NCBI GenBank assembly: GCA_021372515.1
Contig: JAJFUG010000110.1
Span: forward strand, 1 to 37,698
Direction: 5' to 3'
DNA length: 37,698 bases
Source of the DNA: a bacterium
Lineage (GTDB): Bacteria; Gemmatimonadota; Glassbacteria; GWA2-58-10
The notes under the pieces were generated by a model. It saw nothing but the letters and a program-made list of their open reading frames with translations. It ran no database searches and was not told where the DNA came from. Shown in pieces: positions 1 through 37,698 of this stretch (its first letter is position 1; each line of letters starts with the position of its first letter). The translations under genes and the position numbers were made by a program.

Positions 1-458
1 GTGTGGATCAGGGCGCAACTGAGGGCCAGTTTCTGTTTCATCCCGCCCGAGAGCTGCCCGGCGCGACGGGTGCGGAACGGCCCCAGGCGGCTGAACCCCA
101 GAAGCTGCTCGTGCCGGGCCTCGCGCTCCGGCCCGAAAAACTGGAACAGGTCGCCGTAGAAACGCATGTTCTCCTCGACCGTGAGGTCCTGGTAGAGGGA
201 GAAACGCTGAGGCATGTAGCCGATCATTTTCTTGATCGCCTCGCGCCCGGCCACCACGTCCTGGCCGCCCACTTTTGCCGTGCCGCTGTCTGCCAGCATC
301 AGGCCGACCAGGATACGGATCAGGGTGGTCTTGCCCGCCCCATCCGGCCCGACCAGCCCGAACAGCTCGCCGCGCGGCACGCTGAGGCTCAGGCCCTCGA
401 CCGCCCGCACCGTCCCGAACGCCTTGCCCAGGCCCTCGATCTCGATATCGTATTCCAT
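1..458 (-). CDS. ABC transporter ATP-binding protein, YbhF-like (partial, C-terminus beyond window)
   Basis: ATPase subunit of an ABC-2 type efflux transporter; ATP hydrolysis would drive a membrane permease encoded further left, outside the window. Read on the minus strand from ATG at 458, the protein begins MEYDIEIEGLGKAF. It shows a Walker A motif GPDGAGKTT (about residues 38-46), a Q-loop YMPQRFSLY, and the ABC signature LSGGMKQKLALSCAL near the window edge. Walker B and the H-loop lie beyond position 1. The start is 10 bp after the stop of the upstream HlyD-type gene, so the two are co-transcribed. The order tetR-tolC-hlyD-ABC matches the CecR/YbhGFSR multidrug module of Enterobacteria. 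Substrate unknown; family call is secure. Confidence 0.9.
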   Translation of the reverse strand, partial: MEYDIEIEGLGKAFGTVRAVEGLSLSVPRGELFGLVGPDGAGKTTLIRILVGLMLADSGTAKVGGQDVVAGREAIKKMIGYMPQRFSLYQDLTVEENMRFYGDLFQFFGPEREARHEQLLGFSRLGPFRTRRAGQLSGGMKQKLALSCALIH

Positions 459-468
459 CCCACCCGCC

Positions 469-1362
469 TCACTCGAAGAATACATCCGCCGGCATCCCGA
501 TCTTGAGCACACCATCCGGGTTGGGCACACTCAACTTGACCGCGTAGACCAGCTCGGCGCGCGCCTCGGGGGTCTGCACGCTCTTGGGGGTGAACTCGGC
601 CTCGGGCGAAATCCAGACCACGGTGCCAGCGAACTCGCGCCCTGGGGCGCCGTCCGCGTGCAGTTTCAGCTCCTGGCCCAGCTTCACCTGTCCCAGGTAG
701 GGAGTGGGAAGGTAGACCCGAATCTCGAGGCGGCTCAGGTCGGCCAGGCGCAGGATACGCTGGCCGGTGGTGAGGACCTCGCCCGGTTCCACGTAGCGCT
801 CGGTCACCTCGCCGTCGATGGGGCTCACCACCCGGCTGTCTTCGATCTGACGGTCGAGCAGGCGCAGGCGCGCCTCCAGCTCGTCACGGTTGATCCGGGG
901 ACGGTCCAGTTCCTTGAGCGCAACATCGAGCTGGCTGCGGTCGAGTTTCACCCGCGTGCGGATGTCATCCAGTTGCTGCTGGGTTGCGGTCTTGCTCTTC
1001 ACCAGGGCCTCGAACCGCTCCTGGCTCTTTGTGTCGTTGGCCAGGCTGATCCGGGCAGCCGCAATTTTCTCGCGGGTCAGGCGCTCATCCAGCTCCGCGG
1101 CCTTGAACTGCACCGTGGTCAGCTCGCGCTCCAGTTGCAGCTTCTCGCAGTCGATCTGCGCCAGCAGCTCATCCTTGGCCACAGTATCGCCCTCGCGCTT
1201 GTTCAGCTCGATCAGGCGTCCGGTGAGGAGGTTCCCCACCTCCACCTCCACCGCCTCGAACGTCCCCGAGGCGGAGAACCCCCTCTCCTTTTCGTGGCAG
1301 GCGCCGAGCAGGGCCAGCCCCAGCAGGGCCAGGCCGGAAAGAGCAGTCTTCCAGGTCGTCAT
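469..1362 (-). CDS. HlyD-family periplasmic adaptor (membrane fusion) lipoprotein
   Basis: Periplasmic adaptor that links an inner-membrane ABC exporter to an outer-membrane TolC channel. It is 297 aa with a lipoprotein signal ending LLGAC (lipidated Cys22). A biotinyl-lipoyl-like half follows (GNLLTGRLIELNKREGDTV, about 43-61), then a long charged coiled-coil hairpin (about 70-180), the second lipoyl half (VVSPIDGEVTERYVEPGEV) and a C-terminal beta-barrel ending GMPADVFFE. Length and layout resemble YbhG. It lies 3 bp after the tolC-like gene and 10 bp before the ATPase gene. A dedicated function in drug, metal or lipid export cannot be told apart from sequence. Confidence 0.9.
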   Translation of the reverse strand: MTTWKTALSGLALLGLALLGACHEKERGFSASGTFEAVEVEVGNLLTGRLIELNKREGDTVAKDELLAQIDCEKLQLERELTTVQFKAAELDERLTREKIAAARISLANDTKSQERFEALVKSKTATQQQLDDIRTRVKLDRSQLDVALKELDRPRINRDELEARLRLLDRQIEDSRVVSPIDGEVTERYVEPGEVLTTGQRILRLADLSRLEIRVYLPTPYLGQVKLGQELKLHADGAPGREFAGTVVWISPEAEFTPKSVQTPEARAELVYAVKLSVPNPDGVLKIGMPADVFFE

Positions 1363-1365
1363 TTT

Positions 1366-2757
1366 CTATCTCCCCTGATTGTCATCGGTCGTGTGGCTTA
1401 CTCCCGGGCCGCTCGCCGGGTGCAGTTCCACCTCGGGCCAGCGCGAGCGTATCTGCTTGAAAAGGTCGCCGCTGACATAGGCCAGCCGCCAGCGGGCCAG
1501 CTCCAGCTCGATCCGGGCGTGCACCTGGTTCAGTCGGCTCACGGTGAGCTGGTTCTCGGAATCCAGATACTCGGTGTTGGTGGCCAGCCCTTGCTCGAAA
1601 CGGGCGCCCAGGAGACGGAAATGCTCGGTTGCCGATTCCAGAGCCTTGCCGGTCAGGTCCAGCCTGTCGGCGGCCTCGCGCTCCTGCAGCCGTGAGCGCT
1701 CCAGCTCCAGGGCGATCCGCCCGGCCAGGTCGCTGCCCTCGGCCAGAAGGGCCTGTTTCTGCGACTCGTTCTGCGCCAGACGGTAGTCCTTGCGGCGCCA
1801 GTCCCAGAACTCCCAGCCCACCGTCACCCCGGCCCGCGCGTACTGGATGAACTCGTTACGAAACTGGTCCGCTCCCGGCTGGGCCGCGGTGCCGTTGGCA
1901 AAAACCGACAGCGTGGGCTTATCCTCCGCGGCGATGGCCGCCGAGCGTGAATCGAGCGCCGCAGCCCGCACGCCATAAAGAGCCAGGTCCGGCCGCGCGG
2001 CCAGCGCGCTCTCCAGGGCGTAGCTGTCCGCCTGGGGGGCGGGCACTCCCTCGGCAGTGTCGGCGAAAGCCTGCGTATCGTCCATGGCCAGGCCCAGGCT
2101 GCGCAGAAGCTCGGCCCGGGCGGTCTGCACCCGGTAGCCGGTGCTGTTGACACGCATCTGGGCCTCATCCAGGCGCACCTGGCCGTTCAGGACCTCGTCC
2201 CAGGTAAGGCGTCCTGTGTCGTAGATGGCCTGAAGGTCTCTCAGATGCGCCTGGGCCGTGGCAAGCGACGCCTCGGCCACCTGCCGCTCGCTGAGCGCCC
2301 CCTGCAGGGCCAGGAACGCCGCTCCGGCGCTGTAGGCCAGGTCCTGCCGCAGCGAGCCCAGGCTGCAACCGGCGGCCTCCAGTTGACGGCGGTCGGCCTC
2401 CAGGGCCGCGCGGCGGCGTCCCCAGTCGTACAGAAGGTAGTCCGCCTGCACGGCCAACGACAGGTCATCGTGGTCGCCGATCCGGATGTTGCGGCCCGGG
2501 AAATTCACCTCCGGCACGTAGCTGCCCACTGAATAGTTGCCAGAAAAATGAAGCTGCGGACGGAACGCCGTGCCGCTCTCATCCACCGCCCGGGCGGCCT
2601 GCTCCACCCGCCAGGCCCCGGAGGCGGCCAGCGGGTGGCCCTTGACCGCCCGCTCCACGCAGTCCCAGAACCCCAGCGCCGTCTCAGCCCGCACCGCGGC
2701 GGGCACAGCGGCCAGCGCGCACAGGACAGCGATAAACCCCGATCTCACCCCACGCAC
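1366..2757 (-). CDS. TolC-family outer-membrane efflux protein
   Basis: Outer-membrane channel of a tripartite efflux pump. It is 463 aa with an N-terminal Sec signal (IAVLCALAAVPAAVRAE) and the duplicated OEP layout: long helical stretches such as LYDWGRRRAALEADRRQLEA and a second repeat with EFWDWRRKDYRLAQNES. The start is GTG at 2757, chosen because AAGGAGG sits about 5 nt upstream; no ATG near the signal peptide fits better. It is the second gene of the tetR-tolC-hlyD-ABC operon, 10 bp downstream of tetR. Family call secure; exported substrate unknown. Confidence 0.9.
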   Translation of the reverse strand: MRGVRSGFIAVLCALAAVPAAVRAETALGFWDCVERAVKGHPLAASGAWRVEQAARAVDESGTAFRPQLHFSGNYSVGSYVPEVNFPGRNIRIGDHDDLSLAVQADYLLYDWGRRRAALEADRRQLEAAGCSLGSLRQDLAYSAGAAFLALQGALSERQVAEASLATAQAHLRDLQAIYDTGRLTWDEVLNGQVRLDEAQMRVNSTGYRVQTARAELLRSLGLAMDDTQAFADTAEGVPAPQADSYALESALAARPDLALYGVRAAALDSRSAAIAAEDKPTLSVFANGTAAQPGADQFRNEFIQYARAGVTVGWEFWDWRRKDYRLAQNESQKQALLAEGSDLAGRIALELERSRLQEREAADRLDLTGKALESATEHFRLLGARFEQGLATNTEYLDSENQLTVSRLNQVHARIELELARWRLAYVSGDLFKQIRSRWPEVELHPASGPGVSHTTDDNQGR

Positions 2758-2767
2758 AGGCGCCTCC

Positions 2768-3418
2768 TTATTTCTGCAGAATACCGTTCAGGTACAAATC
2801 AATGATATGCCGGGGCCGCTCCGCGGCGAAACGCTCTGAGTCCGCATCGCTGCGGCTCAGGATCGTGTCCGCCACCGGGCGCAGGAAATAATACCCGGCT
2901 GCCATCCCGATCAGCGAGGCCAGGGCGTGCATCGGGTCGACCTCCCGCAGGTGGCCTTTCCGCTGCCCCTCCGCGATCAGCTCGGGCCAGAAACGCTGGA
3001 TCGGGAAATCGTACTCCGCCATCAGCTCGCGCATCACTTTCCGGAGCGTCTCCGCCCCGGAGGCCAACTCACGCAACAGGGTGCGCATGACATGCGGGTC
3101 GCTGTACAGGTCGCAGTAGAACTCCACCATGGAACGCACCTTGTCCTCCGCCTCTCCGTCCCGGGAGATAATCCCGATCAGACGGCCGATTTTCTGGCGT
3201 ATGATCTTGCGGAACACCTGCTCGTAAAGCTCCTGCTTGCTGCTGAAATAGTAGTAGATCATGGCCTTGTTGGCCCCGGAGCGCTCGGCGATACGCTGCA
3301 TGCGGGCGCCCTCCGGCCCGTGCTCCACGAACTCCTGCACCGCCGCGGCCAGGATTCGGTCCCGCGTGGCGGCCTCATCCTCGGGTCGTACCGGCCCTAC
3401 TTCCGGATTGTCATCCAT
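2768..3418 (-). CDS. TetR/AcrR-family transcriptional repressor (CecR-like context)
   Basis: Ligand-responsive DNA-binding repressor, 216 aa. The N-terminal helix-turn-helix is clear (about residues 20-66, from RDRILAAAVQEF to ANKAMIYYYFSSKQELYEQVF). The C-terminal half is a ligand-binding/dimerisation domain of the type seen in YbiH/CecR-like regulators. It is the first gene of the efflux operon, starting at ATG 3418. A near-perfect 20-bp inverted repeat at 3451-3470 overlaps the -10 box of its own promoter, so autorepression of the whole efflux operon is the simplest reading. Operator assignment is inference; the family is certain. Confidence 0.92.
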   Translation of the reverse strand: MDDNPEVGPVRPEDEAATRDRILAAAVQEFVEHGPEGARMQRIAERSGANKAMIYYYFSSKQELYEQVFRKIIRQKIGRLIGIISRDGEAEDKVRSMVEFYCDLYSDPHVMRTLLRELASGAETLRKVMRELMAEYDFPIQRFWPELIAEGQRKGHLREVDPMHALASLIGMAAGYYFLRPVADTILSRSDADSERFAAERPRHIIDLYLNGILQK

Positions 3419-3450
3419 GCCCGCCCTCTTTCATTGACTTACCGTTTAGT

Positions 3451-3470
3451 TTAACTAACCAGTTGGTTAA
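3451..3470. promoter_or_regulatory. Palindromic operator, probable TetR-family binding site
   Basis: A 20-bp inverted repeat, TTAACTAAC-CA-GTTGGTTAA, with one mismatched pair. It covers the end of the -10 box and the predicted start site of the minus-strand tetR promoter. Size and symmetry fit a TetR-family operator. Assignment to the adjacent regulator is inference from position. Confidence 0.75.
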
Positions 3471-3498
3471 TATTAATAAACACTCCCGCGTCTGTCAA
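3470..3498 (-). promoter_or_regulatory. Sigma70-type promoter of the tetR efflux operon
   Basis: On the minus strand, -35 TTGACA (3498-3493), a 17-bp spacer and -10 TAATAT (3475-3470) are near consensus. Predicted transcription start is about 3463, inside the operator palindrome, giving a leader of about 45 nt to the tetR ATG. Confidence 0.8.
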
Positions 3499-3593
3499 GG
3501 CCGCGCAAATATTTTTTTGGTACACTCCTTGCACCCTTTGTCCGGCACAAAACGCAGTCATCGCCAAACCCACAGAACACGGGGCTTGCTCGA

Positions 3594-4508
3594 ATGCTTG
3601 AGCGGAAAAAACATTCAACCCATCTCAGCCGTGCGGCACTTTTAGCCCTGGCCGCCGCTGTTCTGCTGGGCCTGGCCTGCAACAGCGGCGACCGCACAGC
3701 CAGCCCACTCGCCCCCACGGACGGCGGCGATGTCACGGATGGCGGCGGCAGCGAGTCAACCGCCCCGGCCGAGGTGGAACTCGACCTGCGCCTGACCGTT
3801 AGCGACTCCGCCCGGAGCGGTGGCACAGCTCTGGCCGTGGCCAACGATGGCACGTTCTCGGACAGTACGCACCTGTACATAGATGTCCAGATCACCAACC
3901 TCGGCCCGGAGGTGGTCTATGTCTCCACTGATTTCCGCCATATAAACCTCCACACCCGGCTCAGCTTCGTGGATGTGCCCTGGCTGCACTTTTTCGACCG
4001 CGGGCGGCTGGAGATCGTGATAGGCCAGACCGAGACCGGTTACCAGGCCTCGGAGAAACTGGATTTCAAGTTCCTGGCCGACACCACGCTCAGTTTCGAG
4101 ATGCCGGTCACGCGAGTCGACACGTTCAAGGTGGCGGACAACGTGGCGGTCTGGGGCACGGTGTTGGCCAAGGACCGTTTTGTCCGGGCCGACAGCGTCA
4201 AGGCTTTCACCGGCTCCACACTGCCCGCGGGGTTTGTCAAACCCGACCTGGTCGGATACGTGCGCAGCGCCGATCTGGCCGCCTCGCGCCTGTATGTCTC
4301 TGCCGCCACGGTGGTGATCGACCCCCTGCGCACCAAGGTCTACGACACGGACGGCAGACAGACCGGAATCGAGATGCTCAACGACGGCCGCAACCGTCTG
4401 ACTGTCACCGCCCTGGCCTGGGGCTACGATCTCGGCGGCGGGATGATTGCCAACGGCTGGGAGTTCCGAAACTACGAAATGTATGTCGCCCGCCCCCTCA
4501 ACCCCTGA
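3594..4508 (+). CDS. Hypothetical lipoprotein
   Basis: I do not recognise a family. The 304-aa product starts with a basic, hydrophobic signal (ALLALAAAVLLGLAC) that looks lipidated at Cys29. A low-complexity Gly/Asp/Ser linker (about 30-60) follows, then a beta-rich soluble region without obvious catalytic motifs (for example IDVQITNLGPEVVYVSTDF), suggestive of an Ig-like or adhesin-like extracytoplasmic fold. The start at ATG 3594 has only a poor upstream Shine-Dalgarno. It diverges from the tetR operon across a 175-bp gap; no convincing plus-strand promoter was found there. Confidence 0.7.
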   Translation: MLERKKHSTHLSRAALLALAAAVLLGLACNSGDRTASPLAPTDGGDVTDGGGSESTAPAEVELDLRLTVSDSARSGGTALAVANDGTFSDSTHLYIDVQITNLGPEVVYVSTDFRHINLHTRLSFVDVPWLHFFDRGRLEIVIGQTETGYQASEKLDFKFLADTTLSFEMPVTRVDTFKVADNVAVWGTVLAKDRFVRADSVKAFTGSTLPAGFVKPDLVGYVRSADLAASRLYVSAATVVIDPLRTKVYDTDGRQTGIEMLNDGRNRLTVTALAWGYDLGGGMIANGWEFRNYEMYVARPLNP

Positions 4509-4544
4509 GCACCACCCCAAATCAATTCGGTACGCCGCAATCCC

Positions 4545-4573
4545 TTGACAGTTCAATATTTTTTTAATACAAT
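4545..4573 (+). promoter_or_regulatory. Consensus sigma70-type promoter of the acidic mini-protein gene
   Basis: TTGACA (4545-4550), 17-bp spacer, TACAAT (4568-4573). Predicted start about 4580 gives an AT-rich 5' UTR of about 118 nt. The UTR has a small hairpin AATCGC (4601-4606)/GCGATT (4617-4622). Confidence 0.8.
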
Positions 4574-4697
4574 AAGGCAACTTTTTTCAGGCCTGCCAAG
4601 AATCGCCATAACAATTGCGATTTCAATTAATTATGAATTACAAGCCATCAAAAGGTGGAGATTCTTCATCACACCCGAAAGATGCCGGAGGGATGGT

Positions 4698-4877
4698 ATG
4701 AAAGAATTCTATGAGGATGAAGAGAACATGGAAGACGATTTCGAGGAAGAATTCGAGGACGAGGATCTGGAAGAAGACGACCTTTTCGATGAGGACATGG
4801 AGTACGACGAGGACGAAGAAGACCTGGACGACGAGTTTTACGACGAGGACGAGGACGAGATAGACGATTACGATTGA
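4698..4877 (+). CDS. Hyperacidic small protein (59 aa), unknown function
   Basis: No family recognised. By direct count the 59-residue product has 21 Glu and 20 Asp (69%), a single basic residue (Lys2), and aromatic residues (5 Phe, 4 Tyr) spaced through the acidic run. Net charge is about -40. The start is ATG 4698 because GGAGGG (4687-4692) sits 5 nt upstream; the longer in-frame reading from TTG 4545 begins inside the -35 box and is not real. It has its own consensus promoter and is monocistronic. Possible roles, all inference: nucleic-acid mimic, histone-like chaperone, metal buffer or inhibitor of a basic protein. Low complexity makes homology calls unreliable. Confidence 0.75.
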   Translation: MKEFYEDEENMEDDFEEEFEDEDLEEDDLFDEDMEYDEDEEDLDDEFYDEDEDEIDDYD

Positions 4878-4960
4878 GCCGGTCGTTCCGGAACGTCGCG
4901 TATCCTGTTCCGAGCGGCTTTGCACGTCAGGCCGCCGATGTGTCGGCTATCCGTTTTCTC

Positions 4961-4989
4961 TTGACAAGACTAATACTTAAGCCTAATAT
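4961..4989 (+). promoter_or_regulatory. Consensus sigma70-type promoter upstream of lysA
   Basis: TTGACA (4961-4966), 17-bp spacer, TAATAT (4984-4989). Predicted start near 4996, about 310 nt upstream of lysA, with an intrinsic terminator in between. Confidence 0.8.
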
Positions 4990-4995
4990 ACACCG

Positions 4996-5273
4996 GTGTT
5001 TCGGCGGGCAACCCGTTCTTTTTGGCCGAAACCCGGATTTCAGGTTCCGGCCGCGGGAGGCTCAAGGTTCGTGCCCGCGGCCCACTCTCTGCCCCGGAAA
5101 CAGACCGGAGCGGACCACCGCGGCCCGGCTGATTCGTAGCGCGCCTGGCTGTAGAGCGGAGAGGACAGACAGCCTCCGCAATCTATGGTCAAGCCTGTGT
5201 GGTCACCGTATTTGCGAGAATTGTTATCGGCGATCTGAATCCGCTGGCCGTTTAATTACGACAGCGGTTTTTT
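4996..5273 (+). ncRNA. Structured lysA leader / candidate attenuator or small RNA
   Basis: This stretch runs from a consensus promoter to an intrinsic terminator without a convincing coding gene. Visible pairings are TTTCGGC (4999-5005)/GCCGAAA (5025-5031); a perfect 9-bp stem GGCCGCGGG (5049-5057)/CCCGCGGCC (5074-5082); and GCGGAG (5156-5161)/CTCCGC (5174-5179), which competes with GGCTGT (5147-5152)/ACAGCC (5169-5174). CGGC (5228-5231) could pair with GCCG (5247-5250) and open the terminator. A 17-codon ORF (5185-5238, one Lys codon) ends just before the terminator but lacks a good ribosome binding site. I could not match it to the lysine riboswitch, T-box, 6S, SRP or RNase P RNA. It is either a cis-attenuator of lysA-dapF or an independent RNA of about 275 nt. 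Confidence 0.55.
5241..5273 (+). terminator. Intrinsic terminator in the lysA leader
   Basis: CCGCTG (5241-5246) pairs with CAGCGG (5262-5267), extended by CGT/ACG across a small internal loop, and is followed by six T (5268-5273). It lies 32 bp before the lysA ATG, after the promoter at 4961, so transcripts from that promoter must read through it to express lysA. Confidence 0.75.
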
Positions 5274-5304
5274 ATTTATCCCAAACCAAGGACCGAAAAG
5301 TATC

Positions 5305-6549
5305 ATGCAGGATTTCCAGTACAGTGGCGGCCGTCTCTGTTGTGAGGAAGTGCCCCTGGAGAGTCTGGCCGGACAGGTGGGCACCCCCTATTATGTCTAC
5401 AGCGAGCGGGCGCTGACCCGCGCGTTCACCGAGCTGGACCGGGCTTTCTCCGGGATCGACCACCTGGTCTGTTTCTCGGTCAAGAGCAACGCCAACCTGG
5501 CCGTGGTCAAGCACCTGGGCAGCCTGGGCGCGGGCTCGGACATAGTCTCGGGCGGCGAGCTTTACCGCTCGCTGCGCGCCGGTATCCCCGGAGAGCGGAT
5601 CGTGTTCAGCGGCGTGGGCAAATCGGACGCCGAGATACGCTACGCACTGGAAAGCGGCATCCTCTGTTTCAACGTGGAGAGCGTGCCCGAGCTGGAGGCG
5701 ATCGACCGCGTAGCCGCCGGGATGAATCTCACCGCCCCGGTCTCGCTGCGGATCAACCCGGACGTGGAAAGTCACACCCACGAGTACACCGCCACTGGCA
5801 AGAAAGAGAAAAAGTTCGGCGTGCCGTTGGAGAGCTCTTTCGAGTTGTACCGCGAGGTGGCCCACTTCCATCATCTGCGGCCTTTCGGCCTGGACATGCA
5901 CATCGGCTCGCAGATCGTGACCTATGACCCCTTCGTCGAGGCGCTGACCAAGCTGATCGAGCTGTACCGCCGTCTGGGTGAAAGCGGAGTCAAGCTCCAG
6001 TCCATCGATATCGGCGGCGGGCTGGGCATCCGCTACAAGGATGAGGAGCCGATGTGCCCCCTGGTGTTCGCCCGGGCGATCCTGCCGTTGGTCAAGCCCC
6101 TGGGCTGCCGCCTGATCCTGGAGCCGGGGCGCTACATCAGCGGCAACGCCGGAGCGCTTGTCACCCGGGTGGTGTTCTACAAGCAGACCGCAGTCAAGAA
6201 TTTCGCCATCGTGGACGCCGGGATGAACGACCTGATCCGCCCCAGCCTCTACGGCTCGTACCACGAGATACTGCCGGTGGCCGAGGCGAATGGCGCGGCC
6301 AAGGTGAAAATGGATGTGGTCGGCCCGATCTGCGAAAGCGGCGATTTCCTGGCCCATGACCGCGAGCTGGCCCCTGTGCGCCGCGGCGACCTTCTGGCCG
6401 TGCTCTCGGCCGGGGCCTACGGGTTCGTGATGAGCAGCAACTACAACAGCCGTCCCCGCGTGGCCGAGGTGCTGGTCTCGGGCGGCTCGCACCGCGTGGT
6501 CCGCCGGGCCGAGACCTTCGAGGACCTGGTGCGCGGCGAGGAGATGTAA
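5305..6549 (+). CDS. lysA: Diaminopimelate decarboxylase
   Basis: PLP-dependent decarboxylation of meso-diaminopimelate to L-lysine, the last step of the pathway. The 414-aa product has the alanine-racemase-like barrel with the PLP lysine in CFSVKSNAN (Lys60), the barrel glycine motif SIDIGGGLG, the phosphate/substrate segment LILEPGRYI, and the active-site cysteine region GPICESGDFL of the C-terminal beta domain. Length is normal. Start ATG 5305; AAGGA lies about 12 nt upstream, a weak site. It heads lysA-dapF (4 bp apart) and follows a structured leader with an internal terminator, suggesting attenuation. Confidence 0.96.
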   Translation: MQDFQYSGGRLCCEEVPLESLAGQVGTPYYVYSERALTRAFTELDRAFSGIDHLVCFSVKSNANLAVVKHLGSLGAGSDIVSGGELYRSLRAGIPGERIVFSGVGKSDAEIRYALESGILCFNVESVPELEAIDRVAAGMNLTAPVSLRINPDVESHTHEYTATGKKEKKFGVPLESSFELYREVAHFHHLRPFGLDMHIGSQIVTYDPFVEALTKLIELYRRLGESGVKLQSIDIGGGLGIRYKDEEPMCPLVFARAILPLVKPLGCRLILEPGRYISGNAGALVTRVVFYKQTAVKNFAIVDAGMNDLIRPSLYGSYHEILPVAEANGAAKVKMDVVGPICESGDFLAHDRELAPVRRGDLLAVLSAGAYGFVMSSNYNSRPRVAEVLVSGGSHRVVRRAETFEDLVRGEEM

Positions 6550-6553
6550 GGCG

Positions 6554-7405
6554 ATGATCGAGTTCACCAAGTGCCACGGCGCGGGCAATGACTATCTCTT
6601 TATCGACTGCCTGGAGAGCGCCCCTCCGGCCGACCCGGCCGGACTGTCGGTGCGCATGAGCGAGCGTCATTTCGGCGCGGGCGCGGACGGGATCGTGCTG
6701 ATCCTTCCCCCGCAAGGGACAGATGCCCACTGCCGGATGCGCATATTCAACGCCGATGGGAGCGAGGCCGAGATGTGCGGCAACGCGATCCGTTGCGTGG
6801 CCAAGCTGGTCCACGAGCGAGGGCGGATCGCCGCCGACCCGCTCAAGGTGGAGACCGGGGCCGGGCTGCTGACTGTCAAGCTCAACCTGGGCGGTGACGG
6901 GGCGGTCGAGAGCGTGCGGGTGGACATGGGCAAGCCCCGTTTCAAGCCCGCCGAAGTGGGAGTTAACCTTCCCGGCGAGCGGGTGATCGAGCATGTCCTG
7001 AAAGTCGAGGACCGCGAGTTCAGCATCAACTGTGTCTCCATGGGCAACCCGCACGCGGTGATCTTTCTGGATGAGCCGGTGGAGCAGTTCCCGCTGGAGC
7101 GCTACGGAAAAGTGATCGAGAATCTGCCCCTGTTCCCGCGCCGCACCAATGTTGAGTTCGTCAACGTGCGCGGGGCGAACGTTCTGCGCCAGCGCACCTG
7201 GGAGCGCGGCTCGGGCGAAACCCTGGCCTGCGGCACGGGGGCCTCGGCTGTGGCCGTGGCCTCGATTGTCACCGGGCGCTGCAAGCCGGGCGCGGTGACG
7301 ATCGACCTCAACGGCGGCCGTCTGTTGCTGGAGTGGCGAGAGGGACAACACGTTTTCAAGACCGGCCCGGCCGTGACAGTGTATACCGGAATCTGGCCGG
7401 AGTGA
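6554..7405 (+). CDS. dapF: Diaminopimelate epimerase
   Basis: Interconverts LL- and meso-diaminopimelate by a two-base, cofactor-free mechanism. It is 283 aa; both catalytic cysteines are present in their motifs: Cys75 in EMCGNAIRC and Cys226 in LACGTGASA. The N-terminal KCHGAGNDYLFID and FGAGADGIVL motifs and the central MGNPHAV are typical. It starts 4 bp after lysA and is probably translationally coupled. It supplies meso-DAP both to LysA and to peptidoglycan synthesis. Confidence 0.97.
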   Translation: MIEFTKCHGAGNDYLFIDCLESAPPADPAGLSVRMSERHFGAGADGIVLILPPQGTDAHCRMRIFNADGSEAEMCGNAIRCVAKLVHERGRIAADPLKVETGAGLLTVKLNLGGDGAVESVRVDMGKPRFKPAEVGVNLPGERVIEHVLKVEDREFSINCVSMGNPHAVIFLDEPVEQFPLERYGKVIENLPLFPRRTNVEFVNVRGANVLRQRTWERGSGETLACGTGASAVAVASIVTGRCKPGAVTIDLNGGRLLLEWREGQHVFKTGPAVTVYTGIWPE

Positions 7406-7759
7406 AAGCGGCTTGAAGCGCTCTCGCAGCTGACACCGCAATGCCGTTGCAGTTGTCTTTGGGGGACGCGCATGTCTGAGCCTGCACCATTGGCAGCGTG
7501 AAGTTGCGCGTGAAACGGCCTGGTCCCTCGGCTCTCCGGGGGCTGGCGGCGATTGCGCGGCAGCGCCGCCCACCGGCCATGGAGCGGAATGGAAGCTCCG
7601 GGCACACGAAAGATTGAAAAAGAGGCTCGGTTCGGACGAGTTCGCGTCCCCCGCTGGCTTTGCTTCTTTCGCCTAAACGAAAGAAGATAAAAATGTTAAA
7701 ACTTGCTTTCTGAAAATAGAGTTGACATTCGGTACTCAGGTTGACCACAGGAGCTTTGG
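7406..7759. other. 354-bp gene-free spacer between dapF and dapL
   Basis: No convincing gene on either strand. It holds a 9-bp perfect hairpin, CTTCTTTCG (7663-7671)/CGAAAGAAG (7678-7686), followed by an AT-rich stretch, and a TTGACA at 7722-7727 with no good -10 box at the right distance. A minus-strand reading frame crosses the spacer and runs into dapF, but has no ribosome binding site or recognisable domain. The hairpin may end lysA-dapF transcription, and dapL probably has its own promoter here. The sequence could be a dispersed intergenic repeat. Confidence 0.4.
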
Positions 7760-8995
7760 ATGTCCGAGAATTTCATGCAGGAGCTGTTCGCCGAGCGGAT
7801 CGGCGGGGTGAATTTCGGCAAGTCCAACCAAATCTACAAGTTCGAAAAGATAAAGCGTGCCAAGCGCGCCGCGATGCAGGAGCACCCGGAGGTGGAGCTG
7901 ATCGACCTGGGCGTGGGCGAGCCGGATGACATGGCCCCGGCGCTCATCGTGAACACGTTGATCGAGGAGGCCCGCAAGCCGGGCAACCGCGGCTACACTG
8001 ACAACGGCATCGCCGAGTTCCGTCAGGCGGCCGCGCGCTACATGGAGCGCGTGTTCGGCGTGCCGGGCCTCGACCCCGAGACCCAGATCAACCACTCCAT
8101 CGGCAGCAAGAGCGCCCTGGCCCTGTTGCCCAGCGCCCTGGTCAACCCCGGCGACACGGTCCTGATGACCGTGCCCGGCTACCCGGTGTTCGGCACGCAC
8201 AGCGCCTGGTATGGCGCCAACGTGGTGAATCTGCCCCTGAGGGAGGAAAACGGCTTCCGGCCCGACCTGAACGGTCTTGCGCCGGAAGTGTTGAAAAAAG
8301 CCAAGGTGCTGGTGATCAACTACCCGAACAACCCCACCGGCCGCAACGCGGATGAGGCATTCTACGCCCAGGTGGTGGAGTTCGCGCACAAGCACCGGAT
8401 CGCCGTGGTGCAGGATGCCGCCTACGCGGCCCTGGTCTACGGGCGCAAGCCGCTGTCGTTCCTGTCCGTTCCCGGCGCGTTGGAGGTGGGGATCGAGCTG
8501 CACTCCCTGTCCAAGAGCTTCAACATGACCGGCTGGCGGATCGGGTTTGTCGCCGGCAACGCGGGCCTGGTCAAGGCGTTCGCCGAGGTCAAGGACCACT
8601 CGGACAGCGGCCAGTTCGCCGCGATCCAGAAAGCCGCCGCAGTGGGCCTCGACCACCCCGAGATCACGGAGCAGATCTGCGCCAAGTACGAGCGCAAGCT
8701 GCGCCTTCTGTGCGAGGTGTTCGGCTCGTTCGGGTTCAGCCCGCGCCTGCCCGAGGGGACTTTCTACCTCTACATGAAAGCCCCGCGCGGCATCCAGGGC
8801 GGACCGGAGTTCGACAGCGCCGAGGCCTGCTCGCAGTACCTGATCCGCCAGCACCTGATCTCCAGCGTGCCCGAGGACGCGGTCGGCCCGTACCTGCGGC
8901 TGAGCGCCACTTTCGTGGCCCCCGGCGAGGAGCGGGAGAAACAGATCGCCGAGGAGATCAAAAAGCGCCTGGGCGGCCTGAAATTCCAGTTCTGA
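7760..8995 (+). CDS. dapL: LL-diaminopimelate aminotransferase
   Basis: Class I/II PLP aminotransferase that converts tetrahydrodipicolinate directly to LL-DAP with glutamate as amino donor, bypassing the acylated DapD/DapC/DapE steps. It is 411 aa, the usual DapL length. Motifs: NQIYKFEKIKRAK near the N-terminus, LGVGEPDD, RGYTDNGI, INYPNNPTG, and the PLP-lysine motif SLSKSFNMTGWRIGF (Lys252). Start ATG 7760 with AGGAG 7 nt upstream. The lack of dapD or dapE and the flanking dapF, dapA and dapB support DapL over a generic aminotransferase. Confidence 0.88.
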   Translation: MSENFMQELFAERIGGVNFGKSNQIYKFEKIKRAKRAAMQEHPEVELIDLGVGEPDDMAPALIVNTLIEEARKPGNRGYTDNGIAEFRQAAARYMERVFGVPGLDPETQINHSIGSKSALALLPSALVNPGDTVLMTVPGYPVFGTHSAWYGANVVNLPLREENGFRPDLNGLAPEVLKKAKVLVINYPNNPTGRNADEAFYAQVVEFAHKHRIAVVQDAAYAALVYGRKPLSFLSVPGALEVGIELHSLSKSFNMTGWRIGFVAGNAGLVKAFAEVKDHSDSGQFAAIQKAAAVGLDHPEITEQICAKYERKLRLLCEVFGSFGFSPRLPEGTFYLYMKAPRGIQGGPEFDSAEACSQYLIRQHLISSVPEDAVGPYLRLSATFVAPGEEREKQIAEEIKKRLGGLKFQF

Positions 8996-9067
8996 TCGAT
9001 ACGATAAAAGACTGCGGCGCATTGCCGCGCACAAGATATCATCACTCCCTCATCTCAGGAGGACCCC

Positions 9068-9934
9068 ATGTTCGAGGGATCGACTGTAGCCCTGGTGACC
9101 CCCTACCGTAACGGCAAGGTGGACGAGAAGGCCCTGGGCGAGCTGGTGGAATTCCATATCTCCAAGGGTACGGATGCGCTTCTGCCCTGCGGCTGCACGG
9201 GCGAGGCGGCCACCCTGACCCACGCCGAGCAGACCCACGCGGTCCGGATCGTGGTCGAGGCGACCCGCGGCCGTGTGCCGGTGATGGCCGGTTCGGGCAG
9301 CAACTCCACCGCCGAGGCCGTGGAGCTGACCCGCGAGGTCAAGAAAGCCGGCGCGGATGCCGCCCTGCTGATCAGTCCCTACTACAACAAGCCCACGCAG
9401 GAGGGCATCTACCAGCATTACAAAGCCGTGGCCGAGCAGGTGGACATCCCCATTGTGCTGTACAACGTGCCCTCGCGCACCGGCAAAAGCATCGAGCCCG
9501 AGACCGTGGCGCGCCTGAGCGCGATCAGGAACATCGTGGCGATCAAGGAGGCCTCGGGCAGCGTGGACCAGTCGAGCCAGATCGCCCTGCTCTGCGATAT
9601 CACGATCCTGTCGGGGGATGATTCGCTCACCCTGCCCCTGATGTCGATCGGGGCCAAGGGTATCGTGTCGGTGGCGGCCAACGTGCTGCCCGACCGGGTG
9701 GCCGCCCTGTGCAAGGCCTGGCTGAGCGGCAAGCCCGAGGAAGCCAGGAAAATCCATTTCGAGCTGATGCCGATGTTCAAGGCCCTGTTCATCGAGACTA
9801 ACCCGATCCCGGTCAAGACAGTCCTGGCCGAGATGGGACTGATCGCCGAGGAGTTCCGCCTTCCGCTCTGCCCGATCTCCGAGGCCGCCCGTCCCAAGCT
9901 GCTCAAGGTGGCGCGCGACTACAAGCTGATCTGA
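9068..9934 (+). CDS. dapA: 4-hydroxy-tetrahydrodipicolinate synthase
   Basis: Condenses pyruvate with aspartate semialdehyde, the committed step to DAP/lysine. It is 288 aa. The Schiff-base lysine is Lys160 in AIKEASG and the proton-relay tyrosine is Tyr132 in LYNVPSRTGK; Thr44 sits in CGCTGEAATL. The YYNKPTQEGIYQHY motif is typical. Start ATG 9068 with AGGAGG and a 5-nt spacer. It lies 72 bp after dapL. Lysine-feedback sensitivity cannot be told reliably from the sequence. Confidence 0.96.
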   Translation: MFEGSTVALVTPYRNGKVDEKALGELVEFHISKGTDALLPCGCTGEAATLTHAEQTHAVRIVVEATRGRVPVMAGSGSNSTAEAVELTREVKKAGADAALLISPYYNKPTQEGIYQHYKAVAEQVDIPIVLYNVPSRTGKSIEPETVARLSAIRNIVAIKEASGSVDQSSQIALLCDITILSGDDSLTLPLMSIGAKGIVSVAANVLPDRVAALCKAWLSGKPEEARKIHFELMPMFKALFIETNPIPVKTVLAEMGLIAEEFRLPLCPISEAARPKLLKVARDYKLI

Positions 9935-9996
9935 CAAGGCCTCTGGAACAAGACGGCCTTCAACCGGTATCGAACAAGAGTGGAAGGGACTGTGCA

Positions 9997-10803
9997 ATGC
10001 TGAAGATTTGTCTGGTGGGCGCGGCCGGGCGCATGGGGCGGCGGATCACCGCGGCCGTGGCCGCAAGCGGTGACACCCGCCTTGTAGCCGCGATCGAGGC
10101 CCCGGGAAACCCCTCCGCAGGTCAGGATATCGGCGCGCTGTCCGAGGGCGCTCCCCTGGGTGTGGCGGTGAGCGCAGACTTGACCGCCGGAGTGCGCGCG
10201 GCGGATGTGGTGATCGATTTCTCCCTGCCCGTGTCGCTGGAAAAGACCGTGGCCGCCTGCCGCGAGGCCGGTAAGCCCCTGGTCACCGGGATCACCGGCC
10301 TCAAGCCTGCGGAGGTGGATTGGCTGCGCCAGGCTTCAACCGTGATCCCGCTGGTCTACGCACCCAACATGAGCGTGGGCGTGAACGTGATGTTCAAGGT
10401 GGCGGCCGAGGTGGCGAAATTGCTGGGCGACAGCTTCGATGTGGAGATCGTGGAAACGCACCACCGCTTCAAGAAAGACGCTCCCAGCGGCACGGCCAAA
10501 CGTCTGGCCGAGGTGATCGCCGAGGCCCTGGGCCGCGATCTTGGCAAGGTGGGCTGCTACGGCCGTGAGGGTATCACCGGCGAGCGCCCGGGTGACCAGA
10601 TCGCCATCCACGCCGTGCGCTCAGGCGACGTGGTCGGCGAGCACACGGTGGTGTTCGGCGCTCTGGGTGAAAGGTTCGAGATCACCCACAAGGCGCACAG
10701 CCGCGACATGTTCGCCCGCGGCGCGGTGCTGGCCGCGCGGTTCGTGTCCGCGGCGGCCCCCGGCCTCTACGACATGCAGGATGTCCTCGGGCTCAAGGCT
10801 TGA
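9997..10803 (+). CDS. dapB: 4-hydroxy-tetrahydrodipicolinate reductase
   Basis: NAD(P)H-dependent reduction of hydroxy-tetrahydrodipicolinate. It is 268 aa; the Rossmann motif is VGAAGRMGR (7-15) and the active-site motif ETHHRFKKDAPSGTA (153-167) contains the catalytic His155/His156 and Lys160. YAPNMSVGVN is also characteristic. It is in the same transcription unit as dapA (62 bp) and aspC (67 bp downstream). Complete and ordinary. Confidence 0.97.
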   Translation: MLKICLVGAAGRMGRRITAAVAASGDTRLVAAIEAPGNPSAGQDIGALSEGAPLGVAVSADLTAGVRAADVVIDFSLPVSLEKTVAACREAGKPLVTGITGLKPAEVDWLRQASTVIPLVYAPNMSVGVNVMFKVAAEVAKLLGDSFDVEIVETHHRFKKDAPSGTAKRLAEVIAEALGRDLGKVGCYGREGITGERPGDQIAIHAVRSGDVVGEHTVVFGALGERFEITHKAHSRDMFARGAVLAARFVSAAAPGLYDMQDVLGLKA

Positions 10804-10870
10804 GCCACGGGGTTGCAGTGAGGCAGTATTCGTGAAAATCACAGCGGACAGAGGTTCAACAGGAGGCGCT

Positions 10871-12067
10871 ATGTCCTTGTCCAAATGCGTGCAGCGAATC
10901 GAGGAATCCATCACGTTGGCGATCACGGCCAAGGCCTCGGCCATGAAAGCCGAGGGCCACGATGTGGTCGGGCTTTCGGCCGGCGAGCCGGATTTCGACA
11001 CCCCGGAGAATATCAAGCAGGCCGCGATCAAGGCGATCAACGCCGGCATGACCAAATACACTCCCAGTTCGGGCACCCCGGCCCTGCGCAAGGCCATTGT
11101 CGAGAAGTTCAAGAAAGACAACGGCCTGGAGTACAAGCCGGCCGAGGTGATGGTCAACTGCGGGGCCAAGCACAGCGTGTTCCTGGCCGTGATGGCCCTG
11201 GTCGACCCGGGCGATGAGGTGCTGATCCCCACGCCCTACTGGGTGAGCTACCCCGAGATGGTCAAGTGCGCGGGCGGCGCCCCGGTGGTGATCGAGACCA
11301 GCGCCGCCGAGGAGTTGAAGCTCACCCCGGCCAAGCTGGCCAAAGCGATCACCCCGAAGACCAAGGCGCTGATACTCAACAGCCCGTCCAACCCCAGCGG
11401 CATGGTCTACACCCGCGCCGAGCTTCAGGCCCTGGTGCCGGTGCTCAAGGCCCATCCGCAGGTCTGGGTGATCAGCGACGAGATCTATGAGAAACTTCTT
11501 TACGACGGGGCCGAGCACGTATCAATCGCCAGCCTGGACGCCGACATCTTCAAGCGCACGATCACGATCAACGGCGTGTCCAAGAGCTACAGCATGACCG
11601 GCTGGCGTATCGGCTACGCCGCGGGTCCGCTGACGATAATCAAAGGTATGGGGAACCTTCAGAGCCAGGAGACCTCTAACCCCACCTCCATCTCGCAGGC
11701 CGCCACCCTGGAGGCCCTGACCGGCCCCCAGGACAGCGTGGCCAAGATGGTGGTGGCGTTCGACGAGCGCCGCAAGTACATGGTCGGCCGCCTGAACGCC
11801 ATTCCGGGTGTCAAGTGCTCCACCCCCAAGGGCGCCTTTTACGTGTTCCCGGATTTCTCCTCCTACTATGGGAAGAAATTCAACGGGAAAGTGATCTCCG
11901 GCAGCGTGGAGCTGTGCAATTTCCTGCTCGAGGAAATGAAAGTGGCGGCCGTGCCGGGCGGCGGTTTCGGTGCGGATAAGCATTTGCGGTTCAGCTATGC
12001 CTGCTCCATGGAGACGATCAAGAAAGCGCTGGACCGGATCGAGGAAGGCCTGAAGAAGCTGAGCTGA
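10871..12067 (+). CDS. aspC: Class I aspartate aminotransferase (subgroup Ib)
   Basis: PLP-dependent transaminase that most likely makes aspartate, the precursor of the DAP pathway; prephenate/arogenate activity is possible in this subgroup. It is 398 aa with SAGEPDFDTPENI, KYTPSSGTPALRKAI, NSPSNPSG, the PLP lysine Lys238 in NGVSKSYSMTGWRIGYA, and the substrate-carboxylate arginine in LRFSYACS. The start is ATG 10871, preceded by AGGAGG with only 4 nt spacing; longer in-frame readings overlap dapB in another frame and are not real. It is the last gene of dapL-dapA-dapB-aspC and is followed by a palindromic terminator. Confidence 0.92.
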   Translation: MSLSKCVQRIEESITLAITAKASAMKAEGHDVVGLSAGEPDFDTPENIKQAAIKAINAGMTKYTPSSGTPALRKAIVEKFKKDNGLEYKPAEVMVNCGAKHSVFLAVMALVDPGDEVLIPTPYWVSYPEMVKCAGGAPVVIETSAAEELKLTPAKLAKAITPKTKALILNSPSNPSGMVYTRAELQALVPVLKAHPQVWVISDEIYEKLLYDGAEHVSIASLDADIFKRTITINGVSKSYSMTGWRIGYAAGPLTIIKGMGNLQSQETSNPTSISQAATLEALTGPQDSVAKMVVAFDERRKYMVGRLNAIPGVKCSTPKGAFYVFPDFSSYYGKKFNGKVISGSVELCNFLLEEMKVAAVPGGGFGADKHLRFSYACSMETIKKALDRIEEGLKKLS

Positions 12068-12102
12068 AGAGAATGAACAGGCTCTATCCCTGGTAGGTAA
12101 CT

Positions 12103-12138
12103 GTAGGGGCGGGTTTTAAACCCGCCCCTACGTTTTTT
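12103..12138 (+). terminator. Intrinsic terminator of the dapL-aspC operon (repeat-like stem)
   Basis: A perfect 14-bp inverted repeat with a 1-nt centre, GTAGGGGCGGGTTT/AAACCCGCCCCTAC (12103-12131), is followed by GTTTTTT. It lies 35 bp after the aspC stop. Its GTAGGGGC/GCCCCTAC ends are the same as those of the 61-bp repeats at 12155 and 33313. Confidence 0.75.
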
Positions 12139-12154
12139 AAGAGAGCGTATTGCT

Positions 12155-12215
12155 GTAGGGGCAGGCCCCCGTGCCTGCCCTGTTCTTGCGGGCGGCCACA
12201 GGGGGCCGCCCCTAC
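12155..12215. repeat. Dispersed palindromic repeat, copy 1
   Basis: A 61-bp element bounded by GTAGGGG and CCCCTAC, with two inner hairpins: GGGCAGGC/GCCTGCCC and GGGCGGCC/GGCCGCCC. Its overall shape is a three-way junction. A near-identical copy lies at 33313-33374. It is in the convergent spacer between aspC and the GWxTD gene. It could be a REP/MITE-like element or a transcription boundary. Confidence 0.8.
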
Positions 12216-12288
12216 ATGCTATGGCTTTCTTGAGTTTATTCGTAAGGGCAATTCATGAATGCGCCTGCACTGCATTGACGCGGGCATT

Positions 12289-12320
12289 AAAAAAGGGGCG
12301 GCCATCTCTGGCCGCCCCTT
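12289..12320 (-). terminator. Intrinsic terminator of the GWxTD gene
   Basis: On the minus strand a perfect 12-bp stem AAGGGGCGGCCA/TGGCCGCCCCTT (12320-12293) with a 4-nt loop runs into six T (12294-12289). It lies 26 bp downstream of the GWxTD gene stop. Confidence 0.85.
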
Positions 12321-12345
12321 CTGATTTCCCACTGTGTAACGGAGC

Positions 12346-14688
12346 CTATTTCTTCTTCGGAGCGTTGACTATCGTGAACTCGTTGGTCCGGGTGATGGTC
12401 TTGCCCGAAACGGCATCCGTGACCAGGATGGTCAGGTTGTAAGTCCCGGCCGGCGAGTCGCTGATGTCGATGGAGACATACTCGGCCTCGACTATGCTCT
12501 CCGGGTCGCCCTCTTTGTCGAAGGTCAGGGTGATCTTGCCCTTGTCCTCTTTCTTGCCCACCATCCCGCCGAAAGAGGCCACGATCTTGGAGGCGATGTT
12601 GCGGTCCAGCTTGTCGGCCTCGATCGTGAAATCAACCTTGTAGTGCTTCTTGCCGTCTGTGCCCTTGGTCAGGTTGTAGATTTCGTAGTAGACAAAGGCC
12701 GGCTGGTTGCCCAGGAACGAGCGCGACGGCAGGGGCATCACATCCAGCCGCCCGCGGGTGAACTTGCCCGGACGGGCGCCCTCGTGCTGGTTGACACTGG
12801 AGGCCATCACCACCTGGCTCACGTTGAAATCATCCGGCTTGTAGTGGGTCACCTCCAGCTCGCCCTTGTAGATGCCCAGGTGGTTGGAGCCCAGGTCGCG
12901 CACGCTGACCGAGTAGTGGTACTGGCCCGGAGGCAGGTTCAGGGTCTGCTTGTCCACCAGCAGAAGGCCCTTGTTGTTGCGGTCCGGCTCCTGCTTGAGC
13001 TGGTAGCTGCGCTGGTTGTAGACCCGCTTGACCTCGTTCCACTCCTGGTCGAACACCGCGAACGTGCTCTCGTAGTTGACCCGCACGCCCAGGATATCGC
13101 GCTTGAAATCCAGGGCCGCGATGGGCAGGCCGTAGAAAATGTTCACGTTGCTGTTGGCGTTCATCGCCATGAAATCGGCTGTGTAGTAATAGTAATCCAG
13201 CGGCTGGGCGCCCATGTCCGGCTTGTAGGTCTCGGTGTTTTCACCCACGGTCAGGGCGGGCATCACCAGCTTGTTCTCCTCCATTGCGTAATTCGTTTCC
13301 AGTTCACGCATCACGTACTCGGGGTCGTTGAAATCGGCCCGCTCCGTGGCCATCTGGAAATACAGCGGGGCGATTTCGGCCCGGTTGAGCAGCAGCTCGC
13401 GGAAATTGGAATTCAGCCCGGCCGCGCTCACCAGGCTGCTCTGGTCCGGGTTGTCCGGGTTGGGCTTGGTGGTGTAGTCCTCGGCGTAGGAGGAGCCGAC
13501 CACGGCATCCGCCAGCCGCGGCACGATCAGGAACGAGCCGGTGCGCTTGACGAAATGGAAGATGAAATCCTCGGGCTTGCGGCGGTAGAGCCAGCTCTCG
13601 CTGTCGCGTATGCCGAAGTTGCCGTACAGGACCGCTTTCTGGTCCGGCTCGCCGTGCTTTATATAGATACGGCCGCGGTCATCGTAGCCCTTGGTCTGGC
13701 GGATGTAAAAATTCTGCTTGGAATAGTTCAGGCGGCGATAGTGCTCCACCAGACGCTCATTGTACTCGGTGGTGGGCGACGGGTCGCGGCTCTTCCAGAA
13801 CTTGCGCAGGAAAGCCTTTTTCTGGTCCACTGTCCGGCAGTGCTCGTACTCGCTCTTCTCTTTGTCCAGAATGATGTCGATGTTGTCGCGGTAGATTTCG
13901 CGCGCCGATATTTCGTTCAGGTCATCCATGGCCTGGAAATAGTAGACGCTGGCGATGCGGTTGTCCCCCAGCACGAAAAAAGCCCGGGCCATCAGCAGCT
14001 TCATCAGCGAGGTCAGGTTCTCGGGGCCCTCGCTCGAAAGGTCGGCCAGGATCGACTCGGCCATCTCGCGGTTGTAGATATCGAAAAAGCCCAGCCCCAG
14101 GGTGTAGATCGACTCACTCTGATCCGGGCTGGCCTCCAGCAGGCGCTGGAACAGGTCCATCGCGCGGCGGCTCTGGCCGGTCTGGATGAACAGCTTGCCC
14201 AGGTGCTCGCTGGCATCGTGTTCCTTGTGTTTCACGGTAACGATGTTCTCGAGCAGGTTGATGGCTGTGTTAAACTTCTGCGGGTCGTTCTCTTTGAGGA
14301 TGTCATCCGTGGGTTCCCAGTTGGCCGAGATGTAGGCGCTCTCGTTCACCGGACATTTGTCCCAGGAGCCGAAAGGCTGATGGTAGCCTGCCTGCGCCGC
14401 CTTGACGAAATATTCACCGGCCACCGGACGGTTGTCGCGCTTGGGATCCTCACCCAACAGCGCCAGGCCCACCAGGAAATTGGCCGGACCGTTCTGAGGC
14501 TCCTTGGCCAGAATTCCCTCGGCCAACGACCGGGCTCCTGCAAAATTCCCGCTCAGAATCATCCGGTTCGCCTGGTCGATCTTAGACTGCACATCGGCGC
14601 CGACGCCAGTGGCGGCGGTCTGCGCGTAAAGCGGAGCAGTCAGCGCGGCGAGGGAAAGTATCAGGAACAACCGAAGGTGTCGAACCAT
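12346..14688 (-). CDS. GWxTD-domain secreted protein with TPR-like N-terminus
   Basis: Predicted periplasmic or surface protein, 780 aa; function of the GWxTD family is unknown. A Sec signal (FLILSLAALTAPLYAQ) precedes a helical TPR-like region (about 30-280). The GWxTD domain follows: FWKSRDPSPTTEYNE (297-311) and GYDDRGRIYIKHGEPD (334-349), where the family motif Gly-Trp-x-Thr-Asp reads Gly-Tyr-Asp-Asp. The C-terminal half (about 560-780) is beta-rich, likely Ig-like modules. Start ATG 14688 with AAGGAG 7 nt upstream. It is monocistronic with its own promoter and terminator. GWxTD proteins are found mainly in FCB-group and acidobacterial genomes. Confidence 0.82.
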   Translation of the reverse strand: MVRHLRLFLILSLAALTAPLYAQTAATGVGADVQSKIDQANRMILSGNFAGARSLAEGILAKEPQNGPANFLVGLALLGEDPKRDNRPVAGEYFVKAAQAGYHQPFGSWDKCPVNESAYISANWEPTDDILKENDPQKFNTAINLLENIVTVKHKEHDASEHLGKLFIQTGQSRRAMDLFQRLLEASPDQSESIYTLGLGFFDIYNREMAESILADLSSEGPENLTSLMKLLMARAFFVLGDNRIASVYYFQAMDDLNEISAREIYRDNIDIILDKEKSEYEHCRTVDQKKAFLRKFWKSRDPSPTTEYNERLVEHYRRLNYSKQNFYIRQTKGYDDRGRIYIKHGEPDQKAVLYGNFGIRDSESWLYRRKPEDFIFHFVKRTGSFLIVPRLADAVVGSSYAEDYTTKPNPDNPDQSSLVSAAGLNSNFRELLLNRAEIAPLYFQMATERADFNDPEYVMRELETNYAMEENKLVMPALTVGENTETYKPDMGAQPLDYYYYTADFMAMNANSNVNIFYGLPIAALDFKRDILGVRVNYESTFAVFDQEWNEVKRVYNQRSYQLKQEPDRNNKGLLLVDKQTLNLPPGQYHYSVSVRDLGSNHLGIYKGELEVTHYKPDDFNVSQVVMASSVNQHEGARPGKFTRGRLDVMPLPSRSFLGNQPAFVYYEIYNLTKGTDGKKHYKVDFTIEADKLDRNIASKIVASFGGMVGKKEDKGKITLTFDKEGDPESIVEAEYVSIDISDSPAGTYNLTILVTDAVSGKTITRTNEFTIVNAPKKK

Positions 14689-14781
14689 CTGGAACTCCTT
14701 GTCGCCAAAAAATGATGTGGACCTTTGGCTTTCCAGCCGTGCCGGCAGGAGGGGCCGGACGCTGATCGGAAGGTAGTTTAA

Positions 14782-14809
14782 GAATTATCAGTGACGCTGC
14801 AAAAGTCAA
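14782..14809 (-). promoter_or_regulatory. Probable promoter of the GWxTD gene
   Basis: Minus strand: TTGACT (14809-14804), 16-bp spacer, TAATTC (14787-14782) preceded by TGA, an extended -10. Start about 14775, UTR about 87 nt. Confidence 0.5.
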
Positions 14810-15010
14810 TAATTAAGTCAAAACCGACCGTGCATTGCGCCACGGTTGAAAGTAATTACAACCGGGCGGCGGATATGTTTCAGATTTTTCTGTCTGGGAA
14901 CTGCAAATCTAATGGTCCTATTTAAAATACACCTCAAACCGTCGCTGGTTCATCCCGATACGACACCGGATCGCACGTCCGGACCTATCCTGAAGTCTCC
15001 CTGTTTTTAC

Positions 15011-15039
15011 TTGATATGCCCGGTCTTGTTTTATATATT
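15011..15039 (+). promoter_or_regulatory. Promoter of the ileS operon
   Basis: TTGATA (15011-15016), 17-bp spacer, TATATT (15034-15039). Predicted start about 15046 leaves a 120-nt GC-rich leader able to pair GGACTC with GAGTCC (around 15081-15119). No T-box motif is seen. The remaining part of the 479-bp divergent spacer (14689-15167) holds the GWxTD promoter and nothing else I could support. Confidence 0.7.
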
Positions 15040-15167
15040 GTTTATTCTAAATTAATTGCGCTGTCAGCGCCGGGCGCACCCGGGACTCGGGCGGCTGCCT
15101 CCGCGCCGGCACTGGAGTCCGGCCCCGCCGCGACTATCGTTCTTGTACATCTACCCGCCACGGCAAA

Positions 15168-18100
15168 ATGTTCAAAGAATACGACAAGGAATTCAGTTTC
15201 CCCGCTCTGGAACAGAAAGTAATCGAGTTTTGGGAGCAAAACGACATTTTCCGCAAGAGCATTGAGCAGAACCGCGACGGTGAGCGGTTCGTCTTCTACG
15301 AGGGCCCTCCCACGGCCAACGGCCGTCCTGGCATCCACCACGTGATCAGCCGCACGATCAAGGACCTCGTCTGCCGCTACCACACCATGTTAGGCTACCG
15401 CGTACCGCGCAAGGCGGGCTGGGACACCCACGGCCTGCCGGTGGAGATCGAGGTCGAGAAGATGCTCGGTATAAGCGGCAAGCAGCAGATCGAGCTGTAC
15501 GGAGTCGAGAAATTCAACACCCTCTGCCGCGAGAGCGTGTTCAAATATGTCAAGGACTGGGAGCGCCTGACCCAGCGCATGGGCTACTGGCTGGACTACC
15601 GGAACCCCTATGTCACCTACGACAACAACTATGTTGAGACGGTCTGGTGGATCCTCAAGCAGTTCTGGGAGAAAGACCTTCTGTTCAAGGGGCACAAGAT
15701 CCTCCCCTACTGCCCCCGTTGCGGAACCGGGCTTTCGAGCCACGAGGTCTCGCTGGGGTACAAGGAGGTCGAGGACCCCAGCGTGTACGTGCGCATGAAA
15801 GTCAAGGGCGAGGACAACACGTATTTCCTGGTCTGGACCACCACGCCCTGGACCCTGATCTCCAACGTGGCCCTGGCCGTGGGCGCCGAGCACACCTATT
15901 GCAAGGTGCGCCACTGCGATGAGATTCTGATCATGGCCGAGGCCCTGGTGGCCAGGCTGCTGGGACCGGAAGCCGAGGTGCTCGAAACATTCCGCGGCGC
16001 CACGATCGAAGGCCGTCAGTACGAGCGCCTGTTCGATTTTGTCGCCGTGCCCGAGGACAAGAAAGCTTTCTATGTCACCCTGGGCGACTTCGTGAGCCTG
16101 GAGGACGGGACCGGGATCGTGCACATGGCCCCGGCGTTCGGCGCGGATGATTACGAGCTGAGCCGCCGCTACGGCCTGCCGCTGTTGCAGCCGGTGGACG
16201 GCGAGGGCAAGTTCACCGCCGAGGTCACCCCCTGGGCCGGCCAGTTCGTCAAGGCCGCGGACAAGGACATCATCCGGGTGCTGACCGAGCGGGGCAGCCT
16301 GTTCAAGGCCGAGGGCTACAAGCACAACTACCCGTTCTGCTGGCGCTGCAAGACCCCGCTCCTCTACTACGCGCGCCAGAGCTGGTACATCAACACCAGC
16401 CGTTTCCGCGAGGAGTTGCTGGCCAATAACTCCTCGGTGGACTGGTATCCGCCCGAGGTGGGACGCGGACGGTTCGCCGAGTGGCTGGCCAACAATGTCG
16501 ACTGGGCCCTGAGCCGTGACCGCTACTGGGGCACCCCGTTGCCGATCTGGGTCTGCGACGGTTGCGGCCACAACCACGCCGTGGGTAGCATCGAGGAACT
16601 GCGGCGCCTGGGTAAGGATGTCCCGGCCGATATCGACCTGCACAAGCCCTATGTGGACCGGGTGGAGCTTACCTGCGACAAGTGCGGCGGCGCGATGCAC
16701 CGCGCGCCCGAGGTGATCGACTGCTGGTTCGACTCGGGCAGCATGCCCTACGCCCAGCTCCACTACCCGTTCGAGAACGAGGCCGAGTTCGAAAAGAACT
16801 TCCCCTGCGATTTCATTTGCGAGGCCATCGACCAGACCCGCGGCTGGTTCTACAGCCTGCTGGCCATCGGCACCCTGCTCAAGGGCAAGGCGCCCTACCG
16901 CCGGGTGCTGGTCAATGACCTGATCCTGGACAAGAACGGCCAGAAAATGAGCAAGTCGGTGGGCAACGTGGTCAATCCCTGGACCGTGTTCGACTCCACC
17001 GGGGCCGACTCGCTGCGCTGGTACCTGCTCAACGTGAGCCAGCCCTGGCTGCCCAAGCGTTTCGATGAGTCCGGGGTGCAGGAAGTGCTGAGAAAGTTCT
17101 TCGACACTCTGAAGAACGTTTACTCCTTCTTCGCCCTCTACGCCAATATCGACAAATGGTCGCCCGAGGGCCGCAAACCCGCCGGAACGGGCCGGGATGA
17201 GCTGGACCGCTGGATAGTGAGCCGCCTCAACTCCACGGTGCGCGATGTCCGCGCCGATCTTGATTCCTACGAGCTGACCCGCGCCACGCGCCGTATCCAG
17301 AGCTTCGTGATCGAGGAGCTGAGCAACTGGTACGTGCGCCGCAACCGCCGCCGTTTCTGGCAGTCCGGCGACAGCGCCGATAAGCTGCACGCGTTCTCCA
17401 CCCTCTGGACCGTCCTGGAAACCGTGGCCCGTCTGATCGCCCCGTTCACCCCGTTCCTGGCCGAGGAACTGTACCGCAACCTGGCCGCGAGCCAGAGCGC
17501 CTCCTGCCCGGAGAGCGTGCACCTGACACGCTACCCGGTGGCCGATCCGAGCCTGATCGACGAGGCCCTGGAGCGCAAGATGCAGGACGCGATCAACCTG
17601 GTCACCCTGGGACGCGCCGCGCGCAACCGGACCAAGATCAAGGTGCGCCAGCCGCTTTCGGCCATGCTGGTCTCGCTGCCGCACGCCCTGGACCAGGGCG
17701 AGCTGGCCTCGATCACCCCGGTGATCAGTGAAGAAATTAACGTGAAGCGTATCGAGCCCATCGCGGACGCCTACGACTACGTCACCCTGAGCGTGAAGCC
17801 CAATTTCAAGCTGGCCGGGCCCAAGTTCGGCCCGCGGGTCAAAGCCCTGGGCCAGGCCCTGGCCGCGCTGAGCCAGGAGGACATCCGGCTCTTCCGCGAG
17901 AAAGGGGCTGTGGAGCTCGCGGACCAGGACGGTGCGCTGAGCGTGGCTCTGGAGGACGTGGAGCTGAGAAGCGAGGACCGCGAGGGTTACGTGGTGGAGC
18001 TGTACGACGGTTACGGGGTGGTGCTGGCCACGGCCCTGGACAACGGCCTGATCGAGGAGGGCTACGCCCGCGAGCTGGTCAACAAGATCCAGAACATGCG

Positions 18101-18335
18101 CAAGAGCAGTGATTTCGAGGTGGTGGATCGGATCGAGGTGGGTATTGTCACATCGGCCCCGGTGACTGCAGCCCTGGACTCGTTCGCCGACTATATCCGG
18201 CGCGAGACCCTCTGCCGCCGTCTGGAGCCCTGTCTGCTGGACACCTGGGAAGCCCGCCAGCAGTGGGACATCAACGGAGAACCGGCGGAAATAACCATCC
18301 GGCGGTGCAATGGGGAGACCGCTCCCCCGGCTTAA
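15168..18335 (+). CDS. ileS: Isoleucyl-tRNA synthetase, type 2
   Basis: Charges tRNA-Ile and edits Val-tRNA-Ile in the cytoplasm. It is 1055 aa, the length of the eukaryote-like type 2 enzymes rather than the ~930-aa type 1. The HIGH-equivalent is PPTANGRPGIHHV (47-59), and the KMSKS loop is QKMSKSVGN (Lys593 onward). The CP1 editing domain and a Cys pair YCPRCG are visible; the C-terminal anticodon-binding region is full length. The ATG at 15168 fits the family N-terminus (MFKEYDKEFSFPALE) though no clear Shine-Dalgarno precedes it. Type 2 enzymes are the class associated with low mupirocin sensitivity. First gene of ileS-dksA-lspA-rluD. Confidence 0.97.
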   Translation: MFKEYDKEFSFPALEQKVIEFWEQNDIFRKSIEQNRDGERFVFYEGPPTANGRPGIHHVISRTIKDLVCRYHTMLGYRVPRKAGWDTHGLPVEIEVEKMLGISGKQQIELYGVEKFNTLCRESVFKYVKDWERLTQRMGYWLDYRNPYVTYDNNYVETVWWILKQFWEKDLLFKGHKILPYCPRCGTGLSSHEVSLGYKEVEDPSVYVRMKVKGEDNTYFLVWTTTPWTLISNVALAVGAEHTYCKVRHCDEILIMAEALVARLLGPEAEVLETFRGATIEGRQYERLFDFVAVPEDKKAFYVTLGDFVSLEDGTGIVHMAPAFGADDYELSRRYGLPLLQPVDGEGKFTAEVTPWAGQFVKAADKDIIRVLTERGSLFKAEGYKHNYPFCWRCKTPLLYYARQSWYINTSRFREELLANNSSVDWYPPEVGRGRFAEWLANNVDWALSRDRYWGTPLPIWVCDGCGHNHAVGSIEELRRLGKDVPADIDLHKPYVDRVELTCDKCGGAMHRAPEVIDCWFDSGSMPYAQLHYPFENEAEFEKNFPCDFICEAIDQTRGWFYSLLAIGTLLKGKAPYRRVLVNDLILDKNGQKMSKSVGNVVNPWTVFDSTGADSLRWYLLNVSQPWLPKRFDESGVQEVLRKFFDTLKNVYSFFALYANIDKWSPEGRKPAGTGRDELDRWIVSRLNSTVRDVRADLDSYELTRATRRIQSFVIEELSNWYVRRNRRRFWQSGDSADKLHAFSTLWTVLETVARLIAPFTPFLAEELYRNLAASQSASCPESVHLTRYPVADPSLIDEALERKMQDAINLVTLGRAARNRTKIKVRQPLSAMLVSLPHALDQGELASITPVISEEINVKRIEPIADAYDYVTLSVKPNFKLAGPKFGPRVKALGQALAALSQEDIRLFREKGAVELADQDGALSVALEDVELRSEDREGYVVELYDGYGVVLATALDNGLIEEGYARELVNKIQNMRKSSDFEVVDRIEVGIVTSAPVTAALDSFADYIRRETLCRRLEPCLLDTWEARQQWDINGEPAEITIRRCNGETAPPA

Positions 18336-18354
18336 TCAACAGCAAGAGGTCGCC

Positions 18355-18729
18355 ATGAACGAAGACGACAAGAAATTCTACGAGAAACGTCTGCTCGAAG
18401 AACGCCAGAAAATCCTTAACGAAATGGGGCATTTCGACAAGGACCATCGCTCCAACATCAAGGAATCTTCGGGCGATCTGTCCGCCTACAGTTTTCACAT
18501 GGCCGATCAGGCCTCCGACGCCGACGCCCAGGAAAAAGCTTTCCAGCGCGCCAGCAAGGGCGGCCGCCTTCTGTACCATATCGACGAGGCCCTGCGCCGC
18601 CTGTACGCGGACAAGGATTACGGCCTCTGCCACAGCTGCGGCAAGCCCATCCAGCGCAAGCGCCTGGAGGCGGTGCCGCATGCCCGTCTGTGCATAGACT
18701 GCAAATCGAAGGAAGAAAATGGCATCTGA
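18355..18729 (+). CDS. DksA/TraR-family zinc-finger protein
   Basis: Small regulator (124 aa) of the family that binds the RNA polymerase secondary channel. An N-terminal charged coiled coil (about 5-80), a tip segment rich in Ala/Asp (SDADAQEK, 54-61) and a C-terminal four-Cys zinc finger (Cys92, Cys95, Cys113, Cys116; CHSCG and CIDC) are visible. Start ATG 18355, supported by a purine-rich AAGAGG about 6 nt upstream; an in-frame ATG at 18310 would overlap ileS. It starts 19 bp after ileS and overlaps lspA by 11 bp. Whether it acts with ppGpp like DksA cannot be decided here. Confidence 0.88.
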   Translation: MNEDDKKFYEKRLLEERQKILNEMGHFDKDHRSNIKESSGDLSAYSFHMADQASDADAQEKAFQRASKGGRLLYHIDEALRRLYADKDYGLCHSCGKPIQRKRLEAVPHARLCIDCKSKEENGI

Positions 18730-19258
18730 GGCCACTCCCTCCGCACCGGCCGGTTTGGGCCTGCGTCTGCGTCTGCTGCTCACTGTCTGCCCGGCGGTCT
18801 ACATTCTGGACCAGGTCTCCAAGCTGGCCGTGCGTCGTCTGATGGAGCCCTACGGCTCCACGGTGGAAATCATCCCCCAGATAGCCCGGCTGCGGTTCAT
18901 CTTCAACCAGGGCATCGCGTTCGGCCTGAGCCTGGGCGTGTCGCGCTGGGTACTGGTTGCGATCACCGCCGCGGTGGCGCTGTTCATTCTCTGGTATATC
19001 CTCGGCTCCAGCTACTCCGACCGTCCCGGCCTGTTCGCCCTCTGCCTGATCGCGGGCGGCGCCCTGGGCAACCTTCATGACCGCCTGTTCAACGGCCGCG
19101 TGGTCGATTTCATCGAGATCGGCTGGCGTGATCTGACCTGGCCGGTTTTCAACGTGGCCGATATCGCCCTGACCGTAGGTGCGATCCTGCTGGCTTTGCG
19201 CCTGCTCCGTGAGGGCGCCCACGAAAAATGCTCCGGCCGGGACACCCAGCCGGACTGA
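18719..19258 (+). CDS. lspA: Lipoprotein signal peptidase II
   Basis: Inner-membrane aspartic protease that removes signal peptides from prolipoproteins. It is 179 aa with four hydrophobic segments (about 15-33, 68-95, 103-120, 140-165). Conserved motifs: DQVSK (31-35), FNQGIAFG (62-69), GNLHDRLFNGRVVDF with catalytic Asp130, and FNVADI with catalytic Asp148. The coding start overlaps the end of the dksA-like gene by 11 bp, implying translational coupling. Its substrates probably include the lipoproteins seen elsewhere in the window. Confidence 0.96.
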   Translation: MASEATPSAPAGLGLRLRLLLTVCPAVYILDQVSKLAVRRLMEPYGSTVEIIPQIARLRFIFNQGIAFGLSLGVSRWVLVAITAAVALFILWYILGSSYSDRPGLFALCLIAGGALGNLHDRLFNGRVVDFIEIGWRDLTWPVFNVADIALTVGAILLALRLLREGAHEKCSGRDTQPD

Positions 19259-19275
19259 ACCCGCCGGAAAATCAC

Positions 19276-20274
19276 ATGTCAGAAATTCAAAGATACGAAG
19301 CGCTCCAGGGCGACGGCGGCTGCCGGCTGGATGTGGTGCTGGCCCGGGCGTTGGGCCTGTCGCGCACCCGGGTGAGCGAGTTGTGCCGCTCCGGTCAGGT
19401 GAGCCTGGAGGGCGGCCGCGTGGTCAAGCCCTCCTGGCCTGTCACGGCCGGCGAGGTGTTCAGCCTGCCCTGCCAGGAGCCCGTGCTTCTGGGCCAGGTG
19501 GCCGAGGCCGAGGATATCCCCCTGAATGTCGTGTACGAGGACGAGCACCTGCTGGTGATCGACAAGCCCGCTGGCATGGTGGTGCACCCGGCCCCGGGCC
19601 ACCGCAGCGGCACCCTGGTCAACGCTCTGGTCTGGCGGCTCAACCGCAGCCTCGACCCGCGCCTCGGCAGCCAGCGCCCCGGCATCGTGCACCGCCTGGA
19701 CAAGGACACCAGCGGCCTGCTGGTGGTGGCCCGCACTTTCGAGGCCCTGGAATCGCTGAGTGAGCAGATACGCACCCGCCGCATGTCCCGTCTGTACATG
19801 TGCGTGAGCTGGGGCCGCTGGCCCGAGCGCGAGGGCACCCTGGAGGGCGCTCTGGCCCGCAGCCGCGCGGACCGCAAGAAAATCACGGTCACCCGTCGCG
19901 GCGGACTGGCGGCGGTTACGCATTACCGTGTGCTGGAGACCTACGACGGCCTGGCCGAGCTGGTCCGGGTGCGCCTGGAGACAGGACGCACCCACCAGAT
20001 ACGCGTGCATTTCGCCCACAGCGGCCACCCGGTGCTGGGCGACCAGGAGTACGGCGGCCGGAACTCGGCCCTGACCGGGTTCGCCGGTGAGAGACGCAAT
20101 TTCATGCGCGCCCTGCTCGCGGTCATCGAGCGCCAGGCGCTGCACGCCTATCGCCTGGAGTTCGCCCATCCGGCGGATGGCCGGGCGATGGAGTTCGAAA
20201 GCCCCCTGCCCGAGCAAATGCAGACCCTGATCGCCATGCTGCGTGAAACGGCCAACCCCGGAGGCGGCGCCTGA
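19276..20274 (+). CDS. rluD: RluA/RluD-family pseudouridine synthase
   Basis: Isomerises specific uridines in rRNA to pseudouridine. The 332-aa protein has an N-terminal S4 RNA-binding domain (about 15-65, RLDVVLARALGLSRTRVSELC) and the catalytic domain with VIDKPAGMVVHPAPGH and the catalytic aspartate Asp142 in HRLDKDTSGLLV. The C-terminal ETGRTHQIRVH and HPVLGDQEYG motifs are standard. The start is ATG 19276, 17 bp after the lspA stop; further upstream in-frame starts lie inside lspA. The lspA-rluD order is common. Exact target site (RluD versus RluC type) is inferred only from domain layout. Confidence 0.9.
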   Translation: MSEIQRYEALQGDGGCRLDVVLARALGLSRTRVSELCRSGQVSLEGGRVVKPSWPVTAGEVFSLPCQEPVLLGQVAEAEDIPLNVVYEDEHLLVIDKPAGMVVHPAPGHRSGTLVNALVWRLNRSLDPRLGSQRPGIVHRLDKDTSGLLVVARTFEALESLSEQIRTRRMSRLYMCVSWGRWPEREGTLEGALARSRADRKKITVTRRGGLAAVTHYRVLETYDGLAELVRVRLETGRTHQIRVHFAHSGHPVLGDQEYGGRNSALTGFAGERRNFMRALLAVIERQALHAYRLEFAHPADGRAMEFESPLPEQMQTLIAMLRETANPGGGA

Positions 20275-21338
20275 TGCCCAAGCTCCTGCGTGAATACGAA
20301 ACCGGCGAGGCTGTGGACAGCATTGCCATGCTCACCAGCCTGTCGGTCAAAGAGACCCGCCAGCAGAAACCTTTCCTGCAGATGGAGTTCGGCGACTCCA
20401 GCGGCCGGGTGGCCGGGGTTATGTGGGAGGGGTTCACCGAGGAAATGACCCGCATCGCACCCGGCACCGTGCTGCGTGTGCAGGGACGGATGGACGCCTA
20501 CAACGACCGTCCGCAGATAGCGGTTCGCATGCTGGGCCGCCCGGCGCCGGGCACCTGGGACCTGAGCCGCCTTCTGCCCTCCACGGAGCGGGATGTGAAC
20601 GAGATGCTCGGGGAGCTGGACACGATTGTCCGCGGAATTCACAACCCGGAGCTGCGCCGTTTATTGGAGACGATGTTCAACGACCCCGAGCTGCGCAAAG
20701 CCTACTCCACCGCGCCGGCGGCCAAACGCTGGCACCAGCCCTGGCTGGGGGGCCTTCTGGAGCACACCCTCAACGTGCACCGTCACGCGGTGAATGCCGC
20801 CGTCCTCTACCCGGAGGCGGACCCCGACATCGTAAGCGCGGGCGTGCTTCTGCACGACATCGGCAAGATCGTGGAATACGAGGTGGAGAATTTCTTCGAG
20901 ACCTCCACCCGCGGCCGCCTTCTGGGCCACCTGGTGATCGGAGTGGAGATGCTGGACAGTTGGCTGCAGAAAGTGGGCGGGGTGCCGGAGCAGACCGGCT
21001 GGCTGCTCAAGCACATCATCCTGAGCCACCACGGGCAGCTCGAATACGGCAGCCCGGTGCTGCCCCAGACCCTGGAGGCGTTGCTTGTGCATTTCGCGGA
21101 TGACCTGGACGCCAAGATGAGCGGCGTGCTGCGGGTCTGGCGTCGCGGCCAGGAGGAGCCGGGCGACTGGACCGAGCCGATCCGCCTGCTCGACCGGCGG
21201 TTCTTCAAGGCCGGGTCCGCGCCGGGCGAGCAGGAAAACGACAAGCCGGAGACGCCGCCCGCACCCGCGCCGCACCGGCACCGTAAAGCCTCCTCCGACC
21301 CCGGTGGCGGCGGCGAGCAGCAGTCCTTTCTGCCCTGA
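20274..21338 (+). CDS. OB-fold/HD-domain protein, YhaM-type 3'-5' exoribonuclease-like
   Basis: Probable metal-dependent 3'-5' exoribonuclease of the YhaM family. An N-terminal OB-fold nucleic-acid-binding domain (about 12-90, FLQMEFGDSSGRVAGVMWEG) precedes an HD phosphohydrolase domain: His164 in GLLEHTLNVHRH, the HD pair His194-Asp195 in LLHDIGK, then LGHLVIG and ILSHHGQ. The 354-aa length is longer than YhaM because of a Pro/His/Gly-rich tail (about 315-354) of unknown role. It overlaps the rluD-like stop by one base (TGATG), so it is coupled and ends the ileS operon. The nuclease function is by family analogy. Confidence 0.82.
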   Translation: MPKLLREYETGEAVDSIAMLTSLSVKETRQQKPFLQMEFGDSSGRVAGVMWEGFTEEMTRIAPGTVLRVQGRMDAYNDRPQIAVRMLGRPAPGTWDLSRLLPSTERDVNEMLGELDTIVRGIHNPELRRLLETMFNDPELRKAYSTAPAAKRWHQPWLGGLLEHTLNVHRHAVNAAVLYPEADPDIVSAGVLLHDIGKIVEYEVENFFETSTRGRLLGHLVIGVEMLDSWLQKVGGVPEQTGWLLKHIILSHHGQLEYGSPVLPQTLEALLVHFADDLDAKMSGVLRVWRRGQEEPGDWTEPIRLLDRRFFKAGSAPGEQENDKPETPPAPAPHRHRKASSDPGGGGEQQSFLP

Positions 21339-21680
21339 TTGAAAGGACTTTTCCGGCAGAGCCGGAAACAGCGGAAAGACAAGAAAAAAATCTTGCTTTC
21401 CGTTGTGTTGCTTTGTAGTTTCAAAGATTATGTAACTCAGTGGTTTAAGAGGGCCTCCAGGCGAGAGCCGGCCGGCTGGAAAAGCCTGCCCGTGGAACGT
21501 GAAACCGCCGTCCAGATCGCGGGATGCCCAAACCGAAAAGCCTATTTTCCGGGGGGTGCCGTCCGCTCCGTTCAGTCGATTGCGCTGCAGTGACGGGGTG
21601 AGAGCGGCTCCAGGGCCCGGATATACAATTTTCGCTGTCAGTGGCTGACACGACACGGAGACTTACGCAAAGGAGGCGGT
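21339..21680. other. 342-bp spacer before mreB
   Basis: Contains TTCCGGC/GCCGGAA just after the preceding stop (around 21353-21369), then an inverted repeat CGGAAAG-a-CAAGA (21372-21384)/TCTTG-CTTTCCG (21391-21402) with an A-rich loop; no long T-run follows either. A weak promoter candidate for mreB is TTGTGT (21403-21408), 17 bp, GATTAT (21426-21431). No gene seen; mreB probably has its own promoter here with a leader of about 240 nt. Confidence 0.4.
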
Positions 21681-22709
21681 ATCACTTCGCGGGGGAATTT
21701 CTGGAACAACGAGATCGCCATAGACCTGGGCACGGCCAACACGCTGGTCTATATCCGGGGCAAGGGCATCGTGCTCAATGAGCCCTCCGTGGTGGCGATT
21801 GACCGCAATACCGGGAAAGTCAAGGCGGTGGGGATGGAAGCCAAGGCCATGCTGGGGCGCACTCCTGCCAGCATCACTGCCATCCGTCCCCTCAAAGACG
21901 GAGTCATTGCGGATTTCGAAGTCACCGAGGAGATGTTGCGCTATTTCATCAAGGCGGTCCTGAAGAGCCGCTTTTTCCCGGTCAAGCCCCGGGTGATCAT
22001 CTGCGTGCCCTCCGGGATCACCGAGGTGGAGCGCCGCGCGGTGCGTGACAGCGCCGAGAGCGCGGGGGCCAAGGAGGTCTACCTGGTGGCCGAGCCGATG
22101 GCCGCGGCGATCGGGGTGGGCCTGCCGGTGGAGACCCCCTCGGGCAACATGATCATCGACATCGGCGGCGGCACCACCGAGATCGCGGTTATCGCCCTGA
22201 GCGGCATCGTGAGCAACACCTCGATCCGCGTGGGCGGCGATGAGTTGGATGAGGCCATCGTGCAGTTCCTGAAGAAGAACTACAACATCCTGATCGGCGA
22301 CCAGACCGCGGAGCTGATCAAGATGACGATCGGCAGCGCCTATCCTCTGGGCGAGGAAAAGGAGATGGAGGTCAAGGGGCGGGACATTGTCTCGGGTATC
22401 CCCAAGACCGTGAAGATCCACTCCAGTGAGGTGCGCGAATCGCTGCAGGAACCGATCATGCAGATCGTGGAGGCGGTGCGCCTGGCCCTGGAGCGCACCC
22501 CACCGGAGCTGGCCAGCGACATCGTGGACCGGGGTATCGTGATGACCGGCGGCGGCTCGCTGCTCAAGGGGCTGGACCAGCTCCTGCGCGAGGAGACCAA
22601 TCTGCCGATCAACGTGGATGAGGAACCGCTGACGTGCGTGGTTCGGGGGACGGGGCGGATCCTCGAGGACCCCAGGAAATACTGGAACGTCCTGACCCAG
22701 AGCAAGTAA
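21681..22709 (+). CDS. mreB: Rod shape-determining protein MreB (apparent AUC start)
   Basis: Bacterial actin that positions the cell-wall elongation machinery at the inner membrane. The frame is open from a TGA at 21591 and contains no ATG, GTG or TTG until GTG 21771, which would delete the essential nucleotide-binding strand [21 protein letters not shown] (21669-21676) sits 4 nt before ATC at 21681, giving 342 aa, the normal MreB length; aspC in this window has the same AGGAGG-4 nt spacing. The remaining motifs are intact: [16 protein letters not shown]-type [11 protein letters not shown], the phosphate-2 segment [13 protein letters not shown] and [12 protein letters not shown]. First gene of mreB-mreC-mreD-mrdA-rodA. 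A sequencing error turning ATG to ATC is the main alternative. Confidence 0.93.
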
Positions 22710-22740
22710 GACCGGCCCAACGGCTGTCCGGACAAAGTGG

Positions 22741-22786
22741 CTGGTGCGCACCGGGGTAAGGTGTTCCTCACTCCGGTGCGCACCAG
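22741..22786. repeat. Inverted repeat between mreB and mreC
   Basis: A perfect 14-bp inverted repeat, CTGGTGCGCACCGG (22741-22754)/CCGGTGCGCACCAG (22773-22786), with an 18-nt loop, 31 bp after the mreB stop; it is followed by TTT but no long T-run. A second perfect 12-bp palindrome GTTGTGCACAAC is at 22873-22884, 41 bp before mreC. These may attenuate or stabilise the mre transcript so that mreB exceeds mreCD. Confidence 0.6.
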
Positions 22787-22925
22787 TTTCCGGAGCTGCC
22801 GCTCCCCTTTCCGGCCACAGGCAGACCTTCGCCGGCGGGGAGCCTGATAAAACCTGGTTTTCTCGTACCCGGGTTGTGCACAACGCGCGCGGGGCGTTTA
22901 CCCTTATCAAGACAAATCGGCCGGC

Positions 22926-23786
22926 ATGTTCAAGTTCTTCCAGTTCCTCTGGGAATACAGGCAAAACCTCCTTTTCCTCCTGCTCGTCCTGCTTTCGCTG
23001 GCGGCTTTGTCCATGCCCAGCCGCGAGCGCTTCCAGATGGCCAGAAAGATCAACCGTTCCGTTCTCACTCCGTTCCAGATGGGCGCGGCCCAGGTGGACT
23101 ACTACATGCACCTGAAACGGGAGAACGAGTCCCTGCGCAAGAGCAGTTTCCTTCTGGCCCTGGAGGTCTACCGTCTGGAGGAGGTCAAGCGACAGAACGA
23201 GCGCCTGGAAAGCCTGCTCGGTTTTATCCAGCGCGCCCCGGTCGAGTTCGTGGCCTGCCGGGTGGTGAGCGGCGGCCTGGGCGAGAAAGCCAACATCTTC
23301 GTGATCGACAAGGGCGCCGACCACGGGCTCACGGTCAACCTGCCGGTGCTGGTGCCCGAGGGCCTGGTGGGCAAGACCATCGAGGTGGACAAACGCTGGA
23401 GTGTGGTGCAGCTTTTCACACACCCGGATTTCCGGGTCAGCGTGAAGCCCTCGGGCAAGGAGGAGCGGATGATCGCCGGGGCCGGCCCGGGAGGGTCACT
23501 GTCGCTCTACAACATCCCGATCCGTTCCAGCCTGGAAACCGGAGACCTGATTGTCAGCTCCGGCATGGGCGGCATTTTTCCCAAGGGCATCCCGGTGGGA
23601 CACGTGACCGAGCTCAAGCGCGAGGAGGAGCGCGGCATCCAGATGCGCGCCGAGTTGGAGCCGGTGGTCAACCTCGACCGTGTCTCCGAGGTGCTGGTGC
23701 TGGTCGACCGTAATTTCGTCTCCCCCGAGGGGGACTTGATGTTCGAGTCCGCCGACTCACTCACCAACCTCTGGAACGGCCAATGA
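22926..23786 (+). CDS. mreC: Rod shape-determining protein MreC
   Basis: Periplasmic scaffold of the elongasome, 286 aa. A single N-terminal membrane anchor (about 12-33, LLFLLLVLLSLAALSM) is followed by a coiled coil (about 60-100, LKRENESLRKSSFLLALEVY region) and two beta-barrel lobes (VACRVVSGG; KGADHGLTVNLPVLVPEGLVGK; SGMGGIFPKGIPVG). These are hallmark MreC motifs. It overlaps mreD by 4 bp and is separated from mreB by 216 bp holding palindromes. No strong ribosome binding site is visible before ATG 22926. Confidence 0.94.
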   Translation: MFKFFQFLWEYRQNLLFLLLVLLSLAALSMPSRERFQMARKINRSVLTPFQMGAAQVDYYMHLKRENESLRKSSFLLALEVYRLEEVKRQNERLESLLGFIQRAPVEFVACRVVSGGLGEKANIFVIDKGADHGLTVNLPVLVPEGLVGKTIEVDKRWSVVQLFTHPDFRVSVKPSGKEERMIAGAGPGGSLSLYNIPIRSSLETGDLIVSSGMGGIFPKGIPVGHVTELKREEERGIQMRAELEPVVNLDRVSEVLVLVDRNFVSPEGDLMFESADSLTNLWNGQ

Positions 23787-24253
23787 TGTCCCGGTTCAGG
23801 TTCATAGTTTTTCTGGTGCTGCTGTTTTTCATCCACCTCCTGTTCTACCAGTACCTGGCCAAGGGGAAAGTGTACCCGGACCTGTTCCTGGTGCTGGTGG
23901 TTTTCGCCGCCCTGCGCTGGGGCGCGGAGGCGGGCAGTCTCTCGGGCTTTCTCTGCGGCCTGGTGCAGGACTCGTTCAGCTATTCGTTCTTCGGGCTGCA
24001 CGCCCTGAGCAAGACCGTGATCGGGTTCGTGATCGGCAAAAGCCGCCAGGCTTTTTACGGCAACAATATCCTGGTGCAGTTCAGCATCATTTTTGCCTCT
24101 AAATTCATCCACGACCTGATTTTCTATTCCATCTACCTTTCCCGGCAGAGCGGCAGTTTCTGGACCCAGCTGTTTGTCAACACGTCGCTCAACGCCCTGT
24201 ACACCTGTGTTCTCGGGCTTCTGCTCTATCACATCCTGAACTTCAGATCGTAA
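23783..24253 (+). CDS. mreD: Rod shape-determining protein MreD
   Basis: Small polytopic inner-membrane protein of the elongasome, 156 aa, about five hydrophobic segments (FIVFLVLLFFIHLLFY; DLFLVLVVFAAL; GFLCGLVQDSFSYSFFGLHA, the most diagnostic stretch; a segment around 98-118; and LNALYTCVLGLLLYHIL). The first ATG overlaps the mreC stop; a second ATG follows directly, so the start may shift by one codon. Identification rests on the GLVQDSFS-type motif, size and position between mreC and mrdA. Confidence 0.9.
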   Translation: MMSRFRFIVFLVLLFFIHLLFYQYLAKGKVYPDLFLVLVVFAALRWGAEAGSLSGFLCGLVQDSFSYSFFGLHALSKTVIGFVIGKSRQAFYGNNILVQFSIIFASKFIHDLIFYSIYLSRQSGSFWTQLFVNTSLNALYTCVLGLLLYHILNFRS

Positions 24254-24309
24254 TTCAAGCGCGCAGAGAGATAGAGACGGTTAGCTGCGGCGGAGGCGGG
24301 CCAGTAAAG

Positions 24310-26250
24310 ATGTCAATCCGGAGCCTTCAGGATGAGAGTGTTTCCGACCGGCTGAGGAAAGCCCAGGTGGCGCAGATTTTCTTCGTGCTGCCGTTCCTGC
24401 TGCTCATCTCGGTGTTTTTCCGTTACCAGGTGCTGCACACCAGCGAGTACCAGCTGCACTCCGAGGAGAACCGCCTGCGCCGGATCGAGCTACCGCCGCC
24501 GCGCGGGCTGATCCTTGACCGCAACGGCGCGGTGCTGGCCGAGAACATCCCCTCCTACTCGCTGGAAATCTACCCCTTGCCGGTGGATTCGATGACGATC
24601 CTGCTGCACCGTCTGGCCCCGCTGCTGGACCTCGACCCGGAGCAGCAGGACCAGTTGGCCGAGGATTTCAGCCGTCACCGCAACACGCCGCTCAAGGTTT
24701 CGGGGAATATCGACCAGAAAACCCTGGCCGTGGTGGAGGAGCACCGCAACGAACTGCCCAATATCCACCTGCGCTCGGACATGAAACGCCACTATGTGCT
24801 GGGTGAGGCCGTGGCCCATGTCCTGGGCTACGTGGGCGAGATCAACGACCGCGAGATGGAGCAGGATCGCTACAAGGACTACAGCATGGGCAGCCTGATC
24901 GGCCGCAGCGGGATCGAGGCCCAGTACGAGCCGGCGCTGCACGGCCGCCAGGGGATCAAGTTCGTGGAGGTTGACGCCCGCGGGCGCGAGCTGGGTCCGT
25001 TCCAGGACCGCCCGCCGCTTTTGCCCGAGCCGGGCCGGGACCTGCAACTGACCATCGACAGCCGTCTGCAGCAGGCCATGGCCTCGATCATGGACACGGT
25101 GGCGATCGGGGCGATGGTGGCGATGGACCCTAACAGCGGCGAGATACTGGCCATGGTCAGCCGGCCCTCGTTCGACCCGAACAACCTCTCGGCCGGCATC
25201 TCGGGCCGCGAGCTGCGGCAGCTTTTGTTCCACCCGAACAAGCCGTTCCTCAACCGCACGATCCAGGGGGTCTACCCCCCCGGCTCGACTTTCAAGGTGT
25301 TCACCGCCATGGTCGGGGCGGAGCTGGGCTACATCCATCCGGATTACTCCGGCCTGGAGGCGGTTTGCCGGGGCGGACTGCAGTATGGGCGGCGCTTTTT
25401 CAAGTGCTGGGAGCCGAGGGGGCACGGACGGGTGAACATCTTTTCGGCCATCGTCCTGTCCTGCGACACCTTTTTCTACCAGCTCGGCATCAAGATCGGT
25501 CTGGACAAGTTCTGCGAGATAGGACGTCAGAGCGGCATCTTCGACAAGACCGGCATCGACCTGCCCAACGAGGAGCACGGGCTGATCCCGGACGAGAGCT
25601 GGTACAACCGCACCCACGGCAAGGGCAACTGGGGGCCGGGCAACGTGCTGAACCTCTCGATCGGCCAGGGCGAGATATCGATGACTCCGCTGGAGATAGC
25701 TTCGCTCTACGCGGCTGTCGCCACCGGGGGCAGGCGCTACCGTCCGCACCTGGTGCGGGGTGACATCCAGCAGTTCCGTCTGCCCGACCTGATGTTCCAG
25801 CGCGAGAACATCCGGATGCTGATGGATCCGCTCTCCGGGGTGATCAACGACGAGAGCCGGGGCACCGCCCGCGGCAGCCGTCTCTGGGGCCACGAGCTGC
25901 ACATGGGCGGCAAGACCGGCACGGCGCAGAACCCGCACGGCGAGGCCCACAGCCTGTTCGTGGGCATCTACCCGATGGAGGCCCCGGAAATAGTGGTCTC
26001 CATAGTGATCGAGTTCGGCGGGCACGGCTCGGCGGCGGCCCGGCTGGTGCGCGACCTGGTGCTGGAGTACATCCGGCTCAAGGAAATGGACAACCCGAAA
26101 GCCCTGGCCGCAACCGCACCGGCGACGTCCACCGCGCCCGAAACGCCGGCCGCGGCCTCCGGGCCGGACAAACCGTCCGCCGCCCCCGAAACAGTGGCTG
26201 CGCCCGCCGCCGCCACTGTCACGGACAGCCTCAACACAGGAACGCGATGA
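24310..26250 (+). CDS. mrdA: Penicillin-binding protein 2 (elongasome transpeptidase)
   Basis: Class B PBP that crosslinks peptidoglycan during cell elongation. It is 646 aa: an N-terminal membrane anchor (about 23-38), a pedestal/dimerisation domain beginning PPPRGLILDRNG (62-73), and the transpeptidase domain with SxxK in PPGSTFKV (Ser326, Lys329), SCDTFFYQ as the SxN-position motif, and GGKTGTAQ. A tail of about 45 residues rich in Ala/Pro/Thr (from about 598) is unusual and probably a disordered extracellular extension. rodA begins directly after the stop codon. Confidence 0.95.
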   Translation: MSIRSLQDESVSDRLRKAQVAQIFFVLPFLLLISVFFRYQVLHTSEYQLHSEENRLRRIELPPPRGLILDRNGAVLAENIPSYSLEIYPLPVDSMTILLHRLAPLLDLDPEQQDQLAEDFSRHRNTPLKVSGNIDQKTLAVVEEHRNELPNIHLRSDMKRHYVLGEAVAHVLGYVGEINDREMEQDRYKDYSMGSLIGRSGIEAQYEPALHGRQGIKFVEVDARGRELGPFQDRPPLLPEPGRDLQLTIDSRLQQAMASIMDTVAIGAMVAMDPNSGEILAMVSRPSFDPNNLSAGISGRELRQLLFHPNKPFLNRTIQGVYPPGSTFKVFTAMVGAELGYIHPDYSGLEAVCRGGLQYGRRFFKCWEPRGHGRVNIFSAIVLSCDTFFYQLGIKIGLDKFCEIGRQSGIFDKTGIDLPNEEHGLIPDESWYNRTHGKGNWGPGNVLNLSIGQGEISMTPLEIASLYAAVATGGRRYRPHLVRGDIQQFRLPDLMFQRENIRMLMDPLSGVINDESRGTARGSRLWGHELHMGGKTGTAQNPHGEAHSLFVGIYPMEAPEIVVSIVIEFGGHGSAAARLVRDLVLEYIRLKEMDNPKALAATAPATSTAPETPAAASGPDKPSAAPETVAAPAAATVTDSLNTGTR

Positions 26251-27489
26251 ATGGACTGGCTTAAGAAATACGACTGGTTTCTGCTGAGCCTGGTGCTGGC
26301 CCTGACCCTCTCCGGGATAGCGATGATCTACAGCGCCGACCAGATCCAGACCACCCGCCTTTCCGGTGTGCTGCACCACCGTCGCCAGCTGCTCTGGCTG
26401 GTGGCCTCGATAGTGGTGCTGCTTATAACCAGCACGGTGAACCTGCGCACCGTGGAGTCGCTCTCCTACCCGATCTACGCCCTGGTCAACATCGGGCTGG
26501 TCATTCTCCTGCTCACGGCCAGCGGTGTGGAGCGCTGGATCGACATCCCCGGCACCACGATCAAGATACAGCCCTCGGAAATGGCCAAGATGAGCGTGAT
26601 CCTGGCCCTGGCCGCTTATTTCGCCAACCGGAAGAAAAAGATCGAGGGCCTGAAGGACCTTATCGTGCCGATGATAATCATGGGCATCCCCGGGGTGCTC
26701 ACCCTGCTGCAGCCCGACCTGGGCACTGCCATCGTGTTTTTCTTCATCTATTTCGGCATGCTCTACTGGGCAGGCCTGCGACCGATCTACCTGTTCCTTC
26801 TGCTCAGCCCGGTGATCAGTTTCTTCCTCGCCCTGGTCAGCCTGCTGGGCCAGATGACCCTGCCGCTCTGGGGTGTGTTCTTCGTCATTCTGGTGGCCTT
26901 GGTGTTCTACAACCGGATATTCCTGATGGACGCGCTGATAATCCTGACCGCCAACCTGGCCACCGGCATCCTCACCTCGCCGCTCTGGAACAGCCTCAAG
27001 CCCTACCAGCAGAACCGTATCCTGGTGTTTTTCCAGCCCGAGCGCGACCCCCAGGGCACAGGCTGGCAGATCATCCAGAGCAAGGTCTCTATCGGCTCGG
27101 GCGGACTTCTGGGCAAGGGCTACCTGGAAGGGACCCAGAAAAACCTGGCCTTCCTGCCGGCCCAGCACACGGATTTCATCTTCCCGCTGGTGGGAGAGGA
27201 ATTCGGATTTATCGGCGTGGCCATAATTCTTGCGCTTTTTTTCCTGCTCGTGTACCGTATTGTCGAGCTGGCCCGGATAGCCGGCAGCAGCTACGCCAGC
27301 ATGGCGGCTTTCGGGATCGCCAGTTTCCTGTTCGGCCACATCATAATCAACGTGGGCATGACCGTAGGCCTGATGCCCATTACCGGCCTGCCGCTGCCGC
27401 TGTTCAGCTACGGCGGCTCGTTCCTGATGACCTGCTATCTGGCGGTGGGCCTGTTGCAGCGTATCTACCTCGACCGGAGCGGACTGTAA
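26251..27489 (+). CDS. rodA: Rod shape-determining peptidoglycan polymerase RodA (SEDS)
   Basis: SEDS-family glycosyltransferase that polymerises glycan strands with PBP2 in the inner membrane. It is 412 aa with about ten membrane helices. Motifs: IPGTTIKIQPSEMAKMSVIL, LLQPDLGTAIV, the extracellular loop with the conserved aspartate in ERDPQGTGWQIIQSK, FLPAQHTDFIFPLVGEEFGF, and the C-terminal GLPLPLFSYGGSFL. ATG 26251 abuts the mrdA stop, ensuring stoichiometric translation with PBP2. Confidence 0.95.
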   Translation: MDWLKKYDWFLLSLVLALTLSGIAMIYSADQIQTTRLSGVLHHRRQLLWLVASIVVLLITSTVNLRTVESLSYPIYALVNIGLVILLLTASGVERWIDIPGTTIKIQPSEMAKMSVILALAAYFANRKKKIEGLKDLIVPMIIMGIPGVLTLLQPDLGTAIVFFFIYFGMLYWAGLRPIYLFLLLSPVISFFLALVSLLGQMTLPLWGVFFVILVALVFYNRIFLMDALIILTANLATGILTSPLWNSLKPYQQNRILVFFQPERDPQGTGWQIIQSKVSIGSGGLLGKGYLEGTQKNLAFLPAQHTDFIFPLVGEEFGFIGVAIILALFFLLVYRIVELARIAGSSYASMAAFGIASFLFGHIIINVGMTVGLMPITGLPLPLFSYGGSFLMTCYLAVGLLQRIYLDRSGL

Positions 27490-28472
27490 TGGAATCGCAG
27501 CCCACAGCCGCGGGCGGCGTGGATGTCTCGGTGCTCGTGCCGGTCTACAACGAGTCCGGGTCGCTGGCGGAGCTGCACGCGCGCCTGAGTGCGGTGCTGG
27601 AGGCCACGGGACGCTCGTTCGAGATTCTGTTCGTGGATGACGGGAGCACGGACGGCTCGGTGGCTATACTCGAAAAGTTAAGCCGTGCCGACCGCCGGGT
27701 GCGTCTGGTGCGGTTCCGCCGCAATTTCGGCAAGAGCGCGGCCCTGGAGGCCGGGTTCTCGCGCGTGCGCGGGGATCTGGTGTTCACCATGGACGCCGAC
27801 CTGCAGGATGACCCGGATGAGATCCCCGCTTTCATCGCCAAGCTGGAGGAGGGCTTTGACCTGGTCTCGGGCTGGAAAGCCAAGCGCCACGACCCCCTGA
27901 GCAAGACCCTGCCCTCCAAGCTGTTCAACCGCGTGACCTCGCTGGTTAGCGGCCTGCGCCTGCACGATTTCAACTGCGGGTTCAAGCTCTACCGCGCCGA
28001 GGTGGTCCGCTCGCTGAGGGTTTACGGCGAGCTGCACCGCTACCTTCCCGCCCTGGCGCATTTCCAGGGCTGGCGCGTCACCGAGATCCCGGTGCGGCAT
28101 CACGCCCGCCGCCACGGGGTGAGCAAGTTCGGCTCCAGCCGCCTGGTCAAGGGCTACCTGGACCTGATGACCGTGGTGTTCCTGAACCGCTACACCCGGC
28201 GGCCGCTGCACTTTTTCGGCACCCTTGGCTCCATTTTCTGCGCGGCCGGGTTCGGGATCGGCTGCTACTTTGTCTGGTACTGGCTGCTCAACCACAACAT
28301 CGGGGGACGGGTGCCGCTGCTGCTGTTCGCCGTGTTCCTGATGCTGAGCGGAATCCAGCTCATCTCCACAGGCCTGATCGGCGAGATGCTGGCCGCGCGC
28401 AGCGACCGCGGCGAGCCCGCCTACCGTCTGGCCGGCGACAGTGACAACGAGAGCGACCGGATTTCAGACTGA
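27489..28472 (+). CDS. GT2 glycosyltransferase with C-terminal membrane helices (DPM1/GtrB/ArnC-like)
   Basis: Probable polyprenyl-phosphate sugar transferase, 327 aa. The GT-A domain shows VPVYNESGSL, the nucleotide-binding FVDDGSTDGS (48-57) and the DxD-type FTMDADLQDDPDEIP, followed by NCGFKLYR. Two hydrophobic helices follow (about 243-268 and 280-305), as in ArnC/GtrB/YfdH proteins that load sugars onto undecaprenyl phosphate. Its ATG overlaps the rodA stop (TAATG), so it is translationally coupled to the elongasome operon. The sugar is unknown. A link to wall modification is inferred from location only. Confidence 0.85.
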   Translation: MESQPTAAGGVDVSVLVPVYNESGSLAELHARLSAVLEATGRSFEILFVDDGSTDGSVAILEKLSRADRRVRLVRFRRNFGKSAALEAGFSRVRGDLVFTMDADLQDDPDEIPAFIAKLEEGFDLVSGWKAKRHDPLSKTLPSKLFNRVTSLVSGLRLHDFNCGFKLYRAEVVRSLRVYGELHRYLPALAHFQGWRVTEIPVRHHARRHGVSKFGSSRLVKGYLDLMTVVFLNRYTRRPLHFFGTLGSIFCAAGFGIGCYFVWYWLLNHNIGGRVPLLLFAVFLMLSGIQLISTGLIGEMLAARSDRGEPAYRLAGDSDNESDRISD

Positions 28473-28538
28473 CAGCCCGCACTTTGCAACTCGTTTGCCT
28501 TTCTTGCGTTAAACAAGCACCAAGCCTGAAATAAATGA

Positions 28539-28564
28539 CTGCCGTGCGGCAGCCCTGCCGTTTT
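28539..28564 (+). terminator. Possible terminator of the mre/mrd operon
   Basis: CTGCCG (28539-28544), CGGCAG (28547-28552) and CTGCCG (28555-28560) form alternative short hairpins; the second, CGGC-agccct-GCCG, runs into TTTT. The stem is short, so efficiency is uncertain. Confidence 0.4.
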
Positions 28565-28648
28565 CAGTCAGGTGTCCTCCCCGCCCGGCTATTTCTGTCG
28601 AGAACTTCCGCCTCATCCTGTCCCGAACGCCGACCACCGGAGGCCACC

Positions 28649-29572
28649 ATGCGCAGCAGTGTCAGCCGTCGGAGTTTCGTCCGCCAATCGCTCGCTTTCA
28701 GCGGGGCCTCGCTGGCCGCCGCAGGGCTGAGCCTGGAGCACACGGCCCTGCAGGCGGCCCAGGCCGCCGCGCCGGCCGCGGACAGCCCAAGGGTGACCGG
28801 CCTGCAGAAAGGCCGTCTGGGCAAGCTGGAAATCTCGCGTCTGCTCTGTGGAGGGAACCTGTTCAGTGGGTTCGCCCACAGCCGCGACCTGGTCTATGTC
28901 TCGGGACTGCTCAAGAACTATTTCACCCCCGAAAAGATCATGGACACGCTGCAGGTCGCCGAGGAGAACGGGATCAACGCCGCGGTGCTGCGCTGCGACG
29001 AGCAGATCGGCTCGGTGCTCGAGCGTTACCGCAAGGAGCGCGGCGGCAGGATACAGTGGATCGCCCAGACCTACCCCAAGCTGGACAACCTCTACGAGAA
29101 CGTGCAGTACGCCATCGACCACGGCGCGGTGGCGGCTTTCCCACAGGGCGGGGTAGGCGACACATTTGTCACCGGCGGGCATGTGGATGAGCTGGGCAAG
29201 GTGCTCGAATTCATGAAGAAAAACGGCCTGGTAGCCGGGATCGGCTCGCACATGCTGGCCGTGACCGCCGCCGCCGAAAAGCACGGCCTCAACCCGGATT
29301 TCTATTTCAAGACCATCAACACCGCAGGCTACGAGACCCAGCCGCCGGCCGAGGTGGCGGCTTTCTTCCGCGAGATCGACAAGCCCTGGATCGCGTTCAA
29401 GGTGCTGGGCGCGGGCGCGGTGCTGCCGCAGGACGGGTTCAAGATGGCTTTCAGCCAGGGGGCCGATTTCATCAACGTGGGGATGTTCGATTTCCAGGTG
29501 AAAGAGGATATCGTGGCTGTGCGCGACCTTCTGGCGGGCAACCTCGACCGTCAGCGGCCCTGGTGCTCCTGA
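28649..29572 (+). CDS. Tat-exported protein with aldo/keto-reductase-like TIM-barrel features
   Basis: Function not recognised. The 307-aa product has a twin-arginine signal SRRSFVRQS followed by an Ala/Leu-rich stretch and cleavage near QAAQAAA. The mature part starts GRLGKLEISRLLCGGN, which resembles the first strand of aldo/keto-reductase folds, and continues with repeated beta/alpha units (INAAVLRCDEQIG, IQWIAQTYPKLD, AAFPQGGVGD, GLVAGIGSHM, WIAFKVLGAGAVLPQ). An intact AKR Asp-Tyr-Lys-His set is not obvious. Start ATG 28649 has GGAGG 7 nt upstream; a longer reading would put the Tat motif inside the protein. It is monocistronic, convergent with the sorting-tail gene. It could be a sugar-isomerase-like or AKR-like periplasmic enzyme. 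Confidence 0.7.
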   Translation: MRSSVSRRSFVRQSLAFSGASLAAAGLSLEHTALQAAQAAAPAADSPRVTGLQKGRLGKLEISRLLCGGNLFSGFAHSRDLVYVSGLLKNYFTPEKIMDTLQVAEENGINAAVLRCDEQIGSVLERYRKERGGRIQWIAQTYPKLDNLYENVQYAIDHGAVAAFPQGGVGDTFVTGGHVDELGKVLEFMKKNGLVAGIGSHMLAVTAAAEKHGLNPDFYFKTINTAGYETQPPAEVAAFFREIDKPWIAFKVLGAGAVLPQDGFKMAFSQGADFINVGMFDFQVKEDIVAVRDLLAGNLDRQRPWCS

Positions 29573-29700
29573 GACGGGTTGGGGTTCCGTCTGTCATTCA
29601 CAGAGACACGGCGCGCCGCGGCTGAATCTGAACGTTTTGCTAAGGGAGCGTTCACAGCAGGTGAACGGCGGGTTAACATTCCCGGTCGTAAAACGCAATG

Positions 29701-29730
29701 TAAAAGGGGCACGGAAATTCCGTGCCCCTT
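29701..29730 (-). terminator. Terminator between convergent genes at 29572 and 29772
   Basis: AAGGGGCACGGAA (29704-29716)/TTCCGTGCCCCTT (29718-29730), about 12 usable base pairs. On the minus strand the stem is followed by TTTTA. It resembles the terminator at 12289 (same AAGGGGC/GCCCCTT base) and probably serves the minus-strand gene, perhaps both. Confidence 0.7.
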
Positions 29731-29771
29731 CTCTTACGCACTATGCCTTACCGTTGTTCTTCCACCCACCT

Positions 29772-30353
29772 CTACTTCAAAACCACCATCTTGCGCGTGG
29801 CGCGGTACTCGCCGGCCTGGATACGGTAGAAATACACACCGCTCGAAACGCGCCGCCCGCCCTCATCCGTGCCGTCCCAGTTCACGCTGTACTGGCCCGG
29901 ACCCTTGGTCTCGCGCACCAAGGTGCGCACCACCTGCCCGCGCAGGTTGTACACGCTTAGCTCCACCATCACCTGGGGCGAACTCTCCGGGATATTGTAG
30001 CTGATCGTGGTGGAGGGATTGAACGGGTTCGGCGAGTTCTGCGCCAGCCCGAACGCCTTGGGCAACTGGGCGCCGCTGCTGCTGAGGCCCAGGTCGGCGT
30101 AGGCCTGGTCCAGCATCTGCTGGGCCATGCCGCCGCCCTCGGCGCTCACGCCGTCGAGAGTCTTCAGGTCGGCGTTGCGCGGGGTGTGCAACACCGAGCC
30201 GTCTGGAAACATTAGGTCTATCTTGTCGCCGTTGGCCCGGATGCTGTAGCCCTGGGCCGAATTTTCCTGGTTCTGTGCGGCTTTGGCCTGCACCGCCGAA
30301 AGGCCCAAAAACAGAGCCACAGCCAGGAGAGCCAGACTTCTCAGTATTCTCAC
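29772..30353 (-). CDS. Secreted protein with FlgD/Por-type C-terminal sorting-like domain
   Basis: A 193-aa secreted protein: Sec signal LALLAVALFLGLSAVQA, a short unrecognised N-terminal region (about 26-100), then NSPNPFNPSTTISYNIPE and a FlgD-Ig-like beta-sandwich ending GVYFYRIQAGEYRATRKMVVLK. This tail is the kind found at the C-terminus of many FCB-group secreted proteins and is related to type IX sorting domains. The start is GTG 30353, with GGGAGG about 5 nt upstream. Here nearly the whole mature protein is the tail. It may be anchored or secreted through a Por-like system, which is not in this window. Confidence 0.8.
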   Translation of the reverse strand: MRILRSLALLAVALFLGLSAVQAKAAQNQENSAQGYSIRANGDKIDLMFPDGSVLHTPRNADLKTLDGVSAEGGGMAQQMLDQAYADLGLSSSGAQLPKAFGLAQNSPNPFNPSTTISYNIPESSPQVMVELSVYNLRGQVVRTLVRETKGPGQYSVNWDGTDEGGRRVSSGVYFYRIQAGEYRATRKMVVLK

Positions 30354-30554
30354 GGGGGCCTCCCTTTGCCAGCGTTAACGACGGAAACGTTTTCTATCCT
30401 GTTGATAGCAAATTACATACCAGATCAGGATTGTTTTCCGGTCATCACGCTGGCGCGCCTGCCAGCTCTGGCTCCGCGGCGATTCAGGCCCTCCGTTCAT
30501 AGATTTTTTTTGTTAACCGAACGCCTTTTTTGCTGCAAAGTGGTACCATATGAG

Positions 30555-32090
30555 TCACTGTTTCTCCGGGAAATCGGAGTCGCCGAACACCTCCGCGCTG
30601 AAAATCTCCAGCTTGGTCCCCTCCTGCTTCCAGGCATCCGGCGGCAGGCCAGCCTTGCGGCAGGTCTGGGCCAGGAAAGTGGCGCGGTCCCAGCCGAACT
30701 CGACCGGCACCTGCGGCAGGAGCAGCCCCTGATAGCCCCCGCGCCGCACAATCAGGCCGTCCCGCCCCACCTGCACCTCGTTCGGGTCGGTCAGGGGACG
30801 GATCGGGCTGAGGACGGAGATTTCGTAGTCCAGCTCCGGCAGCTCGTCCTTGGTCACAGCCGAGAAACGCGGGTCGTGCAGGGCTGCCGCCTCGGCCATC
30901 TCGCGCACAGTCTCCACCAGCGGCTTGACCGCGATAATATAGCCGATGCAGCCGCGCAGCTCACCGTGCTTTTTCAGGGTGACAAACGCCCCCCGTTTCT
31001 CGCCCAGGACCGGCGTAATTGCCTGGCAATCCGGCTTTTGCCCCCCGGCCACGCAGTACCGGACAGTTTGATGCGCCAGATTGAGCAGGTATTTTTTCTC
31101 TTTGTCGTCGAGGCCCATTTTTTCCCCGGAGGTTTTAGTTTTCTCGGTCTGAGCGGCCAGTGTGTCGTCCTGACTGTACAGCCTTGCGGCAAGGTAGCCC
31201 ACTACGCGGTCGCGGTCACCGGTGGCGTCCCCGGAATTGGCGCTGGTCAGCACCTGGGAGCGGTCGGCCCCCAGGGCGCGGGCGGCCTGCATCACCGCGG
31301 CTATCGGCCCGCCGCCGCAGGCCTCGGCCTCGCCCGCGGCCAGCTCGCGCAGAAGACCCTCCGGGTCGAACCGCTCCACGCAGTCCGCGGTGCGGCTGTC
31401 GATGCTCCGGGCCTGCTGATCGGTGTGGAAATGGGACAAATCACTACTCGCCACCAGGAGCACGTCCTTGCGGTTACCGACTGCCTTGGCCAGGGCCGCC
31501 CCCAGGGCCTTGCAATGCTCGGGACGCTGCGAGCCCATGACCACCGGGACCAGACGGAACTTGCCCAGCACGGTCTGCAGGAAAGGAAGCTGCACCTCCA
31601 GGGAGTGCTCGCCCATCCGGCCGGAGTTGTAGTGGCCCTCACGGCCGCAGTGCACCGAGGGCGCACCCGCTGCGACCAGACGGTCGGCCAGGGCGGTGTC
31701 TATCGGCGCCACCCCCAGCGGAGTGCTGTAGGCTCCCCGGCAGAGCACCGAGCTGAACTCGAAATACTCCTGGTGCGAGGGTGAGACCACAATCACCGTG
31801 GCGTAGTCGAAGCCCTCAAGCTGACGGTAGGCGGCGGCGGCCACCAGGCCGGAGTAGACATACCCGGCGTGCGGGCAGACAACGGCCAGGGGGCGCACCC
31901 GCGGCATGGCGGGCCGCGAGTGAGCCAGGAGCTGCTCCAGCATGCCGGCCAGCTCGGAGGAATCAGCCGGGTAGAACGCGCCCGTCACCGCCGGGGGACG
32001 GACCTCCCCCTGGGCGGAAGGCGGGGCGGCGGAGCAGGCCGCGGCCCCCAGCCACAGTGTGAGCGTGCACCAAAGAAACATCTTTTTCAT
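30555..32090 (-). CDS. MEMO-AMMECR1 fusion protein with signal peptide (AmmeMemoRadiSam B+A)
   Basis: 511 aa combining two partners of the AmmeMemoRadiSam system, whose reaction is unknown. Residues 1-19 look like a Sec signal, possibly lipidated at Cys19 (WLGAAAC; the -3 residue is not ideal). Residues about 30-308 are a MEMO domain (class III extradiol-dioxygenase-like fold) with the metal/active-site equivalents His74 in CPHAGYVYSG, His106 in SPSHQEYF, His220 in SSDLSHFH and Cys258 in EACGGGP. After a linker (about 309-327), residues 328-500 are an AMMECR1 domain with its signature GELRGCIGYI (376-385). The start ATG overlaps the stop of the radical SAM gene by 4 bp, so the two are coupled. 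Confidence 0.9.
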   Translation of the reverse strand: MKKMFLWCTLTLWLGAAACSAAPPSAQGEVRPPAVTGAFYPADSSELAGMLEQLLAHSRPAMPRVRPLAVVCPHAGYVYSGLVAAAAYRQLEGFDYATVIVVSPSHQEYFEFSSVLCRGAYSTPLGVAPIDTALADRLVAAGAPSVHCGREGHYNSGRMGEHSLEVQLPFLQTVLGKFRLVPVVMGSQRPEHCKALGAALAKAVGNRKDVLLVASSDLSHFHTDQQARSIDSRTADCVERFDPEGLLRELAAGEAEACGGGPIAAVMQAARALGADRSQVLTSANSGDATGDRDRVVGYLAARLYSQDDTLAAQTEKTKTSGEKMGLDDKEKKYLLNLAHQTVRYCVAGGQKPDCQAITPVLGEKRGAFVTLKKHGELRGCIGYIIAVKPLVETVREMAEAAALHDPRFSAVTKDELPELDYEISVLSPIRPLTDPNEVQVGRDGLIVRRGGYQGLLLPQVPVEFGWDRATFLAQTCRKAGLPPDAWKQEGTKLEIFSAEVFGDSDFPEKQ

Positions 32091-33229
32091 GTCCAGACTC
32101 CGGCAACAGGTTTACCGCAAGCCTTACAGGAACCGCTCTTGAGCGCCACCTCCAACACCGTGTAGCCCACCCGGCGCACCACAACCGCGCCGCAGGAGGG
32201 GCAGCGGGTGGATTCCGAGGGGTGGCCGGGCACGTTGCCCAGGTAGACGAAGTGCAGCCCGGCCTTGCGCCCCAGCTCCAGGGCGCGCTCCAGCGAGGCC
32301 ACCGGAGTGGAGGGCAGGCGGGTCAGACGGTACATCGGGTGGAAACGGGTGAAATGCAGCGGCACATCCGGCCCCAGCTCCCGGGCGACCCAGTCGCACA
32401 GCTCGGCGATCTCAGCCTCGCCGTCGTTCAGCGTGGGCACCATCAGATAGACTATCTCCAGCCATTTTCCCTGCGCGTGGATCAGCTTGAGCGAGTCGAG
32501 CACCGGGGCCAGCTCACCCGAGCAGACTTCCTTATAGTATTTCTCGCGGAACGATTTGAGGTCCACCTTGATCGCATCCAGCGCGCCGCAAAGCTGCACG
32601 AGCGGCTTCTCCTGGATGTAGCCGTTCGAGACCATCACCGCCCGCAGGCCTTTCTCGCGGGCAGCCAGGGCGGTGTCGTACATGTACTCGTAGAACACCA
32701 CCGGCTCGCTGTAGGTGAAAGCCACAGTGCGCGCCCGGCTTTGCGCGGCCGAGGCTGCGGCATCGCGCGGCGGCAGACTGTAGACATCCACCTGCTCGGG
32801 GCGGGTCTGGCTGATCTCCCAGTTCTGGCAGAACGCGCAGTCCACGTTGCATCCGGCCGTGGCCAGGGAAAAGGCGTTTGAGCCGGGCAGGAAATGGAAG
32901 AACGGCTTTTTTTCGATGGGGTCCACGTTCACCGCGCAGGCTGCGCCCCAGACCCGGGTGACATACTTGCCGCCCTTGTTCTCGCGCACTCCGCAATAGC
33001 CGCGCTCCAGGTCATCCACCCGGCACTTGCGCGGGCAGAGCTGGCACTGCACGCGCTGGCTTTCGGCCGGGTCCCAGAACATGGCCTCGTGGTCCGGGAT
33101 ATCGGCCCCGGACAGGCGTGCTTGCGCCCGGGCCGGAGCGGCCAGCCCCGAGGCGGCCACGGCGGCCAGGCAGCCGCCGCAGGAACGTAGGAAATCACGA
33201 CGGTCGAGCCGCACAGCGCAGCCCTCCAT
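32087..33229 (-). CDS. AmmeMemoRadiSam-type radical SAM enzyme with Tat signal
   Basis: 380-aa radical SAM protein. The canonical CxxxCxxC is AGCNVDCAFCQNWEIS (Cys127, Cys131, Cys134). An extra N-terminal Cys cluster (Cys62, Cys65, Cys69, Cys79 in CQLCPRKC and GYCGVREN) and a C-terminal zinc-ribbon-like region (CPSCG and CKACG) are typical of the family, which resembles pyruvate-formate-lyase activases. Uniquely interesting is the N-terminus: RLDRRDFLRSCGG followed by Ala-rich hydrophobic residues and APARAQA, a clear twin-arginine signal with likely cleavage near residue 35. Without it the length fits the family. It is coupled to the MEMO-AMMECR1 fusion downstream. How S-adenosylmethionine and electrons would reach an exported enzyme is unclear. 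Confidence 0.9.
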   Translation of the reverse strand: MEGCAVRLDRRDFLRSCGGCLAAVAASGLAAPARAQARLSGADIPDHEAMFWDPAESQRVQCQLCPRKCRVDDLERGYCGVRENKGGKYVTRVWGAACAVNVDPIEKKPFFHFLPGSNAFSLATAGCNVDCAFCQNWEISQTRPEQVDVYSLPPRDAAASAAQSRARTVAFTYSEPVVFYEYMYDTALAAREKGLRAVMVSNGYIQEKPLVQLCGALDAIKVDLKSFREKYYKEVCSGELAPVLDSLKLIHAQGKWLEIVYLMVPTLNDGEAEIAELCDWVARELGPDVPLHFTRFHPMYRLTRLPSTPVASLERALELGRKAGLHFVYLGNVPGHPSESTRCPSCGAVVVRRVGYTVLEVALKSGSCKACGKPVAGVWT

Positions 33230-33312
33230 TCTTTATCTCGAATAATTCAGAATACCCTCTTCAATCCATCACGGCGATGACTCAGTTAAGGCCCGTCTAT
33301 GCCGTTTTTCCC

Positions 33313-33374
33313 GTAGGGGCAGGCCCCTGTGCCTGCCCCGTTCTGTCCGGACGGCCACGGGGGGCCGCCCCTAC
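33313..33374. repeat. Dispersed palindromic repeat, copy 2
   Basis: 62-bp near-copy of 12155-12215 with identical 15-bp left (GTAGGGGCAGGCCCC) and 15-bp right (GGGGGCCGCCCCTAC) ends; the differences are in the middle. It lies in the 209-bp spacer between the DUF362 gene (ends 33439) and the radical SAM gene (starts 33229), where it may separate transcription of the two halves of the cluster. Confidence 0.8.
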
Positions 33375-33438
33375 GTGTATCGGCCGGTTCCGGAATGTCA
33401 GACTTGGCGGCCGCACCGCGCAAGACATCGAACCGGCC

Positions 33439-34422
33439 TCAATCCAGCACGCTCTCGCGGATACTGGACAGGTCGCTTTCGCCCAGGTTATGGCTGCTGT
33501 CCCCGGCGGTGATAATGTAGCTGGGCTCGCGTCCGGCCTGGGCCAGGCTCATCATCCTGGCGGCCTTGCGCCGCTCCTCCACCATGCGCCAACCCACCCG
33601 GTCCAGGGCCACCGGGTCGGCCGCGGCAAGTATCAGCCCGGCGGGCCAGCTCCACTGGGGACGGTAGGCCGGGCCGCCCTCGTACTGCGCGGTGAACGCC
33701 TCGCAAATCGTGAGCACGGTCTTGCCGCGCAGGGGCGGCGCGCAGTTGAGGTCGGCCACGAACGGGTCGCCACGGTTGGGGTGGTACTTGTTCGGGTTGT
33801 GCACCGCGCCGTAGAGGTTTTTCAGCCCCACCGAAACGCCCACGATGCCGTGGTCCTTGAGTACGGGAAGATTGATCAGCGTGTCGCAGGTCTCGGTCAC
33901 TGTGCGTGAAAAAAGGCTGCCCACCGTGCCCTGGACTATAAGCTCCGGGCTGTAGCCCGCGCTGTCGTTGCCCAGGCACTGGACCTTGCCGCTGCGGACT
34001 ATCTCGAACCCGGCGTGGGTCAGGTCGCGGTCGGAGCGCTCCCAGATCACTATTTTCTGCAGGCCTGGCAGGTTGTCAACCAGTTGCGCGGCCAGGGCGT
34101 GCACGAACTGGGGCGAGCTGCACACCCCATGCCCCGCCAGGCAGTTGGGCTTGAGCCCCACCACCCGCGCCTTTCCCAGGAACGCGGCCCAGGCCTCCCT
34201 TAGGCTGCCCTTGCCGCTCAGATGGCAGATCGCCCGCTCGATCATCGCGGAGGCGGTCTTTTCATCCGGGGCCACGCCAAGGCTGCTGAAAACCTTGTCC
34301 CGCACCGTGACCACCTGCCCGCGCAGGCCGGTCGCTGTGCCTTGTGCGGCTACGGCCGGGCTGGATTTCAGGCTCAGGGCCAAAGTCAGCGGCCCGGCCA
34401 CGAGGAAACGCCGTCTGTCCAT
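33439..34422 (-). CDS. DUF362-domain protein with Tat-like signal
   Basis: 327 aa; DUF362 proteins have no assigned biochemical role. The start ATG at 34422 gives MDRRRFLVAGPLTLALSL, a twin-arginine-like signal; longer readings run into the preceding MEMO gene in another frame. Diagnostic DUF362 features: VGLKPNCLAGHG, TCDTLINLPVLKDHGIVGVSVGLKNLYG, and the C-terminal ADPVALDRVGWRMVEERR. No ferredoxin domain is attached. It begins 8 bp after the cytoplasmic MEMO gene stop, so it is co-transcribed with it. DUF362 proteins often occur near MEMO/radical SAM genes in anaerobes, as far as I recall. Confidence 0.85.
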   Translation of the reverse strand: MDRRRFLVAGPLTLALSLKSSPAVAAQGTATGLRGQVVTVRDKVFSSLGVAPDEKTASAMIERAICHLSGKGSLREAWAAFLGKARVVGLKPNCLAGHGVCSSPQFVHALAAQLVDNLPGLQKIVIWERSDRDLTHAGFEIVRSGKVQCLGNDSAGYSPELIVQGTVGSLFSRTVTETCDTLINLPVLKDHGIVGVSVGLKNLYGAVHNPNKYHPNRGDPFVADLNCAPPLRGKTVLTICEAFTAQYEGGPAYRPQWSWPAGLILAAADPVALDRVGWRMVEERRKAARMMSLAQAGREPSYIITAGDSSHNLGESDLSSIRESVLD

Positions 34423-34430
34423 ATTTATCT

Positions 34431-35288
34431 TCAAGCCTCGGGGCTTGCCTTGCGGTAAAATATCCCCGCGGTGTAGCCCACCACGTGATTGTAGTCCCCG
34501 CTGCGCTCGCCGCTGGTGGCGTAGCTCAGATCCTCGCCCGAGTCGGCGCCCAGGCCGCGGGCTGCGATCATGGCCGCGATCAGGGGCCCGGCCCCGCAGG
34601 CCTCGGCCCGGCTGCCCCGGATGTCGAGGAACAGGCCGTCCGGATCGAACGCGTTGATCCGCTCGACCACCAAGCTGTCCAGGCACTCGGCCCGCTGCTG
34701 GCTGTGGTAATGGGACAGGTCGGTGCTGGCCACGACCAGCGCGCGCCGCCCGGCCAGGGCATTCATCAGCGCCCCGGCCAGGCACTGGCAGGAATCCTGG
34801 TCCTGCGAGCCCATCACCACCGGCAGGATGTTGAACGGCCCCTCCAGCACCACCTGCAGGAACGGCAACTGCACCTCCAGGGCGTGCTCGCCCCCCAGGT
34901 GCCCCACCGCGGCCACCCGCACCCGGCCGTTCTCCATTTTCTCCAGGATTTCAACAGCCTCGCGGTCCACTGGCAGCTCGCCCAGCGGTGTGAGATACGA
35001 CTTGCCGCCGAACACGCTGCTGTAGCCGAAAGACTCACGGTGGCTGGGCGAAATGACCGCCACTGTGTCGAAACCGCGGCCACGCACCTGCCTGTAGGCG
35101 AAAGCCGCCACCGGCGCGGAATAGATGTAGCCGGCGTGCGGGGCGACCAGGGCCAGGATGTCCAGGTTCGAGCGGTCCAGGTCCACCCGGTCCAGATAAG
35201 CGGTGATCTCGTTGCGGAGGCGGTCGGGATCGGCGGGATAGAACTGTCCGGCCACCACCGGTTTGCGTACCTCCAGGCCCATTCCCAT
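34431..35288 (-). CDS. MEMO-family protein, leaderless paralogue (AmmeMemoRadiSam B)
   Basis: 285 aa, one MEMO domain without signal peptide or AMMECR1 extension, so predicted cytoplasmic. The family residues are all kept: His51 in APHAGYIYSAP, His83 in SPSHRESFGYSS, His193 in STDLSHYH and Cys231 in EACGAGPL. It is a clear paralogue of the MEMO half of the exported fusion (shared EVQLPFLQ, PVVMGSQ and GDxxxVVGY). Start ATG 35288, with GGAGG 8 nt upstream. Reaction unknown; MEMO proteins share a fold with metal-dependent dioxygenases and bind metal in some homologues. Confidence 0.9.
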   Translation of the reverse strand: MGMGLEVRKPVVAGQFYPADPDRLRNEITAYLDRVDLDRSNLDILALVAPHAGYIYSAPVAAFAYRQVRGRGFDTVAVISPSHRESFGYSSVFGGKSYLTPLGELPVDREAVEILEKMENGRVRVAAVGHLGGEHALEVQLPFLQVVLEGPFNILPVVMGSQDQDSCQCLAGALMNALAGRRALVVASTDLSHYHSQQRAECLDSLVVERINAFDPDGLFLDIRGSRAEACGAGPLIAAMIAARGLGADSGEDLSYATSGERSGDYNHVVGYTAGIFYRKASPEA

Positions 35289-35349
35289 ACGGCGGACCTC
35301 CGGCTCTGTGGACGTAACTGACTGCTGAGGGGTGAGTTATTTCATGTTC

Positions 35350-35378
35350 AAGATAGAGGCCGTACAATGAAAACGCAA
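35350..35378 (-). promoter_or_regulatory. Possible promoter for MEMO-DUF362
   Basis: Minus strand: TTGCGT (35378-35373), 17-bp spacer, TATCTT (35355-35350), in the 115-bp gap after the racemase gene. Moderate match; the genes could also be read from the PHP-GTPase-racemase unit. Confidence 0.4.
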
Positions 35379-35403
35379 GGAGCAAGGCGCAGGTTGCGGA
35401 AAC

Positions 35404-36183
35404 TCAGTCGAGTGGGCGCAACTTTTCCGGGGCCACGCGAGCCACCAGCGCACGGGCGGTGATAAGGGCCGGGTCGACAAGGTCCACGCCCTCCAGGCGC
35501 GCGGCGGGCAGGGCCAGGGGCAACTCGGTGCAACCCAGGATTATCACCGCCGCCCCTTTGGCTGCCAGGTGCGCCACCGCGGCGCGGCATTCCTCCACCG
35601 CCCGCTCGCTCACCGGGTTGGAGCGGGCCTTGATCCCCCACTCGCGGTCGTAGATCGCCCGCTGCCCCCGGACAATGAATTCCTCCTCCGGCAGGAGCAG
35701 CTCCGCGAGGCCCTCCGGGCCCTCAAGAAGGCGCTCGTAGACCCGGCAGCGGATTGTGCCCTCTGTGGCCAGAAGGCCCACCCGGGCGGCGCGGCCGTAG
35801 CGCCCGCGGATGAAACGCCCGGTCTCGGCAAGCATGTCCACGAGCTCCAGGCGCAGGCCGGCCTGATCCATGCGCTCGCGCAGCGGTCCCATGATGGACG
35901 CCGCGTGGGCCGTGTTGCAGGCTATGGCGGCCACAGTCGCCCCCGCGGCCTCCAGGGCCCGGCAGGCCTCGAACAGCCCCCCGGCCGGGTTCTCCGCGCC
36001 GTGGCTCAGAAGGTACCCGGTGCGGTCCGGGATACGGCTCCCCGCCGAGAACAGGAGCACCTCAAGCTGGTCCTGGTCTGTGCCGTCGGTGAGCACGCTG
36101 TCGAACAGCTTGCGGTTGAGGTCCAGGCCGGCGTAGGGGCCCACCCCGCCCACGATTCCGATCACTTTGCGCCGCTCGGGCAT
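35404..36183 (-). CDS. Aspartate/glutamate racemase family protein
   Basis: Cofactor-independent amino-acid racemase, probably aspartate or a related substrate. With ATG 36183 it is 259 aa; an alternative TTG at 36195 overlaps the GTPase stop (TTGA). The two catalytic cysteines are present in AAIACNTAHA and IILGCTELPLAL, and the N-terminus IGIVGGVGPYAGLDL is typical of the YgeA/aspartate racemase branch rather than MurI. It directly follows the TGS GTPase gene. It may supply a D-amino acid or act on an unusual substrate; the neighbours do not say which. Confidence 0.88.
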   Translation of the reverse strand: MPERRKVIGIVGGVGPYAGLDLNRKLFDSVLTDGTDQDQLEVLLFSAGSRIPDRTGYLLSHGAENPAGGLFEACRALEAAGATVAAIACNTAHAASIMGPLRERMDQAGLRLELVDMLAETGRFIRGRYGRAARVGLLATEGTIRCRVYERLLEGPEGLAELLLPEEEFIVRGQRAIYDREWGIKARSNPVSERAVEECRAAVAHLAAKGAAVIILGCTELPLALPAARLEGVDLVDPALITARALVARVAPEKLRPLD

Positions 36184-36191
36184 ATCAGTTC

Positions 36192-37169
36192 TCAACTATG
36201 GAGTTCCAGAATATCACCATCCGCCAGACGCTCCTCGCGGTTCACCATCTGACCCTCGTACTTGCCTTTGCTCCAGATACGGGCGAACTTGAGACTGGCG
36301 GCGATGTCGCGGTGCACGGCCTCGGCGAACTGGAGCACCGTGCTGCCAGCGGGCAGGACAAACGGCTCGGCCAGGTCGGGTTTGCCGCCCGGGGCCTTTG
36401 GGTAGACCCGGATCACGTTCAGGCTGTCGAATAGCGCCCGCCGCAAATTGTCCACCCCCTCGCCGGTCTCTGCGCTCAGCGGGTGCAGCGCCAGGCCGCT
36501 CTCATCCAGCTCTCGAAAGATTTCCAGGGTCTCCCGAGCTCCCGGCGCATCCAGCCTCAGCCCTGCGGCTAACATCGGGCGGGCCAGGACCTGCGGGTCG
36601 GATTCACTGCCCCGCAACGGGACAAGCTTTTTCGCCGCCATGTGCTCCAGACACCAGCCCGACTGGCTCAGCGGGTCGCCGGCCAGGTCCAGGCAGAGCA
36701 GCACCACATCCGCGGCCTTGAGCAGGTCCACCACCCAGTGCTCCTCGTACTCCTCGGACAGGGGCGGCATGTCCACAAGCTGGATACGGACATCCTCGAA
36801 CTGCATCATCGCGGCCTGGGGCGCGCGCGTGGTGAACGGGTAGTCGGCCACCTCGGGCGTGGCGTTGGTCAGGGCGGCCACCAGGCTGCTCTTGCCGATG
36901 TTGGCCGGGCCGGCCAGGGCGATCTGTCCCGCGCCCTCCTTGCGCACCTTGAACGAGAAGGATTTCCTGCCCCGCGCGGCCGCCTCCTCCTGCTGCTGGC
37001 GCAGCCTGGAGAGCTTGTGCTTCAGGTCGGCCTGCATGCGCTCCGTGCCCTTGTGCTTGGGAATCAGGCGGAGCATTTCCTCCAGGCGGCGGACACGTTC
37101 CTCGTCGGTGGTGGCGTCCTTGAAGGCTTGTTCGGCTTCCAGATACTGGGGAGTGAGGTTTGCGGGCAA
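36192..37169 (-). CDS. OBG/DRG-like GTPase with C-terminal TGS domain, degenerate G motifs
   Basis: 325 aa. A charged helical N-terminus (about 1-75) precedes a G domain with G1 LAGPANIGKSSLV and a G2-region threonine in YPFTTRAPQ. G3 reads LVDMPPLSEEYEE (Asp-x-Pro-Pro in place of Asp-x-Pro-Gly). The expected G4 NKxD is replaced by AGLRLD; G5 LSAETGEG is present. The C-terminal TGS domain (about 252-325) contains FVLPAGSTVLQFAEAVHRDIA and ends RLADGDILELHS. The start is TTG 37169, supported by AAAGGAGAG about 9 nt upstream. It lies 16 bp after the PHP gene. The family suggests ribosome or RNA association; altered G3/G4 makes guanine specificity uncertain. Confidence 0.85.
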   Translation of the reverse strand: MPANLTPQYLEAEQAFKDATTDEERVRRLEEMLRLIPKHKGTERMQADLKHKLSRLRQQQEEAAARGRKSFSFKVRKEGAGQIALAGPANIGKSSLVAALTNATPEVADYPFTTRAPQAAMMQFEDVRIQLVDMPPLSEEYEEHWVVDLLKAADVVLLCLDLAGDPLSQSGWCLEHMAAKKLVPLRGSESDPQVLARPMLAAGLRLDAPGARETLEIFRELDESGLALHPLSAETGEGVDNLRRALFDSLNVIRVYPKAPGGKPDLAEPFVLPAGSTVLQFAEAVHRDIAASLKFARIWSKGKYEGQMVNREERLADGDILELHS

Positions 37170-37185
37170 GCGGAAGTCTCTCCTT

Positions 37186-37698
37186 TCAGAGCGCGGCGTC
37201 CCGTCGTGAGCAGGCGGCGGACTCGATGCGGTCGAGGGTTTCCTCGCTCACACCACAGAAGCCGATCTGACGGCCTTTCTCGATGGAGTCGAAATGACGT
37301 CCGTGGTAGTCCGTGCCGCCGCTGGCCAGCAGCCCGAACTCCTGGCACAGGGCGTTGAGGTAATCCCGCACCGGCTGGTCGTGCTTGGGGGTCACCACCT
37401 CCAGGCCGTCCAGCCCCGCGGCCTTGAGCCGCAGAATCTCAGTCGGGTCGGCGCGCTGCGGATGGGCCCAGAACGCCACTCCCCCGGCACTGTGGATCAG
37501 CGCGACCGCCCCAGCGGCATCGGTGAACGGCCTTGTGCGGGCGAACTGACGGAAATAGTTCACCATGTAATCCGGGTCGCCGAAGATTTCCAGTATCTCC
37601 GGGCTGTCCCAGGCATAGGAACTCACCTCGCCGCGCACGTAGAGCATGTCGATCAGGTGGCTCATGTTGGGTACGCCCGCGCCGGTGCGGCGGGCCAG
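37186..37698 (-). CDS. PHP-domain phosphoesterase (partial, N-terminus beyond window)
   Basis: C-terminal part of a PHP (polymerase and histidinol phosphatase) domain protein; reading continues past 37698. Metal-binding motifs visible are GGVAFWAHPQRADP and LLASGGTDYHGRHF, characteristic of the TrpH/RNase AM (YciV) branch that hydrolyses 3',5'-nucleoside bisphosphates or RNA 5' ends. The N-terminal HxHxxxSDG motif is outside the window. The protein ends with a short extension (residues after RQIGFCGV). It is the first visible gene of the minus-strand unit with the TGS GTPase and racemase. Confidence 0.85.
   Translation of the reverse strand: MARRTGAGVPNMSHLIDMLYVRGEVSSYAWDSPEILEIFGDPDYMVNYFRQFARTRPFTDAAGAVALIHSAGGVAFWAHPQRADPTEILRLKAAGLDGLEVVTPKHDQPVRDYLNALCQEFGLLASGGTDYHGRHFDSIEKGRQIGFCGVSEETLDRIESAACSRRDAAL

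Follow-up and report, generated by a model that had tools for sequence, protein, structure and literature searches.

Four adjacent genes on the minus strand of the window, by which we mean the whole stretch of 37,698 nucleotides analysed, probably encode an exported variant of the AmmeMemoRadiSam system, three of whose proteins, judging from their sequences, would leave the cytoplasm and be located together. To our knowledge, radical SAM enzymes have so far been treated as cytoplasmic because of the supply of SAM and reductant, and we know of no reaction assigned to MEMO or AMMECR1, both conserved from archaea to humans. The open reading frames (30555-35288, minus strand) bear out the four neighbouring genes of the initial annotation, namely a solo MEMO, a DUF362 protein, a radical SAM enzyme and a MEMO-AMMECR1 fusion, and the features read in this segment are as follows.

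30555-32090, minus strand: MEMO-AMMECR1 fusion (TIGR04336 plus TIGR04335, from profile matches), 511 aa
32037-32090, minus strand: Sec leader on the fusion, MKKMFLWCTLTLWLGAAA followed by C19; its lipobox, AAAC, is weak
31185-32000, minus strand: MEMO domain within the fusion, where H74, H106 and C258 match human MEMO1 ligands H49, H81 and C244
30585-31091, minus strand: AMMECR1 domain of the fusion, LRGCIG intact; the sole AMMECR1 of the genome
32087-33214 (33229 if ATG), minus strand: Tat-leader-bearing radical SAM enzyme (TIGR04337), 375 aa long if begun at GTG 33214 and 380 aa if begun at ATG 33229
33125-33214, minus strand: radical SAM Tat leader, MRLDRRDFLRSCGGCLAAVAASGLAAPARA, read in the sequence; predicted cleavage MRLDRRDFLRSCGGCLAAVAASGLAAPARA/Q
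32828-32851, minus strand: radical SAM cluster motif CNVDCAFC, a motif present in 59/59 leader-bearing homologues
33311-33381, minus strand: dispersed palindromic intergenic repeat between the DUF362 and radical SAM genes
33439-34422, minus strand: Tat-leader-bearing DUF362 protein (PF04015; 72 bits in Pfam, cut-off 24) of 327 aa
34342-34422, minus strand: DUF362 Tat leader, MDRRRFLVAGPLTLALSLKSSPAVAAQ, read in the sequence
34431-35288, minus strand: solo MEMO (TIGR04336), 285 aa, leaderless, metal-site residues intact

The repeat occurs at least 40 times in the genome and is not part of the AmmeMemoRadiSam system. The three families of that system (TIGR04335, TIGR04336 and TIGR04337, each an NCBIfam 'hypoth_equivalog') adjoin or overlap on one strand in the window, likewise in the sister genus, and all exceed their cut-offs: 383.1 bits for the radical SAM enzyme (cut-off 220), 261.1 and 256.5 bits for the two MEMO copies (cut-off 26) and 192.7 bits for AMMECR1 (cut-off 99), the fusion start codon overlapping the radical SAM stop (ATGA). 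The catalytic motifs were all found unbroken, namely the CxxxCxxC of the radical SAM enzyme together with its SAM-binding TYSEP, the LRGCIG of AMMECR1, and the MEMO motifs PHAG, SH, EHS, SSDxSH and ACG, which align with the metal ligands H49, H81 and C244 of human MEMO1 (PMC11081632). By its motifs the window enzyme is a member of the radical SAM superfamily, and [4Fe-4S] binding and SAM cleavage are predicted for it. Its nearest solved structures by sequence are the glycyl-radical-enzyme activases PflA and NrdG (3c8f, E 3.5e-14), which share the CxxxCxxC core; unlike them, it lies in a locus without a glycyl radical enzyme and carries extra N- and C-terminal cysteine clusters and a leader. 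The MEMO domain has the fold of human MEMO1 and LigB-type extradiol dioxygenases (Foldseek TM 0.81 to 7kq8 and 7l5c) and the His/His/Cys metal ligands, but differs in its leader and its fusion to AMMECR1. The two His plus Glu site of the LigB type is absent from it, Cys replacing Glu as in MEMO1, for which no dioxygenase activity has been shown (PMC11081632). A sequence search found no solved structure related to the DUF362 protein. AMMECR1 was one of the families that marked genomes as anaerobic in an oxygen-prediction model of 2026 (PMC13386939).

The window differs from AmmeMemoRadiSam as defined in that a single polypeptide, led by a Sec signal, combines MEMO and AMMECR1, a Tat leader precedes the radical SAM enzyme, and a DUF362 protein joins, as does a SpeE-like membrane protein in other loci. 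Both Tat leaders of the window, with the motifs DRRDFLR and DRRRFLV, have a hydrophobic stretch and an AxA site, the DUF362 N-terminus reading MDRRRFLVAGPLTLALSL..AVA/AQ. For the radical SAM enzyme GTG 33214 is the likelier start, since it has GGAGGG upstream and ATG 33229 lacks such a site, and the Tat motif is present from either; against the NCBIfam Tat model TIGR01409 the protein scores 15.2 bits, just below the 16.7 cut-off. The sister genus keeps the cluster, again with Tat leaders on the DUF362 protein (RRRNFV) and the radical SAM enzyme and a Sec leader on the fusion, so that the Tat signals annotated on two of the proteins, and their absence from the solo MEMO, are repeated there; most DUF362 neighbours of other exported loci also carry a Tat leader. 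The fusion, whose N-terminus reads MKKMFLWCTLTLWLGAAAC/SAA, had been given a Sec/lipoprotein-like signal, of which the Sec part stands and the lipoprotein part is weak. Its AAAC lacks the usual -3 residue of the consensus [LVI][ASTVI][GAS]C, and the sister-genus fusion has an ordinary SPI-like leader with no Cys at the lipobox position. Lipidation of the fusion is thus doubtful, and lipoprotein character, not being conserved, was discarded as its defining trait.

A single leader proves little, because 0.6-12% of shuffled N-termini pass the single-leader tests, and it is conservation that constitutes strong evidence. In a sample of 80 named loci and their relatives, the leader-bearing radical SAM enzymes form one clade (three changes on the tree; support 82, not starred) spanning about 20 phyla, one of them archaeal, with the Tat motif kept from Planctomycetota to Altiarchaeota. 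The fusion has a leader in 31/31 loci where the radical SAM enzyme has one and both are readable, compared with 1/6 where it is leaderless, so the co-occurrence for which a survey had been proposed is borne out, and three Bacteroidales loci have lost both leaders together. Matches to TIGR01409 were obtained for 20/48 leader N-termini, with none of the 24 leaderless controls among the listed matches, and to Pfam PF10518 for 19/48 versus 0/24.

The type of leader follows the translocon. TatC, which the window genome encodes (on C201, E 2.8e-64), is present in 44/47 genomes with Tat-type leaders versus 3/12 with Sec-type leaders (9/12 being without it), and in Omnitrophota in 6/6 versus 6/37, its absence being uncertain because most genomes are draft MAGs. 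Such a swap from Tat to Sec following TatC indicates that export itself is under selection, from few independent cases: the comparative tests hold two to six starred independent pairs and no sign test reaches 0.05. Some Omnitrophota within the clade have a leaderless radical SAM enzyme despite TatC; hitch-hiking on a Tat partner was considered for these, and nothing is evident upstream in the three loci inspected (L053, L077 and L094). Good support for the proposed activity of the complex outside the cytoplasm comes from the co-occurring leaders, the joint loss in Bacteroidales and the use of Sec for Tat mostly where TatC is lacking; actual export, complex formation and chemistry outside are inferred.

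Whether the radical step itself takes place there is a separate matter, and radical catalysis beyond the cytoplasmic membrane is proposed only tentatively, as less likely than not. Tat exports proteins folded, with cofactors already loaded, and we know of no SAM pool or low-potential electron source outside the membrane; the enzyme, loaded with cluster and SAM, might act in the cytoplasm before its export and have no other role outside than to bind metal or an iron-sulfur cluster, a serious possibility that still falls short of likely. The binding of Fe or Cu(I) by MEMO (PMC11081632, PMC9477392) would suit such a role. Against it, the cluster motif is retained in every leader-bearing enzyme, including those of Sec type, which would fold only after crossing, and the fusion, travelling unfolded through Sec, would probably not be present inside as a folded substrate. 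It is improbable that the leaders are instead N-terminal membrane anchors holding the enzymes at the cytoplasmic face: certain Sec-type leaders have no clear cleavage site (L072 and L092, for example), but positive charges mostly precede the hydrophobic stretch, an arrangement that places the domain outside according to the positive-inside rule, while the window Tat motifs come with AxA sites and leader type tracks TatC. Translation from internal starts, giving ordinary cytoplasmic AmmeMemoRadiSam proteins, is very improbable. An in-frame ATG does lie just before the window radical SAM core (EAM, 33082), and in 37/59 leader-bearing homologues an ATG or GTG falls within the 28 codons that precede the core; good internal starts, which the initial annotation had named as evidence against export, are nevertheless mostly absent, as 22/59 have none, including the sister-genus copy, and only 10 have a ribosome-binding-like site, to which the breadth of Tat motif conservation and the GGAGGG before GTG 33214 can be added. 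The notion of a local oddity, one lineage having gained signals by fusion with no meaning for the system, could draw on a leader perhaps gained only once, but is already contradicted by the survey and tree, with their many phyla, paired leaders and common partners, and hardly merits credence.

The solo MEMO had been taken for an internal counterpart of the exported MEMO, and the data are only compatible with this. No leader was found from any upstream start, and the sister-genus copy (L030:1563-2402) is leaderless too; on the other side, the solo MEMO groups weakly with the MEMO of exported fusions (SH-aLRT 80), and an internal set would lack its AMMECR1, as none without a leader exists in the genome. 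A complete cytoplasmic counterpart system was sought by a piecewise genome search and none was found. The second radical SAM paralogue, on another contig (C111), is leaderless; its neighbour is a QueE-like gene, and neither MEMO nor AMMECR1 lies close by. The third MEMO (C50) is distant.

In other lineages a new partner has emerged, a membrane protein in which a spermidine-synthase-like domain, predicted outside, is flanked by seven transmembrane segments on either side. It adjoins 28/59 exported loci versus 0/28 leaderless loci; five genomes in which a leaderless enzyme had been met first also gave SpeE-like matches, and these pointed to a further AmmeMemo locus, with one or more leaders readable in four of the five. 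Like the fused MFS/spermidine synthases (NF037959), it carries a Spermine_synth domain (PF01564; Foldseek to 1uir and 3anx) set between transmembrane segments, and it differs from them in its 7+7 arrangement, its tie to exported AmmeMemo loci and the loss of the catalytic Asp, retained in only 4/27. It was rejected as a component of the window system, as the genome holds only distant relatives of 1070-1085 aa and no full-length copy.

In the working model of an exported system, the iron-sulfur cluster would be loaded into the radical SAM enzyme in the cytoplasm and the enzyme would cross folded through the Tat pore, while Sec would carry out the fusion and Tat the DUF362 protein, the proteins meeting either in the periplasm or on the outer membrane face of the cytoplasmic membrane. 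Their most likely work there would be a SAM-dependent radical modification of an envelope-borne or metal-bound substrate, whose product the MEMO metal site and AMMECR1 domain may take up or bind. In other lineages, the SpeE-like protein, with its outward nucleoside-binding domain, is the best candidate for supplying or recycling SAM, and a DsbD-like protein for supplying electrons. The full scheme, in which SAM is passed or held by a spermidine-synthase-fold membrane protein, electrons come from outward thiols or quinones and the Sec route serves where Tat is lacking, is speculative and rather unlikely in all its parts.

No described exported version of AmmeMemoRadiSam was found in the open-access literature searched, a scope outside which Burroughs et al. 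2019 falls, and for the function of the system or for exported radical SAM enzymes only name lists and passing mentions were found there. An exported branch with its catalytic residues kept would imply a reaction outside the cell membrane in these organisms; it would narrow the candidate substrates to envelope or external ones, name the DUF362 and SpeE-like membrane proteins as new partners, and make the assumption of cytoplasmic radical SAM chemistry directly testable. The recurrence of this exported form across many bacterial phyla, often with the additional membrane protein, suggests that radical SAM chemistry may also proceed outside the cell interior, on which it has been thought to depend.

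The cluster lies on contig C110 of a draft genome of 4.87 Mb (99.5% complete), and the initial annotation's reading of it as four adjacent minus-strand AmmeMemoRadiSam and DUF362 genes agrees with the NCBIfam and Pfam assignments, the three NCBIfam families scoring well over their curated cut-offs. In transcription order, the genes are:

34431-35288, minus strand: solo MEMO, first (NCBIfam AmmeMemoRadiSam protein B)
33439-34422, minus strand: DUF362 protein, second (Pfam DUF362)
32087-33214 or 32087-33229, minus strand: radical SAM enzyme, third (NCBIfam AmmeMemoRadiSam radical SAM)
30555-32090, minus strand: MEMO-AMMECR1 fusion, fourth (NCBIfam AmmeMemoRadiSam B+A)

The GTG at 33214 is the most likely radical SAM start, because GGAGGG stands at ribosome-binding distance from it and the ATG at 33229 has nothing comparable. 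The start codon of the fusion overlaps the stop codon of the radical SAM gene (ATGA), which makes translational coupling of the two probable. Co-transcription across the gap that separates the DUF362 gene from the radical SAM gene is not certain, since this gap holds a palindromic repeat of 71 bp, of which the genome has at least 40 copies (GC-rich, intergenic and REP-like; 33311-33381, and again at 12155-12218). Directly downstream of the fusion is a gene for a secreted protein with a FlgD_ig / T9SS-type C-terminal tail (29772-30353, minus strand), and beyond the cluster on the other strand a protein of 307 aa that carries a Tat-type leader, SRRSFVRQS (28649-29572, plus strand), has no match in Pfam or NCBIfam; both are kept in the sister genus, the latter at L030:7315-8229.

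The catalytic motifs are intact, as had been noted from the sequence. The radical SAM enzyme carries CxxxCxxC together with an N-terminal CxxCx3C...C set and a C-terminal CxxC pair, LRGCIG is retained in the AMMECR1 domain, and H74, H106 and C258 of the fusion correspond to the metal ligands H49, H81 and C244 of human MEMO1 (PMC11081632). AlphaFold models of 27 fusions have a mean pLDDT of 89, the leader region being of low confidence, and Foldseek places the MEMO domain close to human MEMO1 (7kq8, 7l5c; TM 0.81) and the AMMECR1 domain close to archaeal AMMECR1 proteins (1vaj; TM 0.79). By all sequence criteria tested, the system qualifies as AmmeMemoRadiSam.

Three leaders can be read from the sequence, on the radical SAM enzyme (MRLDRRDFLRSCGGCLAAVAASGLAAPARA, followed by Q), the DUF362 protein (MDRRRFLVAGPLTLALSLKSSPAVA, followed by AQ) and the fusion (MKKMFLWCTLTLWLGAAAC). 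Leaders were called by a simple in-house detector, not SignalP, and as about 1-12% of composition-preserving shuffles also pass it, a single leader is little proof and conservation carries the weight. As an independent predictor, the curated Tat models TIGR01409 and PF10518 match 20 and 19, respectively, of 48 leader N-termini and list none of 24 leaderless controls; the window radical SAM enzyme reaches 15.2 bits against the TIGR01409 cut-off of 16.7, and the same search also returns HybA, NapA and hydrogenase small-subunit N-termini. TatC is found in the genome. The sister genus (G001) has the entire cluster in the same gene order, with Tat leaders on the radical SAM enzyme (SRRDFF) and DUF362 protein (RRRNFV) and a Sec leader on the fusion; its solo MEMO is leaderless, and its radical SAM gene offers no alternative ATG or GTG within the 28 codons before the radical SAM core. 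An in-frame TAG within the AMMECR1 domain of its fusion (L030:5794-5796) reflects assembly error or decay.

Among 84,980 species genomes scanned, the 80 loci nearest to the window enzyme were taken; being its best matches, they do not sample the family at random. They come from Acidobacteriota, Planctomycetota, Latescibacterota, KSB1, Myxococcota, Thermodesulfobacteriota, Verrucomicrobiota, Kiritimatiellota, Lentisphaerota, Omnitrophota, Elusimicrobiota, Bacteroidota, Chloroflexota, Armatimonadota, Poribacteria, Altiarchaeota and others. Counting the window and G001, 35 radical SAM N-termini are twin-arginine, 12 Lys-Arg and 12 Sec-like, the remainder being leaderless, and CxxxCxxC is intact in all 59 leader-bearing enzymes. 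Together with seven nested rows, these enzymes make up one side of a branch (66 rows; SH-aLRT 82, not counted as supported), and the leader trait needs three changes on the tree. Outside this clade fall most archaeal copies, canonical copies and the genome's own second radical SAM enzyme (L032:9493-11499, contig C111), which is leaderless, kept in all five related genomes and adjoined by a QueE-like gene and by a Cys-rich protein of 113 aa that has no Pfam match. The genome has these two radical SAM paralogues, a single AMMECR1 gene, that of the exported fusion, and three MEMO genes, the third of which (L033:1760-3043, contig C50; 427 aa) carries about 125 additional residues at the N-terminus that belong to no known family, and sits on a very long tree branch.

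In the proposed survey for radical SAM leaders that co-occur with leader-bearing MEMO or AMMECR1, where both starts are readable, the fusion has a leader in 31/31 loci with a leader-bearing radical SAM enzyme (two, L071 and L087, called by eye, with no Lys/Arg before the hydrophobic part) vs 1/6 without (Fisher 1e-5). Three Bacteroidales loci nested in the leader clade (L095, L096, L117) have lost the leader from both proteins; TatC is present in their genomes, so that Tat loss does not account for it. Leaderless Omnitrophota enzymes in the clade (L244, L239, L210, L251, L212, L227, L219, L246, L256, L224, L253, L243, L255, L230, L235, L053, L077, L094) start at the core, come from TatC-positive genomes and form a subclade, in which the one adjacent fusion seen (L077) has kept its Sec leader and lost the MEMO Cys.

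Leader type follows TatC, found in 44/47 genomes with Tat-type leaders vs 3/12 with Sec-type (Fisher 3e-6), and, in a second sample of 60 Omnitrophota loci from 145 genomes, a few of them shared with the first, in 6/6 vs 6/37 (Fisher 2e-4); both P values ignore shared descent. Starred branches, those counted as supported, yield two to six independent pairs, nearly all differing pairs lying in the expected direction, and no sign test on them reaches 0.05. The pattern fits the prediction of selection for export and is hard to explain by a decorative leader.

Neighbour clustering across all loci placed a 700-800 aa membrane protein beside 28/59 leader-bearing loci (L063:2486-4786, L059:7725-10013 and 26 others) and 0/28 leaderless ones; it is also present in L077, which belongs to the leader clade but is leaderless. 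Seven TM helices (6 to 8 by a crude method) precede a Spermine_synth-like domain (PF01564), with about seven more following (AlphaFold pLDDT 89, pTM 0.90; Foldseek matches 1uir, 3anx and others), and as most are N-in by the positive-inside rule, the SpeE-like domain is predicted to face outside. Acidic nucleoside-binding residues are retained in 24/27 and 27/27, and the catalytic-Asp position holds Asp in only 4/27. Five genomes had at first shown a leaderless enzyme, and full-length matches in them led to further AmmeMemo loci (L159-L162, L176), with readable leaders on the L159 radical SAM enzyme (Tat), on the L160 and L176 fusions, and in L162 (Tat and Sec). A DsbD-like protein lies between the radical SAM enzyme and the SpeE-like protein in L059 and L065. 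The window genome lacks a full-length copy, so the partner is not required.

We found no description of AmmeMemoRadiSam in this compartment, the open-access papers naming the system or mentioning it in passing. Burroughs and colleagues are said to have surveyed MEMO contexts (J Biol Chem, 2019), and may mention signal peptides. DUF362 shares a Pfam clan with DUF2088, the domain of the lactate racemase LarA (PMC11770544); this is a hint, and only a hint, that the protein is related to a cofactor or metal. Export and co-location of the system are the best-supported steps and, judged from sequence, quite probable; outside, the enzyme might then carry out a SAM-dependent radical modification whose product or metal would be handled by MEMO-AMMECR1, a working that we put forward tentatively and hold to be about as likely as loading and reaction before export, each at a rather low probability.
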